Source: Rhodovulum tesquicola
GTDB taxonomy: Bacteria; Pseudomonadota; Alphaproteobacteria; Rhodobacterales; Rhodobacteraceae
Assembly: GCF_024128855.1 (NCBI RefSeq)
Contig: NZ_JAMYDV010000002.1
Location: forward strand, 248,001 to 312,000
Direction: 5' to 3'
Length of the DNA stretch: 64,000 nucleotides
Shown here: positions 1 through 64,000 of the stretch, one piece after another
How positions within the stretch are numbered: the first letter of the stretch is position 1
Layout of the letters: each line of letters begins with the position of its first letter
Position numbers and translations under genes: made by a program
The notes under the pieces: generated by a model
What the model was told of the DNA's origin: nothing
Seen by the model: the letters and a program-made list of their open reading frames with translations, nothing else
Database searches by the model: none

Positions 1-596
1 TCCGCGAACCCACGCATTTCCGGCATCTTTCGGACAGCGCGCTGCCCGAGGCCATCGCGCGGCGGCGTGGCACGCGCCAGCCGGTCAAGCTGTGGTCGGC
101 AGCGGCCTCGACCGGGGCCGAGGCCTGGACGATGGCGATCTGCGCGGCCGAACATGCCCGCGCGACCGGCCCGTTCGACTGGGCGATCCTGGCCACCGAC
201 ATCAATACAAGGGTGATCCGCGACGCCCGCCGCGCGGTCTATCCCGATCCGATGCTGGCCCCGGTGCCCCCCGATCTGCGGGAGCGGTGGGTGATGCGCG
301 GCCGCGAGGGGCAGAGCGGGCAGTCGCGCATCGTGCCCGAACTGCGCCGTCACGTCCGTTTCGCGCAACTCAACCTGCTCGATGCAAGCTATCCGCTCGA
401 GCGCGATATCGACATCGTCTTCCTGCGCAATGTGCTGATCTATTTCTCCTCGGAGGAACAGGCCCGCATCGTCGGGCGTGTGGCGGGCCATCTGGCGCCC
501 GGTGGCATCCTGTATCTTGGCCATTCCGAGTCGATGATCGGGCAAGGCGCGGCGCTGGCCCAGATCGCACCGGCGACTTTCAGAAGGGTGGATTGA
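1..596 (+). CDS. cheR: Chemotaxis protein methyltransferase CheR, C-terminal part (5' end outside window)
   Basis: SAM-dependent methyltransferase that methylates glutamates on chemoreceptors for sensory adaptation. The frame is open from base 3 and begins inside the protein with REPTHFRHL, the CheR signature region. The SAM-binding segment WSAAASTGAEAW follows, then VFLRNVLIYFS and the C-terminal LGHSESM, all typical of the catalytic domain. The N-terminal domain lies before the window. The gene stops 1 bp before the cheB start, so the two are very probably co-transcribed and act as the opposing methylation/demethylation pair. The family call is secure; the full length is unknown. Confidence 0.93.
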   Translation, partial: REPTHFRHLSDSALPEAIARRRGTRQPVKLWSAAASTGAEAWTMAICAAEHARATGPFDWAILATDINTRVIRDARRAVYPDPMLAPVPPDLRERWVMRGREGQSGQSRIVPELRRHVRFAQLNLLDASYPLERDIDIVFLRNVLIYFSSEEQARIVGRVAGHLAPGGILYLGHSESMIGQGAALAQIAPATFRRVD

Positions 597-597
597 C

Positions 598-1725
598 ATG
601 ACAGGCACGGCCCTGAAAGACCCCGTTCGCGTGCTCGTCATCGACGACAGTGCCTCGATCCGGATCGCCTTCAAGAAGCTGATCGCCGAGGATCCGGGGC
701 TGGAGATGATCGGGGCAGCGGCCGATCCGTTCCAGGCGGCCGAGATGATGCGCGAGCGGCTGCCGGACGTGCTGCTTCTGGATTTGCAGATGCCGCGGAT
801 GGACGGGCTGACCTTCCTGAAGAAGATCATGTCCCAGCGCCCGATGCCGGTCGTCGTGATCTCGTCCTTCACCGAGGCGGGTTCGCGCGCCTCGCTCAGG
901 GCGCTGGAACTGGGCGCGGCCGAGGTGCTGGCAAAGCCGCGCATCGCCACGGCCGAGGACCGGCGCGAGGCCGCGATCCGTCTGTGCGACGCGATCCATG
1001 CCGCCTATCAGTCGGGCAGGGGCGCGTCCGGACGCGGGTCCAGGCGGAACGTGGCGCGGCTGCGTGCGCTCGCCCCCGGAGAGCGGTTCAGCGCCGATGT
1101 GATCCTGCCGCCCCTGGCCGCGCGTCCGGGTGCAGGCCCGCCGGTGATCGCCATCGGCGCCTCGACGGGCGGCACCGAAGCGGTGCGCGAGATCCTCGAA
1201 AGCCTGCCGGTCGGATTGCCGCCGATCGCGGTGGTCCAGCACATGCCCGAGCATTTCACCCGCGCCTTCGCGGAGCGTCTGAACGCGCTCTGCGCCATTG
1301 CGGTCAAGGAGGCCGAGGATGGCGATGTGCTGGTGCCGGGCCAGGCGGTGATCGCGCCCGGCGACCGTCACCTGGTGCTGCGCCGGGACGGCAGGACCTA
1401 CCGGGTCGAGCTGCGCGCCGGACCCTGCGTGTCGCGCCACCGCCCGTCGGTAGATGTGCTGTTCCGCTCGGTCGCGCAGGCGGCGGGGCAGGGCGGGCTG
1501 GGCGTGTTGCTGACGGGCATGGGCGATGATGGCGCGGCAGGCATGGGCGAGATGCGCGCGGCGGGCGCCTGGGCCATCGCCCAGGACGAGGCGTCCTGCG
1601 TGGTCTATGGCATGCCGCGGGCCGCCGAGGAGCTGGGTGCCGTCTGCCAGACCCTGCCGCTGGACCGGATCGCCCGCGAGATCATCGCCCGCAGCGGTCG
1701 CGACGACCGCAAGGCGGCGTCGTGA
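598..1725 (+). CDS. cheB: Chemotaxis response regulator protein-glutamate methylesterase CheB
   Basis: Removes methyl groups from (and deamidates) chemoreceptors after phosphorylation by CheA. The 375-aa protein has an N-terminal receiver domain with the acid pocket at D16/D17 and the phospho-acceptor D62 in LLLDLQMPRMDG. The C-terminal esterase domain carries the catalytic Ser of IGASTGGTEAV (about residue 188), His of VVQHMPEHFT and Asp of TGMGDDGAAGM. The length is normal for CheB. The ATG lies directly after the cheR stop. The downstream gene starts with a GTG inside the cheB stop (GTGA, 4-bp overlap), so translation is coupled. Confidence 0.96.
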   Translation: MTGTALKDPVRVLVIDDSASIRIAFKKLIAEDPGLEMIGAAADPFQAAEMMRERLPDVLLLDLQMPRMDGLTFLKKIMSQRPMPVVVISSFTEAGSRASLRALELGAAEVLAKPRIATAEDRREAAIRLCDAIHAAYQSGRGASGRGSRRNVARLRALAPGERFSADVILPPLAARPGAGPPVIAIGASTGGTEAVREILESLPVGLPPIAVVQHMPEHFTRAFAERLNALCAIAVKEAEDGDVLVPGQAVIAPGDRHLVLRRDGRTYRVELRAGPCVSRHRPSVDVLFRSVAQAAGQGGLGVLLTGMGDDGAAGMGEMRAAGAWAIAQDEASCVVYGMPRAAEELGAVCQTLPLDRIAREIIARSGRDDRKAAS

Positions 1726-3383
1726 CCGCCGCGCTGCCCCACCCGATGCGTCCCGCGGCCCGCCCGCCCGAGGCGGCGGCGCTGGACAGCCTGCGGGCCG
1801 GGCTTGAGCGCGTATTCCTTGACGCGGGCGAGACGCTGATCGCGATGGAGGCCCGCTTCGCCGAGCTGCGCGGCCCGCTTGCCGAACTGGTCGACCGCGC
1901 GCCTTGCGTGATCGAGGCGGCGGATGGCTATGCGCGCCAGCTTGCCCGGTCGGTGGGCACGCTTGACGACGATCTGGGCCGATGCAACGGCGATCTGGAC
2001 ATGCTGCGCCGACAGGTCGATGCGTTGAACGCAACGGTGGCCACGATTGCGCGCAGCGTCCGGATGATGCAGTTCGTGGCGACCAATGCCCGGATCCAGG
2101 TCTTTGCGCTGCGCCCGCGCCACGCCAAGCTGGAAAGCTTTGCCGACAATGCGCGCGCGCTGCTCGACCATTCGCTGGCGACCCTGGCCGATGTGCCGGC
2201 GATCACCGTCGAACTGTCGTCCCATCTGCGCGTCCTGGCGCGGTGCCGGTTGCCGGGCCTGCGTGCCGAGGTGGCAGGGTTGCGGCCGGGATTCGAGGCG
2301 CTTTGCGGGGCGGTGGCAGGCTTTCGCGAGGACCGCCGGAACGAAAGCGCATTCGGGCGTCCGCTGGCCGAGCATCTGGACCGGCTTCAGGACGCGTTCG
2401 ACGGGGTGATCGTCAGCCTGCAGACCGGGGATCGGGCCAGCCAGCGGATCGACCATGCCGGGCAGATCCACGAACGGGCGGCGTCCGATCCCGACGCGGG
2501 CTGGCTGGTCGGTCTTGCCGATGCGCAGCTTGCCGGCGCCTTTGGCGATCTGCGCGACGAGACCGCGACGATAACCGCGACGCTGTCGGCCAGTGTCGCA
2601 CGGTTCGACGAGATCGCCGGCACGGGAGGAGCCGGATCGGTGGAGCGACGGCTGCGCGCCTTCGCGGATCTGCGCGCCGAAGTGGAGCGCGGGCGCCTTG
2701 CCGTCGAGGCCATTCGCAGCCGCCGCGAGGCGGTGCTTGCATCCGCCGGGTCGGTGATGGGCAACATGGCCGATCTGAGGCGGGTGCTGGGGGATGTCTC
2801 CTCGCTGGCGGAGGATTTGCGGCTTGTGGGCACGAATGCGGTCCTGGCCTGCGCCGAACTTGGCGACGAGGGTGCGGCGCTGCGCGAGATCGCGGGCCAG
2901 TTGCGCCTGCTGGCCTCGGATTCTGCGGCGCAGTTGCGCGAGATGCGGGATGCCCTGAGCGTCAGCGACGCGCGGATCTCGGACCTGATCGGAGAGCTTC
3001 AGGGCGGGACCGCCCGGACCATTGCCGGGATCGAAGCTGCGGGCGCGGCGGTGGCCGGCGATCTGGACCGGGTCTGTCAGGCCGGGCGCATCGTGACCGA
3101 TGGAATCGCGGCCCTTGCCGCGTCGCTGCATGCCACGCTGCCCGGAACCTGCGAGGCGATGCAGGCGCAGGTGGCGCGCCTTGCCGATCTTGCCGGATCG
3201 CCCGGTGCGGCCGCGCCACTCTCTGCGGGTGCGGATCCCGACGCGGTGCTCGCCCCGTTCTGGCTGCTTTATTCCATGGAGGCCGAGCGCGAGATCCACC
3301 GCGATTTCTGCCGCAGGCTCGGGCTTGCCGAGCCTGCCGAGGTCAGCGCCGGGCCGCCCGAGGCGCTTGACATCTTCTTCTGA
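1722..3383 (+). CDS. Soluble coiled-coil protein of the chemotaxis operon, degenerate receptor-like
   Basis: A 553-aa, Ala/Arg/Glu-rich, mostly helical protein with no signal peptide or membrane span, overlapping cheB by 4 bp. I do not recognise a named family. Two stretches resemble the methyl-accepting chemoreceptor signalling hairpin. One is about residues 117-150 (FVATNARIQVFAL then a helix). The stronger one is about 366-395 (LVGTNAVLACAELG followed by AGQLRLLASDSA), where a typical MCP has TNLLALNAAIEAARAG and EVRxLA. A segment near residue 230 (SLQTGDRASQRIDHA) resembles a motif I associate with alphaproteobacterial chemotaxis accessory proteins. I infer a cytoplasmic chemotaxis accessory or receptor-like protein. 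The start is GTG. The hairpin tip is shortened, so direct CheA/CheW binding is uncertain. Confidence 0.75.
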   Translation: MTAALPHPMRPAARPPEAAALDSLRAGLERVFLDAGETLIAMEARFAELRGPLAELVDRAPCVIEAADGYARQLARSVGTLDDDLGRCNGDLDMLRRQVDALNATVATIARSVRMMQFVATNARIQVFALRPRHAKLESFADNARALLDHSLATLADVPAITVELSSHLRVLARCRLPGLRAEVAGLRPGFEALCGAVAGFREDRRNESAFGRPLAEHLDRLQDAFDGVIVSLQTGDRASQRIDHAGQIHERAASDPDAGWLVGLADAQLAGAFGDLRDETATITATLSASVARFDEIAGTGGAGSVERRLRAFADLRAEVERGRLAVEAIRSRREAVLASAGSVMGNMADLRRVLGDVSSLAEDLRLVGTNAVLACAELGDEGAALREIAGQLRLLASDSAAQLREMRDALSVSDARISDLIGELQGGTARTIAGIEAAGAAVAGDLDRVCQAGRIVTDGIAALAASLHATLPGTCEAMQAQVARLADLAGSPGAAAPLSAGADPDAVLAPFWLLYSMEAEREIHRDFCRRLGLAEPAEVSAGPPEALDIFF

Positions 3384-3395
3384 CGGCGGGGCGGC

Positions 3396-4691
3396 TCAGC
3401 GGTCCTCGACATCGACGTAATCGCGCCGGGTCGGACCGGTATAAAGCTGGCGGGGACGGCCGATGCGCATGTTGGGATCGGCGATCATCTCCTTCCACTG
3501 CGAGATCCAGCCCACCGTGCGGCTGACCGCGAAGATCGGGGTGAACATCGAGGTCGGGAAGCCCATCGCGTCAAGAATGATGCCGGAGTAGAAATCGACA
3601 TTCGGATAGAGCTTCTTCGACACGAAATACTCGTCCTCGAGCGCGATCTTCTCCAGTTCCATCGCGACCTTGAGGGTTTCGTTGTTCTCGATGCCCAGAA
3701 GTTCCAGCACCTCATGGGCCGATTGCTTCATCACCTTGGCGCGCGGGTCGAAATTCTTGTAGACCCGGTGGCCGAAGCCCATCAGGCGGAACGGGTCGTC
3801 CTTGTCCTTGGCGCGGGCGACATATTCGGGGATGCGCTCGACCGTGCCGATCTCGCGCAGCATTTCCAGACAGGCCTGATTCGCGCCGCCATGGGCCGGG
3901 CCCCAGAGGCAGGCGATGCCGGCGGCGATGCAGGCAAACGGGTTCGCCCCCGAGGAAGACGCCAGGCGCACCGTCGAGGTGGAGGCGTTCTGCTCGTGAT
4001 CGGCATGCAGCGTCAGGATGCGGTCCATGGCGCGGGTCAGGATCGGGTCGACCTCGTATTCCTCGCAGGGCACGGCAAAGCACATGCGCAGGAAGTTCGA
4101 GGCATAGTCCAGGTCGTTGCGCGGATAGACGAAGGGCTGGCCCACCGAATACTTGTAGGCCATCGCCGCGATGGTCGGCAGCTTGGCGATCAGCCGGATC
4201 GAGGCGACCTCGCGCTGCCAGGGGTCGTTCACATCGGTCGAGTCGTGATAGAAGGCCGACATCGCGCCCACCACGCCCACCATGACCGCCATCGGGTGCG
4301 CGTCACGCCGGAAGCCGGTGAAGAAACGGTGCATCTGTTCATGCACCATGGTGTGGCGCGTCACCCGGCTTTCGAAATCCTCAAGCTGGGCGGCGGTCGG
4401 CAACTCGCCGTAAAGCAGCAGGTAGCAGACTTCGAGATAATGCGATTTCTCGGCAAGCTGGTCAATCGGATAGCCGCGGTGCAGCAACTCGCCCAGATCG
4501 CCGTCGATGAAGGTGATCGAGCTTTCGCAGGACGAGGTCGAGGTGAAGCTGGGATCGTGGGTGAATACCCCCATCTTGCCGTAAAGCTTGCCGATATCGA
4601 CAACGTCGGGGCCTGCCGTCGGGTGCAGGACCGGCAGATCTATCGACTTGTCCCCCAGGGTCAGCGTCGCGGTTCTGGTGCTCTCGGCCAT
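3396..4691 (-). CDS. gltA: Citrate synthase
   Basis: Condenses oxaloacetate and acetyl-CoA to citrate at TCA-cycle entry. The 431-aa length fits the type II hexameric bacterial enzyme. Diagnostic segments are [13 protein letters not shown], the CoA/catalytic His region [25 protein letters not shown] and the catalytic-Asp region [14 protein letters not shown]. It is convergent with the chemotaxis operon, with 12 bp between stops. gltX lies 86 bp upstream on the same strand, so the two may be co-transcribed. Confidence 0.97.
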
Positions 4692-4777
4692 GGATGTCCC
4701 TCATTTTCATCGAGAGACCGGGCCGCGTTCCCTGCGGCACGGTCGGTGGCGTGCGCGGGCATCGGGCCGTTTCAGCC

Positions 4778-6181
4778 TCAGCCCCGGGTGTCAGCCAGCC
4801 GGGCGAGCGTTTCGTCGCGGCCGATGACCAGCATCATGTCGAACACGCTGGGCGAGACCGTCCGCCCGGCCAGCGCGGCGCGCAACGGCGCGGCAAGCTT
4901 TCCGAGGGTGGTTCCATGCCCCTCGGCCAGTTGCTTGACCGCCGCCTCAAGAGCGTTGCGGTCCCAGCTAGCATTTTGCAAGTGCGGCGTCAATTCAGAC
5001 AGTATACCACGGGATACATTATCCAGCGCCTGCGCCGCCTTCTCGTCCGGGACAATGGGGCGTTCGGCAAGGACAAAATGCGCCTTTTCAAGAAGTTGCG
5101 GGAATGTCTTGAAGCCGCCTTTCAGCAGCGGCAGGGCCTCGGCCAGACCCGCCTCCTGCCGCGCAGACAGGGCGGGCTGGCCGGTGGCGTCCAGAAAGGC
5201 CTTCAATTCGTGCAGTAGCGCAGCATCCTCCATCGCGGCAAGGTGCTGGCCCGACAGGTTCTCGAGTTTCCGGAAGTCGAAGCGCGCGGCAGAGCGGCCG
5301 ATTCCCTCCAGTCCGAACCAGGCCTGCGCCTGGGCATCGGTGAAGAACTCGTCATCGCCATGGCTCCAGCCGAGCCGGGCGAGATAGTTGCGCATCGCGG
5401 CGGCCGGGTAGCCCATCGCGCGGTATTCCTCGACCCCCAGCGCGCCGTGGCGCTTCGACAGCTTCTTGCCGTCCGGCCCGTGGATCAGCGGGATATGCGC
5501 CCAGATCGGGACCGGCCAGCCCATCGCGTGATAGATCTGCATCTGGCGGGCGGCGTTGTTCAGGTGGTCGTCGCCCCGGATCACATGGGTCACGCCCATG
5601 TCGTGATCGTCCACCACCACCGCCAGCATGTAGGTCGGCGTGCCGTCCGAGCGCAGCATCACCATGTCGTCGAGCTGGTCATTGCCGATGGTCACGCGGC
5701 CCTGCACCGCGTCCTCGATCACGGTCACGCCTTCGCGCGGGGCCTTGAGCCGGATCACGAAGGGCGCATCCGGGTGACTGGCGGGGTCGGCGTCGCGCCA
5801 GGGGCTCTGGAACAGGGTCGAGCGGTTCTCGGCCCGGGCGGCCTCGCGGAAGGTCTCGATCTCGTCCTGGGTGGCGAAGCATTTATAGGCATGGCCCGAG
5901 GCCAGCATCTGATGCGCCACCTCGGCATGGCGGGGGGCGCGCTCGAACTGGCTGACCGGGTCGCCATCCCAGTCGAGCCCGAGCCAGCGCAGCCCGGTCA
6001 GGATCGCCGCCGTCGCCTCGGGGGTCGAGCGGGCGCGGTCGGTATCCTCGATCCGGAGCAGGAAGCGCCCGCCGCGGCCGCGCGCGAAAAGCCAGTTGAA
6101 CAGCGCCGTGCGCGCCCCGCCGATATGCAGGAAACCCGTGGGCGAGGGGGCGAAGCGGGTGACGACCTGCGTCTCGGACAT
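4778..6181 (-). CDS. gltX: Glutamyl-tRNA synthetase
   Basis: Class I aminoacyl-tRNA synthetase that charges tRNA-Glu (possibly also tRNA-Gln in this group). The HIGH-type motif is in [16 protein letters not shown] near the N-terminus, and the KMSKS-type loop is GKKLSKRHG near residue 245. The DTDRARS segment is also typical. I chose the ATG at 6181 ([10 protein letters not shown]), which makes a 467-aa protein. An in-frame start 8 codons upstream is also possible. AAGG-type bases lie just upstream of the chosen start. The minus-strand gene order is gltX then gltA. Confidence 0.96.
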
Positions 6182-6258
6182 GCGCCTTAACCTTTTGTTC
6201 ATCATGATGGAGATAGCGTTGCCGCCTGTCTAGGAGATCGTCCGGGAGAGGACAAGCG

Positions 6259-8307
6259 GTGGGGGTGCTCGGCGCGCTCGAGGTCCGCAGGGGCCATCTT
6301 TTCCCCTGGGTGCCGGTCCTGCTGGCGCTCGGCATCGGGGCCTATTTCGCGCTGCCGGTCGAGCCGCCCGTCTGGGTGCTGGCGGGCCTTGCCTGTTGCG
6401 GGCTGGTCCTGCTGCTGGCCGCCCGGAAGGGGCCCGAACGCCGGGGGCCGGTGCTGGTCGCGCTGGCGCTGGTGGTCCTGGGGCTGTCGCTGGCGGGTGC
6501 GCGGGCGCATATGGTCGCCGCGCCCAAGCTCGATTACCGCTATTACGGCGTGGTCGAGGGGCGGGTGGTGGCGCTTGACCGCTCGATGTCGGACGCGCCG
6601 CGGATCACGCTGGATCGGGTCTGGCTGGAGCGTGTGCCCGCCCATCGCATTCCCGAACGGGTGCGCGTGTCGCTGCATGGCGCTGCGGGCCTGACCGATC
6701 CCGCACCGGGCACGCGGATCGCGATGATGGCGCATCTGTCGCCGCCCTCGGCCCCGGCGGAGCCCGGCGGCTTCGACTTTCGCCGCCATGCCTGGTTCGA
6801 CCGGCTGGGCGCGGTCGGCTATGCGCGCAGCCCGGCGGTGGCGCTGGACCCGCCCGAGGGGGGGCTGACGCTTGTCGTGCAGCGGGCGCGGATGGCGCTG
6901 TCGGGGGCGCTGCGTGCGCGTATCCCGGGCGATCAGGGGGCGTTCGCCGCCGCGATCCTGACCGGCGACCGCTCGGCGATCTCGCGCGATGCGTTGCAGG
7001 CGCTGCGGGATTCGAACCTGGCGCATCTTCTGGCGATTTCCGGGCTGCATATGGGGCTGTTGACCGGGGTGGTCTTCGCCGCGCTGCGCTTTGGCCTTGC
7101 GCTGATCCCGCCGCTGGCCTTGCGCCTGCCGACCAAGAAACTGGCGGCAATCGGGGCGCTGGCGGCGGGTGCGGTCTATCTGGCGCTGTCGGGGGGGAAT
7201 GTCGCGACGGAACGCGCCTATGTGATGGTCGCGGTGGTGCTGGTCGCCGTTCTGGCCGATCGCCGCGCGCTGACCCTGCGGGCGGTGGCCATGGCGGCGC
7301 TGATCATCCTGGTGATGGCGCCGGAAAGCCTGACCCAGGCCGGGTTCCAGATGTCCTTTGCCGCGACCACGGCCCTGATCGCCGTCTTCGGGGCGCTGCG
7401 CGAGATGCCGGACGGGCGCTGGCGCCCGCCGCGCTGGCTGAACGCCGTGCTGGGGGTGGTGATTTCCTCGGCGGTGGCGGGGGCGGCCACGGCGCCGTTC
7501 GGGGCGGCGCATTTCAACCAGATGTCGCAATATGGGCTGCTTGCGAATGTGATTTCCGTGCCGCTGATGGGGCTTCTGGTCATTCCCGCGGCGGTCGTGG
7601 CCGCCTGTCTTGCGCCTTTCGGGCTTGCGGTGCTGGGGCTTGAACCGATGCGCTGGGGCATCGCGTGGATCCTCGGCGTGGCAGAGTGGGTCGCGGGGCT
7701 GGAAGGCGCGGTCTGGCCGGTGGTGACGCCGGGGCCCGCGGTGCTGCCGATGATCTCGCTGGGCGCGCTGTGGGTGATCCTGTGGACGGGCAGGGCCCGG
7801 CTGGCGGGGCTGGTGCCGATGTTGCTGGCGCTGGCACTGTGGTCACAGACAGACCGGCCCGCGCTGCTGATCGCCGAAAGCGGCGGGCTGGTGGGCGCGC
7901 TGGGGCCGGAGGGGCGGGCCTTGTCGAAACCGTCCGGAGAGGGGTTCGTCGCGGGATCATGGCTTGAAAACGATGGCGACCGGATCACGCAGGGCATGGC
8001 CTTCGAGCGGCCGGGGCTGGACGGTGCGCGGGGGCTGCAGGTGGCCGAGGTTTCGGGCGGCCGGTTCATCCTGGTCACCGGGCGCGGCTGGGCCGAGCGG
8101 ATCGCGCCCGCCTGTGCCGAAGGCTGGGTGATCGTGCCGCAGATCGTTGCCGATGCGCCCGAAGACTGCCGCCTGCTCGACCGGCGGGCGCTGGCGCGCA
8201 GCGGCGCGTTGGCGGTCTATCCCGGAAGCGATGGGCCGCGGCTGGTCGCGGCGAACAGGGCCGAACGGGTGTGGACGGCCCGCCGCGGGCCGCCGCTGCG
8301 TCAGTAG
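6259..8307 (+). CDS. ComEC/Rec2-family competence membrane protein
   Basis: A 682-aa polytopic inner-membrane protein of the ComEC family, which forms the channel for single-stranded DNA uptake in naturally transformable bacteria. An N-terminal membrane pair is followed by an OB-like soluble domain. The competence domain then begins near residues 235-260 ([33 protein letters not shown]), a hallmark of the family, followed by several hydrophobic helices. The C-terminal ~150 residues are short and show no HxHxDH metallo-beta-lactamase motif, unlike Bacillus ComEC. The start is GTG. It is divergent from gltX and its stop overlaps the lexA 3' end by 7 bp. Whether the cell is transformable cannot be told from this gene alone. 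Confidence 0.88.
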
Positions 8308-8993
8308 CTGCGGATCAGTCCGACAAGGCGGCCCTGCACCCTGACCCGGTCGGAGGGCAGGATGCGCGTTTCATAGGCCGGGTTCGCGGCCTCCAGCGCG
8401 ATCATGTCGCCCCTGCGGCGGAACCGTTTCAGCGTCGCCTCCTGGTCATCGACCAGCGCCACCACGATCTCGCCATTCTCGGCGCTGTCCTGTTCGCGGA
8501 TCACAACCACGTCGCCGTCATTGATGCCCGCCTCGATCATCGAATCGCCCTTGACCTCCAGCGCGTAATGCCGCCCGCGCCCCGAGAGCATGTTGCCTGG
8601 CACCGCGACATGGTGCGAGACATGGGAAATCGCCTCGATCGGCGTGCCCGCCGCGATCCGCCCCATCAGCGGCACCTCGAGCGCGCCCGCGGATTCCACA
8701 CCCATCGCGCCGGGCGGCGGGGCGGGCGGCGGGCCGTCGCCCTCGATCACCATGGGCCGGAAGCCCTTGGCCTCCAGCGCCTCGGGCAGGCGGACGATCT
8801 CGATGGCGCGGGCGCGATGGGCCAGACGGCGGATGAAGCCGCGTTCCTCAAGCGCCGTGATCAGGCGGTGGATGCCGGATTTCGAGCGCAAGTCCAGCGC
8901 CTCCTTCATCTCGTCGAAAGAGGGCGGCACGCCGTCGCGCTGCATGCGCTTGTGGATGAATTCCAGGAGGTCGAGTTGCTTGCGGGTGAGCAT
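8301..8993 (-). CDS. lexA: SOS-response repressor LexA
   Basis: Represses DNA-damage genes and self-cleaves when RecA filaments form. From ATG 8993 it is 230 aa. The N-terminal winged helix starts [13 protein letters not shown] and includes [20 protein letters not shown]. The Ala-Gly cleavage site lies in GRIAAGTP. The catalytic Ser is in KGDSMIEAG and the Lys in EATLKRF. An upstream in-frame ATG would add 11 residues ([11 protein letters not shown]) that the family does not have. A consensus-like promoter with an embedded SOS box lies 34-62 bp upstream, so the gene is autoregulated and also independent of the trp/moa genes before it. Confidence 0.97.
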
Positions 8994-9026
8994 GGGACAT
9001 CCTCGCCATGGGGATCGTTCCCGCAT

Positions 9027-9055
9027 GTTCTAGGCATGTTCACGTTTTGTGTCAA
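9027..9055 (-). promoter_or_regulatory. lexA promoter with overlapping SOS box
   Basis: Read on the minus strand, there is a perfect -35 TTGACA (9055-9050), a 17-bp spacer and a -10 TAGAAC (9032-9027). The alphaproteobacterial LexA operator GAAC-N7-GAAC (GAACATGCCTAGAAC) occupies 9041-9027, so its second half-site is the last four bases of the -10 box. LexA binding would directly block RNA polymerase. A further GTTC at 9017-9020 (plus strand) lies 6 bp from the operator and may be a degenerate extra half-site. Confidence 0.88.
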
Positions 9056-9080
9056 GTTATCCCGGCGCAAACCGGTCCGG

Positions 9081-10253
9081 TCAGAGCGGCAGGTATTCCA
9101 CCGCCTCGCCCACGCGGCGCGGCCCGTCGCCGGGGGGGCGCACGATCAGCGCGTCGGCTTCGGAGAGGATCGTCAGAAGCGCGCTGTCCTGGCGGTCGAA
9201 GGGGGCTATGCCGTCCGCGGTGATCCGGGCGCGCATGTAATGTTCGCGCGGGCCGTTGGCGTCCAGATCGCAGGCCAGCCGGGCGGTCCGGCGCGGGGCG
9301 GGGGCTTTGGGCAGGCCCTGCATCACGCGCAGCACCGGCAGCAGGAACAGCGTCGCGCAGACCAGCGCCGAGACCGGGTTGCCGGGCAGCCCGATCATCG
9401 CCGCCTTGCCCATCCGGCCCGCCATCAGCGGCTTGCCCGGCCGCATCGCGACCTTGTAGAACGCCTGCTCCATGCCCAGACCGGCGGCCACCTTGCCGAC
9501 AAGGTCGTGATCGCCCACCGACGCGCCGCCGATGGTCACGATCAGGTCGGCCCCCTCGGCCAGCCCGAAGACGGTTTTCAGCGAGGCCTCGGTATCCCGC
9601 GCGATGGGCAGAAGCCGCCCGATGCCGCCCTCGGCCTCGACCATGGCCTTGAGCCCGAAACCGTTGGACGCGACGATCTGATCGGGGCCCGGCACCTCGC
9701 CCGGCATCACCAGCTCGTCGCCGGTGGCGATGATCGCGACATCGGGGCGGCGGTGGACGGGCAGGGCGGGCAGGTTCATCGCCGCGGCCAGCGCCAGATC
9801 GGCCGGCCGCAACCGGCGCGGCGCGCTCAGGGCGTCACCTGCGGCGAAATCGGCGCCAGCGGGGCGGATATTGGTGCCGTGGTCCAGTCGGTCGCCTAGC
9901 GTGATCCGCTCGCCCGTGCGGGTCAAATCCTCCTGGATCACGACGCGCGCGGCGCCTTGCGGGACGGGGGCGCCGGTGAAGATGCGCACCGCCTGCCCGG
10001 GGGCAAGCGTGCCGCCGAATCCCTCGCCCGCGCGAGAGGTGCCGATCACGTCCAGCGTGGCGCCGGGCCGGGCATCGGTTTCGGCGATGGCATAGCCGTC
10101 CATCGCCGAGGTGTCGAAGGGCGGCTGGGTCAGGCGGGCGGCGACCGGGCGGGCCAGCACGCGGCCCGCGGCCTCGGCCAGCGGCACCTCCTCGATGCCG
10201 GTCGGCGCGACCAGGGCGCAGACCCGGGCAAGCGCCTCCTCGACCGAAATCAT
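9081..10253 (-). CDS. moeA: Molybdopterin molybdenumtransferase MoeA
   Basis: Inserts molybdate into adenylylated molybdopterin in the last step of molybdenum cofactor synthesis. The 390-aa protein has [12 protein letters not shown] near residue 50, the central [11 protein letters not shown], and PGKPLMAG with [11 protein letters not shown], all MoeA signatures. It overlaps moaC by 4 bp (ATGA). It is the last gene of the trpGDC-moaC-moeA chain before lexA. Confidence 0.96.
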
Positions 10254-10732
10254 TCCTGCGCCTCGTAGCGGCCGGATTTGCCGCCCTCCTTGAGTGTCAG
10301 GCGGATCCCGCCGATCTCCATGCCCTTTTCGGCGGCCTTGAGCATGTCGTAGACCGTGAGCGCCGCGACCGAGACGGCGGTCAGCGCCTCCATCTCGACG
10401 CCGGTCTGGCCGGTGGTCCGCACGGTCGCGGCGATGCGGATGCCGGGCAGGGCGGGATCCGGGGCCAGGTCCAGCGCGATGCGGGTGATCGGCAGCGGGT
10501 GGCAGAGCGGGATCAGCGACGCGGTCTGCTTGGCGCCCATGATGCCCGCCAGTCGGGCAACGCCCAGGACATCGCCCTTGTCCGCCCGGCCTTGCCGCAC
10601 GATATCAAGGGTTTGCGAGGTCATTCTTACCCATCCTTCGGCCACCGCAAGCCGGACGGTCACGGGCTTGTCGGACACGTCGACCATATGGGCATGGCCC
10701 TCGGCGTCGAAATGGGTGAGTCCCGCCATCAC
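10250..10732 (-). CDS. moaC: Cyclic pyranopterin monophosphate synthase MoaC
   Basis: Acts with MoaA to make cyclic pyranopterin monophosphate, the first step of molybdenum cofactor synthesis. The 160-aa length matches the family. Visible signatures are [15 protein letters not shown] at the N-terminus, the [10 protein letters not shown] active-site segment, and [11 protein letters not shown] with [11 protein letters not shown]. Two adjacent ATGs leave the start uncertain by one codon. It overlaps both trpC upstream and moeA downstream by 4 bp. Confidence 0.96.
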
Positions 10733-11538
10733 TGAAGGCCCATCGAGGGGTTGGCCAGCAAGGCGCGGGTCGCCGCGGTGACATCGGGCTGGCGCATCAG
10801 GCTTTCGCCGATCAGGAAGCTGCGAACGCCGTAGCGCGCCATGTCGGCCAGATCGGCGGGGCTGTTCAGCCCGGATTCGCTGACGATCTGGCGGCCCTCG
10901 GGCACCCGTCGGGCAAGCTGGCGCGTTGTCTCAAGAGAGGTCTCGAACGTATTGAGATTGCGGTTGTTTATGCCGATCAGAGGGGATTTCAGATTGCAGG
11001 CGCGGTCCAGTTCCCCGGCGTCGTGGACCTCGATCAGCGCATCCATGCCCCAGCGCAGCGCGGCGTCCTCCAGTTCTGCCGCCTGGGCATCCGAGACGCT
11101 GGCCATGATGATCAGGATGCAGTCCGCCCCCAGCGCGCGTGCCTCGGCGACCTGATAGGGGTCATACATGAAATCCTTGCGCAGGCAGGGCAGCTTGACG
11201 GCGCGATGCGCCTGGGTCAGGTAGTCCTTCGCACCCTGGAAGGACGGCGTGTCGGTCAGCACCGACAGGCAGGTCGCCCCGCCCGCCTCGTAGGCCCGGG
11301 CCAGTTCGGGCACGTCGAAATCCTCGCGGATCAAGCCCTTGGAGGGGCTGGCCTTCTTGATCTCGGCGATCAGGCCATAGCCCTCTCGCGCGGCCCTGTG
11401 CAGCGCCTTGGCAAAGGGGCGGACGGGCGGCGCGGCCCGCGCGTCGGCCTCGACGTCGGACAATGGGAGGGCGGCCTTGTCGGCGGCGATCTCGTCCAGC
11501 TTGTAGGCCTTGATGCGATCGAGGATGGTTTCGCTCAT
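10729..11538 (-). CDS. trpC: Indole-3-glycerol phosphate synthase
   Basis: TIM-barrel enzyme that closes the indole ring in tryptophan synthesis. The 269-aa protein has the substrate and catalytic motif [10 protein letters not shown] (about residues 60-69), the [13 protein letters not shown] segment, [12 protein letters not shown] and the phosphate-binding [12 protein letters not shown]. No phosphoribosylanthranilate isomerase domain is fused to it. It overlaps trpD and moaC by 4 bp, making the tryptophan and molybdopterin genes one translational chain. Confidence 0.97.
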
Positions 11539-12554
11539 GTGGGCTCCGAGGTGATCTGGGCAAGCGCCTGCACCTTGGCCCGGGCCTGGCCGCTGTCGAT
11601 GCTTTCGGACGCCATTTCAACGCCTTCTCGCAGGGTCTTTGCGCGGTTTGCGACGAGAAGGGCGGCGGCGGCGTTGTAGAGCACCGCGTCGCGATAGGCG
11701 GACGGTTCGCCATCGAGCAGCGCGGCGAAGGCGCGGGCGTTGTGTTCGGGCGTGCCGCCGAGAATGTCCTCGAACGGATGTTCGGGCAGGCCGGCCTCGT
11801 CGGGGTGAAGCTCGCGTTCGGTGACCTCGCCGCCCTCCAGCATGGCGACGAAGGAGATACCCGAGATCGACAATTCGTCGGTGCCGTCGCCGCCATGGAC
11901 AAGCCAGGCGGCTTCGGATCCGAGCGCGGCCAGCGTCTCGGCCATCGGGCGGATCAGCGTCCGCGAGAACGCGCCAGTCAGTTGCCGCTTGACCCCCGCG
12001 GGGTTGGTCAGCGGTCCGAGGATGTTGAAGATCGTGCGCGTGCCCAGTTCGGCGCGGGTCGGGCCGACATGGGCCATCGCGGGGTGGTGCATGGGCGCCA
12101 TCATGAATCCGATGCCGACCTCTTTCAGAGCCTTTTCAACGATTTCCGGGCCGACCATCACGTTGATGCCCATCTGGGACAGGGCATCCGCCGCACCCGA
12201 TTTCGAGCTGAGATTGCGGTTGCCATGCTTGGCCACCGGCACGCCCGCGCCTGCCACCACGAAGGCCGTGGCGGTCGAGATGTTCAGCGTGCCCTTGCCG
12301 TCGCCGCCCGTTCCGACGATGTCCATGGCACCTGCGGGGGCGGTGACCTTGCGGCATTTCGACCGCATCACGGCGGCGGCGGCGGCGAATTCGTCCACCG
12401 TCTCGCCCCGCGTGCGCAGCGCCATCAGCAGGCCGCCGATCTGGCTGGGGGTCGCCTCGCCCTCGAACAGCGCCTCGAACGCGACCCGCGCCTCCTCCCT
12501 TGTCAGCGGGCGGTCGGCGGCGATGCCGATCAGCGGCTTCAACTCGTCGCTCAT
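11535..12554 (-). CDS. trpD: Anthranilate phosphoribosyltransferase
   Basis: Transfers phosphoribosyl from PRPP to anthranilate. The 339-aa protein carries the family signature [14 protein letters not shown] and [19 protein letters not shown]. It also has the N-terminal helical part with [17 protein letters not shown]. Length and motifs are normal, so it is predicted active. It overlaps trpG and trpC by 4 bp each. Confidence 0.97.
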
Positions 12555-13132
12555 GCCGGTTCCTTCACCGTTTGCAGGAAGTTGCCCAGCAGCGCGTGAC
12601 CATGTTCGGACGCGATGCTTTCGGGATGGAACTGCACCCCGTGGATCGGCAACGTGCGGTGGCGCAGGCCCATGATCGTGCCATCGGCAAGCCAGGCATT
12701 CGCCACGAGGCAGTCGGGCAGGGTTTCGCGCTCGACGATCAGGGAATGGTAGCGCGTCGCGTTGAAGGGCGAGGGCAGGCCCGCGAAAACGCCGGTGGCG
12801 TCATGCTCGATCCGGCCCATCTTGCCATGCACGATCTCGCCCGCGCGCACGACGCGGCCGCCGAATGCCTCGCCGATGGTCTGGTGGCCGAGGCAGACGC
12901 CCAGCAGCGGCGTTGCGGTCTCGGCAGCGGCGCGGGTCAGCGCGAGGCAGATCCCCGCCTGCGCCGGATCGCAGGGGCCGGGTGACAGGATGATCGCGGA
13001 CGGGTTCAGCGCCATCGCCTGCTGCACGTCCATCGTATCGTTGCGCACGACGCGCGTCTCGGCGCCCATCTCGCCCAGGTAATGGACGAGATTCCAGGTG
13101 AAGCTGTCGTAATTGTCGATCAGTAGCAGCAT
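12551..13132 (-). CDS. trpG: Anthranilate synthase glutamine amidotransferase component
   Basis: Supplies ammonia from glutamine to the TrpE subunit. This is a 193-aa class I amidotransferase with nucleophile C80 in [13 protein letters not shown] and the catalytic pair H169/E171 in VQFHPES. The oxyanion segment LSPGPCDP is present. It is the first gene of the trpG-trpD-trpC-moaC-moeA run. No trpE is present in the window, so the large subunit must be encoded elsewhere. Confidence 0.96.
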
Positions 13133-13286
13133 GGTCGCGCCAGAAGCGAAAGAGGGTGAACCCGGGTGCGGGTCGGGCTATACATGCTCAGAGCGGTGCG
13201 CCCCGGTCAAGGGGCGGCAGTGCGGGCAAATCCCGCGCGAGGCAGAAGGCAAGAGGCGCAAGGCCAAAACCCTGAAGGAGCACGGC

Positions 13287-14978
13287 ATGGGCAGGGGACT
13301 GTTCGGCGGGATTGTCTGGGGCATCGTCCTGAGTGGCTTGGTGCTGGTCGTGCTGGCGCTGGTCGGCCCGCCGCCGACCCGGCCGGGCGAGGCCCCGGTG
13401 CCGCCGATGGCCGGCCGCCCCGAGGCGCCGCCGTCGCAGACAAGACCGCCCGAGGCCGCACCGGAAACCGCGCCGCCCGCCGCTGCGGAGCGTCCCGGCG
13501 CCCTTGCGCGCCCCGAGCCCGCCCGTGCGCCCGCCACCGATATCGAGCTTCCGCCCGGATCGGAGTTCAACCGCAGGCCGCCCGACCGCGAGGCCAGCCT
13601 GCCCAGCGCCGATGAAGGCCGCCGCGGCGCGCCGCCCGTGCGCGGACCGGATGCGGGGGGGGCGGCAATCGAGTCGCCCCGGCTTGACACCGCGCCGGGG
13701 GCGGCGCCCGCGCCGGTGACCTCTGGCCCTGACGGGCTGGCGCCGCCGCTCTCGGCCGAAGCGCCGCCCGATTTCGCCGCGGACGAGCCCGTGCAGACAG
13801 CCCCCGGCGCGACCGCGCCGCTGGCCGTGCCGCCGGAACGCGACGACATGGCCGTGACCGCGCCGGACGTCCTGGCCGAGGTGACGGCCGGGGCCGGTGA
13901 CGGAGAACCTGCCGCGCAGGACGCCGTTCCGGCGCCCGGCGATGGCGACGCGCAGGCCGCTACGGATGCCGGGGGGGGCATGCGCGACCCCGTCGAGCCT
14001 GCGCAGCCACGCATCCGCCCGCTGCCCGTGCTGCCGGAAAGGGCGGAGGGCGGCGACGTCGGGATGACCGGCATGCAGGCCGAGGCCCCCCCGGACAGCC
14101 CGCCGGGCGGCGCGCTGCGCGTTCCGGCCCCCAGCGGCGGGATCGAGGCCCCCGATATCCGCACCGGCCGGTTGCCGATGGTCGGCACCGCGCCGCCCGA
14201 GACCGCAGCCGATGCCGCCCAGCCGCCGGAAGCGGCGCAGGAACCGGCAGAGGACGGTGCCGAGGCCGCGGAGGCCAGCCCCGGGGCCATGCCGCGCGAG
14301 GGGCTGGGGGCGCTGGCCCGCAACGCGGTGCCGTTCCAGCCCGCCGCGGACCGCCCGCTTTTCTCGGTGATCCTGATCGACGCGGGCGAAGAAGGGCTCG
14401 ACCGCGCGGCGCTGATGACCTTTTCCTTCCCGGTGACCTTCGCGGTCGATCCGAACCGCCCGGACGCGGATGAGGCGATGGCCGCCTATCGCGCGGCGGG
14501 CTACGAGGTGGTCGCGCTGGCCACGGGGCTGCCGCAAGGGGCGACGCCCGGCGATCTGGAGGTCGCGCTGGCCGCGCAGCAAGGGCTGCTCGACCGGGCG
14601 GTGGCGGTGATGGATGTGGCCGGGGCGGGGTTCCAGGACGACCGCGCGCTGACCGCGCAGATGGTGGCCTTTGCCGGAGAGACCGGGCATGGGCTGGTGA
14701 CCTATGACCGCGGGCTGAACAGCGCGGCGCGGCTGGCGGGCCAGGCAGGTGTTCCGCAGGCCACGGTGTTCCGCATGCTCGACGAGGACCGCCCCAACGC
14801 CCCCACGATCCGGCGCATCATGGACCGCGCGGTGTTCAAGGCCCGCCAGGACGGCCATGTGGTGATGGTCGGGCACAGCTATTCGGACACGGTGACCGCG
14901 CTTTATTCATGGGCGCTGGAGGCCGAGGCCGAGGCGGTCACGCTGGCGCCGATCTCGGCGGTGCTGCGCCGCCGCTGA
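13287..14978 (+). CDS. Membrane-anchored divergent polysaccharide deacetylase-family protein
   Basis: A 563-aa protein starting at ATG 13287 with a strong ribosome-binding site (GAAGGAG, 6-nt spacing). One N-terminal membrane helix (about residues 4-28) is followed by about 330 residues of low-complexity Pro/Ala/Glu-rich sequence. The C-terminal ~210-residue domain begins PLFSVILIDAGEEGL and includes SFPVTFAVDPNRPDA, a DR-rich helical part and the late segment GHVVMVGHSYSDTV. This matches the divergent polysaccharide deacetylase family (DUF610-like), thought to work on envelope glycans. The Pro-rich region probably spans the periplasm. The true substrate is unknown. An open frame extends upstream to 13113 but has no suitable start. 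Confidence 0.85.
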   Translation: MGRGLFGGIVWGIVLSGLVLVVLALVGPPPTRPGEAPVPPMAGRPEAPPSQTRPPEAAPETAPPAAAERPGALARPEPARAPATDIELPPGSEFNRRPPDREASLPSADEGRRGAPPVRGPDAGGAAIESPRLDTAPGAAPAPVTSGPDGLAPPLSAEAPPDFAADEPVQTAPGATAPLAVPPERDDMAVTAPDVLAEVTAGAGDGEPAAQDAVPAPGDGDAQAATDAGGGMRDPVEPAQPRIRPLPVLPERAEGGDVGMTGMQAEAPPDSPPGGALRVPAPSGGIEAPDIRTGRLPMVGTAPPETAADAAQPPEAAQEPAEDGAEAAEASPGAMPREGLGALARNAVPFQPAADRPLFSVILIDAGEEGLDRAALMTFSFPVTFAVDPNRPDADEAMAAYRAAGYEVVALATGLPQGATPGDLEVALAAQQGLLDRAVAVMDVAGAGFQDDRALTAQMVAFAGETGHGLVTYDRGLNSAARLAGQAGVPQATVFRMLDEDRPNAPTIRRIMDRAVFKARQDGHVVMVGHSYSDTVTALYSWALEAEAEAVTLAPISAVLRRR

Positions 14979-14997
14979 GCGGGCTTGCGGCGCCGCG

Positions 14998-15741
14998 TCA
15001 GCCCCCGGCGTCTAGCTCGAAATCGGGCAGGCTGTCCAGCGCGGTCTTCAGCGCCTCGCCCCAGCCTGCCGAGATCGCGTGATAATAGGGGTCGCCCGCC
15101 GCGATCCGAAGCTGCGGCTCCAGCGTCAGGCTGCCCGCGCGGTAGAGTTGCAGGTCGAAGGGCGGGCCGACCGAGAGGTTCGCCTTGACCGTGCTGTCGA
15201 AGCTGACCAGCAACAGCTTGATCGCCTGTTCGAACCCCATCGTCCGGTCATAGGCCCGCACCAGGATCGGGCGGCCATATTTCGTCTCGCCGATCTGGAA
15301 GAACGGCGTGTCGGCGCCGGCCTCGATGAAATTGCCCTCGGGATAGATCAGGAACAGCCGCACCGGCCCGCCCTTGATCTGCCCGCCCAGAATCAGCGTG
15401 GCGTTGAAGGTGCCTTCGGCGCGCTGGCCCTGGGTGCCGGGCTGCGCGATCACGCTGCGCAGCGTGTCCGCCACGAGGCGGGCGGCCTGGAACATCGAGG
15501 GCACCTCGTTGATCGAGGGATCGCGCTCGCCATGGGCCTTGGTGCGCTCGTCCAGCAGGCTGACCACGGCCTGGGTGGTGGCCAGGTTGCCCGCCGTCAT
15601 CAGCATCAGCACCCGTTCGCCCGGCACCTGCCAGGTGAAGAGCTTGCGGAAGGTCGAGATGTTGTCCACCCCCGCATTGGTACGGGTGTCGGCCATCATC
15701 ACCAGCCCCCGGTCCAGCATCAGCCCGACGCAATAGGTCAT
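14998..15741 (-). CDS. Anbu-type proteasome-related peptidase
   Basis: A 247-aa N-terminal-nucleophile hydrolase of the Anbu (ancestral beta-subunit) group, related to HslV and proteasome beta subunits. After loss of Met1, Thr2 of MTYCVGLMLDRGLVM would be the nucleophile. The ADTRTNAG segment and the Lys in STFRKLF match proteasome-type active sites. No ATPase partner gene is adjacent. It is the last gene of a four-gene operon with a transglutaminase-like protein, an alpha-E protein and a circularly permuted ATP-grasp protein, which is its characteristic context. Its in vivo substrate is not established. Confidence 0.9.
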   Translation of the reverse strand: MTYCVGLMLDRGLVMMADTRTNAGVDNISTFRKLFTWQVPGERVLMLMTAGNLATTQAVVSLLDERTKAHGERDPSINEVPSMFQAARLVADTLRSVIAQPGTQGQRAEGTFNATLILGGQIKGGPVRLFLIYPEGNFIEAGADTPFFQIGETKYGRPILVRAYDRTMGFEQAIKLLLVSFDSTVKANLSVGPPFDLQLYRAGSLTLEPQLRIAAGDPYYHAISAGWGEALKTALDSLPDFELDAGG

Positions 15742-15764
15742 TGCCCGTCCCGTTTCCCGCGCGG

Positions 15765-16562
15765 CTATTGCTGCGCCACCTCGATCTCGACCGACAGGGC
15801 CTCGCCCGCGCCGCCGATCCGCGTGCCCCGGACCGGGGCCGCCTCGTCATAGTCCAGCCCCGTGGCGACCCGGACATAGCGGATGTCGGGCGAGATGCCG
15901 TTCGAGACGTCGAAGCCGACCCAGCCCAGCCCCTCGACATGGGCCTCGGCCCAGGCGTGCATCGCGTTCTGTTCGACACGGTCGTCCATCCGCAGATAGC
16001 CCGAGACATAGCGCGCCGGAAAGCCCATTTCGCGCGCGCAGGCGGTGAAGACATGCGCATGGTCCTGGCAGACGCCGCGCCCCTCGGCCAGGGCGTCCTC
16101 GGCGGTGGTGCCTGCATCGGTCGAGCCCAGTTCGTAGGACACGGCGCCGAGGATGATCCGCGACAGCTCGTGCAGGCGTGCGAGACCGGTCTCGCCCGTG
16201 ACCTCGCGGATCAGCGCCCGGCAGCCCTGGCCCGCCCGGGTGCGCGGGGTCGCGCGGCGGAACAGCCAGAGCGGCGCGGGGCCGCGATGCGCGCCCACGA
16301 TGCCGTGGGTCTCGACCAGATCGACCTCGCCCTCCGAGCGCACGACCAGTTCCGTGGCGTCGCGCTCGAAGCTGAGCAGTTCCACGGTATTGTGGTTGTG
16401 ATCCTCGAAGGAGAGTTCCTTGCGGCCGCCCTCGACCGTGGTGGTCCAGGCGATCACGGTCTGCTGGTGGCTGGATTTCGGCGTCTTGCGCAATTGCTGC
16501 AACCCGTAGGTCACCGGGTTCTCGAAGCGATAACGGGTGGTGTGGCGGATCCTCAGGCGCAT
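15765..16562 (-). CDS. Transglutaminase-like cysteine peptidase-fold protein
   Basis: A 265-aa protein starting MRLRIRHTTRYRF, the usual start of the bacterial transglutaminase-like family with its N-terminal beta domain. The papain-like triad is visible: Cys in GRGVCQDHAHVF, His in AMHAWAEAHV and Asp in WVGFDVSNG. It probably cleaves or forms amide bonds. I chose ATG 16562, 4 bp after the alpha-E stop. An upstream in-frame ATG would add 39 atypical residues from inside the alpha-E gene. It is the third gene of the operon, 23 bp before the Anbu gene. Confidence 0.9.
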   Translation of the reverse strand: MRLRIRHTTRYRFENPVTYGLQQLRKTPKSSHQQTVIAWTTTVEGGRKELSFEDHNHNTVELLSFERDATELVVRSEGEVDLVETHGIVGAHRGPAPLWLFRRATPRTRAGQGCRALIREVTGETGLARLHELSRIILGAVSYELGSTDAGTTAEDALAEGRGVCQDHAHVFTACAREMGFPARYVSGYLRMDDRVEQNAMHAWAEAHVEGLGWVGFDVSNGISPDIRYVRVATGLDYDEAAPVRGTRIGGAGEALSVEIEVAQQ

Positions 16563-16566
16563 GGGC

Positions 16567-17517
16567 TCACTCGTAGAACCTGTAGTCGATCTCGATCTGG
16601 TGGCCCAGCGCGGCGAGCGCGGCGAGGATGTCCTGCAGGTATTCGTGCAGGCCGTATTCGAAGATCGAGTCGATGTCATGGGACATGAAGCGGCGCACCA
16701 GCGTATCCACCTGCGCGTGACAGGGATGACGCAGCCCGTAATCGGAGGCGAGATAGTCCAGGTTGTCGCGGATCTTGGAGATAGAGAATTTCAGGCTGCG
16801 CGGCATCCGCCGGTCGAGAATCAGGAAGCGCGCGATATCCACGGAACAGGCCTGGTTGCCATGGACCATGCGATAGCCCCCGCGGGCCGAGACCGAGCGC
16901 AGGATCGTCTCCCACTGGACATTGTCGATCGAACTGCCCACCGAGTTCACCGAGGGCAGCAGCACATAGTATTTCACGTCCAGGATGCGCGCGATGTTGT
17001 CGGCGCGTTCCAGATAGGTGCCGATGCGGGCGAAGTTGAAGATGTCGTTGCGCAGCATCGTGCCCTGTGTCGTGCCGCGCACAAGGGCGGTGTGCTGCTT
17101 GATCATGTCGATCACGGCGGGCAGGTCGCGTTCGTTGACCTTGCGGGCCAGCCGCTCGCGCACCTGCATGTAGCAGCGGTTCATCGCCTCCCAGACGTCA
17201 TGGGTCAGCGCGGTGCGCACCAGCCGCGCGTTCTGCCGCGCCGCCGAGATCGCCGAGAGCACCGAGGACGGGTTGTCCTTGGAGCGCAGCATCCAGTCGA
17301 TCGCGGCTTCCTTGGTGACCTCGTCATGGCGGGACAGATAGCCATCCGCCACGCCCGCGGTCTGCATGATCGATAGCCATTCGCCATCCGAGCTTTCCAG
17401 CCGGGTCAGCGCGATGCGCTGGCCGGTCTCGACCAGGCGCGAGATGTTCTCGGCCCGTTCGAGATGGCGATACATCCAGAACAGCCCGTTTGCGGTCTTG
17501 CCCAGCATGCGGCTCAA
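16567..17517 (-). CDS. Alpha-E domain protein (partner of circularly permuted ATP-grasp)
   Basis: A 316-aa, largely alpha-helical protein of the alpha-E family (COG2307 type). The N-terminal MLGKTANGLFWMYRHLERAEN is the family signature. Repeated helical segments follow (NARLVRTALTHDVWEAMN, IGTYLERADNIARILDVKYY). No catalytic residues are evident. The family is nearly always encoded beside a COG2308 ATP-grasp, and here it overlaps that gene by 4 bp. It may serve as substrate carrier, scaffold or regulator; the function is unproven. Confidence 0.9.
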   Translation of the reverse strand: MSRMLGKTANGLFWMYRHLERAENISRLVETGQRIALTRLESSDGEWLSIMQTAGVADGYLSRHDEVTKEAAIDWMLRSKDNPSSVLSAISAARQNARLVRTALTHDVWEAMNRCYMQVRERLARKVNERDLPAVIDMIKQHTALVRGTTQGTMLRNDIFNFARIGTYLERADNIARILDVKYYVLLPSVNSVGSSIDNVQWETILRSVSARGGYRMVHGNQACSVDIARFLILDRRMPRSLKFSISKIRDNLDYLASDYGLRHPCHAQVDTLVRRFMSHDIDSIFEYGLHEYLQDILAALAALGHQIEIDYRFYE

Positions 17518-18935
17518 TCCTCCAGCACCCAGGTGTCCTTGGTGCCGCCCCCTTGCGAGGAGTTCACCACGAGCGATCCCTTCTTCAGCGCCACCCGCGT
17601 CAGCCCGCCGGGCGTGATGTTGATGCCGTTCGGACCCACCAGCACGAAGGGCCGCAGATCCACATGGCGCGGCGCGAGACCGTTGCGGGTGAAGATCGGC
17701 ACGGTCGAGAGCGAGAGCGTGGGCTGGGCGATGTAATTGCCCGGCCGCGCCATCAGCTTCTTGCGAAACTCGGCCAGGTCCTTGCGCGTGGCCGCGGGCC
17801 CGATCAGCATGCCGTAGCCGCCCGAGCCATGCACCTCCTTGACCACCAGTTCGGACAGATGGTCGAGCACATAGGCCAGCGCGTCGGGTTCGGAACAGCG
17901 CCAGGTCGGCACGTTTTCCAGCAGCGCCTTTTCGCCCGTGTAGAACTCCACGATCTCGGGCATGTAGCTGTAGATCGCCTTGTCATCGGCGATGCCGGTG
18001 CCGGGCGCGTTGGCGATGGTGATCCGGCCCGCGCGGTAGACATCCATGATGCCGGGGATCCCCAGCGCCGAGTCCGGGTTGAAGTTCAGCGGATCGAGGA
18101 AATCGTCGTCCACCCGGCGATAGAGAACGTCGATCGGCTGATAGCCTTGCGTCGTGCGCATCGCCACCTTGCCGTCGACCACGCGCAGGTCGTGTCCCTC
18201 GACCAGTTCGACGCCCATCTGGTCGGCGAGGAAGGCATGCTCGAAATAGGCGGAATTGTAGATCCCGGGCGTCAGCACCGCGACGGTGGGCGCATCCGAC
18301 CCGTTGGGCGCGCAGGAGGCGAGCGAGCGGCGCAGATCCGCGGGGTAGGACTGGACCGGCTGTACCCGGTTCTGGGAGAACAGCTCGGGGAACATCTGGA
18401 GCATCGTCTCGCGGTTTTCCAGCATGTAGCTGACGCCGCTGGGCGTGCGGGCATTGTCCTCGAGCACATAGAACTGGTCGTCGCCGGTGCGCACCAGGTC
18501 GATGCCGACGATATGGGTATAGATGCCGCCGGGCGGTTCCACCCCGATCATCTGCGGCAGGAAGGCATCGTTGCGCGAGATCGCCTGTTCGGGGATGCGC
18601 CCCGCCTTCACGATCTCCTGGCGGTGATAGATATCGTAGAGGAAGGCGTTGATCGCGCGCACCCGCTGTTCGATGCCGCGGCTCAACCGCTGCCATTCGC
18701 GCCCCGAAATGATCCGCGGGATGATGTCGAAGGGGATCAGCCGTTCCTCGGCCTCGGCCCGGCCATAGACGTTGAAGGTGATGCCGGTCAGCCGGAACAC
18801 CTCCTCGGCCTCGCGCTGCTTGGCGCGCAGCCGGGCGATGTCCTCGCCCTCGAACCAGTTCTGAAAGCGCCGGTAAGGCGGGCGCAGCTCTGCGTCCCGG
18901 CCCCACATCTCGTCGAAGATCGGTGTTTCGCTCAT
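17514..18935 (-). CDS. Circularly permuted ATP-grasp protein
   Basis: A 473-aa protein of the COG2308 circularly permuted ATP-grasp type, predicted to join a carboxylate and an amine using ATP (amidoligase). Typical segments are FNVYGRAEAEERLIPFDIIPR, YVLEDNARTPSGVSYMLENR, LTPGIYNSAYFEHAFLA, VLYRRVDDDFLDPL and, toward the C-terminus, VVKEVHGSGGYGMLIGP. It is the first gene of the four-gene operon, overlaps the alpha-E gene by 4 bp and has a long non-coding region upstream. I infer synthesis of a small peptide or peptide-like compound processed by the downstream transglutaminase and Anbu proteins. Confidence 0.9.
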   Translation of the reverse strand: MSETPIFDEMWGRDAELRPPYRRFQNWFEGEDIARLRAKQREAEEVFRLTGITFNVYGRAEAEERLIPFDIIPRIISGREWQRLSRGIEQRVRAINAFLYDIYHRQEIVKAGRIPEQAISRNDAFLPQMIGVEPPGGIYTHIVGIDLVRTGDDQFYVLEDNARTPSGVSYMLENRETMLQMFPELFSQNRVQPVQSYPADLRRSLASCAPNGSDAPTVAVLTPGIYNSAYFEHAFLADQMGVELVEGHDLRVVDGKVAMRTTQGYQPIDVLYRRVDDDFLDPLNFNPDSALGIPGIMDVYRAGRITIANAPGTGIADDKAIYSYMPEIVEFYTGEKALLENVPTWRCSEPDALAYVLDHLSELVVKEVHGSGGYGMLIGPAATRKDLAEFRKKLMARPGNYIAQPTLSLSTVPIFTRNGLAPRHVDLRPFVLVGPNGINITPGGLTRVALKKGSLVVNSSQGGGTKDTWVLED

Positions 18936-19390
18936 GCTGCTACGCTAGGCAGGCGCCGGGGCCAGAGCAATATGCAAGCTGTCGGGCAGGGGCGCGTTTC
19001 CGGGCAGGTGCCTGTTTTTTGAGCAGCGTCGCCGCTCGAAAACAGGCGCGGCCGCCCAGCCGTCTTGCTCCACGGTTCGGTGGAGCGGATCCTGGGCACC
19101 GTCCGCTAAAGGCTGCCGGCCCGCATCCCCGGAACGACCTTTTCGGACCGGGTGAAACGGGGGGAATACGATTCCGAGGCCGCAGGCCGACATGCCGCGC
19201 AAGGAAAACCGTTCCGGACCGCAGACGCTATCGGCGGCGTGATCGGGAGGGCGAAGGCCGATGCGGGGCAGGGTCGGACCAAACGGCGGCTTTACGACCT
19301 TTTCCGTGAAAGCTATGGATCTGTCGTGAATGGACGTCTAGTCAGGGCAGGGTGGGGCGGATCCCCGCCACCGATCCGGCGAGGGTTCAG
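18936..19390. other. 455-bp intergenic region with two hairpins between the ATP-grasp operon and zwf
   Basis: I see no convincing gene; an 84-codon open frame here has no family features. Two strong inverted repeats are present. The first (19008-19049) has arms CCTGTTTTTTGAGC and GCTCGAAAACAGG around AGCGTCGCC, extendable by about 3 pairs. The second (19067-19086) is a perfect 7-bp stem GCTCCAC/GTGGAGC with a GGTTCG loop. Promoters for the divergent ATP-grasp and zwf genes must lie here, but I cannot place them. Confidence 0.6.
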
Positions 19391-20845
19391 ATGGTCTCAC
19401 GCGTGATCCCGGTCGATCCCTTCGATCTCGTGATCTTCGGCGCAACCGGCGATCTTGCCACCCGCAAGATCCTTCCGGCGCTCTACCGGCGCGATCTGGC
19501 GGGGCAATTGCCGGATGCGGCGCGGATCATCGGGGCCGCGCGCTCGGTGATGGATGACGAGGTCTGGCGGGCAGAGGTCCGGCGCGCGATCCTGGAACAT
19601 GTGCCCGCCGATCGGATCGACGGCCCGGCGCTTGATCGTTTCCTTGCGCGGCTCTGCCATGTCCGGCTGGATGCCACGGCCGAGGACGGCTGGTCGGAAC
19701 TGGCCGCGAGGATCCGCCCGGACGCGGTGCAGGCCTATTATTTCTCGGTTGGGCCGGGATTGTTCGGCGATCTGGCGCGCGGGTTGCATCGCTACGGCAT
19801 GAACCGGGAGGGTTGCCGGATCGTCGTGGAAAAGCCCTTCGGCCACGATCTTGCCAGCGCACGGGCGCTGAACGCCACGCTGGCCGCCCATTTCGACGAG
19901 CAGCAGATCTACCGGATCGACCATTACCTCGGCAAGGAGACGGTCCAGAACCTGATGGCCGTGCGCTTCGGCAACATGCTGTTCGAGCCCTTGTGGAACG
20001 CGCAATATGTCGATCACATCCAGATCACCGTGGCCGAAACCGTGGGCGTGGCCGGGCGGGGGGGCTATTACGACAAGGCCGGGGCCATGCGCGACATGGT
20101 GCAGAACCACATGATGCAGCTTCTGTGCCTGATCGCGATGGAGCCGCCCTATGCCTTTGAACCGGACGCGGTTCGGGACGAGAAGCTCAAGGTGATCCGC
20201 GCGCTCGACGCGGTCGAGCCGGGCGACATCGTGCGCGGGCAGTATATCGCGGGCAACGGGCAGGCGGGCTATGCCGAGGATGCCGGCATCCCGGCAAGCC
20301 GGACCGAAACCTTCATCGCGCTCAAGGCGCATGTGTCGAACTGGCGCTGGAAGGGCACGCCCTTCTACCTGCGCACCGGCAAGCGGCTGCGCGCGCGCAC
20401 CTCGGAAATCGCGATCACCTTCAAGGATCCGCCGCATTCGATCTTTGGCGAGCAGGAGGGGCAGAAATCGAACGTGCTGGTGATCCGGCTGCAACCGAAC
20501 GAGGGGATCAAGCTGAAGGTGACGATCAAGGAGCCCGGGCCGGGCGGCATGCGGCTGATCGAGGTGCCGCTCGACATGTCCTTTGCCCAGGCGCTGGGAC
20601 CGGGGGCGGAGGATATCGCGGATGCCTATGAGCGGCTGGTCATGGACGTGATCCGCGGCAACCAGACGCTGTTCATGCGCGGCGACGAGGTCGAGGCCGC
20701 CTGGGCCTGGACCGATCCCGTCATCGCCGCCTGGGAAACGCGCGGCGACCGGCCCCAGCCCTATGATCCGGGCAGTTCGGGGCCCGAGGATGCGTTGATG
20801 CTGATGCATCGCGACGGGCGGCGCTGGCGGGAGATTCGTCCATGA
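19391..20845 (+). CDS. zwf: Glucose-6-phosphate 1-dehydrogenase
   Basis: Oxidises glucose-6-phosphate to 6-phosphogluconolactone with NAD(P)+. From ATG 19391 the protein is 484 aa, the usual length. It has the Rossmann motif VIFGATGDLATRK, the EKPFGHD segment and the catalytic RIDHYLGKETVQN. GAGGG lies 5 nt before the ATG. An upstream in-frame ATG would add 13 atypical residues. It is the first gene of the zwf-pgl-pgi operon feeding the Entner-Doudoroff and pentose phosphate routes. Confidence 0.97.
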   Translation: MVSRVIPVDPFDLVIFGATGDLATRKILPALYRRDLAGQLPDAARIIGAARSVMDDEVWRAEVRRAILEHVPADRIDGPALDRFLARLCHVRLDATAEDGWSELAARIRPDAVQAYYFSVGPGLFGDLARGLHRYGMNREGCRIVVEKPFGHDLASARALNATLAAHFDEQQIYRIDHYLGKETVQNLMAVRFGNMLFEPLWNAQYVDHIQITVAETVGVAGRGGYYDKAGAMRDMVQNHMMQLLCLIAMEPPYAFEPDAVRDEKLKVIRALDAVEPGDIVRGQYIAGNGQAGYAEDAGIPASRTETFIALKAHVSNWRWKGTPFYLRTGKRLRARTSEIAITFKDPPHSIFGEQEGQKSNVLVIRLQPNEGIKLKVTIKEPGPGGMRLIEVPLDMSFAQALGPGAEDIADAYERLVMDVIRGNQTLFMRGDEVEAAWAWTDPVIAAWETRGDRPQPYDPGSSGPEDALMLMHRDGRRWREIRP

Positions 20846-21504
20846 AACTGATGACCTATCCCGATTCCGAGATGATGATGATCGACCTGGCCAACACGCT
20901 GGCCGGGGAGTTGAACACCGTTCTGTTCCATGCCGAGCAGGCCAGCATCGCGGTGCCGGGCGGCACCACGCCGGGGCCGCTTTACGACGCGCTCTGCGCC
21001 AGTTCGCTGGACTGGAACCGGGTGCGGGTGCTGCCGACCGATGAACGGCTGGTGGCCCCCGACGACGCCCGCTCGAACGAGGGGATGATCCGCGCCCGCC
21101 TGCTGACCGGGGCGGCGGCCGAGGCGCGGCTGATCGGGTTGCGCCCCGGTGCCGACGGCATGGCCGGGCTGACCGAGCGGGTGCGGCGAGCGCTGCCGCT
21201 GGATATTCTCGTGCTGGGAATGGGGGCGGACATGCATGTGGCCTCGCTGTTTCCGGGCGCGCCCGAGCTTGAGGACGCGCTTCGCCCGGATGCGCCGCCA
21301 GTGATGCAGATCACCCCCCCGGGCCAGCCCGAGCCGCGGGTGAGCCTGACCGGACCGGCGCTGCGCGGCGCGACGGTCGTGCATATCCTGATCACGGGGG
21401 CGGACAAGCGCGCGGCGCTGGAACGGGCGGTCGAGATCGACGATCCGCTGCTGGCCCCGGTCTGCGCGGTGCTGGGATCGGCCACGATCCACTGGGCGGC
21501 ATAA
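20842..21504 (+). CDS. pgl: 6-phosphogluconolactonase
   Basis: Hydrolyses 6-phosphogluconolactone to 6-phosphogluconate. This is a 220-aa member of the DevB/NagB-like family. It has the sugar-binding VPGGTTPGPLYDAL, VLPTDERLV and LGMGADMHVASLFPG segments. It overlaps zwf by 4 bp (ATGA), which couples the two consecutive reactions. Slightly short but within range for the family. Confidence 0.94.
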   Translation: MKLMTYPDSEMMMIDLANTLAGELNTVLFHAEQASIAVPGGTTPGPLYDALCASSLDWNRVRVLPTDERLVAPDDARSNEGMIRARLLTGAAAEARLIGLRPGADGMAGLTERVRRALPLDILVLGMGADMHVASLFPGAPELEDALRPDAPPVMQITPPGQPEPRVSLTGPALRGATVVHILITGADKRAALERAVEIDDPLLAPVCAVLGSATIHWAA

Positions 21505-21510
21505 CCAGGG

Positions 21511-23154
21511 ATGGACATGGACAGGATCTGGAAGGCGCTCGACGCCAGGGCGCGCGCGGTGGCCGACCGGCCGATTTCGGCGCTGTTCGACGATCCCGGC
21601 CGCGCCGCCGCGTTCTCGGCGCGCTTTGGCGACATGCTGTTCGACTATTCCAAGACGAATATCGACGCCGAGACGCTGGACTTGCTGCTGGGCCTTGCCG
21701 AGGCGGCCGATATCGCCGCGCGCCGCGAGGCGATGTTCACCGGCGCGAGGATCAACGAGACCGAGGGCCGGGCGGTGCTGCACACGGCGCTGCGCAGCCC
21801 CGCCGGATCGGTTCTGGTGGACGGGCGCGACGTGATGCCGGAGCTGCGCGCGACGCGGGCGCGGATGCGGGCCTTTGCCGAAATGGTCCGGGGCGGGCTA
21901 TTCGCGGGGCAGGGCGGCGCGATCACGGATGTGGTCAATATCGGCATCGGCGGGTCCGATCTGGGCCCGGCCATGGCGGTGCAGGCGCTTGCGCCCTACC
22001 ATGATGGGCCGCGCTGTCATTTCGTCTCGAACGTGGACGGCGCGCATGTCGCCGACACGCTGAAGGGCCTGAACCCGGAAACGACGCTGGTGATCGTCGC
22101 CTCCAAGACCTTCACGACCATCGAGACGATGACCAATGCCGCGACCGCGCGGGACTGGATGGCGGGGCGCGTGGTCGATCCGGCCGCGCAATTCGTCGCG
22201 CTGTCCTCGGCGCAGGAGCGGACGGCGGCATTCGGCATCCCGGCCGAGCGGGTCTTCGGCTTCGAGGATTGGGTGGGCGGGCGCTATTCGGTCTGGGGGC
22301 CGATCGGGCTGTCGCTGATGCTGGCCATCGGGCCCGATCGCTTCGACGATTTCCTGTCGGGCGGCGCGGCGATGGATGCCCATTTCCGCAGCGCGCCGCC
22401 GGGCGGGAACCTGCCCGTCCTGCTGGCGCTGGTCGGGATCTGGCATGCGCAGGTGCTGGGCCATCCGACCCGCGCGGTGCTGCCCTATGACCAGCGGCTG
22501 GCGCGGCTGCCCGCCTATCTGCAACAGCTGGAAATGGAATCGAACGGCAAGGGCGTGACGATGGAGGGCACAAGCCCCCCGCGCCCCACCGGCCCCGTGG
22601 TCTGGGGCGAGCCCGGCACCAACGGCCAGCACGCGTTTTACCAGTTGCTGCATCAGGGCATGCAGGTCGTGCCCTGCGAGTTTCTTGTCGCCGCTCGGGG
22701 TCACGAACCCGAACTGGCGCATCATCACCGCCTGCTGCTGGCCAATGCGCTGGCGCAATCCGCCGCGCTGATGCGCGGGCGCAGCCTTGACGATGCGCGC
22801 GCCATCGCGGCGCGGGCGGGGTTCACCGGCGCGGAACTGGACCGCCAGGCCCGCCATCGCGTCTTTCCGGGCAACCGGCCCTCGAGCACGCTGATCTATC
22901 CGCAACTGACCCCGCAGGTGCTGGGAGGGATCGTGGCGCTTTACGAGCATCGGGTGTTTGTCGAGGGCGTGATCCTCGGGATCAATTCCTTCGACCAGTG
23001 GGGGGTCGAGCTTGGCAAGGAACTGGCGACCGCGCTGGCGCCGGTTCTCTGCGGTGAATGCCCGGGGGAGGAACTGGACGGGTCGACCCGCGCGCTGGTG
23101 GCGTTCGTTTCCGGCCGGGAGCGGGATATCCGGGGCGGGGAAGGATTCCGTTAA
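21511..23154 (+). CDS. pgi: Glucose-6-phosphate isomerase
   Basis: Interconverts glucose-6-phosphate and fructose-6-phosphate. The 547-aa protein has [14 protein letters not shown], the catalytic-region segment [32 protein letters not shown] and the C-terminal [13 protein letters not shown] signature. It starts 6 bp after the pgl stop; a second ATG two codons in (MDRIW) is an alternative start. It recycles fructose-6-phosphate into zwf in this operon. Confidence 0.97.
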
Positions 23155-23198
23155 GGATTCGCGGCTAGGCTGAAATGCGATCCCGGAGTTTGGAACAT

Positions 23199-23396
23199 AT
23201 GGCGACCTGTCGAGAATGTGGAAAGGTTCTGGGGCTGTTCGGCTCCAAATCGGGCACCCTGTGCGAGAACTGCGCTCTCGTCCTCGAAGCGGAACAGATG
23301 TTCAAGGACATCAAGTCGCTCGAGGAAAAGGGGCTGAGCCGCGAAGAGATCGCCGCGGCGGTCTGGAAACGCGACATCGGCTCTGCCGGGGGCTGA
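23199..23396 (+). CDS. Small zinc-ribbon protein
   Basis: A 65-aa protein beginning MATCRECGKVLGLFGSK and containing CENC, giving a CxxC...CxxC pattern typical of a small zinc ribbon. A helical C-terminal part (SLEEKGLSREEIAAAVWKRD) follows. It lies 44 bp after pgi on the same strand and may be co-transcribed. GGAG lies 11 nt before the chosen ATG. An upstream in-frame ATG would add 8 residues. Function unknown; nucleic-acid or protein binding is possible. Confidence 0.75.
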   Translation: MATCRECGKVLGLFGSKSGTLCENCALVLEAEQMFKDIKSLEEKGLSREEIAAAVWKRDIGSAGG

Positions 23397-23656
23397 GAAC
23401 GGGCATCCGACCCTGACCCATGCGTCGCGAGGCAGCGCACGGACCTTGCCCATCCGGCGGTCTCGTGCCGCGGACCGGCGCGCCGGATCGCCGGGGGTGG
23501 GCATCGTTTCTGCCGGTCGGGCAGGCTGCGCCTTCCGTCCGACCGGCCCGGACCCTGACCAACGGGAGGCGGGCCCGGGCGAAAGGCGGTCTTTCATCAG
23601 ACGAGCAAGGACCCCGCCGGAAAGGGGCGTTGCCGGGACTTCCCTGCGAATGCCGG

Positions 23657-23682
23657 ACGCCGGGTGTCAGCTGTCCCGGCGT
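23657..23682. terminator. Hairpin between convergent genes (possible bidirectional terminator)
   Basis: A perfect 8-bp inverted repeat ACGCCGGG/CCCGGCGT with a 10-nt loop sits directly against the stop of the SYLF gene and downstream of the zinc-ribbon gene. Neither side has a clear T-run, so Rho-independent termination is uncertain. The rest of 23397-23656 is GC-rich and I see nothing coding in it. Confidence 0.45.
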
Positions 23683-24261
23683 TCAGGGGATGATGCGCGT
23701 GTATTTCGTGCCCTCGAGCGAGGCGCCCACGATCAGGCCCTGCTGACCGAAGACCAGCGCGACCACCGGGTCGAGCGAGGTCAGCGTCGAGGCCGAGACC
23801 GCGCCCGCGTCGTCGAGGAAGGCGTATTCCAGATCCGCCCCCGCCGACCAGCCCGCGCCCGAGCGGAAGGTCCGCAACGCGTCGGGCGTCATGAAGAACA
23901 GCGCATGGGCATATTGCTGCGCGCCGACCTGCAAGCCGAAACTGGCCTTGGTGGCCGAGTAGTAATCCACCGTGGCGTTGTTGATCCGCAGCGCGCCGCG
24001 GCCATAGGCCCCGCCCACCCACAGCCCCGCCTTGGTGATCAGCGGCATCCACAGCACGCCATGCGACTTGGCCTCAAGCTCCTGCGTGCCGGGATAGCGG
24101 CTGAACAGGAAGTTCCGCGTGCCGTCCACACGGTTGTCGAGGGACGCGCCCCCCTGGCTGCCCACGCCATTGCCGCAGGCCGCCAGCGCCGTCGTCGCGC
24201 CCATCGCGCCGATGAAGCCGCGGCGCGACAGACGCCCGGTCATGCTCTTGCTGTCTTGCAT
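23683..24261 (-). CDS. SYLF-domain (YSC84-like) exported lipoprotein
   Basis: A 192-aa protein. The N-terminus has a twin-arginine motif (RLSRRGFIGAMG) and a lipobox (TALAAC), predicting Tat export and lipid attachment. The body, from AKSHGVLWMPLITKAGLWVGGAYGRG through VDYYSATKASFGLQVGAQQYAHALFFM to FGQQGLIVGASLEGTKYTRI, matches the SYLF lipid-binding domain. I chose ATG 24261; a second ATG six codons later is possible. A good promoter with an inverted repeat over its -35 box lies upstream. It probably sits in the envelope and binds phosphoinositide-like or other lipids; the role is unknown. Confidence 0.88.
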   Translation of the reverse strand: MQDSKSMTGRLSRRGFIGAMGATTALAACGNGVGSQGGASLDNRVDGTRNFLFSRYPGTQELEAKSHGVLWMPLITKAGLWVGGAYGRGALRINNATVDYYSATKASFGLQVGAQQYAHALFFMTPDALRTFRSGAGWSAGADLEYAFLDDAGAVSASTLTSLDPVVALVFGQQGLIVGASLEGTKYTRIIP

Positions 24262-24304
24262 CGCTCTGTGCCTCTTGTTGTGGCCTTGCCGACCTTTGAC
24301 ACAA

Positions 24305-24350
24305 ACTATAGAGGCCCTGCCGCGTCCTGTCACCCTTGCAGAGTGACAGG
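24305..24350 (-). promoter_or_regulatory. Promoter and inverted-repeat operator of the SYLF lipoprotein gene
   Basis: On the minus strand there is a -35 GTGACA (24333-24328), a 17-bp spacer and a -10 TATAGT (24310-24305), each 5/6 to consensus. A perfect 8-bp inverted repeat CCTGTCAC-N9-GTGACAGG spans 24326-24350, and one arm contains the -35 box. This is where a repressor (or an activator contacting RNA polymerase) would bind. I do not recognise the regulator from the site. Confidence 0.7.
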
Positions 24351-24386
24351 CGGCAAATCCCCGCGCGCGGCCCCGCCTGTGCGCTC

Positions 24387-25460
<1,074 letters not shown>

Positions 25461-25512
25461 TCACGACACGACCTCCGGCAAGCGAGGCCCCCGGAACGGA
25501 GACAAAGGCCCC

Positions 25513-26040
25513 GTGAATTTCACCCAGCAAGTCTTCGAGCTGATCGACATGCGGTCATTCTCGAATCTCTGGTACTGGATCGCGCTTGCCGTTCTGTGGT
25601 CGACCGCCAGCCACTGGGTTCTGGGCGTGCCCTATGATCTGGTGCAGCGCGCGCGCCGCCAGGGTGGCGAGGCGGCCGAGGACGTGGCCGGCCTGGTGCG
25701 GATCAATGCCCGGCGCTACCTTTACGTCATGCGCGTCTCGGGGCTGTGGATCAGCGCCTTTGCGGGCTTTGCGCTGACCATGCTGGGGATGCTGGGTTTC
25801 GTCTATGGCAACGAATTCTCGCAGGCGGTGTTCCTGTTGCTGGCCCCGATGATTCTGGTCGGTCTCTGGACGGTGCGCACCGCGCGCGCCTATGAACAGC
25901 GCAACCCCGACGACGAGCGGCTTTTCTGGCTGCTGCGCTGGCACCGGCTTGGGGTGCAGATCATGGGGATCCTGTCGATCCTCGTGACCGCCATGTGGGG
26001 AATGTGGCAGAACTTCACGATCGGCGTTCTGGGCGGTTGA
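25513..26040 (+). CDS. Four-helix membrane protein, conserved in Rhodobacteraceae
   Basis: A 175-aa protein from GTG 25513 with four clear membrane helices (around YWIALAVLWSTASHW, ISAFAGFALTMLGM, VFLLLAPMILVGLW and IMGILSILVTAMWGM). I recall near-identical starts (IDMRSFSNLWYW) in Rhodobacteraceae proteins annotated 'component of SufBCD complex', but nothing in the sequence supports an iron-sulfur role. It is divergent from hemB (125 bp) and 31 bp upstream of mfd on the same strand. Confidence 0.75.
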   Translation: MNFTQQVFELIDMRSFSNLWYWIALAVLWSTASHWVLGVPYDLVQRARRQGGEAAEDVAGLVRINARRYLYVMRVSGLWISAFAGFALTMLGMLGFVYGNEFSQAVFLLLAPMILVGLWTVRTARAYEQRNPDDERLFWLLRWHRLGVQIMGILSILVTAMWGMWQNFTIGVLGG

Positions 26041-26071
26041 CAGCGCGCGCCCGGCGCTTATTCCGGCGGCC

Positions 26072-29515
<3,444 letters not shown>

Positions 29516-29520
29516 GTGGC

Positions 29521-30726
29521 TTACGTCTCTGGGCGTTCCGGGAATTTCCGGATCAGCAGGAAGGCCGCGGCAACCGCCAGAAGTACGCCGGTCGCCAGCG
29601 GCCGCGGCGTGCCGTCGAAAGCCTGGCCGACCGGCACCGCCAGCAGCGCCGACATCACCGTGGCCAGCGCCCCGATGATCGAGGCGGCCATGCCCGCAAC
29701 ATGGCCCAGAGGCTCCATCGCCAATGCGTTCAGGTTGCCGATGGTCAGGCCCAGCATCCCGAACAGCGTGATCGCCCACAGCATGAAGGCCGCGAATTCG
29801 GCACCCGGCGGCAGAAGCCCGCTCCAGAACAGCGCCGCCATCGCGACCGACAGCGCAAGCTGCGCACTCAGCGTGACCCGCACCAAAAAGCGCATGCCCA
29901 GACGGCCCACCAGCATCGCGTTGGTGAAACTCGCGCTTCCCGCGATCACCGCGATCAGGGCGAACCACAGCGGAAAGCTGTCCCCGCGGCCGAAATGGAT
30001 GTCGAAGATCTGCTGGATCGAGGTCAGCAGCATGAACAGCACCGAAAAGATCAGCGTCTGAACCAGAACCGCGCGCCGCGCGACCGGCTCGGCAAAGACC
30101 TCGCGTGCGGCGGCGCGCAGCGATGCGGGTTTCAGCGACCGGCGCCGGGCGGGGGGCAGCGTCTCGGGCAGGCGCAGCGCATACCAGCCCACCGAGATCA
30201 CCGAGAACAGCAGGAAGGCCAGGAAGATCGCGCGCCAGCCCGCCAGCGCGATGATGCCTGCGCCCAGCAGCGGCGCGATGGCGGGCAGGAGCGTGAAGAT
30301 CATCATCACGAAGGACACGATCCGCGCCATGTCGCGCCCGGCATAAAGATCGCGGATCACCGCCAGCGCCACCACCCGCGGCGCCGCAGCGCCCAGCCCT
30401 TGCAGCGCGCGCCCGAACAGCACCAGTTCCAGCGACTGGCCCGTGCCCGCGATCATGGCGCCGACGACGAACAGCCCCGCGCCGCCCAGGATCACCGGCT
30501 TGCGGCCGAACGAATCCGACAACGGCCCCACAACCAGCGTGCCGATCCCCATTGCCGCGACGAAGACGAGCACGACGAATTGCGCATGGTTGAGATTGGC
30601 CGGCGCGAGTTCCCGGCCGATCTCGGGCAGGGCGGGCAGCATCGCGTCGATGGAAAACGCCACCGTCGCGAACAGAAGCGCCATCATCGCGATGAATTCG
30701 GGACGGGAGAGGCGACTCTCCTGCAT
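29521..30726 (-). CDS. MFS multidrug exporter, Bcr/CflA type
   Basis: A 401-aa inner-membrane transporter with 12 predicted helices. The loop motif GPLSDSFGRKPVILGG between helices 2 and 3 and ALQGLGAAAPRVVALAVIRDLY are characteristic of drug:H+ antiporters of the Bcr/CflA branch. It is convergent with mfd, with 5 bp between stops. The substrate is unknown. Confidence 0.9.
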   Translation of the reverse strand: MQESRLSRPEFIAMMALLFATVAFSIDAMLPALPEIGRELAPANLNHAQFVVLVFVAAMGIGTLVVGPLSDSFGRKPVILGGAGLFVVGAMIAGTGQSLELVLFGRALQGLGAAAPRVVALAVIRDLYAGRDMARIVSFVMMIFTLLPAIAPLLGAGIIALAGWRAIFLAFLLFSVISVGWYALRLPETLPPARRRSLKPASLRAAAREVFAEPVARRAVLVQTLIFSVLFMLLTSIQQIFDIHFGRGDSFPLWFALIAVIAGSASFTNAMLVGRLGMRFLVRVTLSAQLALSVAMAALFWSGLLPPGAEFAAFMLWAITLFGMLGLTIGNLNALAMEPLGHVAGMAASIIGALATVMSALLAVPVGQAFDGTPRPLATGVLLAVAAAFLLIRKFPERPET

Positions 30727-30850
30727 GGGTTCGACCTGTTCGGGATCGGGGTTTCAGGGAGAGTTCCGTCTTGCGACAGAAATCCCGCTTGCGCCAGCGG
30801 ATAAAGCCAGACTATTTTTATCAGGAATGAACTCAAGCAGGAGAATCGTC

Positions 30851-31192
30851 ATGTCACCTCGTTCCACACTTTCCCTGGTCGCCGGACTTGTTGGCGCAAT
30901 CGGCGCAGGATCGGCGCTCGCCAGCGGCGTGTCGGGCGCCCAGCGAAGCGGGATCTCCTACCTCGAGAAGGGGGTTCTTTCCTACGAGGTCTTCGAAATG
31001 AGCGTGGCGCATGAGGATCTGTCCGAATGTCCCCAGGAATTCGATCCCGGGGCGGTGTTCTGCCGCTATGCCGAGACCGATCACAGCGCCAGCATCTTCG
31101 TCTTCTCCTATGACGAGGAGATGCCGCTGCTTGCGGTGAAATATGTGTCGCTTGACGAGGGCAAGGCGATCCTGAAGGCCGAGGATTACTGA
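30851..31192 (+). CDS. Small secreted protein of unknown function
   Basis: A 113-aa protein from ATG 30851 with a good ribosome-binding site (AGGAGA). A typical Sec signal peptide (LVAGLVGAIGAGSALASG) should be cleaved near residue 25. The mature part is acidic, has two Cys (SECPQEFDPGAVFC) that could form a disulfide, and ends LLAVKYVSLDEGKAILKAEDY. I do not recognise a named family. Its end overlaps the convergent DsbA/FrnE gene by 7 bp. Confidence 0.75.
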   Translation: MSPRSTLSLVAGLVGAIGAGSALASGVSGAQRSGISYLEKGVLSYEVFEMSVAHEDLSECPQEFDPGAVFCRYAETDHSASIFVFSYDEEMPLLAVKYVSLDEGKAILKAEDY

Positions 31193-31836
31193 AGCCGCGC
31201 TTTTGCCGGATCGCCCGCCAGTTCCGCGATGACCTGTTCCCACAGCGCTGTGGGCTGCGCACCCACCAGAACGTGGCGGTCTGCCACGATGAAGGTCGGC
31301 ACGCCGCTCACGCCGCGGGCGCGGGCATGGGCGTCGCGGGCGCGGATCGCATCCGCATCGGCATCCGAGGCCAGAAGCCGCGCGACCACGCCCCGGTCCA
31401 TCCCGACGGCCCCGGCAATCGCAGCCAGAACGCCGGGCGAGCCGATATCGCGGCCTTCCAGGAAATAGGCGTCGAACAGCGCCTGGACCAGCGCGGTCTG
31501 GCACCCCTCAAGCCCCGCCCAGTGGATCAGCCGCTGCGCGTCCAGCGTATTGGGCGTGCGGGTGATCGCCGCGAGGTTCGGTTCGATCCCCGCCGCGCGG
31601 GCCTTGTCGTCGATCTCGACATAGGCGCGGGCGGCCTCGATCTGGCCGCCGAACTTGGCTTCGAGATAGGCGCGCCGGTCCATGCCCGCGCGCGGCATGC
31701 CGGGGTTCAACTGGAAGGGCTGCCAGACGATCTCGAACGGGTGGTCGGGCCGGGCGTCCAGCGCGGCATCCAGCAGCCGCTTGCCGATCAGGCACCAGGG
31801 ACAGATCGGGTCGGCGAAGATATCAAGCCGGACCAT
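31186..31836 (-). CDS. DsbA-family oxidoreductase, FrnE-like
   Basis: A 216-aa thioredoxin-fold protein with the active-site CPWC at the N-terminus (FADPICPWCLIGKRLL) and no signal peptide, so probably cytoplasmic. FQLNPGMPRAGMDRRAYLEAKFGG and GVSGVPTFIVADRHVLVGAQ are typical of FrnE/2-hydroxychromene-2-carboxylate isomerase-like proteins. It overlaps the acyl-CoA synthetase gene by 14 bp and is the last gene of that transcription unit. Confidence 0.9.
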   Translation of the reverse strand: MVRLDIFADPICPWCLIGKRLLDAALDARPDHPFEIVWQPFQLNPGMPRAGMDRRAYLEAKFGGQIEAARAYVEIDDKARAAGIEPNLAAITRTPNTLDAQRLIHWAGLEGCQTALVQALFDAYFLEGRDIGSPGVLAAIAGAVGMDRGVVARLLASDADADAIRARDAHARARGVSGVPTFIVADRHVLVGAQPTALWEQVIAELAGDPAKARLQ

Positions 31837-33352
31837 GGCCAGCCTCGTAGGATGCGCGGACCCGGCGGCGGTTCAGCTTGCCGTTCGGGTTCTTCGGCAA
31901 CTCGTCCATGTGGATGTAAAGCCGCGGCTGCTTGTAACGGGCCAGCCGTTCGGCGGCAAAGGCGGCAAGCCGGTCCTCGGGCTGCGCCTCGCCGGTGTAA
32001 AAGGCGGCGATGATTGTGGTATCGGCCCTGATCGCGATTTCGGTCGCGGCGACCTCGTGGATCGCGGGGTGTTCCATAAGCGCGCGTTCCACCTCCAATG
32101 GCGAGACGCGCACGCCGCCCGCGTTCAGCATGTCGTCGTCGCGGCCCAGATAGGTGATCGCGCCATCCTCGGCCATTTCCACCATGTCGCCGGTCAGGAA
32201 CCATTCGCCATGGAACCGCGTCGCGGTTTCGGCCTCGGCCTTGAGATAGCCCAGCATCAGCCCCGGATCACGGCGCGAGACGGCCAGTTGCCCCGGCTCG
32301 CCGCGCTGGACGGGTTCGAGGTCCGGACCCAGCACCGCGACCCGGCGGCCCGGCTGCGGATAGCCCGAGGAGGGCAGCGGCGCGGGGCGGGCGGGGCTGC
32401 CCGAGACGAAGGTGGAGCATTCCGACATGCCCAGCGCCTCGTAGACGAAGGTGCCGGTGGTCTCGGCCCAGGCGGCGCGGGTGGCCTCGGGCATCTTCTC
32501 GCCCGCCGACAGCCCGTGGCGCAGCCGGGGCAGCACCAGATGGGGATAGTCGCGCAGCATCTGGCGATAGACCCCGGGCGCGGCGGCAAAGATCGTCGCG
32601 TCGAAGCGTTTCAGAAGCAGCGGCAATTGCGCGGGCCGCACGCCCGGCGCGGGGATCAGGGCGGTCGCGCCGATGGACCAGGGATCGAGCAACCCGGTGC
32701 CCAGCGTATAGGTCCAGTTGAAGGCGCCCGCATGCAGCAGCCGGTCCTCGGGCGTCAGGCCATACCAGCCCTCCCACATCATCCGCCGCGCCCAGACCGC
32801 GCGATGGGCATGGATCACGCCGCGCGGATTGCCCGAGGTGCCCGAGGTATAAACCACATAGGCCGGCCGGTCGGGATCGCCCATCGCATAGCCCGCTGGG
32901 GCGTGTTCGTGCAGGGCGCGCTGCGCGTCGAGGTCCAGCACCGGCGCGGCGCAATCGGCGGGCAGGGCAACGCCCGGACCGGCCAGGATCACGGCGGGCT
33001 CGATCTCGGCGGCAAGTTTCGTGATCTCGAGCGTGGTCAGCAGCGCCGAGGTCGGCACCGGCACCAGCCCCGCGGCGATCGCGCCCAGGAAACCGATGGG
33101 AAACTCGACCCCGTTGCCCAGCCGCAAGAGCACCCGCGCGCCGGGCTCAAGCCCCATCCCGGCAAGCCCCGCCGCCAGCCCCAGGACGGCGGCCTCGAGC
33201 CGGGCATAGCTCCAGCGTTCGGCGCCATGGGGGCCGATCACGGCCAGCGCGACCTTCTCGGGCGTGCAGGCGGCCGGGGCCAGTACATGGGCGGCCAGGT
33301 TGAACGGGGTGGGGCAGGGCGGCGGGGCGCCCTCGTCATAGATCGCTCGCAT
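31823..33352 (-). CDS. AMP-forming acyl-CoA synthetase (benzoate-CoA ligase-like)
   Basis: A 509-aa member of the ANL adenylating family, predicted to activate a carboxylic acid as acyl-AMP and then transfer it to CoA. The ATP-binding P-loop is VVYTSGTSGNPRGVIHAH. The A5/A8 regions include YEALGMSECSTF and YLGRDDDMLNAGGVRVSPLEVE. The catalytic C-terminal Lys is in PNGKLNR. The overall look favours an aromatic or short-chain acid substrate, but the pocket cannot be assigned by eye. Start ATG 33352; an upstream in-frame ATG adds 12 atypical residues. It follows the entericidin-like gene. Confidence 0.9.
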   Translation of the reverse strand: MRAIYDEGAPPPCPTPFNLAAHVLAPAACTPEKVALAVIGPHGAERWSYARLEAAVLGLAAGLAGMGLEPGARVLLRLGNGVEFPIGFLGAIAAGLVPVPTSALLTTLEITKLAAEIEPAVILAGPGVALPADCAAPVLDLDAQRALHEHAPAGYAMGDPDRPAYVVYTSGTSGNPRGVIHAHRAVWARRMMWEGWYGLTPEDRLLHAGAFNWTYTLGTGLLDPWSIGATALIPAPGVRPAQLPLLLKRFDATIFAAAPGVYRQMLRDYPHLVLPRLRHGLSAGEKMPEATRAAWAETTGTFVYEALGMSECSTFVSGSPARPAPLPSSGYPQPGRRVAVLGPDLEPVQRGEPGQLAVSRRDPGLMLGYLKAEAETATRFHGEWFLTGDMVEMAEDGAITYLGRDDDMLNAGGVRVSPLEVERALMEHPAIHEVAATEIAIRADTTIIAAFYTGEAQPEDRLAAFAAERLARYKQPRLYIHMDELPKNPNGKLNRRRVRASYEAGHGPA

Positions 33353-33415
33353 GGGCTGCGTGCTAGACCCGCTGCCTTGCGGTTGCAAGGGCGGGGAACG
33401 CGACGGCGGGCGGGA

Positions 33416-33529
33416 TCAGAACACGTTGCGCACCGCGCGGGCCCCGGCCGAGATGTCCTCGCCGATCCCTTCGACGGTTCCGCAGCCCGCAAGGGCCAGC
33501 AGGCCCAGCATCAGAAGCGTTCGGGTCAT
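33416..33529 (-). CDS. Entericidin A/B-family small lipoprotein
   Basis: A 37-aa protein, short enough to be missed by gene finders. It has a hydrophobic signal and lipobox LLALAGC, followed by GTVEGIGEDISAGARAV, which matches the entericidin pattern (C-x-T-V-x-G-x-G-x-D-x-x-x-G-x-x-x). GGGAG lies 7 nt before the ATG. It starts 3 bp after the stop of the solute-binding protein gene and precedes the acyl-CoA synthetase gene, so it is likely translated from the same mRNA. Entericidins are small membrane lipoproteins, described in E. coli as a toxin/antidote pair; here only one member is present. Confidence 0.85.
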   Translation of the reverse strand: MTRTLLMLGLLALAGCGTVEGIGEDISAGARAVRNVF

Positions 33530-33532
33530 GGA

Positions 33533-35350
33533 TCACTCCCTCTCGGACCACCAGATATCGGGGAGAAAACCGATCCAATCCCCGTATATCGGTATCGTTT
33601 CCGGATAGCGCAGCGTGGCGCGGTGGGCAATCAGCGAACTGGGCGCATACCAGACCGGGATCACATGCCGCCCGGTCGTCAGAACCCGGTCAAGCGCGCG
33701 GGTCGCCGCGACGAATTCCTCATGCGTTTCCGATGTCAGCAGCGCCTCGATCATCGCCTCGGCGGCGGGGCTGGCCAGCCCCATCCAGTTGCGCGTGCCG
33801 GGCCGCGTGACCCCCTCCGCCCCCCAGTAAAGCCGCTGTTCGTTGCCGGGCGACAGCGACAGCCCGACCGCGTAGAACGCCATGTCGAAATCATAGGCAT
33901 CGGTGCGTTCGGTATATTGCGCGTTGTCAACCGTGCTGATGCGCACCGCAATGCCCAGCCGCTTCAGCCCCTCGGCCAAGATGTCGACGATCTTCTGGCT
34001 CTCGGCCGCGCCCTGGCGCAAGAGGATCTCGAAGGTGAAGGGCCGGCCGTCGGCATCGCGCAGCACCCCGTCATCGCCCACGCGCCAGCCCGCCTCCTCC
34101 AGCCGGGCAAAGGCCATGCGCAGGTTCTGCCGGTTCGAGGGCCGCCCGTCCGAGACGGGCAGCGCATAGCCCTCGAGCGCGCCGGGCAGCAGCTCGTCGG
34201 CAAAGGGCGCCAGCAACGCGCGCACGCGGCCCTCGGCGGGGCCCGGTCCCATGCCAAGCTCGGAATTCGAGAAATAGGACGCGATGCGCGGCTGGGTGCC
34301 GCCGGTCAGCACGCCATTGATGAACTCGAAATCGAAGGCATGCAGCATCGCGTCGCGCACCCGCCAGTCGGCAAAGACCGGGCGGCGGCCATTCATCACC
34401 AGCCCGCTGATGCCGGTGGGGCGGGCATGCGGGATCTCGGATTTCACGATCCGCCCCGTGGCGATGGCGGGGAAGTCATAGGCGCTTTGCCAGCGCGCCG
34501 CGCTCGATTCGCGATAGATGTCGACCGCGCCGCCCCGGAACGCCTCGAACAGCACGCCCGCATCGGCGTAGAACTCGATACGGATCTCGTCGAAATTGTG
34601 CTGGCCCCGGTTCAGCGCCAGATCGCGCCCCCACCAGTCGGGGTTCCGGCGCAACAGGACGAACCGGCCCGGCTCGAACCCCGCGATGACATAGGGCCCG
34701 GACCCGATCGGCGCCTCCAGCCCGCTTTGCGCGAAATCGCGCCCCTCCCATTGCGCCTTTTTCAGCACCGGGCGCAGGCCCAGGATCAGCGGCAATTCGC
34801 GGTCGGCGGTGGTAAAGGTGAAGCGCAGGCTGCGCGGTCCCGTCGCCTCGGCCGTCGCGACCTTTTCCCAGGCGCTGCGGTAGCGCGGGTGGCCCTGTTC
34901 GCCCAGCACCCTGAACGACCACAGCACATCCTCGACCGTGACCGGGCTGCCATCCGAGAAGCGCGCGCCTTCGCGCAGGGTGAACTCGACCCAGTCGCGG
35001 GCCTCTCCGGTCTCGACCGATTCGGCCAGAAGCCCGTAAAGCGTGAAGGGTTCGTCCCAGGACCGGCCCATCAGGGTCTCGTAGCCGAGGCTGCGCAGCG
35101 CCCAGGGGGCGTTGCCCTTCAGGATGAACGGATTGAGGCTGTCAAAGCCGCCCAGTTCGCCCAGCACGATGCGCCCGCCCCGGGGCGCATCTGGGTTCAC
35201 ATAGGGCAGCGACACAAAATCCGGTGCCAGCGCGGGCTGGCCATACATAGCGATGCCATGGGCGGGTTCGGCCTGCCCGAATCCGGCTGCGCCAAGCAGC
35301 ATCGCCGCAGCCACCGCGAGCGGCGCGCGGAGGGGATTCTTCTGTCTCAT
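33533..35350 (-). CDS. ABC transporter substrate-binding protein, family 5 (YejA-like)
   Basis: A 605-aa periplasmic binding protein with a signal peptide (PLAVAAAMLLGAAGFGQA). The mature start HGIAMYGQPALAPDFVSLPYVNPDAPRGG and GGFDSLNPFILKG are typical of the YejA/microcin-C-type oligopeptide binding proteins. LREGARFSDGSPVTVEDVLWSF is a family 5 signature. No permease or ATPase genes follow: the next gene is the entericidin-like lipoprotein. It is either an orphan binding protein or works with a transporter encoded elsewhere. A promoter matching consensus at -35 lies 43-71 bp upstream. Confidence 0.92.
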   Translation of the reverse strand: MRQKNPLRAPLAVAAAMLLGAAGFGQAEPAHGIAMYGQPALAPDFVSLPYVNPDAPRGGRIVLGELGGFDSLNPFILKGNAPWALRSLGYETLMGRSWDEPFTLYGLLAESVETGEARDWVEFTLREGARFSDGSPVTVEDVLWSFRVLGEQGHPRYRSAWEKVATAEATGPRSLRFTFTTADRELPLILGLRPVLKKAQWEGRDFAQSGLEAPIGSGPYVIAGFEPGRFVLLRRNPDWWGRDLALNRGQHNFDEIRIEFYADAGVLFEAFRGGAVDIYRESSAARWQSAYDFPAIATGRIVKSEIPHARPTGISGLVMNGRRPVFADWRVRDAMLHAFDFEFINGVLTGGTQPRIASYFSNSELGMGPGPAEGRVRALLAPFADELLPGALEGYALPVSDGRPSNRQNLRMAFARLEEAGWRVGDDGVLRDADGRPFTFEILLRQGAAESQKIVDILAEGLKRLGIAVRISTVDNAQYTERTDAYDFDMAFYAVGLSLSPGNEQRLYWGAEGVTRPGTRNWMGLASPAAEAMIEALLTSETHEEFVAATRALDRVLTTGRHVIPVWYAPSSLIAHRATLRYPETIPIYGDWIGFLPDIWWSERE

Positions 35351-35392
35351 CTCGGCAACATTCCTGCCCGGTGCCTTGTATTCTTGGGGGCC

Positions 35393-35421
35393 AGCTTAGG
35401 GATGAGCGCCCGATTTTTCAA
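35393..35421 (-). promoter_or_regulatory. Predicted promoter of the solute-binding protein operon
   Basis: On the minus strand there is a -35 TTGAAA (35421-35416, 5/6), a 17-bp spacer and a weak -10 TAAGCT (35398-35393, 3/6). Its -35 lies 9 bp from the -35 of the divergent small-RNA promoter, so a regulator bound between them could act on both. Confidence 0.5.
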
Positions 35422-35430
35422 ACTTTTAGC

Positions 35431-35459
35431 TTGGCCGCCGGCGGGGGATTGCGTATACA
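35431..35459 (+). promoter_or_regulatory. Predicted promoter of an intergenic small RNA
   Basis: -35 TTGGCC (35431-35436), a spacer of exactly 17 bp and -10 TATACA (35454-35459), each 4/6 to the sigma-70 consensus. The predicted start is near 35466. It faces a strong terminator 50 bp downstream, with no gene in between. Confidence 0.6.
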
Positions 35460-35465
35460 GAGGTT

Positions 35466-35542
35466 ACTGCTCGATAGGTTTCTTGCCTGTATGAAACCTG
35501 CCTCAATAACTTGACGCCCGCCCTGTGCGGGCGTCTTTTTTT
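35466..35542 (+). ncRNA. Candidate ~77-nt small RNA, unnamed
   Basis: A transcript from the predicted start to the T-run would have two hairpins. Hairpin 1 is AGGTTTC (35476-35482)/GAAACCT (35493-35499) with a 10-nt loop TTGCCTGTAT. A single-stranded linker (GCCTCAATAACTT) follows, then a textbook terminator hairpin ending in seven T. This layout is typical of Hfq-dependent small RNAs. No start codon with an open frame of useful length lies inside. I do not recognise a known family. The alternative is a leader attenuator for bdhA, which starts 91 bp after the terminator. Confidence 0.6.
35513..35542 (+). terminator. Rho-independent terminator (plus strand)
   Basis: A perfect 9-bp GC-rich stem GACGCCCGC/GCGGGCGTC with loop CCTGT, followed directly by TTTTTTT. 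There is no T-run on the opposite side, so it works only on plus-strand transcripts. No plus-strand gene lies upstream for more than 4 kb, which is why a small RNA is inferred. Confidence 0.92.
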
Positions 35543-35632
35543 CGTCGTCGCGCGCGCCCGCGGCGCTTTCGCCGCGCCGCGGCGGGATGTAGGCTCCTTG
35601 GCAACCGTTTCGAGACATTGCGAGGGACCCAA

Positions 35633-36406
35633 ATGACGCTTTCCGGAAAGACCGCCATCGTGACCGGCTCGAACTCGGGCATCGGGCTTGGCATCGCACA
35701 GGAACTGGCCCGAGCGGGTGCGAATGTGGTGCTGAACTCGTTCACCGACCGCGCAGAGGATCATGCGCTGGCCGCCGACATGGCGCAGGAGCATGGGGTC
35801 CGGGTGCGCTACATCAAGGCCGATCTGTCCAGCGCCGACGCCTGCCGCGGGCTGATCGCCGAGGCAGGCGCCTGCGATATCCTGGTGAACAATGCCGGGA
35901 TCCAGCATGTCGCGCCGGTGGATCAGTTCCCGGTCGAGAAATGGGACGCGATCATCGCGATCAACCTGTCCTCCGCGTTCCACACCACGGCTGCCGCGCT
36001 GCCGATGATGCGCGCGGCGGGCTGGGGGCGGATCGTCAACATCGCCTCGGCGCATGGGCTGACGGCCAGCCCCTACAAATCCGCCTATGTCGCGGCCAAG
36101 CATGGGGTGGTCGGGCTGACCAAGACCGTCGCGCTGGAAACCGCCGAGGAAGCGATCACCTGCAACGCGATCTGCCCGGGCTATGTGCTGACCCCGCTGG
36201 TCGAGGCGCAGATCCCCGACCAGATGAAGGCGCATGGCATGGACCGCGAGACCGTGATCCGCGAGGTGATGCTGGCGCGCCAGCCCTCCAGGCAGTTCGC
36301 CACGGTCGAGCAACTCGGGGGGACGACGGTCTTCCTGTGTTCCGAGGCGGCGGCCCAGATCACCGGCACGACCATCAGCGTCGATGGCGGCTGGACCGCG
36401 CTGTGA
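35633..36406 (+). CDS. bdhA: D-3-hydroxybutyrate dehydrogenase
   Basis: A 257-aa short-chain dehydrogenase that oxidises 3-hydroxybutyrate to acetoacetate with NAD+, used in breakdown of polyhydroxybutyrate. It has the cofactor motif TGSNSGIGLGI, NNAGIQHVAPV, the catalytic Ser/Tyr/Lys in IASAHGLTASPYKSAYVAAKHG, and the C-terminal GGWTAL. The segment FHTTAAALPMM and the overall pattern match bacterial BdhA. Start ATG 35633 is preceded by GAGGG. The next gene starts 4 bp after its stop. Confidence 0.93.
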   Translation: MTLSGKTAIVTGSNSGIGLGIAQELARAGANVVLNSFTDRAEDHALAADMAQEHGVRVRYIKADLSSADACRGLIAEAGACDILVNNAGIQHVAPVDQFPVEKWDAIIAINLSSAFHTTAAALPMMRAAGWGRIVNIASAHGLTASPYKSAYVAAKHGVVGLTKTVALETAEEAITCNAICPGYVLTPLVEAQIPDQMKAHGMDRETVIREVMLARQPSRQFATVEQLGGTTVFLCSEAAAQITGTTISVDGGWTAL

Positions 36407-36410
36407 ACGG

Positions 36411-37470
36411 ATGCCCGGGCCAGCGGCCATGACGCCCCTGCGCATCAATCTGGCCTTGCAGGGCGGGGGCGCGCATGGCGCCTTTACCTGGGGCGTGCTG
36501 GACCGGCTGCTGGATGAACCCGGGATCGAGATCGCGGCAATCTCGGGCAGTTCGGCGGGCGCGCTGAACGGGGCGGCGCTGAAGGCCGGCCTGGTGGCGG
36601 GCGGGCCGCAAGCGGCGCGCGAGAATCTCGACTGGCTCTGGACGCAGGTCGGCGCGGTGGGCGATCTGCGGCTGACGCATTGGATGGCGGCCTTTACCCC
36701 CGGCGCGGGCACCGTGGCGCGGATGCTGGACGCAGCAATTCCCTGGTCGCTGGGCGACATGGCCAGCCGCATGGTCGGCCCCTATGCCTATGGCCCGTTC
36801 TACCGCAACCCGCTGCGCCGGATCGTCGAGCGGTTCGACTTCGATCGCGTCTGCGCTGCCCGGCCGCCCGCCCGCCTTCTTCGTCGGGGCGACCAATGTG
36901 CGCACCGGCAAGATCCGGGTCTTCGAGGGCCGCGCGATCACCACCGACGCGATCCTTGCCTCGGCCTGCCTGCCCACGCTGTTCCAGGCGGTCGAGGTGA
37001 CCGACCCCGAGACGGGCGAGACGGATGCCTATTGGGATGGCGGCTATACCGGCAATCCGGCGCTGTTTCCCTTTCTCGCGCCCGATCTGCCCGGCGATGT
37101 CGTCGTGGTCTCGATCAACCCGCTGGAACGCGCCAGGGTGCCGGTCACGGGGCAGGAGATCCAGAACCGGATCAACGAGATCAGCTTCAACGCCTCGCTT
37201 CTGGGCGAGCTGCGCGCGATCCAGCAGGTGCGTGACCTGATCGACCAGGGGCGGCTGGAACGCGGCACGATGAAGGAGATCCGCATCCACATGGTATCGG
37301 ACGACGCGCTGATGCGGCAGTTGAACGTGGCGACCAAGCTGGTGCCCAGCCCGCTTGTGCTGGACGAGTTGAAGCGTGCGGGCCGCGCGGCGGCGGACCG
37401 ATTCCTGGCCGAGGCCGGGCCGCGGATCGGGCAGGAAAGCAGCGTCGATCTGCACCGGCTTTGCGACTGA
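36411..37470 (+). pseudogene. Patatin-like phospholipase, frame-broken by a 4-bp repeat unit
   Basis: The first part (to about 36870) encodes NLALQGGGAHGAFTWGVLDRLL and the nucleophile elbow ISGSSAGALNGAAL. The second part, in the +1 frame, continues with FFVGATNVRTGKIRVFEG and the catalytic Asp region YWDGGYTGNPALFPF, ending at 37470. Together they make a normal ~350-aa patatin. The break lies at CCCG CCCG (36867-36874). Removing one CCCG unit gives a continuous VCAARPPAFFVGATN reading. It is therefore a recent mutation, a phase-variable-like site, or an assembly error. Starts at 36411 or 36429 are both possible. It is probably in one transcript with bdhA; patatins can act as lipid or polyhydroxyalkanoate esterases. 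Confidence 0.85.
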
Positions 37471-37485
37471 GGCGGGCCGCGCGGT

Positions 37486-38094
37486 CTACAGCCCCGCGAG
37501 CAGCCCCGCGGCAATCGCCCACATCACCAGCGCGATCCCCAGATCGAGCAGCCGCCAGGCGCGCGGGCTGGCCATCAGCGGCGCCAGCAGCCGCGCCCCG
37601 TAGCCCAGCGTGAAGAAGAACACGAAAGACGCCGCGACCGCCCCGAGCCCGAAGGCCAGCCGTTCATCGCCGGGCGCGAACCGGGTCGAGACCGCCCCGA
37701 TCAGCGCCAGCGTGTCGAGATAGACATGCGGGTTCAGCCAGGTCAGCGCCGCGGCCGTGCCCAGCACCGCCCAGACCGATCCGCCACGGCCCGCGGCCGC
37801 CAGCGCATGCCCGCCGCGGATCGCCGCACGCAGCCGAAGCGCGCCATAGACCACAAGGAAGGCCGCCCCGCCCAGCGTCATCGCCACCGGCAGCCAGGGC
37901 GCGGCCGCCGACATCCTGCCGAACCCCGCCACCCCCGCCGCGATCAGCACGGCGTCCGAGGCCGCGCAGAACAGGCAGAGTGCGAAGACATGCCTCCGCA
38001 TCACCCCCTGGCGCAGCACGAAGGCATTCTGTGCCCCGATCGCAAGGATCAGCGACAGCGAGGTGGCGAAACCGGTCAGCGCGGCGCCGCTCAC
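37486..38094 (-). CDS. LysE/ArgO-type amino-acid exporter
   Basis: A 202-aa inner-membrane protein with about six helices. The N-terminal SLSLILAIGAQNAFVLRQGV is the LysE/ArgO signature, and LTWLNPHVYLDTLALIGAVS is the conserved later motif. Predicted to export basic amino acids such as lysine or arginine. It starts 6 bp after the DUF502 gene stop on the same strand. No adjacent LysG/ArgP regulator is seen. Confidence 0.92.
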   Translation of the reverse strand: MSGAALTGFATSLSLILAIGAQNAFVLRQGVMRRHVFALCLFCAASDAVLIAAGVAGFGRMSAAAPWLPVAMTLGGAAFLVVYGALRLRAAIRGGHALAAAGRGGSVWAVLGTAAALTWLNPHVYLDTLALIGAVSTRFAPGDERLAFGLGAVAASFVFFFTLGYGARLLAPLMASPRAWRLLDLGIALVMWAIAAGLLAGL

Positions 38095-38100
38095 GCGGGA

Positions 38101-38841
38101 TCACGCGCCGATCTTCTGGCGCTGCGCGATTTCCTGCAGCGGTTCGGGAACGGGCAGGGGACGTTCCTCGGGTGACACCAGCCCGGCCGAGATGATGAGC
38201 TTGGCGGCCTCTTCCACGGACATCTCCAGTTCGATCACATCGCCTTGCGGCACGAACAGCAGAAAGCCCGAGGTCGGGTTCGGCGTGGTGGGCAGGAACA
38301 CGGCCAGCATCTGCTCGTCCTGCGGGATGCGACGGTTGATCTCGCCGCGCGCGCGCGTCGACACGAAGGCCACCGCCCACAGGCCCTTGCGCGGGTATTC
38401 GATCAGAACCGCCCGGTCGAAACTGGCCTCGGACTGGGCAAAAACCGTCTCGGCGATCTGCTTGAGCCCGTTATAGATCGAGCGGACGATGGGCATCCGG
38501 CCCACCAGCCGCTCGCCCCAGCCGATGAAGGACCGCCCGATCAGACCCTTGGCGGTCCAGCCGACAAGCAGGGTGAACAGAAGAAAGAAGATGACCCCAA
38601 GGCCGCGGATGTCGATGCCGATATACTGTTCGGGCTTGAACTGGTTCGGCACCAGCGGCAGCACAAACCCGTCGATCCAGCCGGTGACCGTCCAGATCAG
38701 CCAGACGGTCAGGCCGACCGGGGCGATCACAACCAGACCGGCTAGAAAGTTGTTCCTGAGCCGCGCGAAGAGAGACCGCCCGATATGGCGGCCATGTCCG
38801 TCCTGCGGATCCGTCTGGTGCTGGTCGTCTTTCTCGAACAT
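38101..38841 (-). CDS. DUF502-family membrane protein
   Basis: A 246-aa protein with two membrane helices (around NFLAGLVVIAPVGLTVWLIW and GLGVIFFLLFTLLVGW). The family pattern continues with PIVRSIYNGLKQIAET, VLIEYPRKGLWAVAFVSTR and FLPTTPNPTSGFLLFVPQGDV. These are typical of DUF502 proteins, whose biochemical role is not known. It is first in a two-gene unit with the LysE-type exporter. Confidence 0.9.
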   Translation of the reverse strand: MFEKDDQHQTDPQDGHGRHIGRSLFARLRNNFLAGLVVIAPVGLTVWLIWTVTGWIDGFVLPLVPNQFKPEQYIGIDIRGLGVIFFLLFTLLVGWTAKGLIGRSFIGWGERLVGRMPIVRSIYNGLKQIAETVFAQSEASFDRAVLIEYPRKGLWAVAFVSTRARGEINRRIPQDEQMLAVFLPTTPNPTSGFLLFVPQGDVIELEMSVEEAAKLIISAGLVSPEERPLPVPEPLQEIAQRQKIGA

Positions 38842-38986
38842 GGCTGGCGCCCCCGCTGATGCCCTTAGCTAGGCGCGGGCCGGTCGCTGTGCAATAGCGG
38901 GGGCGGCCGCCCGGCTCGTTCCCGCGCCGATCACGCCCTTCCTGCACTTTGCGGGGCAGGGTGCTGCCCGGATCGGCGGTGCGAGG

Positions 38987-39889
38987 TCAGGCCAGGGCGC
39001 GGGCGATGGCGGCGGCCAGCCGGGCATTGTTGCGCACCAGCGCGACATTCGCGTCAAGCGAGCGGCCCCCGGTCAACTCCAGGATCCGGGCGAGCAATGC
39101 GGGCGTCACCGCCTTGGCCGAGACATTTGCGGTGTCGGCCAGGGCGCGCTCGATCACGGGGGAAATCTCGTCCAGCGGGATCTCGTCGGCCTCGGGGATC
39201 GGGTTGGCGACAAGCTGCCCGCCGGGCAGGCCCAGCCGCGCGCGCATCCGGTGGGCGGCGGCGATCTCGGCCGGGCTGTCCATCCGCAGCGGCGCCCGCA
39301 GGCCGGAACTGCGCGACCAGAAGGCCGGGAAGTCGTCGCTGCGATAGCCGATCACCGGCACGCCCAGGGTTTCCAGCACCTCAAGCGTCTTGGGCAGATC
39401 AAGGATCGCCTTCGCCCCGGCGGCGACGACCGTGACGGGCGTCAGGGCCAGTTCGCGAAGGTCGGCCGAGATGTCGAAACTGGTCTCGGCGCCGCGATGC
39501 ACCCCGCCGATCCCGCCCGTGGCGAAGACCGCGATCCCGGCCAGATGGGCGCAGATCATGGTCGCCGCAACGGTCGTGGCCCCGGTCTGCCCCCGGGCCA
39601 GCGCCACGGCCAGATCGGCGCGGCTGAGCTTGGCCACCTGCCCGGCGCGGGCCAGCCCGGCCAGCTCGTCCGGGGCCAGCCCCACCCGGATCGCGCCGCC
39701 CATCACGGCGATGGTGTCAGGCACGGCACCGCCTGCGCGCAGCTCGTCCTCGACCGCGCGCGCGGTTTCGAGGTTGCGGGGCCAGGGCATGCCATGGGTG
39801 ACGATGGTGCTTTCCAGCGCGACGACGGGCGCACCCGCCGCCTGCGCGGCGGCAACCTCGGGCGAGAAGACGAGCGGCGGCGCGGTCAT
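38987..39889 (-). CDS. psuG: Pseudouridine-5'-phosphate glycosidase
   Basis: Reversibly cleaves pseudouridine 5'-phosphate to uracil and ribose 5-phosphate. From ATG 39889 it is 300 aa. It has VVALESTIVTHGMPWPRNLETA, the TGGIGGVHRGAE loop and the SADLRELALTPVTVV segment typical of the PsuG/IndA family. The C-terminal NVSAKAVTPALLARILELT is also conserved. The partner kinase gene psuK is not next to it. Divergent from rpsB. Confidence 0.94.
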   Translation of the reverse strand: MTAPPLVFSPEVAAAQAAGAPVVALESTIVTHGMPWPRNLETARAVEDELRAGGAVPDTIAVMGGAIRVGLAPDELAGLARAGQVAKLSRADLAVALARGQTGATTVAATMICAHLAGIAVFATGGIGGVHRGAETSFDISADLRELALTPVTVVAAGAKAILDLPKTLEVLETLGVPVIGYRSDDFPAFWSRSSGLRAPLRMDSPAEIAAAHRMRARLGLPGGQLVANPIPEADEIPLDEISPVIERALADTANVSAKAVTPALLARILELTGGRSLDANVALVRNNARLAAAIARALA

Positions 39890-40140
39890 CCGGACACAGG
39901 GTCTGGCGCCACCGCGTCCCGCGAGCGGGTCGGGCATGGCATCATCGCGACACTCTGGAACAGCCGTTGCGTCGAGACAAGTCCGCAGCCGGGGCTTGCA
40001 TGCCCGGACGAAACGCGTTATGCGCGCGCCACTTCACAGGCGGGGTTGGGCCCTTGCGGGGAGACATCCCGCTTGCGGTCCGCCGGTTGGGCATCTGCCC
40101 TTAATGCCCCGCCCAGGCGCAAACCGGAAAGGAACACGAC

Positions 40141-40932
40141 ATGGCGCTTCCCGATTTCTCGATGCGTCAGCTTCTCGAAGCTGGCGTTCATTTCGGCCAC
40201 CAGACCCAGCGGTGGAATCCGCGCATGGCCGAATATATCTATGGCGACCGCAACGGCATCCACATCATCGACCTGACGCAGACCGTCCCGATGCTGGACG
40301 CCGCGCTGAACGTCATCCGCGAGACCGTTGCCAAGGGTGGCCGCATTCTCTTCGTCGGCACCAAGCGGCAGGCGCAGAAGCCGGTCGCGGACGCCGCCGA
40401 ACGCTGCGCGCAATACTACATGAACCATCGCTGGCTGGGCGGCACGCTGACCAACTGGAAGACCGTGTCGCAATCGATCAAGCGTCTGAACGAGATCGAC
40501 GAGCAGATGGCGATGGGCGCCGAGGGCCTGACCAAGAAGGAACGGCTCGGGATGGAACGCGAGCAGGCCAAGCTGCAGGCCTCGCTTGGTGGCATCCGCG
40601 AAATGGGCGGCCTGCCGGACCTGCTGTTCATCATCGACGTCAACAAGGAAGACCTGGCCATCCTCGAAGCCCGCAAGCTGGGCATCCCGGTGGTGGCGGT
40701 GGTCGACACCAACTGCTCGCCCAACGGCGTGGATTATGTGATCCCCGGCAATGACGACGCCGCCCGCGCGATCCAGCTGTACTGCGATCTGGCCGCCCGT
40801 GCGGCGCTGGACGGCATGTCTGCGCAGATGGATGCCGCAGGCGTCGATATCGGCGCGCTGGACGAGGCGCCGGCCGAGGAACTGCTGGCCGAGGCCACGG
40901 AACAACCCGCCGAAGAGACCGCCGGGGCCTGA
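40141..40932 (+). CDS. rpsB: 30S ribosomal protein S2
   Basis: A 263-aa structural protein of the small ribosomal subunit. The N-terminus [22 protein letters not shown] and the central [33 protein letters not shown] are diagnostic. AAAGGAA lies upstream of the ATG. The acidic C-terminal tail ([22 protein letters not shown]) is common in this bacterial group. It is followed by tsf in the usual order, separated by 82 bp with a hairpin. Confidence 0.98.
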
Positions 40933-40956
40933 GCCCGGCCTGTCACGGGATTGATA

Positions 40957-40982
40957 CCGGGCGCGGATATCGCCGCGCCCGG
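40957..40982 (+). terminator. Hairpin in the rpsB-tsf spacer (possible partial terminator)
   Basis: A perfect 10-bp stem CCGGGCGCGG/CCGCGCCCGG with loop ATATCG, followed by AACCTTATT rather than a T-run. It could lower read-through so that tsf is made at a different level from rpsB, or protect an mRNA end after processing. Confidence 0.5.
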
Positions 40983-41014
40983 AACCTTATTCGACAATCG
41001 AGGAGAGCCGAGCC

Positions 41015-41890
41015 ATGGCAATCACGGCTAGCATGGTGAAAGATCTGCGCGACAGGACCGGCGCGGGCATGATGGACGCCAAGAAGGCGCTGACCGAAAC
41101 CGAGGGCGACATGGAAGCGGCCATCGACTGGCTGCGCACCAAGGGGCTGGCCAAGGCCGCCAAGAAATCCGGCCGCACCGCTGCCGAGGGCCTGGTGGCC
41201 GTCGAGGTCACGGGCGGCAAGGGCGTCGCCGTCGAGGTGAACTCGGAGACCGATTTCGTGGCCAAGAACGCCGAGTTCCAGGCCATGGTGGCGGGCATCG
41301 CCAAGGCGGCGATGGGCGCGGCCGATCTGGACGCGCTGATGGCCGCCGATCTGGGCGGCAAGTCGGTCGCCGACACGCTGACCGACAAGATCGCCACCAT
41401 CGGCGAGAACATGACGCTGCGCCGCATGGCCTGCATCGAGGGCGAGACCGTGGTCAGCTATGTCCACAACGCCGCCACGCCCGGCATGGGCAAGATCGGT
41501 GTTCTGGTGGCGATGACCGGTGGCGACGAGGCGTTCGGCAAGCAGGTCGCAATGCACGTTGCCGCTGCGAACCCCGCCTCGCTGGGCGCGGCGGATCTCG
41601 ACCCCGCGCTGGTCGAGAAGGAACGCCAGGTCCAGATCGACATCGCCCGCGAAAGCGGCAAGCCCGATGCGGTGATCGAGAAGATGATCGAGGGGCGGAT
41701 GAAGAAGTACCTGTCCGAGGTCACGCTTCTGGGTCAGGCCTTCGTGATGAATCCCGACCTGACCGTCGAGGCGGCCGCTGCCGAGGCTGGCGCCACGATC
41801 ACCGGTTTCGTCCGGCTTGAGGTCGGCGAGGGCATCGAAAAGGTCGAGGAAGACTTCGCCGCCGAGGTCGCCAAGGCGGTCCAGGGCTGA
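41015..41890 (+). CDS. tsf: Elongation factor Ts
   Basis: Guanine-nucleotide exchange factor for EF-Tu. The 291-aa protein has the N-terminal UBA-like module [24 protein letters not shown], and [12 protein letters not shown], the EF-Tu-contacting signature. AGGAGAG precedes the ATG. A GC-rich terminator hairpin follows 31 bp after the stop. Confidence 0.98.
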
Positions 41891-41921
41891 TCGCAGCCCG
41901 ACCAGGGACAGGCACAGGGCA

Positions 41922-41956
41922 GGGGGCGGTCGGGCAGGGGTCTGACCGCCCCCTTT
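41922..41956 (+). terminator. Terminator after tsf
   Basis: A perfect 10-bp stem GGGGGCGGTC (41922-41931)/GACCGCCCCC (41944-41953) with a 12-nt loop, followed by TTTCCGTTT. Position and stem strength support termination of the rpsB-tsf transcript; the T-run is short. Confidence 0.75.
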
Positions 41957-42357
41957 CCGTTTCGGATCCGACCCGATTGGCGGCCGGCAAGGCAGGCACG
42001 AACCGGGATGCGCCCGGTCGTTCCGTCGACTGCCGAGAAAGGCAAAGGCGGTACGACCACCCCTTGGCCGCACCGCCCCCGTACTTCCCACCGATCCCCC
42101 CTCGAAGAGGACGAACCGCGCGAAGTGGCTGACACGATTCGACCGAGTATAGGTCGCAACGTGCTCGTCCCGGTCTCCCGGGGGGCGTAGCACCATCGAA
42201 ATCGCGAGGTCGCTTCAGCCCTTCAGTTCCTTGGCCCAAGGCCACCACTCACGGAACGAGCGGATAGTCGCCGATTCACGCACCGTGTCGGTAGTGGGGG
42301 AATCCTTACCTGCAGCATGCGCAGCTTGCGCATTGGCCGGATCGAATCAGGACGGCA
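41957..42357. other. Non-coding region between tsf and the luxR-type gene, with strand-biased hairpin
   Basis: No supported gene in about 400 bp. A 12-pair hairpin at 42047-42077 has two A-C mismatches on the plus strand, but these become G-U wobbles on the minus strand, so a structured RNA would come from the minus strand. A perfect 6-bp stem ACCGGG/CCCGGT lies at 42002-42018. A 43-codon open stretch on the minus strand (42346-42215) ends SFREWWPWAKELKG but lacks a good start codon. Confidence 0.5.
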
Positions 42358-43110
42358 TCACCCGCGCGTGCTGAAGATCTGGTTCTGGAACCATGCTTTC
42401 AGCACCGCCTGCGCCGTCGTCTCGACGTCCAGCGCGTCACGCGCAAGGCGCAGGTGCTTTTCCACCGTTGCCGGCGTCACGCCCAGAATCGTCGCGATGT
42501 CCTGCGCCGTCTTGCCGTCGCCCACCCATTCCAGCACCTCGCGCTGACGCGGTGTCAATGGCGGGCGGGTCGAGAGATAGGGCAGGTTCTGGACCTTGAG
42601 ATGCATCACCTCGTTCATCAGGAAGATCTCGTCACCATGTTCGGCCCAGACGGCATCCACGTCGTCCTGCGTCAGACCCTCGCGCGCCACCAGCCCGATC
42701 GCCCCCTTGGCGCGCATCGAGATGTCCCGAAACGCGATGGAATATCCCGCCACGATGCCCATCGACCGGTTGAATTCCAGCGTGCGTTCCTCTTCCGGGG
42801 TCAGTTCCCCGCGCGCCCGGCGTTCGCACAGTTCGCGCCAACTGCAAACCCCCTCGTTCTCGGCCGCCCAGCGCACCATGGGCGCGTTGCGATACATCTC
42901 CTGGTCGACGAAGGCGCGGGTATAGTCGGGTCTGAGATTGGACAGCACCAGAAGATCGTCCCGGTCGCCGAGCGAATTGGCCGTACGGAACCGTGTGAAC
43001 CCGTAGATCAGCCGGTCAAACCCGTAGGCCGCCATCCGTTGCGTGTGGTGCGCCCACAACTCTTCCACGGTCTGCGCCGCGACGATGGTCTTGAGATGCT
43101 CGAGTGGCAT
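42358..43110 (-). CDS. LuxR-family regulator with autoinducer-binding domain
   Basis: A 250-aa protein. The N-terminal ~165 residues form an autoinducer-binding-type domain, with GFDRLIYGFTRF and the Trp/Tyr/Asp-containing core around MYRNAPMVRWAAEN. The C-terminal helix-turn-helix is LTPRQREVLEWVGDGKTAQDIATILGVTPATVEKHL. GGAGG lies just before the ATG. No luxI-type synthase is adjacent, so it is an orphan ('solo') receptor that may sense acyl-homoserine lactones made elsewhere in the cell or by neighbours. Its upstream region is unusually AT-rich. Confidence 0.9.
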   Translation of the reverse strand: MPLEHLKTIVAAQTVEELWAHHTQRMAAYGFDRLIYGFTRFRTANSLGDRDDLLVLSNLRPDYTRAFVDQEMYRNAPMVRWAAENEGVCSWRELCERRARGELTPEEERTLEFNRSMGIVAGYSIAFRDISMRAKGAIGLVAREGLTQDDVDAVWAEHGDEIFLMNEVMHLKVQNLPYLSTRPPLTPRQREVLEWVGDGKTAQDIATILGVTPATVEKHLRLARDALDVETTAQAVLKAWFQNQIFSTRG

Positions 43111-43546
43111 GGCACCTCCGTGAATGCGAGAACGCGGAAACTCGGGGTTCGCGGATCAAGGTAGCCGAGATGATCCGCCAGAACCGCCGGGCGCCGCAAT
43201 CCCCGGACGATCCAGATGTTTACGCCAGGCTTCCCCGGCATGTCGAGAGGCAGCGCCTGTCGCCGCGCATGCCACATGCCGGCTCGCCAGTTCGGCGCCG
43301 CTGCGGTGGTGCTTTATTCGTCGCGACGATGACGGCGGGGCACGCCGCAATCGGGGGGGGGCGCGGTCGACGTGAAGATTGCGAGACAGGCAACTGATTT
43401 CAATTTGAATATGCTCGGCAGACCTATCTGTTGGGACCGAGTGTCGAAAGATATCGGCAACAGATTTACGTTACATAATACTGATTATCGGCCTTGGATA
43501 TGTGGGCTTGGGACGCCGCGATGGCTTCCTGCCCCCCGGGCGCCGG
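43111..43546. other. 436-bp region upstream of luxR-type gene with AT-rich island and inverted repeats
   Basis: No gene seen. About 43380-43500 is clearly AT-richer than the rest of the window. It contains a perfect 8-bp inverted repeat ATCTGTTG (43426-43433)/CAACAGAT (43458-43465), with an inner CCGA/TCGG pair, and a short ATAAT-ACTG-ATTAT palindrome near 43477-43490. A run of nine G lies at about 43353-43361. This is the likely control region of the luxR-type gene, but I cannot place a clear promoter. Confidence 0.5.
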
Positions 43547-44587
43547 TCAGCCGACCGGCAGGAAGACGGTGAAGGTGCTGCCTTCGCCCTCGACGCTCTC
43601 GATCCGGAACCGGCCGCGGTGGCGGTTCACGATATGCTTGACGATGGCAAGCCCCAGCCCCGTTCCGCCCATCTCGCGCGAGCGGTGGCTGTCGACCCGG
43701 TAGAACCGTTCTGTCAGCCGCGGGATATGCACCGGATCGAAGCCTTCGCCACGGTCGATCACGTCGATCCGCACGCCGGGGCCGCGGAACGCCAGCTCGC
43801 GCTCGCTTTGCGTCATGCGCACCACGAGGCTGCCACCCGATCCGCCATATTTGATGCCGTTCTCGATCAGGTTGTGGAACACTTGAGTGAGCTGGTCGGG
43901 ATCACCCAGCACATGGACCGGGCTGTCCGCGCCTTCGAGGGCGATCTCGACCCCCGAATCAGAGGCAAGCGGGCGCAGGGTCTGAACCGAACTGCGCAAC
44001 AGCGCGGCGACATCCACCCGCGCGCCCGGACGCATGCGCTCCTCGGCCTCGACCCGGCTGAGCGACAGAAGGTCGCTGACCAGCCGGTTCATCCGCTTCG
44101 CCTCGCGTCCCATGATCTCGAGAAAGCGCCCACGCGCCGCGGCATCGTCCCGTGCGGGCCCCTGAAGTGTCTCGATGAAGCCCAGCAGCGCGGTCAGCGG
44201 CGTCTTCAACTCGTGGCTGACATTGGCCACGAAATCGCGTCGGATCTGGCCCATCTGCTCGCGTTCGGTGACGTCGGTGAAGACGACAACGACGCCCGAA
44301 CCGCCATCGGGGCCCAGCGGGCTCGCGGTAACCTCGTAGGTGACCTCGCGTGCGACCTCGGTGGTCAGGTAGCGCACCTTGCGAGACTGGCGCAGGCGCA
44401 ACGCCTCTTCGACGCAGTCCAGCAGCGCGGGCTGGCGCAGGACCGTGATGTAATGCCGCCCCGCACCCGCCGCGCCGAAAAGCTGCGTGGCGGGCGCATT
44501 CATTGCCTGCACGCGTTCGCTGCGATCGATCAACACCACCGGAAGCGGCACCCCCGCGATGATCGACGGGGCAAGTTCGGCGGTCAT
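43547..44587 (-). CDS. phoR: PhoR-like sensor histidine kinase (soluble form)
   Basis: A 346-aa kinase with an N-terminal PAS-like domain (PLPVVLIDRSERVQAMN), the H box VSHELKTPLTALLGFIETL, N box NLIENGIKYG, G1 DRGEGF, F box RLTERFYRVD and G2 GGTGLGLAIVKH. The sequence is most like PhoR kinases that sense phosphate limitation. It has no membrane helix and no neighbouring phoB or pst genes, so the PhoR name is tentative. An AT-rich upstream segment (44640-44740) has a possible promoter TTCAGT-N17-TATATG on the minus strand. Confidence 0.8.
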   Translation of the reverse strand: MTAELAPSIIAGVPLPVVLIDRSERVQAMNAPATQLFGAAGAGRHYITVLRQPALLDCVEEALRLRQSRKVRYLTTEVAREVTYEVTASPLGPDGGSGVVVVFTDVTEREQMGQIRRDFVANVSHELKTPLTALLGFIETLQGPARDDAAARGRFLEIMGREAKRMNRLVSDLLSLSRVEAEERMRPGARVDVAALLRSSVQTLRPLASDSGVEIALEGADSPVHVLGDPDQLTQVFHNLIENGIKYGGSGGSLVVRMTQSERELAFRGPGVRIDVIDRGEGFDPVHIPRLTERFYRVDSHRSREMGGTGLGLAIVKHIVNRHRGRFRIESVEGEGSTFTVFLPVG

Positions 44588-44772
44588 GTACGGCTCCCTC
44601 GCGTCGCTGATCGTAAACGGACGTAACGGAACCCGCGATTCCTTGTCATAGGCATTTGCCTCTGCTTCGAATTGACCATATAAAAACAGTTGAGACCTGA
44701 CTGAAAAGGCAGGTTGACAACTTAGGATTGATTACAGGCGCCTCCATGGCGCCGCACAGCGGAGCGGCATGC

Positions 44773-45150
44773 ATGGAGCAACGCCATCTTCTTACGGACG
44801 CGTGGGTCGCAAGACCGCTCGCGCCCTCCTTGGCCTTGCTTGTCGGTTTCGACCAGGAAGATCACCCCGAGCATTGCATGCCCTTTGCCGCAGGTCGTTG
44901 CGAGAAACTGCCCTATGCGCTGCTTCACGCCGCGCTGGCTTGCGTGCCCTGGGCCGATTATGTGGTTTCTCCGCTGGTGAGCGATCATTTCGACGCGCTT
45001 GATCTGGCAGCGCAACTGGAGCTTGCCGGCTATCGCGGGCGTTATGTCGTCGTCACACCTGCCCTGCCCGCGCCGCACATGATCCGCCGCGAGATCGAAC
45101 AGCTTTGCCCGGGCCTGACGGTCGAGTTGATCCCGCGCGCGCGGATCTAG
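44773..45150 (+). CDS. Conserved hypothetical protein, receiver-like fold possible
   Basis: A 125-aa protein from ATG 44773 (GGAG 8 nt upstream). It contains PLVSDHFDALDLAAQLELAGYRGRYVVVTPALPAPHMIRREIEQL. This alternates beta strands and helices in the manner of a response-regulator receiver, but without a recognisable phospho-acceptor Asp or conserved Lys. Divergent from the PhoR-like kinase, with 185 bp between them. Longer in-frame starts at 44728 and 44746 exist but lack a ribosome-binding site. Function not known. Confidence 0.7.
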   Translation: MEQRHLLTDAWVARPLAPSLALLVGFDQEDHPEHCMPFAAGRCEKLPYALLHAALACVPWADYVVSPLVSDHFDALDLAAQLELAGYRGRYVVVTPALPAPHMIRREIEQLCPGLTVELIPRARI

Positions 45151-45170
45151 CCTTCGGACCGCCTGGCGGG

Positions 45171-45707
45171 TCATCCCTCTTGATGCGCCGTCAAACCGCC
45201 GCGAAAACGTCGCATGGCGGCCTGGTAGTTGCGCGCGGACCTGCGCAGCCCCTCGATCGCGGCCGCGTCGAGCTGGCGCACCACCTTGGCGGGGCTGCCC
45301 ATCACGAGGCTGCCATCGGGGATTTCCTTGCCCTCGGTGACCAGCGCGCAGGCCCCGATCAGGCAATTGTCGCCGATCACCGCCCCGTTCAGCACCGTGG
45401 CACCCATGCCGATCAGGGTATTGTTGCCGATGGTGCAGCCATGCAGCATCGCCTTGTGCCCGATGGTGCAGCCTTCGCCGATCACCAGCGGAAAACCCAT
45501 GTCGGTGTGGCAGACCGTGTTTTCCTGGATGTTGCTCCCTGCCCCCACCGTGATCGGTTCGTTGTCGCCCCTCAGCGTGGCGCCGAACCAGACCGAGGCG
45601 CCCTGCCCCAGGATCACCTTGCCGATCACGTTGGCATCGGGGGCGACCCAGAAATCGCCGTCCTCGGGAAGCGTGGGCAGGATGCCGTCAAGGGCGTAAA
45701 GCGTCAT
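45171..45707 (-). CDS. Gamma carbonic anhydrase-family protein
   Basis: A 178-aa left-handed beta-helix (hexapeptide repeat) protein. [28 protein letters not shown] and [26 protein letters not shown] contain the metal-binding His residues and the Arg/Asp/Gln of gamma-class carbonic anhydrases (YrdA/PaaY type). Start ATG 45707 overlaps the gmk stop by 4 bp. Catalytic activity is not guaranteed for this subgroup. Confidence 0.92.
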
Positions 45708-46345
45708 GGCAGGGCCTCGAATTCGGCCTGAAGCGCGCGGACATGGGCCGTCAGGTCCGGCTGCTGGCTGCGGCGCAGGCGGGTTGCGGTCAGGATCGTC
45801 TTCAGCTTTTCCTCGGTCGCGTCGAGATCTTCGTTCACCAGCACGAAATCGTAGCCGTCCCAATGGCTGATCTCGTCCCAGCTTTTCTGCATCCGTTTCG
45901 CGATGGTCTCGGCATTGTCCTGCCCGCGGCTCTCCAGTCGACGGCGCAGTTCCGCGATCGAGGGCGGCAGAAGGAAGATCGACAGCGTGTGCTGGCCCAG
46001 GGCCGAGTTGCGGATCTGCTGTGCGCCCTGCCAGTCGATATCGAACAGCACATCGCGCCCCGCCTCGATGGCGGCGCGCACCGGCGCCTCGGGCGAACCG
46101 TAGAAATTGCCGAAGACATAGGCATGTTCCAGCATCGCGCCCTTCGACACCTCGGCCTTGAAGGCGGGCTCGCTCAGGAAATGATAGTCCTGGCCCTCCT
46201 CCTCGCCCGGCCGCGGCGGTCTGGTGGTGGCCGAGACCGAGAACAGGATATCCCTGTCCCAGTCGCGCAACCGCCGCGCCAGCGTGGACTTGCCTGCGCC
46301 GGACGGCGAGGACAGGATTATGAGAAGACCCCGCCGCGCCCCCAT
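45704..46345 (-). CDS. gmk: Guanylate kinase
   Basis: Phosphorylates GMP to GDP. The 213-aa protein has the P-loop [14 protein letters not shown], the GMP-binding [21 protein letters not shown] and [13 protein letters not shown]. The upstream yicC gene stops 3 bp before its start, and the downstream carbonic anhydrase overlaps by 4 bp. The yicC-gmk order is widely conserved. Confidence 0.97.
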
Positions 46346-46348
46346 GCC

Positions 46349-47242
46349 CTACTCCACGTTCTGAACCTGCTCGCGCATCTGGTCGATCACATGCTTGAGG
46401 TCAAGCCCGATGCGGGTCAGCGGCGTGGATTGCGACTTGGAACAGAGCGTGTTGGCCTCGCGGTTGAATTCCTGCATCAGGAAGTCGAGCTTGCGTCCGA
46501 TGGGGCCATCCGCATCCAGCAGCGCGCGCGCCGCCTCGACATGGGCCGAAAGCCGGTCCATTTCCTCGCGCACGTCGGATTTGACCGCGATCATCGCCAG
46601 TTCCTGCGCCACCCGGTCCGGGTCGGCGCCCTCGGAATTGTCCAGCACCCGGGCGAGGTTCGCGCGCAGCGATTCGGCCATGTGCTCGCGCCGCGCCTCG
46701 GCGGCCCGGGCTGCGTCCTCGACCAGATCGGCGATCTGGGCAAGATGATCGCGCAGAAGCGCCTCGAGCGCCGCGCCCTCGGCGGCGCGCATCGCGGTGA
46801 AGTCGTCGATCAGCCTGTCCAGATCGGCCAGAAGCGCGGCGGTCAGCGCCTCGGTCTCGGCCTCGGGCAGCGCCGTGTCCGCCACGCCGCGCAATGTCAG
46901 GATGTCGGCCGCGCTGGGCACCGCAAGGCGCAGATTGTGTTCGGCCGCCGCGGCCTCGACCTTCTTCAGCATGACAAGCGCCGCGTTGAGCGCCCGCGCG
47001 TCGATCATCGCCGTCCCCGCCCCCGTCGCCTCGCGCTGGACCTTCAGCCCCAGCGTCACGCTGCCTCGCGCGATCCGCCCCTGAACTGCCGCGCGTGCCG
47101 CCTGTTCCAGCCCCGGCAGCCAGTCGGGCAGCCGCAGCCGCAGGTCCAGCCCCTTGCCGTTGACGCTGCGCAATTCCCAGGTCCAGCCATGGCCGTGCCC
47201 CTGTCCGCCCCGCGCCGCGAAGGCGGTCATCGAGTCAGGCAT
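46349..47242 (-). CDS. yicC: YicC/YloC-family endoribonuclease
   Basis: A 297-aa protein with the N-terminal [10 protein letters not shown]...[20 protein letters not shown] and the C-terminal [18 protein letters not shown] and [22 protein letters not shown], the diagnostic pattern of the YicC family. Members are endoribonucleases involved in mRNA and small-RNA turnover. First gene of yicC-gmk-carbonic anhydrase. Divergent from the PAS protein gene. Confidence 0.94.
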
Positions 47243-47409
47243 CTTCGTTAACCATTGGTGAAGACTCCCCTCTCACTCGTGGCTTTTTTGTGGCAATCTT
47301 TGGCCCATGGGGGCTGATCCGCACTAGCATGTCCCACGCTGGCCGACAACGGCGGCCAGGGAGGGGCGTTTCGGACAGCCATGGTTGGTGTGACCGGGGT
47401 GGTAACGAG

Positions 47410-48024
47410 ATGTCCGAGAACGACAAGAGCCTGAGGGCCGCTGTGATCGCGCTGGCAGGGTATCGCGCGGGGGGCGGCCTAGCCGCGCTGGACGAGATCG
47501 AGGCCTATTGGCGTGGGCTGACCGAGAAAAACGGCATCCCGCCGAGCCGGGCCGAACTGGACCCGCGCGGCTTTTCCCGGGCGCTGTCGAACTGCTTCAT
47601 CGCCGAGGCGATCACGCCGCGCCATCTGCGCCTGCGGCTGACGGGTCAGCACCTGAGCGATGTCATGGGGATGGACATGCGCGGGATGCCGCTCTCTGCC
47701 TTGATCCTGCCTGATTCCCGCCCCCATCTGGAGCAGGTGATCGCCGAAGGGCTGGCGAACATGGCCGGACCCGCAAGGATCAGCCTGTTCGCGCCGCCCC
47801 GTTTCGGCCAGCCCGCGCTTTATGGCGGCATCGTGCTTTTGCCGCTGCGCGACGAGGCCGGCGCGCCGCGCCGGACGCTGGGTGCCTTTGCCACGGTCGG
47901 CAAGCCCGGCCGCGCGCCGCGCCGCTTCCGCATTCTGGGTGCGGCCGAGACCGATCGTCCGGTTGCCACGACCGGCCGCCCGGCGCTGAGGGTGATCGAG
48001 GGCGGGCTGTCGGCCCGGGCCTGA
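47410..48024 (+). CDS. PAS-domain protein (PAS_5 type)
   Basis: A 204-aa cytoplasmic protein whose body matches the short alphaproteobacterial PAS_5 family: YWRGLTEKNGIPPSRAELDPRGF, then LRLRLTGQHLSDVMGMDMRGMPLSAL, and VLLPLRDEAGAPRRTLGAFAT. No output domain is attached. It may sense a small ligand or act as an adaptor; function unknown. The start at 47410 fits the family; upstream in-frame ATGs give an atypical extension. Confidence 0.82.
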   Translation: MSENDKSLRAAVIALAGYRAGGGLAALDEIEAYWRGLTEKNGIPPSRAELDPRGFSRALSNCFIAEAITPRHLRLRLTGQHLSDVMGMDMRGMPLSALILPDSRPHLEQVIAEGLANMAGPARISLFAPPRFGQPALYGGIVLLPLRDEAGAPRRTLGAFATVGKPGRAPRRFRILGAAETDRPVATTGRPALRVIEGGLSARA

Positions 48025-48059
48025 TCCCCGCCCCGTTCAGGACAGGAATACCAAGGGAT

Positions 48060-48082
48060 AGAAGGCGGTTACCCCGCCTTCT
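48060..48082. terminator. Bidirectional terminator hairpin
   Basis: A perfect stem GAAGGCGG (48061-48068)/CCGCCTTC (48074-48081) with loop TTACC and an extra A-T pair, placed between the convergent PAS-protein and DAHP synthase genes. The T-run is weak (TTC) on the plus side. Confidence 0.65.
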
Positions 48083-48091
48083 TCATGTGGA

Positions 48092-49462
48092 TCAGACCGC
48101 TGCGGCGGCCGCAGCGCTGTCATGGCGCGCGGACAGTTCCTCGGCCACGAGGAAGGCAAGCTCCAGCGCCTGAGAGGCATTCAGCCGCGGATCGCAGGCG
48201 GTGTGATAGCGCGAGGACAGATCCTCGTCGGTCACCGCGCGCACGCCGCCGGTGCATTCGGTCACGTCCTTGCCGGTCATCTCGACATGCACGCCGCCGG
48301 GGATCGTGCCCTCGGCCGCATGGACGGCAAAGAACTCCTGCACCTCGCGCAGCACCGAGTCGAAGGGCCGCGTCTTGAACCCGCTTGCTGACTTGATCGT
48401 GTTGCCGTGCATCGGATCGCAGGTCCACACGACCTGCGCCCCCATCTCGCGCACCACCCGGATCAGCCGCGGCAGGTGGTCGCCCACATTGCCCGCCCCG
48501 AAGCGCGCGATCAGCATCAGCCGACCGGGGATGTTCTTCGGGTTCAGCTTGTCGATCAGCACCTTCAGATCGTCATCGCTGATGCTCGGCCCGCATTTCA
48601 GCCCGATCGGGTTCATCACGCCGCGGCAGAACTCGACATGCGCGCCGTCCACCTGCCGCGTGCGGTCGCCGATCCACAGCATGTGGCCCGACCCCGCGAT
48701 CCAGTTACCCGAGGTGGAATCGACCCGGCACAGCGCCTCCTCGTATTCCAACAGCAGCGCCTCGTGCGAAGTGAAGAAATCCACCACCGACAGAGCGTTC
48801 ATCGTGTCGCCGTTCACGCCCGCGGCCGTCATGAAGGCCAGCGTGTCGCCGATCCGGTTCGCCATGTCGCGGTATTTCTCGGCCTCGTCGCTGTCGGTGA
48901 AGCCCAGCGTCCAGGCATGCACCCGGTGAATGTCGGCGAACCCGCCCTTGGAGAATGCGCGCAACAGGTTCAGCGAGGCGGCGGCCTGGGTATAGGCCTG
49001 CAACATGCGCGCCGGATCGGGGATGCGCGCCTCGGGCGTGAAATCGAATCCGTTGATGATGTCGCCGCGATAGGCGGGCAGTTCCACGCCGCCCTGGGTC
49101 TCGGTCGGCGCAGAGCGCGGCTTGGCGAATTGCCCCGCCATCCGGCCCACCTTGATGACCGGCAGCTTGGCGCCATAGGTCAGCACGATGGCCATCTGCA
49201 ACAGCACCTTGAAGGTGTCGCGGATGGAATCGGCGGAAAACTCGGCAAAGCTCTCGGCGCAGTCGCCGCCCTGCAGCAGGAACGCCTCGCCGCGTGCCGC
49301 CTGGCCCAGCTTGGCGGTCAGGTTGCGCGCCTCGCCGGCGAAGACCAGCGGCGGATACTTGGCCAACTGCGCCTCGACGGCATGAAGGGCCGCCTGGTCC
49401 GGGTAATCGGGCATCTGCACCCGGGGCCGGGACCGCCAGTCGGATTTCTGCCAGGTCGTCAT
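48092..49462 (-). CDS. aroG: 3-deoxy-7-phosphoheptulonate synthase, class II
   Basis: First enzyme of the shikimate pathway (phosphoenolpyruvate + erythrose 4-phosphate). The 456-aa length and motifs are those of the class II (plant/mycobacterial) type: [53 protein letters not shown], and [39 protein letters not shown] 49462 ([10 protein letters not shown]) fits the family start. The C-terminus is a run of Ala. It provides chorismate for the trp genes in this window. Confidence 0.96.
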
Positions 49463-49606
49463 CTCTCTCGCTCCGCAGGTCTGTCGCATTCCGTGGGGCC
49501 TTATAGGGGCAAGCGCGCCTTGCCGCCACCGTCAATTCCCCCGGCCCACTTGATCCGCTGGGGCAAACCTGCTTTCGCTGAACCGACAAGATGCGCGGAG
49601 GCAGAG

Positions 49607-50620
49607 GTGGCGACAGTCGCTCGGGACAGCGATTTGATCGAGGTGGCGGCAGATGGCAACCGGCCGCAGGACCTCGTCTTCGTGCTGCTCGACCGCTTCA
49701 CCATGCTCAGTTTCGCCGGCGCGATCGAACCCTTCCGCATCGCCAACCGCATGTCCGGCAAGACGCTCTACCGCTGGCGGCTGGCGGGCGAGGGCGGCGA
49801 CTGGGCCACCTGTTCCAACGGCGCGCGGATCGCGCTGGACATGGATCTCGACGCGCTGGGCCGCGACGAGACCGTGCTGGTCTGCGGCGGCATCGACGTG
49901 CAGGCGGCCACGACGAAACGACTGGTGGGCTGGCTCAGGCGCGAGGCGCGCCAGGGCCGGGCCATCGCGGGGCTGTGCACGGCGGCGCATGCGCTGGCGC
50001 GCGCGGGGCTTCTGGACGGGCGCCGCGCCACGATCCACTGGGAGAACCAGGACAGCTTCGCCGAGGATTTCCCCGAGATCGAACTGACCAGATCGGTCTT
50101 CGTGATCGACGGCAACCGCATGACCACGGCGGGCGGCACCGCCTCGATCGACCTTGCGATCACCATGATCGCCGAGGCCCATGGCGCGGATCTGGCCAAT
50201 GCCGTGGCCGACCAGTTGATCTATTCGTCGATCCGCACCGACCAGGACACCCAGCGGCTGTCGATCCCCACGAGGATCGGCGTGCGCCACCCCAAGCTTT
50301 CCCAGGTCATCCAGGTGATGGAGCGCAATATCGAGGATCCGATTTCGCCCGCGACGCTGGCGCGCGATGTCGGGATGAGCACGCGCCAGCTGGAACGGCT
50401 GTTCCGCCGCTATCTCAACCGCAGCCCCAAGCGCTATTACATGGAACTGCGGCTGGGCCGGGCGCGCAACCTGCTGATGCAGACCGACATGAGCGTGATC
50501 AACGTGGCGCTGGCCTGCGGCTTCGCCTCGCCCAGCCATTTCTCGAAATGCTACCGGGCGCATTATGCGACCACCCCCTACCGGGAACGCGGCAGCCGGG
50601 GGGGACAGGTCAAGGACTGA
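49607..50620 (+). CDS. GlxA-type AraC-family transcriptional regulator
   Basis: A 337-aa regulator. The N-terminal DJ-1/PfpI-like domain (DLVFVLLDRFTMLSFAGAIEPFRIAN; nucleophile-elbow-like AIAGLCTAAHALARAG; TTAGGTASIDLAITMI) is joined to a C-terminal AraC DNA-binding domain (ISPATLARDVGMSTRQLERLFRRYL and VALACGFASPSHFSKCYRAHY). Similar proteins (GbdR/CdhR-like) control use of betaine, carnitine or arginine; the target here is unknown. Start GTG 49607, chosen for GGAGG with 5-nt spacing. Confidence 0.88.
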   Translation: MATVARDSDLIEVAADGNRPQDLVFVLLDRFTMLSFAGAIEPFRIANRMSGKTLYRWRLAGEGGDWATCSNGARIALDMDLDALGRDETVLVCGGIDVQAATTKRLVGWLRREARQGRAIAGLCTAAHALARAGLLDGRRATIHWENQDSFAEDFPEIELTRSVFVIDGNRMTTAGGTASIDLAITMIAEAHGADLANAVADQLIYSSIRTDQDTQRLSIPTRIGVRHPKLSQVIQVMERNIEDPISPATLARDVGMSTRQLERLFRRYLNRSPKRYYMELRLGRARNLLMQTDMSVINVALACGFASPSHFSKCYRAHYATTPYRERGSRGGQVKD

Positions 50621-50703
50621 CGGCCGGTGTCGATCCGGTCCGCGGATACGGTTCGGTAACCAGGTTGCGCGATGATCGTTCCGGAAACCATAGGGTCGCG
50701 CCC

Positions 50704-51729
50704 ATGTCTGCCTACATCTCGGAATTCAACATTTTCGGCGGCAGCACCGAATTCGTCGAGGTGGCGGTTCCGTCCGGCACCAATACCGCGAACTGGTCGC
50801 TGGTGGTCTATAACGGCGACGGCAGCATCGCCGCGACCCTGTCGCTGGGCGGGGTCGATGCCAGCATCGCGGGCCGGGATCTGTATGTCATCCGACCCAC
50901 GGACGGCCTGCCCAATCTCGGCTATACCCATGCCCTGGCGCTGGCGGATGGCAGCGGAACGGCGGTGCAGTTCATCTCGTGGCATGGCACCGTCGTCACC
51001 CCGGCGACGGGTCCCGCGGCCGGGATGACAAGCACCGATATCGGCAGCACGGATTTCGGGAACTCGTTCGAAACCGCCGACGGGGGCGCGAGCTATTTCC
51101 AGCAGACAAGCCCGAACCCCGGAACGATCCCCTGTTTCGGCGCGGGCACGCTGATCGAGACCCCCGATGGCCCCCGACCGATCGAAAGCCTGTCGGCCGG
51201 GGACAGGGTGCTGACCGCCACGGGAGCGACCGAACCCATCCGCTGGGCCTGCCGTCGCGAAATATGCTTCGAGACCACGCCGCATGTCCCCCGCCCGATC
51301 CGCATCGCCGCGCATGCGCTTGGTCCGGGTCGACCTGCGACCGATCTGATCGTTTCGGTCCAGCATCGCATCGCCTTGGGCGTGTTCGGCCAGCTCGAGG
51401 CGTTGTTCCCGCAGCCGGTGCTGGTGCCTGCAAGGGCGCTGTTGCCGCTGCGGGGTGTGCGCGCGATGAACGGCAGGCCCCGTGTGACCTGGCATCACCT
51501 GATGCTCGACAGGCATGAATTGCTGATCGCGAACGGCTGCGTTGCGGAGTCGCTGTTTCTCGGCCCGCTGATCTTGCGGGATCTGTGGCAGGGCAGCCGC
51601 CGCCGCCTGGCCGAGAGGCTTGACGATCCGGTGCCCGCGCTGCCGCTGATGCGGGTGGGTGCGGCGCGCGACAGGATCGTGGCGGACCGCGCGCGCGGTT
51701 CTTGCGGGATGGCGCGGCTTCCGGTTTGA
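50704..51729 (+). CDS. Hint-domain protein with lamin-tail-like N-terminal domain
   Basis: A 341-aa protein. Residues 1 to about 135 (SAYISEFNIFGGSTEFVEVAV, NWSLVVYNGDGSIAATLSL, YVIRPTDGLPN) look like a lamin-tail-type beta domain. From about 140, CFGAGTLIETPDGPRPIESLSAGDRVLT begins a Hint_2 (hedgehog/intein-like) domain with the expected N-terminal Cys. It continues to RHELLIANGCVAESLFLG, the conserved end of that family. No signal peptide is seen; export by type I or another route is possible. Hint_2 proteins are common in Rhodobacteraceae, with unproven function, perhaps autoproteolysis. Confidence 0.85.
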   Translation: MSAYISEFNIFGGSTEFVEVAVPSGTNTANWSLVVYNGDGSIAATLSLGGVDASIAGRDLYVIRPTDGLPNLGYTHALALADGSGTAVQFISWHGTVVTPATGPAAGMTSTDIGSTDFGNSFETADGGASYFQQTSPNPGTIPCFGAGTLIETPDGPRPIESLSAGDRVLTATGATEPIRWACRREICFETTPHVPRPIRIAAHALGPGRPATDLIVSVQHRIALGVFGQLEALFPQPVLVPARALLPLRGVRAMNGRPRVTWHHLMLDRHELLIANGCVAESLFLGPLILRDLWQGSRRRLAERLDDPVPALPLMRVGAARDRIVADRARGSCGMARLPV

Positions 51730-51825
51730 ATCGCCAGATCCGATCCGGCTGCGATGGTGCTTGCCTTCGACCGCCCGCCCCGGCCAGTCTTGCGCCTGAA
51801 AAACCCGCGAAGGCCCGTTTGACCG

Positions 51826-52380
51826 ATGCAGTGCCTGTTCTTCGATGTCCGCCCGAAACCCGGTCACATGGACGCCTATTTCGCCCATGTCGACCGGCTT
51901 CGGCCGATCCTCGCGCGGCATCGCGGGCTGATCTATCTGGAACGCTTCCGCCCGCTCGACGCGCCTGACGCGCTGCTCTCGCATCAGCTCTGGGCGGACG
52001 AGGACGCGATCACCGCCTGGCGCCGCGACATCGCGCACCGGGCCAGCCAATGGGCGGGCCAGCGGATCCATTTCGAAAGCTACCGCATCCGGGTCGGGCC
52101 CGAGGCAGCCCGTCCAGCCGAGGGCGCGGCGCGCTGGCTTGTCGCCGCCTATGGCCCCGCACCGCTCGCATCCGGGCGCAGCCATGAAAGCGTCACGCGG
52201 CCCGGTCGCTTCGTCACGCTGGCCGAACGGGCCGAGGGCGCGGCGGCCCGAACCCTGGCGGATCGCATGGCATCAGGCGGCGCCGACGAGGTCCGCATCT
52301 TCGCGATCACGCGCGACTACACGATGACCGACCGGGCCGAGGCGCCCGGTCACTGTCCGGTTTCGGGCAGGATCCGGTAA
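51826..52380 (+). CDS. Antibiotic biosynthesis monooxygenase-domain protein
   Basis: A 184-aa protein. The N-terminal half (CLFFDVRPKPGHMDAYFAHVDRL, GLIYLERFRPL, LLSHQLWADEDAITAWRRDIAHRASQWAG) matches the dimeric ferredoxin-like ABM fold. The C-terminal half (about residues 100-184) has no recognised domain. The last 31 bp overlap the convergent sugar dehydrogenase gene. Probably a small cofactor-free oxygenase or heme/stress-related protein; substrate unknown. Confidence 0.82.
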   Translation: MQCLFFDVRPKPGHMDAYFAHVDRLRPILARHRGLIYLERFRPLDAPDALLSHQLWADEDAITAWRRDIAHRASQWAGQRIHFESYRIRVGPEAARPAEGAARWLVAAYGPAPLASGRSHESVTRPGRFVTLAERAEGAAARTLADRMASGGADEVRIFAITRDYTMTDRAEAPGHCPVSGRIR

Positions 52381-53486
52381 AGCGCCCCGTCCGTCACCGA
52401 CAGGAACCATATCGCGCCATCGGGGCCTTCACGCAGATCGCGCACCCGGCCGGTCTGGGGCGCCTCCAGCCGTTCCTCGGCGAACCCGGCCGCCGGGTCC
52501 AGACGCGACAGGAAACCGGAATTCAGGCTGCCCGAGAACAGATGCCCCCGCCATTCGGGCCAGAGCGCGCCGGAATAGATCATCAGCCCCGAGGGCGCGA
52601 TGGAGGGATCCCAGTAATGAAGGGGCTGCTCCATCCCCGGTTTCGCCGTCCCCTCGCCGATCTTCCGGCCCGAATAATGCCGCCCGTAGGAAATCACCGG
52701 CCAGCCGTAATTCGCCCCCTTGGCGATCAGGTTCACCTCGTCCCCACCGCGCGCGCCATGTTCGTTGACCCAAAGCCGCCCTTCGAGATCCAGCGCCGCG
52801 CCCTGCGGGTTGCGGTGGCCATAAGACCAGATTTCGGGCCGCGCGCCCGCCTGCCCCAGGAAGGGGTTGTCTCCCGGCACCGTGCCATCGCGGTTGAGCC
52901 GCAGCACCGAGCCTTCGTGGCGCATCAGATCCTGCGCGCTGCGATCCTCGCCGCGGTCGCCGATGGTCAGGAACAGATGGCCTTCCGGCCCCTCGACGAT
53001 GCGCGAGCCGAAATGCCGCCCGCCGCGGGCCCCGGGCGCCATCGCAAAGATCTCGCGAAACCCCTCCAGCCGCGTGCCGTCCTCCGACAACCGCCCGACC
53101 CCCAGCGCCGTGCCCTCGTCCCGCCCCTGCGCCCGGGCATAGGACAGGAAGATCTCGCGGCTTTCGGCAAAATCTCGCGGCACCATCAGATCGAGCAGAC
53201 CGCCCTGCCCCACGGCCGCCACATCCGGCAGCCCCGCGACCTCGGCCGCGTTCCCCCCGGCGATCCGCACCAGCCGCCCGCCCCGTTCGGTCACCAGCAC
53301 GCTGCCATCGGGTAGAAAGCCGATGGCCCAGGGCTCGCTTAGGCCGGTGGCGATTGTCTCGATGCGCAGCGGCCCGGCCGAACTTTCCAGCGCGCGGGCG
53401 GGACCGGACAAGGGCAGGAACAGGGCAGCCGCGCCGAGGGCAAGCCCGGCAAGGCGCAGGAACCGTCTGGAAACACTCTGTTGCAT
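52350..53486 (-). CDS. PQQ-dependent sugar dehydrogenase (YliI/Asd type)
   Basis: A 378-aa beta-propeller protein with a signal peptide (RRFLRLAGLALGAAALFLPLSGPARA). SEPWAIGFLPDGSVLVTERGGRL, HFGSRIVEGPEGHLFLTIGDRGED, SYGHRNPQGAALD and WVNEHGARGGDEVN are typical of soluble aldose sugar dehydrogenases using pyrroloquinoline quinone. Predicted periplasmic. ATG 53486 gives the signal peptide; the longer frame upstream is atypical. Confidence 0.93.
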   Translation of the reverse strand: MQQSVSRRFLRLAGLALGAAALFLPLSGPARALESSAGPLRIETIATGLSEPWAIGFLPDGSVLVTERGGRLVRIAGGNAAEVAGLPDVAAVGQGGLLDLMVPRDFAESREIFLSYARAQGRDEGTALGVGRLSEDGTRLEGFREIFAMAPGARGGRHFGSRIVEGPEGHLFLTIGDRGEDRSAQDLMRHEGSVLRLNRDGTVPGDNPFLGQAGARPEIWSYGHRNPQGAALDLEGRLWVNEHGARGGDEVNLIAKGANYGWPVISYGRHYSGRKIGEGTAKPGMEQPLHYWDPSIAPSGLMIYSGALWPEWRGHLFSGSLNSGFLSRLDPAAGFAEERLEAPQTGRVRDLREGPDGAIWFLSVTDGALYRILPETGQ

Positions 53487-53609
53487 ATCCCGAAACCTAG
53501 CGCCCGGCCGCGCAATGCCAAGCCCGGCTGCGGCGCGGTTTCCCTTCCCTTTTGTCAGCCGCGCCACTAGTCTGCCCCGCGGATTTCATTCCAACACGGG
53601 AGTTCAACA

Positions 53610-54794
53610 ATGAAAAAACTGCTTCTGGCCAGCGCGGCCACGCTGGCCCTTGCCGGGACGGCGACGGCTGACGAGGTCAAGATCGGCATCATCTTCGGCT
53701 TCACCGGGCCGCTCGAATCGATCACCCCGGCCATGGCGGGCGGTGCGGAACTGGCGATTGCCGAGATCAACGCCGCCGGAACCTTCATGGACGGCGCGGC
53801 CGTGACCGCGGTGCGCGGCGACTCGACCTGTGTGGACGCCGCCGCCGCCACCGCCACCGCCGAGCGTCTGGTGACCTCTGACAAGGTGCATGCCATCGTC
53901 GGCGCGGATTGCTCGGGCGTGTCGGGCGCCATCCTGCAGAACGTGGCGCGGCCCAACGGCATCGTGATGATCTCGCCCTCCTCGACCTCGCCTGCGCTGT
54001 CGAATGCCGAGGATGACGGGCTGTTCTTCCGCACCGCGCCGTCGGATGCGCGCCAGGGCGAGGTGATCGCCGAGGTGCTGCAGGAACGCGGCATGGGATC
54101 GGTCGCGATCTCCTATACCAACAACGATTACGGCAAGGGTCTGGCGGATTCGATCAAGGCCGCCTTCGAGGCCACCGGCGGCACCGTGACCATCGTCGCC
54201 GCGCATGAGGACGGCAAGTCCGACTACTCGGCCGAGGTCGCGGCGCTGGCCTCTGCGGGCGGCGACATGCTGGTGGTCGCGGGCTATGTCGACCAGGGCG
54301 GTCGTGGCGTGATCCAGGCCTCGATCGACACGGGCGCCTTCGACACTTTCTTCCTGCCCGACGGGATGTATGGCGAGTCGCTGATCGCGGCGATCGGCGA
54401 CGGGCTGAACGGCTCGTTCGGCACCGTGCCCGGGACCGACAGCCCCGGCGCGGCGACGATCCAGGAAATGGCGGCGGCGGCTGGCTTCGACGGGACCTCG
54501 TCCTATGTCGCCGAAAGCTATGACGCGGCGGCGCTGATCCTGCTGGCGATGCATGCGGCGGGCTCGACCGCCTCGGCCGATTTCAAGGACCGGATCATGG
54601 ACATCGCCAACGAGCCGGGCGAGAAGATCTATCCCGGCGACCTGGCCAAGGCGCTGGAGCTTCTCGCGGCAGGCGAGCAGATCGACTTTGTCGGGGCAAC
54701 CGCGGTCGAACTGATCGGACCGGGCGAAAGCGCGGGCAATTTCCGCGAATACACCATCACCGACGGTGCCTTCGTCACCGACCGCTTCCGCTGA
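53610..54794 (+). CDS. livK: Branched-chain amino-acid ABC transporter, substrate-binding protein
   Basis: A 394-aa periplasmic binding protein of the Leu/Ile/Val type with a clear signal peptide (KKLLLASAATLALAGTATA). EVKIGIIFGFTGPLESITPAMAGGAELAIAEINAAG and IVGADCSGVSGAIL are family features. The central AISYTNNDYGKGLADSIKAAFEATGG is the typical hinge-region pattern. It heads a complete liv operon (binding protein, two ATPases, two permeases). GGGAG precedes the ATG. True ligand (amino acid, urea, amide) not certain. Confidence 0.92.
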   Translation: MKKLLLASAATLALAGTATADEVKIGIIFGFTGPLESITPAMAGGAELAIAEINAAGTFMDGAAVTAVRGDSTCVDAAAATATAERLVTSDKVHAIVGADCSGVSGAILQNVARPNGIVMISPSSTSPALSNAEDDGLFFRTAPSDARQGEVIAEVLQERGMGSVAISYTNNDYGKGLADSIKAAFEATGGTVTIVAAHEDGKSDYSAEVAALASAGGDMLVVAGYVDQGGRGVIQASIDTGAFDTFFLPDGMYGESLIAAIGDGLNGSFGTVPGTDSPGAATIQEMAAAAGFDGTSSYVAESYDAAALILLAMHAAGSTASADFKDRIMDIANEPGEKIYPGDLAKALELLAAGEQIDFVGATAVELIGPGESAGNFREYTITDGAFVTDRFR

Positions 54795-54894
54795 GGCGCG
54801 GCACGGCGACTGGCCGAAAGGACAGGCGGCCCGGGGCTTTTCCGGGCCGCCGCCTTGCGCTAAGCACGCGCGCCAGAACGCGGGGGATGGGAAC

Positions 54895-55683
54895 GTGATC
54901 CGGGTAGAGAACCTGCACAAGCATTTCGGCGGCTTCCACGCGGTGGACGGCGCCTCGATCGAGATCGCCACGGGCTCGATCACCGGGCTGATCGGGCCGA
55001 ACGGCGCGGGCAAGTCGACGCTGTTCAACGTGATCGCGGGCGTGCTGCCGCCGACCTCGGGCAAGGTCACGATGGCGGGCGAGGACATCACGGGCCTGCC
55101 ACCGCATGACCTGTTCCACAAGGGGCTGCTGCGCACCTTCCAGATCGCGCATGAATTCAGTTCCATGACGGTGCGCGAGAACCTGATGATGGTGCCCGCG
55201 GGCCAGTCGGGCGAGACGCTGTGGAACGCCTGGTTCGGGCGTGGCCGGGTCGCCGAAGAGGAAAAGGCGCTGGCCGCAAAGGCCGACGAGGTGCTGGACT
55301 TCCTGACCATCGACCATCTGGCCGATGAACGGGCGGGCAACCTGTCGGGCGGGCAGAAGAAGCTGCTGGAACTTGGCCGCACGATGATGGTCGATGCCAA
55401 GGTCGTCTTCCTCGACGAGGTCGGCGCGGGCGTGAACCGGACGCTTCTGAACACGATCGGCGATGCCATCGTGCGGCTGAACCGCGAACGCGGCTATACC
55501 TTCTGCGTGATCGAGCATGACATGGATTTCATCGGCCGGCTGTGCGATCCGGTGATCGTGATGGCCGAGGGCAAGGTGCTGGCCCAGGGCAAGGCGGACG
55601 AGATCATGCAGAACGAGGCGGTGATCGAGGCCTATCTGGGCACCGGGCTGAAGAACAAGCTGAAGGCGGAAGGCACGGCCTGA
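54895..55683 (+). CDS. livG: Branched-chain amino-acid ABC transporter ATPase LivG
   Basis: A 262-aa ATPase. Walker A is GPNGAGKST, the signature motif is NLSGGQKKLLELGR, and Walker B is AKVVFLDEVGAGVN, with the unusual Val-Gly in place of Pro-Thr/Ala after the catalytic Glu. The C-terminal LivG extension ends AYLGTG. Start GTG 54895 (GGGGGA upstream). It works with LivF, LivH and LivM to drive import. Confidence 0.94.
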   Translation: MIRVENLHKHFGGFHAVDGASIEIATGSITGLIGPNGAGKSTLFNVIAGVLPPTSGKVTMAGEDITGLPPHDLFHKGLLRTFQIAHEFSSMTVRENLMMVPAGQSGETLWNAWFGRGRVAEEEKALAAKADEVLDFLTIDHLADERAGNLSGGQKKLLELGRTMMVDAKVVFLDEVGAGVNRTLLNTIGDAIVRLNRERGYTFCVIEHDMDFIGRLCDPVIVMAEGKVLAQGKADEIMQNEAVIEAYLGTGLKNKLKAEGTA

Positions 55684-55711
55684 GCGGGGACGCGCAGGCG
55701 GAAAGGGCGGA

Positions 55712-55738
55712 TTTGGGTATTTTTGCCAGGAAGAAGGA
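55712..55738 (+). other. Intergenic motif GGTATTTTTGCCAGGAAG between livG and livF
   Basis: A T-rich stretch followed by a purine-rich AGGAAGAAGGA in otherwise GC-rich DNA, just before livF. I recall very similar sequences in many intergenic regions of Rhodobacteraceae, but cannot verify this here. The AGGA-rich end may help ribosome binding, although it lies about 15 nt from the livF ATG. Confidence 0.4.
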
Positions 55739-55752
55739 CGGGGCGCGCGCGG

Positions 55753-56463
55753 ATGGGTGAACCTTTCCTGATCGGCGACCGGATGACCGGCGGCTATGGC
55801 GGCGCGGACATCCTGCATGGCTGCACGGTGGCGGTCGAAAAGGGCGAGATCGCGGTGATCGTGGGCCCCAATGGCGCGGGCAAGTCGACCGCGATGAAGG
55901 CGGTGTTCGGAATGCTGAACGTCCATTCGGGCGCGGTGCGTCTGAACGGCGAGGACATCACCGCCCTGACGCCGCAGGCCCGCGTGGCCAAGGGCATGGC
56001 CTTCGTGCCGCAGACCAGCAACATCTTCACTTCGATGAGTGTCGAGGAAAACCTGGAAATGGGCGCCTTCCTGCGCCGCGACGACATCTCGGGCACGATC
56101 GAGGAGGTCTATCACCTCTTCCCGATCCTCAAGGAAAAGCGTCGGCAGGCAGCGGGCGAGTTGTCGGGCGGCCAGCGCCAGCAGGTCGCCGTGGGGCGGG
56201 CGCTGATGACGAAACCCTCGGTCCTGATGCTGGACGAGCCCACGGCGGGGGTTTCCCCCATCGTCATGGACGAGTTGTTCGACCGGATCATCGAGGTCGC
56301 GCGCACCGGCATTTCCATCCTGATGGTGGAACAGAACGCCCGCCAGGCGCTGGAGATCGCCGACAAGGGCTATGTGCTGGTGCAGGGGCGCAATGCCTAT
56401 ACCGATACCGGCAAGGCACTTCTGGCCGATCCCGAGGTGCGCCGCACCTTCCTGGGGGGCTGA
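55753..56463 (+). CDS. livF: Branched-chain amino-acid ABC transporter ATPase LivF
   Basis: A 236-aa ATPase with Walker A GPNGAGKST, the FVPQTSNIFTSMSVEENL region, signature ELSGGQRQQVAVGRALM and Walker B PSVLMLDEPTAG, all LivF-like. The C-terminus VRRTFLGG is typical. Start ATG 55753. The next gene begins 1 bp after its stop. Confidence 0.95.
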   Translation: MGEPFLIGDRMTGGYGGADILHGCTVAVEKGEIAVIVGPNGAGKSTAMKAVFGMLNVHSGAVRLNGEDITALTPQARVAKGMAFVPQTSNIFTSMSVEENLEMGAFLRRDDISGTIEEVYHLFPILKEKRRQAAGELSGGQRQQVAVGRALMTKPSVLMLDEPTAGVSPIVMDELFDRIIEVARTGISILMVEQNARQALEIADKGYVLVQGRNAYTDTGKALLADPEVRRTFLGG

Positions 56464-56464
56464 G

Positions 56465-56887
56465 ATGGGAAAACGCTTCCTTCTCATGGCTTTGCTGGCC
56501 GTTCCTGCGATCCCGGCCGAGGCCGCGCCGACCATGCTGGACTGCACGGCAGACCTGGCCTGCGTGACGCGGGTGGACAGCGTCTGCGACCCGGTCGATC
56601 TGGGCTATGCCATGGAAGTACCGCGCAAGACGGGCGACAAGCTGATCCTGACCACGGCCGAGGGCGAGCGGTTCTTCGAGTTTCGCCGTCTGGACGATGC
56701 GCCGGGCGTGCTGGTGCAGGCCGCGGGCGGCGCGCTCGAACCCGGCCAGGGTGCGGGCGCGATGACGGTGTTCGACGATCTCGGCTTCGTTCTGACCCGG
56801 CACAGCCTCTTGCCGCTGGATGGCGCCGAGTCCCCGTCCAGCGCGGTCGCGATCACGATCCATGGCCGCTGCGAGGCACGGCGGTGA
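56465..56887 (+). CDS. Secreted Cys-containing protein within the liv operon (copy 1)
   Basis: A 140-aa protein with a signal peptide (KRFLLMALLAVPAIPAEA). The mature part starts PTMLDCTADLACVTRVDSVC (Cys spacing C-x5-C-x7-C) and ends ITIHGRCEARR, so four Cys could form two disulfides. It looks like a divergent paralogue of the next gene. The ATG begins 1 bp after the livF stop. No known family recognised; by context a periplasmic partner or by-product of the importer. Confidence 0.8.
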   Translation: MGKRFLLMALLAVPAIPAEAAPTMLDCTADLACVTRVDSVCDPVDLGYAMEVPRKTGDKLILTTAEGERFFEFRRLDDAPGVLVQAAGGALEPGQGAGAMTVFDDLGFVLTRHSLLPLDGAESPSSAVAITIHGRCEARR

Positions 56888-56997
56888 TGGGCCGCACGGC
56901 ATTCGGAATCGCCCGGCCGGAAAATCCGGTTAGGATATCGGTGGATACGCGCCAAGCACCGTCGGCCGACCCCGTCGGCCCGCCCAGGAGGACAGCC

Positions 56998-57408
56998 ATG
57001 CCGAACCGCCATCTCGCCGCCCCGGTCGCGATCATTGCCCTGATGCTGGGCACGCCCCTGCCCCTCGCTGCGCAGGATGCCGAGGTGACCGACAACGATT
57101 TCGCGCTGGCCTGTGCCTTCGAGCGGGAATGCCGCGAGACCGAGCCCTGCACGGACGCCGATTTTGCCCTGGACGTGACCGGCCGCACCGGCGGGATGGG
57201 CGCGGGGACCATGCTGGCCCGGGTGGTGCTGTCCTCGGTCTCGGGCGATGTCGACGCCTTCGGCACCCTGGGCGGCGGCACGCTGTTCCTTCAGGGCGGC
57301 AACGGATCGTCCCGGTCCTATCTCGTCGTCACCAACGGCGCCGCACGCTACACCCTGCACATGGCCGAAGGGCCCACCGTCGTCACCTATCACGGAACCT
57401 GCGAGTAA
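56998..57408 (+). CDS. Secreted Cys-containing protein within the liv operon (copy 2)
   Basis: A 136-aa protein with a signal peptide (APVAIIALMLGTPLPLAAQ). The mature part has LACAFERECRETEPC (C-x5-C-x5-C) and ends VVTYHGTCE, the same layout as the preceding gene. AGGAGG lies 6 nt before ATG 56998. Its TAA stop shares its last base with the livH ATG, so it is translationally linked to the permease. Function unknown. Confidence 0.8.
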   Translation: MPNRHLAAPVAIIALMLGTPLPLAAQDAEVTDNDFALACAFERECRETEPCTDADFALDVTGRTGGMGAGTMLARVVLSSVSGDVDAFGTLGGGTLFLQGGNGSSRSYLVVTNGAARYTLHMAEGPTVVTYHGTCE

Positions 57409-58418
57409 TGGATGTCCTGAACGCCGTCGTGGCGCTGGCCAATTTCGTCCTGATCCCCGCAACCGCCTATGGCGCGCAACTGGCGCTTGGGGCGCTGGGA
57501 GTGACGCTGATCTACGGCATATTGCGCTTCTCGAATTTCGCGCATGGCGACACGATGGCATTCGGCACGATGGCGACAATCCTCGTGACCTGGGGATTGC
57601 AGTCCTACGGGATCTCGCTGGGGCCGCTGCCGACCGCGCTTCTGGCGCTGCCAGCGGGCATCGCGATCACCGCGCTGCTGCTGCTGGGCACGGACCGGGC
57701 GGTCTATCGCTTCTACCGCGAACAGAAGGCCAAGCCGGTGATCCTTGTGATCGTGTCGATGGGGGTGATGTTCATCCTCAACGGGCTGGTCCGCTTCATC
57801 ATCGGCCCGGACGACCATCGCTTTGCCGACGGGGCACGGTTCCTGATCGACGCGCGCACCTTCCGCGAGATGACCGGGCTGGCCGAGGGGCTGGCGATCC
57901 GCACCTCGCAGGCCATTACCATCGTGACCGCGGTGGTCGTGGTCGCCCTGCTGTTCTGGTTCCTCAACCGCACCCGCACCGGCAAGTCGATGCGCGCCTT
58001 TTCCGACAACGAGGACCTGGCGCTGCTGTCGGGCATCAATCCCGAACGCGTGGTGGCGATCACCTGGATCATCGTGGCAGCCCTTGCGACCACGGCGGGC
58101 GTTCTTTACGGGCTGGACAAGTCGTTCAAGGCCTTCACCTATTTCCAGCTCCTGCTGCCGATCTTCGCGGCGGCCATCGTCGGGGGGCTGGGCAATCCGC
58201 TGGGCGCCATCGCGGGCGGCTTCCTGATCGCCTATTCCGAGGTGACGATCACCTATGCCTGGAAGAAGGTGCTGACCTACCTGCTGCCTGACGGCATGGC
58301 GCCCGAGGGCCTCGTGCAACTGCTGTCCACCGAATACAAGTTCGCGGTCAGCTTCGTGATCCTGGTGATCGTTCTGTTGTTCCGACCGACGGGGATTTTC
58401 CGGGGGAAATCGGTATGA
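57408..58418 (+). CDS. livH: Branched-chain amino-acid ABC transporter permease LivH
   Basis: A 336-aa inner-membrane permease. GALGVTLIYGILRFSNFAHGDTMAFG is the LivH signature. The EAA-like cytoplasmic loop is TRTGKSMRAFSDNEDLALLSGINPERV. Later helices include LPIFAAAIVGGLGNPLGAIAGG. It overlaps livM by 4 bp. One of two permease halves of the importer. Confidence 0.95.
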   Translation: MDVLNAVVALANFVLIPATAYGAQLALGALGVTLIYGILRFSNFAHGDTMAFGTMATILVTWGLQSYGISLGPLPTALLALPAGIAITALLLLGTDRAVYRFYREQKAKPVILVIVSMGVMFILNGLVRFIIGPDDHRFADGARFLIDARTFREMTGLAEGLAIRTSQAITIVTAVVVVALLFWFLNRTRTGKSMRAFSDNEDLALLSGINPERVVAITWIIVAALATTAGVLYGLDKSFKAFTYFQLLLPIFAAAIVGGLGNPLGAIAGGFLIAYSEVTITYAWKKVLTYLLPDGMAPEGLVQLLSTEYKFAVSFVILVIVLLFRPTGIFRGKSV

Positions 58419-59713
58419 AGCCCAGAGACATGGCCCTTTTCGCGCTGGTTGCCCTGCTGATCCTGGGCACCGGCTACCTGCAAAGCTGGAACGCGGCGCT
58501 GAACATCCTGAACATGGGGCTGATCTCGGCCATCATGGCGCTTGGGGTGAACATGCAATGGGGCTATGCGGGCCTGTTCAACGTGGGCGTCATGGGTTTC
58601 GTGGCGCTGGGCGGGCTGGGTGCGGTGCTGGTCGCGATGCCGCCCGTGGGAGAGTCCTGGTCCGCGGGCGGGCTGCGGGTCCTGTTCGCGCTGGGCATCG
58701 GGCTTGCGGTGATCATGGGCGCGATCCAGCTCTGGCGACGGATGGCGCGGGGCGCGCTGCGCGGGCTCGCGATGGTGGTCTGGCTGGTGGCGGGCTTCTT
58801 CGTGTTCCGCGCTGTCTTCGACCCCGCCGTGGCGGCGATCGAGGCGGTGAACCCGGCGGCGACGGGCTATCTGGGCGGGCTGGGGCTGCCGGTGCTGTTC
58901 GGCTGGCCGGTGGGCGCGCTGCTGGCCGCGGGCGCGGCCTGGGTGATCGGCAAGACCGCGCTGGGGCTGCGCTCGGACTATCTGGCGATCGCGACGCTGG
59001 GCATCGCCGAGATCGTGATCGCGGTCCTGAAGAACGAGGAATGGCTGACCCGCGGCGTCAAGAACGTCATCGGCATCCCCCGCCCCGTCCCCTACGAGGT
59101 CGACCTGCAGGCCGATCCGGGTTTTGTCGAACGGGCCGCGGGCTTCGGGCTCGATCCGGTCACGGCCTCGACGCTGTACGTCAAGCTGCTTTATGCCGGG
59201 CTGTTCGCAATTGTGCTGATCGCGCTGATCTGGCTCAGCCAGATGGCGCTCAGATCGCCCTGGGGGCGGATGATGCGCGCGATCCGCGACAACGAGGTGG
59301 CGGCCGAGGCGATGGGCAAGGATGTCAAGGCACGCCATCTGCAGATCTTCATCCTCGGATCGGCGGTCTGCGGGCTGGCCGGCGCCATGATGATCACGCT
59401 GGACAGCCAGTTGACGCCCGCCAGCTACCAGCCGCTGCGCTTCACCTTCCTTGTCTGGGTGATGGTGATCGTCGGCGGTTCGGGCAACAATTTCGGGGCG
59501 GTCCTTGGCGGGTTCCTGATCTGGTTCCTCTGGGTGCAGGTCGAACCCTTCGGCGCCTTCCTGATGGAGCTGCTGACCAGCGGCATGGCCGCCGACTCGG
59601 CGCTGCGCGCGCATCTTCTGGACAGCGTGGCGCATATGCGGCTGCTGACCATGGGGGTGATCCTGCTTCTGGTGCTGCGCTTCAGCCCGCGCGGGCTGAT
59701 CCCCGAACGCTGA
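58415..59713 (+). CDS. livM: Branched-chain amino-acid ABC transporter permease LivM
   Basis: A 432-aa inner-membrane permease. IMALGVNMQWGYAGLFNVGVMGFVALGG, LGLRSDYLAIATLGIAEIV, SPWGRMMRAIRDNEVAAEAMGKDVKARHLQIF and FLVWVMVIVGGSGNNFGAVLGG are LivM features. An internal ~100-residue insert of extra helices (LWRRMARGALRGLAMVVW) makes it longer than minimal LivM. Last gene of the operon. Confidence 0.95.
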   Translation: MKPRDMALFALVALLILGTGYLQSWNAALNILNMGLISAIMALGVNMQWGYAGLFNVGVMGFVALGGLGAVLVAMPPVGESWSAGGLRVLFALGIGLAVIMGAIQLWRRMARGALRGLAMVVWLVAGFFVFRAVFDPAVAAIEAVNPAATGYLGGLGLPVLFGWPVGALLAAGAAWVIGKTALGLRSDYLAIATLGIAEIVIAVLKNEEWLTRGVKNVIGIPRPVPYEVDLQADPGFVERAAGFGLDPVTASTLYVKLLYAGLFAIVLIALIWLSQMALRSPWGRMMRAIRDNEVAAEAMGKDVKARHLQIFILGSAVCGLAGAMMITLDSQLTPASYQPLRFTFLVWVMVIVGGSGNNFGAVLGGFLIWFLWVQVEPFGAFLMELLTSGMAADSALRAHLLDSVAHMRLLTMGVILLLVLRFSPRGLIPER

Positions 59714-59731
59714 CGGGGCGGGGGCGGCGTG

Positions 59732-59968
59732 CTAGCCGTTGCAGGCGCAGCCCGGGGGTTTTCTGCAACTATGTGTGCGGCTGATGCATGTGTCGCCGCA
59801 CGCCTTACCTTGGCGGCAGATCTTGCAGCAAGACGCGTTGTTTATCTTCTCTGCGCCGGGCGAAAGGGTCTGTTCCCGTGTGGCTTGGGGAACGGGACTT
59901 GGGACAGGCTCTGCAAAGACAGCAATCGGCAGAACCCAGACCGCCAAAAGAAATGTCGTGCGGATCAT
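59732..59968 (-). CDS. Small secreted Cys-rich protein
   Basis: A 78-aa protein with a signal peptide (IRTTFLLAVWVLPIAVFA), a Pro-rich linker and a C-terminal Cys-rich core CCKICRQGKACGDTCISR followed by SCRKPPGCAC (8 Cys in about 30 residues). This pattern occurs in many small proteobacterial secreted proteins of unknown role. ATG 59968 is preceded by AAGGGGGG. A start 6 codons upstream is weaker. Convergent with livM. Confidence 0.82.
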   Translation of the reverse strand: MIRTTFLLAVWVLPIAVFAEPVPSPVPQATREQTLSPGAEKINNASCCKICRQGKACGDTCISRTHSCRKPPGCACNG

Positions 59969-60087
59969 ATGCCCCCCCTTGGCCATCAATCCCCAAGTTG
60001 CGATCAGTATCCTGCAAGGGCAGTCTTGCATGTCGTCCCTCCCGGTTCCAATGGCAACGCGCACGCCGCGCCTCAGCGTGAGGTCGA

Positions 60088-60684
60088 ATGGACGAGGTGC
60101 TGATCCTGCTGCCGGCCGCGGGCGCCTCGTCCCGGATGCGGGGGCGCGACAAGCTGCTGGAACCGGTCGATGGCGTGCCGGTCCTGCGCCGTCAGGTGAT
60201 GGCCGCGCTCGCCACCGGGGCGCCGGTGCTGGTGACATTGCCGCAGGGTACGAGCGCGGGCCGGGCATCGGCCTTGGCGGGGCTGGCGGTGCGCATTGCC
60301 GGGATCGACGCCGCCGAGGGCATGGCGGCCTCGCTTCGCGCAGGGGCTGCGGCAGCCGATCAAGAAGGCGCGCGGGGGCTGATGGTGCTGCCGCCCGACA
60401 TGCCCGGGATCACCGCCGGGGATCTGCTGCACCTGCTCGCGGCCTTCGATCAGGCCCCCGAGCGCGTGCTGCGCGCCTCTGCCCCGGACGGGACGGCGGG
60501 CCATCCGGTGATCTTTCCCGCCCGGCTGCTTCCCGCGCTTGGCGCGGTGCAGGGCGATGCGGGGGGACGCGCGGTGCTTGCGGGCGAGAGCGTGCGCACC
60601 TGCACGCTGGAGGGAGACCGCGCGCTCATCGACCTCGACACGCCCGAGGACTGGGCCGCCTGGCGTGCCCGGACCGGCCTCTGA
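60088..60684 (+). CDS. MobA/MocA-like nucleotidyltransferase
   Basis: A 198-aa protein with LLPAAGASSRMRGRDKLLEPVDGVPVLRR, the nucleotide-binding signature of MobA/MocA proteins, and MVLPPDMPGI with GTAGHPVIFPARLLPAL further on. The GHPV pattern favours MocA, which attaches CMP to molybdopterin for xanthine-dehydrogenase-type enzymes. No XDH genes are in the window. It would use the cofactor made with MoaC/MoeA. Confidence 0.85.
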   Translation: MDEVLILLPAAGASSRMRGRDKLLEPVDGVPVLRRQVMAALATGAPVLVTLPQGTSAGRASALAGLAVRIAGIDAAEGMAASLRAGAAAADQEGARGLMVLPPDMPGITAGDLLHLLAAFDQAPERVLRASAPDGTAGHPVIFPARLLPALGAVQGDAGGRAVLAGESVRTCTLEGDRALIDLDTPEDWAAWRARTGL

Positions 60685-60701
60685 CGCGTCCCGAGGCGCC
60701 C

Positions 60702-61136
60702 CTATCCCAGCGCCCCGGCAACCCGCATCTGCCGGGCATAAAGGTAGAAGAAAGTCGCCATCCCGGCCGCGCCCGCGATCATGGCAACCCCGAACAGGCC
60801 CGACACCTCGGCAAGCGGCGGCACGGCAAGCAGGATCAGCCAGCCCGCCGAACCCAGCATGGCCAGCGCCGCCACGCCCAGCACCCAGGGCGCCGCGCCC
60901 AGCCGCAGGAACAGCATCACCGAGCCCAACAGTCCGCCCCAGACCGCAATTGCCCAGGCCCCGTCCAGTGCCGCGGGAAGCGAGGTGAAATACTCGGCAT
61001 TGCTCTGCGTCAGGATCTGCAGATAGGGCGCGACGCCATATTGCGTCAGAACGTAATCCGCGCAGCCCGCAAGGTTCCACAGGATCGCAAGGATCGCGAC
61101 CGGCATCAGGTGCCAGATCTCCGTCTCGTCGGTCAT
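60702..61136 (-). CDS. Four-helix membrane protein of unknown function
   Basis: A 144-aa protein with four membrane helices (around MPVAILAILWNLAGCADYV, AWAIAVWGGLLGSVMLFL, VLGVAALAMLGSAGWLILLA and LFGVAMIAGAAGMATFFYLYA). The N-terminus MTDETEIWHL and the LWNLAGCADYVLTQ motif resemble a conserved proteobacterial membrane family that I cannot name. Convergent with the MocA-like gene. Confidence 0.75.
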   Translation of the reverse strand: MTDETEIWHLMPVAILAILWNLAGCADYVLTQYGVAPYLQILTQSNAEYFTSLPAALDGAWAIAVWGGLLGSVMLFLRLGAAPWVLGVAALAMLGSAGWLILLAVPPLAEVSGLFGVAMIAGAAGMATFFYLYARQMRVAGALG

Positions 61137-61849
61137 CGCAGCCCCTGCCTTGCCCGCTTGGCCCTGCTGCCAAACTGCCTGCAAGCTGCCCCCTCTGTCC
61201 AGCGGGTGCGACATCATGGGTCGGACCGGGCACGGCGTTGATACAGACCCGGTCCCTGCCCGTCAGCCCATGACATCGGGGCGTCGGGCCAGCCCGCATG
61301 GAGGTATCCCCCACCCCTCTCGAAACCGGCCGGGACGCCGCCCTTTTCCCCTGCCCTGGTCCGCCGGAATAGGCGGACAGGTCAGGCACGGCGCCCCGGC
61401 TTTGTCATGCGGCCACCCCATGGCCCCGACCCGATGCCCCCCCAGCAAGGCAAGGTCAGGCTATGGCGGCCAAGGTCGCGGCCCAAGGAGAATCGGGCCT
61501 AAACGGGGCCAAAAGCCGGGCGGGATCGGTCGGCCCTGCCCCGGACCGCAACGGGCGTCGGCGGGCGGATTTCCGCGACTGTTTCCGTGGCGCGGCCGAT
61601 TGTCCACGTCGCCGGAACAATACAGATCACGCGCCCGGCATTGGCCGCGGGCGGGATACATATTGACGCCGGAACCTTTCCGATCCCGGCCGCGCGAAGA
61701 CCCGGTCGGCTCTGGGTCAGGCCCCCCTGCCCGGATGCCGAAACGGAACCGATCGGCGCGGGGCGCAAGGATTGGGCACGACGTGGAAACAGCCCCGCAA
61801 GACGCCCCCCCTTTCGGGCCGAATCGATTCCTGCGCTGGTCGTTCGATG
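61137..61849. other. 713-bp region without supported genes, with one long hairpin
   Basis: Open frames here are GC-driven and show no family features. A hairpin at 61350-61386 has an inner perfect 7-bp stem GTCCGCC/GGCGGAC with loop GGAATA. It extends across one bulged G through seven more pairs with one mismatch (CCTGCCCT against AGGTCAGG). A short structured RNA or decayed terminator is possible. The region lies downstream of tRNA-Leu on the minus strand. Confidence 0.5.
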
Positions 61850-61933
61850 TGGTGCCCGAGGCGAGAGTCGAACTCGCACGCCTTGCGGCGGAGGATTTTG
61901 AATCCCCTGCGTCTACCATTCCGCCACTCGGGC
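61850..61933 (-). tRNA. tRNA-Leu (anticodon CAA)
   Basis: Read on the minus strand, the acceptor arms GCCCGAG and CTCGGGC pair and are followed by A and an encoded CCA. The anticodon stem GGGGA/TCCTC holds loop TTCAAAA (anticodon CAA, decodes UUG). The long variable arm CGCCGCAAGGCGT is typical of a class II tRNA. The T arm is GCGAG-TTCGACT-CTCGC. About 84 nt including CCA. Confidence 0.96.
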
Positions 61934-62064
61934 CACGCCCCGCTCTAGCGCGCGGCCGCGCGCGGGTCAATCGGGCCGGCCCGCTTCGGGGAGCGCGCCC
62001 TCGTCTTGACGCGGCATCGCCCCCGTGGCTTCTGGGCCCGAACCGAACCGAGGACCGCCCATCG

Positions 62065-62643
62065 ATGCTTCGCCGCCTCTATGCTTGGACCATGTCCCTG
62101 GCCGACCACCCGCATGCGCTGACCGCGCTGTTCGTGGTGGCCTTCGTTGAAAGCTCGGTCTTCCCGATCCCGCCCGACGTGCTGATGATCCCGATGATCC
62201 TGGCCCGCCCCTCGCGCGCCTGGCTGATCGCCGGCGTCGCGCTGATGGGCTCGGTTCTGGGCGGGCTTCTGGGCTATCTGATCGGCTGGGGCTTCTTCGA
62301 GACCCTGGGCCGCCCGGTTCTGGAATTCTACGGCAAGGACGCCTATTTCGACGCGTTTTCCGAACGCTACAATGAATACGGCGCCTGGGCGGTGCTGATC
62401 GCGGGCATCACGCCCTTTCCCTACAAGGTGATCACGATCCTGTCGGGGTTGACGTCGCTGAATCTCGGCGTCTTCATTGTGGCCAGCGTGATCGCCCGGG
62501 GGCTGCGCTTCTTCGTGCTGGCCGCGCTGTTGTGGAAATTCGGGGTTCCGATCCGCGCCTTCATCGAGCGCTACATGGGCCTGCTCTTTACCCTGTTCGT
62601 GCTGCTGCTGCTCGGCGGATTCTACGCTGTGAGATATCTATGA
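62065..62643 (+). CDS. YqaA/DedA-like SNARE-associated membrane protein
   Basis: A 192-aa inner-membrane protein. AFVESSVFPIPPDVLMIPMIL, GSVLGGLLGYLIGWGFFETLGRP and AGITPFPYKVITILSGLTSLNLGVF are hallmarks of the YqaA branch of the DedA (VTT/SNARE-associated) family, thought to be lipid scramblase- or transporter-like. Stop and dsbB start overlap (ATGA), so the two are co-translated. Confidence 0.92.
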   Translation: MLRRLYAWTMSLADHPHALTALFVVAFVESSVFPIPPDVLMIPMILARPSRAWLIAGVALMGSVLGGLLGYLIGWGFFETLGRPVLEFYGKDAYFDAFSERYNEYGAWAVLIAGITPFPYKVITILSGLTSLNLGVFIVASVIARGLRFFVLAALLWKFGVPIRAFIERYMGLLFTLFVLLLLGGFYAVRYL

Positions 62644-63152
62644 CCAGGATGCTGACGATGACACGCAACCGCGCGATCTTCCTTGCCGCGGCGGGATCGC
62701 TCGGCATCCTGCTGGCGGGATACTGGTTCCAGTATATCGTCGGCCTGGCGCCCTGCATCCTGTGCCTGTGGCAGCGCCTGCCGCACATGATCGCACCGCT
62801 TCTGGGCATGGCGGCGATCGCGGTGGGCGGGCGCGTCCTGCCGCTGGCGGGTGCGGTGACGATGGTCGTTTCGGCCGGGCTTGGGGTCTACCATACCGGG
62901 GTCGAGCGGAAATGGTGGTCCGGCCCCGCCTCGTGCACGGGCGATGCGGCCGGCTTCCAGACGCTGACGCCCGAACAGATGCTCGACCCGACGCTGGTGC
63001 AGCCGGTCGTGATGTGCGACCAGGTCCAGTGGGAGATGTTCGGCCTGTCGATGGCCAGCTACAACGCCATGATCTCGCTGGCCTTCGCAGGGCTCTGGCT
63101 CTGGGCGTTCCTTTACGGGCGAAGCGCGGCGCGGTCGTCTAGTGCAGCGTGA
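62640..63152 (+). CDS. dsbB: Disulfide bond formation protein DsbB
   Basis: A 170-aa inner-membrane quinone reductase that reoxidises DsbA. It has four helices, the CxxC pair in LAPCILCLWQRLPHM and the second periplasmic Cys pair in SCTGDAAGF and VVMCDQ. Overlaps the YqaA-like gene by 4 bp. In-frame ATGs at 62649 and 62658 are alternative starts. Its end overlaps the convergent usg gene by 14 bp. The DsbA/FrnE-like protein in this window is cytoplasmic and unlikely to be its partner. Confidence 0.92.
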   Translation: MTRMLTMTRNRAIFLAAAGSLGILLAGYWFQYIVGLAPCILCLWQRLPHMIAPLLGMAAIAVGGRVLPLAGAVTMVVSAGLGVYHTGVERKWWSGPASCTGDAAGFQTLTPEQMLDPTLVQPVVMCDQVQWEMFGLSMASYNAMISLAFAGLWLWAFLYGRSAARSSSAA

Positions 63153-63408
63153 ACTCGCCGACCACGTTCTGCCATTCGCCGGGCGAGATCATCTTGCGAT
63201 GGGTGAAACGCACCGAATGCAGCGGCCCCTCGATGCTTTCCTGCCAGAACTCGATGAACCTGAACAGCCGCGGGTGATCGGGGGCGAGGTCGTAATCCTG
63301 CCAGATGAACGTGTTCAGCACATTGCGGTAATCGGGCATCCGGTAGAAGAACTCGGCCGTGGTCAGGCCATAGCCCTTCAGCATCAGCTCAGTCTCGGTC
63401 GGGCGCAC
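63139..63408 (-). CDS. usg: Usg family protein
   Basis: An 89-aa protein with ELMLKGYGLTTAEFFYRMPDY, FIWQDYDLAPDHPRLFRFIEFW and IEGPLHSVRFTHRKMISPGEW, matching the Usg family found in alphaproteobacteria, often near trp genes. Function not established. GTG start with a perfect AGGAGG 7 nt upstream. Confidence 0.92.
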   Translation of the reverse strand: MRPTETELMLKGYGLTTAEFFYRMPDYRNVLNTFIWQDYDLAPDHPRLFRFIEFWQESIEGPLHSVRFTHRKMISPGEWQNVVGEFTLH

Positions 63409-63459
63409 GTTTGAACCTCCTGTTGCGTTAACGGTTCAATGATGCCGAATCGCTGTTTA

Positions 63460-63485
63460 TTTTCAATGAAAACAGTATGTTTTCA
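63460..63485. promoter_or_regulatory. Inverted repeats between usg and gyrA
   Basis: Perfect inverted repeat TGAAAAC-AGTAT-GTTTTCA at 63467-63485, overlapping a second palindrome TTTTCA-A-TGAAAA at 63460-63472. Thus three TTTTCA-type half-sites lie within 26 bp in an AT-rich stretch. Likely a regulator binding site for usg, gyrA or both; the regulator is not recognised. Confidence 0.5.
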
Positions 63486-63600
63486 CTCCTGTCGCGCGGC
63501 TGCCAATGGCGGGGCCGGACGAGCATTGCACCCAACATGAAGGTTCTGTTAGAGTGCGCCCAACAATATGTAGCATCGCCACGAAAGGGCGGATACTGAC

Positions 63601-64000
63601 GTGAGCGACACGCCGGAAACCCCTGAAAACGAAGACGAAAACGGCTCGAGCGCAAGGGCGCCCCGTGCCGTCCATGACGGCCCGACCATTGCCATCGAGC
63701 AGGAGATGCAGACCTCCTATCTCGATTACGCGATGAGCGTGATCGTCAGCCGCGCGATCCCGGATCTGCGCGACGGCCTGAAACCCGTGCACCGGCGCAT
63801 CCTCTACGCGATGCACGAGACCGGCAACACGCATGACAAGCCCTATCGCAAGTCGGCCCGCCCTGTGGGCGACGTGATGGGGAAATACCACCCCCATGGC
63901 GACAGCGCGATCTATGATGCGCTGGTGCGGATGGCGCAGGATTTCTCGATGTCGCTGCCGCTGCTGGATGGGCAGGGCAATTTCGGCTCGATGGACGGCG
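63601..64000 (+). CDS. gyrA: DNA gyrase subunit A, N-terminal part (3' end outside window)
   Basis: Catalytic subunit of the type II topoisomerase that introduces negative supercoils. The first 133 residues are present from GTG 63601: [39 protein letters not shown], then [23 protein letters not shown] and [11 protein letters not shown]. The quinolone-resistance region has the Ser and Asp ([10 protein letters not shown]) at the positions equal to E. coli S83 and D87, the susceptible form. The alternative, parC, is less likely given the [13 protein letters not shown] start. The active-site Tyr lies beyond the window. Confidence 0.94.

Follow-up and report, generated by a model that had tools for sequence, protein, structure and literature searches.

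Within the window, i.e., the whole stretch of 64,000 nucleotides of Rhodovulum tesquicola DNA that was analysed, lies a predicted small RNA of 77 nt which is very probably, at roughly 0.93, an orthologue of the R. sphaeroides RNA known as StsR, acting in trans on the mraZ (dcw) leader. This assignment rests upon target and anatomy, with StsR (RSs0827) compared by way of its published description. An original prediction had described the RNA as a candidate novel one, a description which does not survive, as anatomy, size, and above all its pairing, in two parts, with the mraZ (dcw) leader point to StsR. From sequence comparison, that is, the small RNA gene appears not to be new, with its pairing with the dcw leader visible in most of the relatives examined.

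Anatomy of the small RNA

The features of the locus, in coordinates of the window, are these:

33533-35350, minus strand: gene for a family 5 extracellular solute-binding protein (SBP_bac_5; Pfam PF00496, 4.2e-64), the divergent neighbour
35418-35429, no strand assigned: upstream element TCAAACTTTTAG, overlapping the proposed -35 region of the divergent solute-binding-protein promoter
35430-35436, plus strand: -35 element CTTGGCC (TTGGCC being 35431-35436), read from the sequence
35454-35459, plus strand: -10 element TATACA, following a 17-nt spacer after the -35 element, read from the sequence
35466-35542, plus strand: predicted StsR-type small RNA, 77 nt from its start A to the end of the T run
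35466-35473, plus strand: 5' single-stranded segment ACTGCTCG, with predicted partner GCGAGCAG (site 2 of the dcw leader)
35476-35499, plus strand: hairpin 1, a 7-bp stem of AGGTTTC (35476-35482) and GAAACCT (35493-35499)
35483-35492, plus strand: loop of hairpin 1, TTGCCTGTAT, 10 nt, read from the sequence
35483-35501, plus strand: loop plus 3' stem arm, the main pairing segment (RNA nt 18/19-36), with predicted partner AGGTTTCATACAGGC (site 1 of the dcw leader)
35500-35504, plus strand: GCCTC, invariant in the 39-sequence alignment and predicted to pair with GAGGC where site 1 has slid
35513-35542, plus strand: intrinsic terminator, a 9-bp stem (35513-35535) and then seven T (35536-35542)
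35633-36406, plus strand: bdhA, 3-hydroxybutyrate dehydrogenase (NCBIfam TIGR01963, over its cut-off)

Direct reading of the sequence bears out the positions that had been proposed for promoter, start, hairpin, and terminator. The predicted fold of the RNA, at -27.7 kcal/mol (z -5.5), is equalled by none of 200 shuffles. A consensus promoter scan returned no promoter-like sites above its cut-off and a terminator scan returned two terminator-like sites versus 1.8 expected, that is, neither rises above chance, and the case for the small RNA therefore rests on comparison.

Immediately upstream of the -35 element, the columns of TCAAACTTTTAG hold the consensus base in 68-92% of 168 distinct loci, a set that comes in part from pattern-chosen loci among the matches listed, and the element is absent from some divergent loci. 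By eye, CAAACTTTTAGCTTG (35419-35433) forms an imperfect palindrome that overlaps the small RNA's -35 box and which could be an operator common to the small RNA and the solute-binding gene.

Conservation and range

It is conservation that settles the reality of this small RNA, which as a matter of comparative sequence is confirmed. A 121-bp query finds a match at E<=0.01 in 289 of 295 family genomes, with the match in divergent genomes narrowing to a segment that has 35466, the predicted start, at its beginning, and with compensatory changes found at seven of the eight modelled pairs of the terminator stem. Together these support what had been proposed, i.e., a free-standing RNA of about 77 nt possessing its own promoter and terminator. 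Conservation of hairpin and promoter, upon which the original prediction likewise depended, is seen as well: hairpin 1 is nearly invariant (one broken cell in the alignment), and of 60 fetched whole-genome loci, consisting of the 30 best plus 30 weak matches, 58 keep TTG at -35 and 51 keep TAT at -12 to -10. The first 40 nt of the small RNA are identical in 53 of those same loci.

A table of columns, from 168 distinct sequences, displays near-invariance from +1 to +40 and a drop thereafter. As 114 of its 174 rows were picked, among the matches listed, by an exact 32-nt pattern spanning +8 to +39, the table is not used as a measure of conservation inside that span. The boundary at +1 and the fall after +40 are outside of the search pattern, however, and hence are informative.

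The six family genomes lacking a match at that threshold are 71-92% complete, and each gives one to five weaker matches, the best of them at E 0.04 or above. Five of the six nonetheless have an mraZ locus, its leader having both sites good in two genomes (G133, G166), one good in another two (G236, G155), and a partial site in the fifth (G033). As pairing sites thus are kept in leaders of unmatched genomes, gaps in assemblies may explain part of these misses.

A covariance model built from relatives had been proposed as a check. Such a model, R1, was built from 39 loci (alignment A1), and it matches 196 of 196 order-level genomes, with a best E of 2.5e-20 or better in each. Those 196 all are either the source genome or of the same family, many being also among the 295, so the sample is silent on other families of the order. 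Across 289 class-level genomes, R1 exceeds 100 bits only in the four of the same family, and 28 of the 285 non-family genomes pass at E<=0.01 with scores of 22-30.5 bits. Sixteen loci from those 28 genomes (L291-L306) were considered as possible outside-family relatives and rejected, as they share mainly the terminator or nothing clear, with core identities of 22-27 of 47 bases, or 32 of 47 in one. This last locus, L306 (G599), which scores 24 bits with R1 and has an AT-rich context, is probably a chance match.

Within Paracoccus the small RNA is found on four plasmid records, all >1.4 Mb, the size of a chromosome, from P. versutus, P. ferrooxidans, and P. pantotrophus, with no annotated features around the matches in the two regions examined. 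A search of phage records for the small RNA gave no match.

Relationship to neighbouring genes

Of 60 whole-genome loci, 58 retain the divergent solute-binding gene, as do, among the matches listed, 104 of 110 loci on genome contigs with enough sequence. On the other side, bdhA is found on the same strand as the small RNA, starting 90 nt past the terminator, i.e., after the T run, rather than the 91 originally given; the companion figure of 9 bp between the divergent -35 boxes does hold. From that arrangement could come a cis-acting leader or attenuator, in which the promoter, under some condition, would read through the terminator into bdhA. The principle of a read-through leader is known in the family, from UpsM of R. 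sphaeroides, and most loci have a bdhA-like gene on that strand no more than 800 nt downstream, namely 33 of 57 whole-genome loci and, among the matches listed, 69 of 91 on genome contigs.

The position nevertheless is not conserved, contrary to what the proposal of a leader attenuator for bdhA would entail. The gene is absent there or further off in 24 of the 57 loci (three of these having a bdhA-like gene further downstream in the fetched stretch) and in 22 of the 91 among the matches listed, and the distance from small RNA start to bdhA-like ATG ranges, again among the matches listed, between 123 and 607 nt. The first 40 nt are identical in 21 of the 24 whole-genome loci without nearby bdhA, which argues that the small RNA is independent of bdhA; in the 22 genome-contig loci from the matches listed, such identity is largely forced by the search pattern. 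Regulation of bdhA in cis by the small RNA is thus probably not occurring, and a read-through leader is very improbable as an account of this locus.

Downstream of bdhA is a patatin-like gene (36432-37470, plus strand) which appears split over two frames, with its N-terminal part in one and the remainder in an open reading frame at 36784-37470. That gene looks to be frameshifted, or else affected by a sequencing error.

Likeness to StsR

According to PMC8307010, StsR of R. sphaeroides, formerly RSs0827, is an Hfq-bound RNA of 72 nt, under the control of RpoHI/RpoHII, which is named for its binding of the leader-derived RNA UpsM, and which promotes RNase E cleavage of UpsM by opening a double-stranded region. 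In R. sphaeroides, StsR is known to restrain cell-division genes under stress. UpsM, which is the target of the small RNA rather than the small RNA itself, is described in PMC5089854 and PMC6238624 as 206 nt long, starting 268 nt upstream of mraZ and cut to a 130-nt 3' product, with long, terminator-bearing mraZ leaders reported there as specific to Rhodobacteraceae.

The RNA considered here resembles StsR in size class (72 nt published versus 77 predicted), in being an orphan RNA with its own promoter and terminator (here by sequence and conservation), in its pairing with the mraZ/dcw leader UpsM (here as predicted pairing and conserved sites), and in belonging to the family with the reported long, terminator-bearing mraZ leaders. 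As to range, R1 is strong among the 289 class-level genomes only in the four of the same family, and long mraZ leaders with a terminator are the reported hallmark of that family. As for rpoE, the mRNA of which, just after its start codon, is the second published StsR target, pairing near the rpoE start did not rise above shuffles in the four genomes considered, for which start codons are uncertain. Searching the literature with the stem-loop stretch, in DNA or RNA letters, found no paper, and neighbouring RSs locus numbers, as a route to RSs0827, gave no useful match.

By length, a possible counterpart is 'intergenic 134' of P. denitrificans (84 nt), which PMC5107571 places in a gene context shared with a putative R. 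sphaeroides sRNA. By our reading of the numbering it is on chromosome 2, and in Paracoccus the small RNA is on chromosome-sized plasmids. The similarity to Rhizobiales and Actinobacteria that is indicated in the same paper, however, misfits the narrow range found here.

The machinery associated with StsR is found in part in the source genome, that is, Hfq is encoded, as is one RpoH-type factor scoring over the curated cut-off, with a second, at 272 bits, below that cut-off. A third and weak match to the RpoH profile, of 142 bits, we take to be the housekeeping factor. For RpoH promoters, TTG is reported in PMC10673084 and PMC3441632 as essential, A at -12 as important, and T at -9 as critical for RpoHI. 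Aligned on C-37 and TTG, the promoter of the small RNA has the A at -12 but a C at -9. It fits RpoH-type and ordinary promoters alike and thus does not discriminate between them.

Predicted pairing with the mraZ leader

Pairing between StsR and UpsM is reportedly described in an NAR study of 2021. Target prediction, which had been suggested as a check, was carried out here against mraZ leaders, and duplex prediction indicates a two-part, co-linear pairing in 27 of 28 of them (the exception being L206), those 28 consisting of 30 fetched loci minus two in which the motif missed mraZ. In the common duplex, RNA nt ~19-36 pair with AGGTTTCATACAGGC and nt 1-8 with GCGAGCAG, or in either case with a variant thereof, the order of the two being antiparallel. 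Among 100 shuffled RNAs, from zero to three equal the mraZ-leader duplex.

A larger set of 57 leaders was picked by hand from both close and divergent genomes, five of them without a detected small RNA, and was tested with the leader's own RNA in 27 instances and a standard RNA in 30. In 44 of these 57 the best ungapped helix is better than all controls, for which up to six other stretches from that locus, the antisense strand, and 20 shuffled RNAs were used. The 13 failures are associated with contig ends or leaders outside of the fixed window, with gapped helices, and, for some (G029, G083, G014), with no explanation. Both sites, at >=13/15 and >=7/8, are found in 32 of 57 mraZ loci versus none of 57 base-shuffled loci. 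Exact copies of both occur in 19 of the 57, with site 1 exact in 22 and site 2 exact in 33. In the source genome, the 15-nt site has just two places at <=1 mismatch, one opposite the gene of the small RNA and one in the dcw leader. The counterpart of UpsM there lies on contig C13, ~200 nt upstream of mraZ, and possesses both pairing sites.

Site 1 can also be displaced. In four genomes with a slid site 1 (G263, G182, G124, G265) the best predicted helix uses RNA nt 26-42. The mraZ leaders of the three unexplained genomes (L227 of G083, L224 of G029, and L230 of G014) lack a convincing pairing site, although all three genomes have the small RNA, which is diverged in G029 and almost unaltered in the other two.

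A paired change may be noted separately. In G102 (L231 and L055) the RNA has UAGGA versus the usual UAUGA, and the leader has UCCUA versus the usual UCAUA. This is one instance of covariation in trans, a single event within a gapped helix that fails the ungapped test.

Proposed mechanism

The StsR-type small RNA would be transcribed from its own promoter and would end at its own terminator, with transcription in stress and stationary phase by way of RpoHI/RpoHII as published for R. sphaeroides. Pairing probably would start between its 10-nt loop and ATACAGGC of the mraZ (dcw) leader and would extend from there into the RNA's own stem, so as to take in RNA nt 19-36, with nt 1-8, at the unpaired 5' end, binding GCGAGCAG ~51 nt further on, an ordering of steps that we infer. 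The two helices would thereby bracket that stretch of the leader, UpsM, which by extrapolation from R. sphaeroides is cut by RNase E, such that pairing would lead to cleavage of the leader and, in turn, to less dcw message. Induction, Hfq binding, cleavage, and the effect on dcw all are carried over, by analogy, from the R. sphaeroides papers.

With the RNase E cut placed from the published sizes of UpsM (206 nt and its 130-nt 3' product), 31 of the 57 leaders entered the comparison, 26 of them with a pattern-found terminator, and in 25 of those 26 the extrapolated cut falls between both sites. The exception, L213, has a misplaced terminator. Such placement fits with the leader being clamped on both flanks of the cut. 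Published for StsR, in contrast, is the opening of a double-stranded region, and this is not seen here with a simple constrained fold: when both sites are held unpaired the stretch between them is not opened (mean unpaired 0.47 to 0.49), with the unpaired fraction higher in 18 of 31 leaders.

Other candidate identities

Less probable even than the read-through leader is membership of the alphaproteobacterial aR8/MmgR family of trans-acting RNAs, which would tie the small RNA to polyhydroxybutyrate storage and thereby to bdhA. MmgR (RF00519) is among the best sub-threshold Rfam matches, at the right coordinates (E 0.25; E 0.007), its length class, two hairpins, alphaproteobacterial origin, and terminator are shared, and hydroxybutyrate metabolism is represented by a neighbouring gene. 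The match reaches 23.6 bits versus a gathering score of 41, however, and the sequence between the hairpins mismatches the UUUcCUCCCU of the model, i.e., the conserved linker segment of MmgR is absent. No Rfam gathering score in fact was reached in 10 loci (the R. tesquicola locus plus nine relatives), and automatic annotation as a consequence probably misses this small RNA. Permissive Rfam searching yielded leu and trp leaders, BjrC1505, mmgR, and others, all sub-threshold and aligned largely via the terminator, and these were rejected.

Least probable of all is a small messenger RNA for a seven-residue peptide, MKPASIT, starting in the hairpin, as while an ATG at 35491 opens a frame of seven codons closed by a stop (35491-35514, plus strand) and the peptide is identical in 24 of 60 loci, another 24 of 60 lack an in-frame stop within 10 codons, ATGAAACC is absent from four of 60, and strong conservation ends before the stop codon.

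Possible further partners and significance

StsR remains the preferred identity. It is possible, though we hold this tentatively, that the dcw leader is not all that keeps StsR from changing, and that one or more undescribed partners, whether RNA or protein, are essential to it across the family. Conservation of the first 40 nt of the small RNA (identical in 53 of 60) seems to exceed that of leader site 1 (exact in 22 of 57), which hints at such partners; as the genome samples overlap but differ, and a 15-nt site is being compared with a 40-nt stretch, this comparison is indicative only. Those 40 nt are near-invariant also in some lineages with a slid or unrecognisable leader site, and they include the 5' stem arm, which in predicted duplexes is mostly paired only within the RNA.

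In several lineages, then, the site appears to have slid and yet the predicted pairing has been kept, and the link between stress and division that this pairing would represent should be testable in marine as well as soil relatives.
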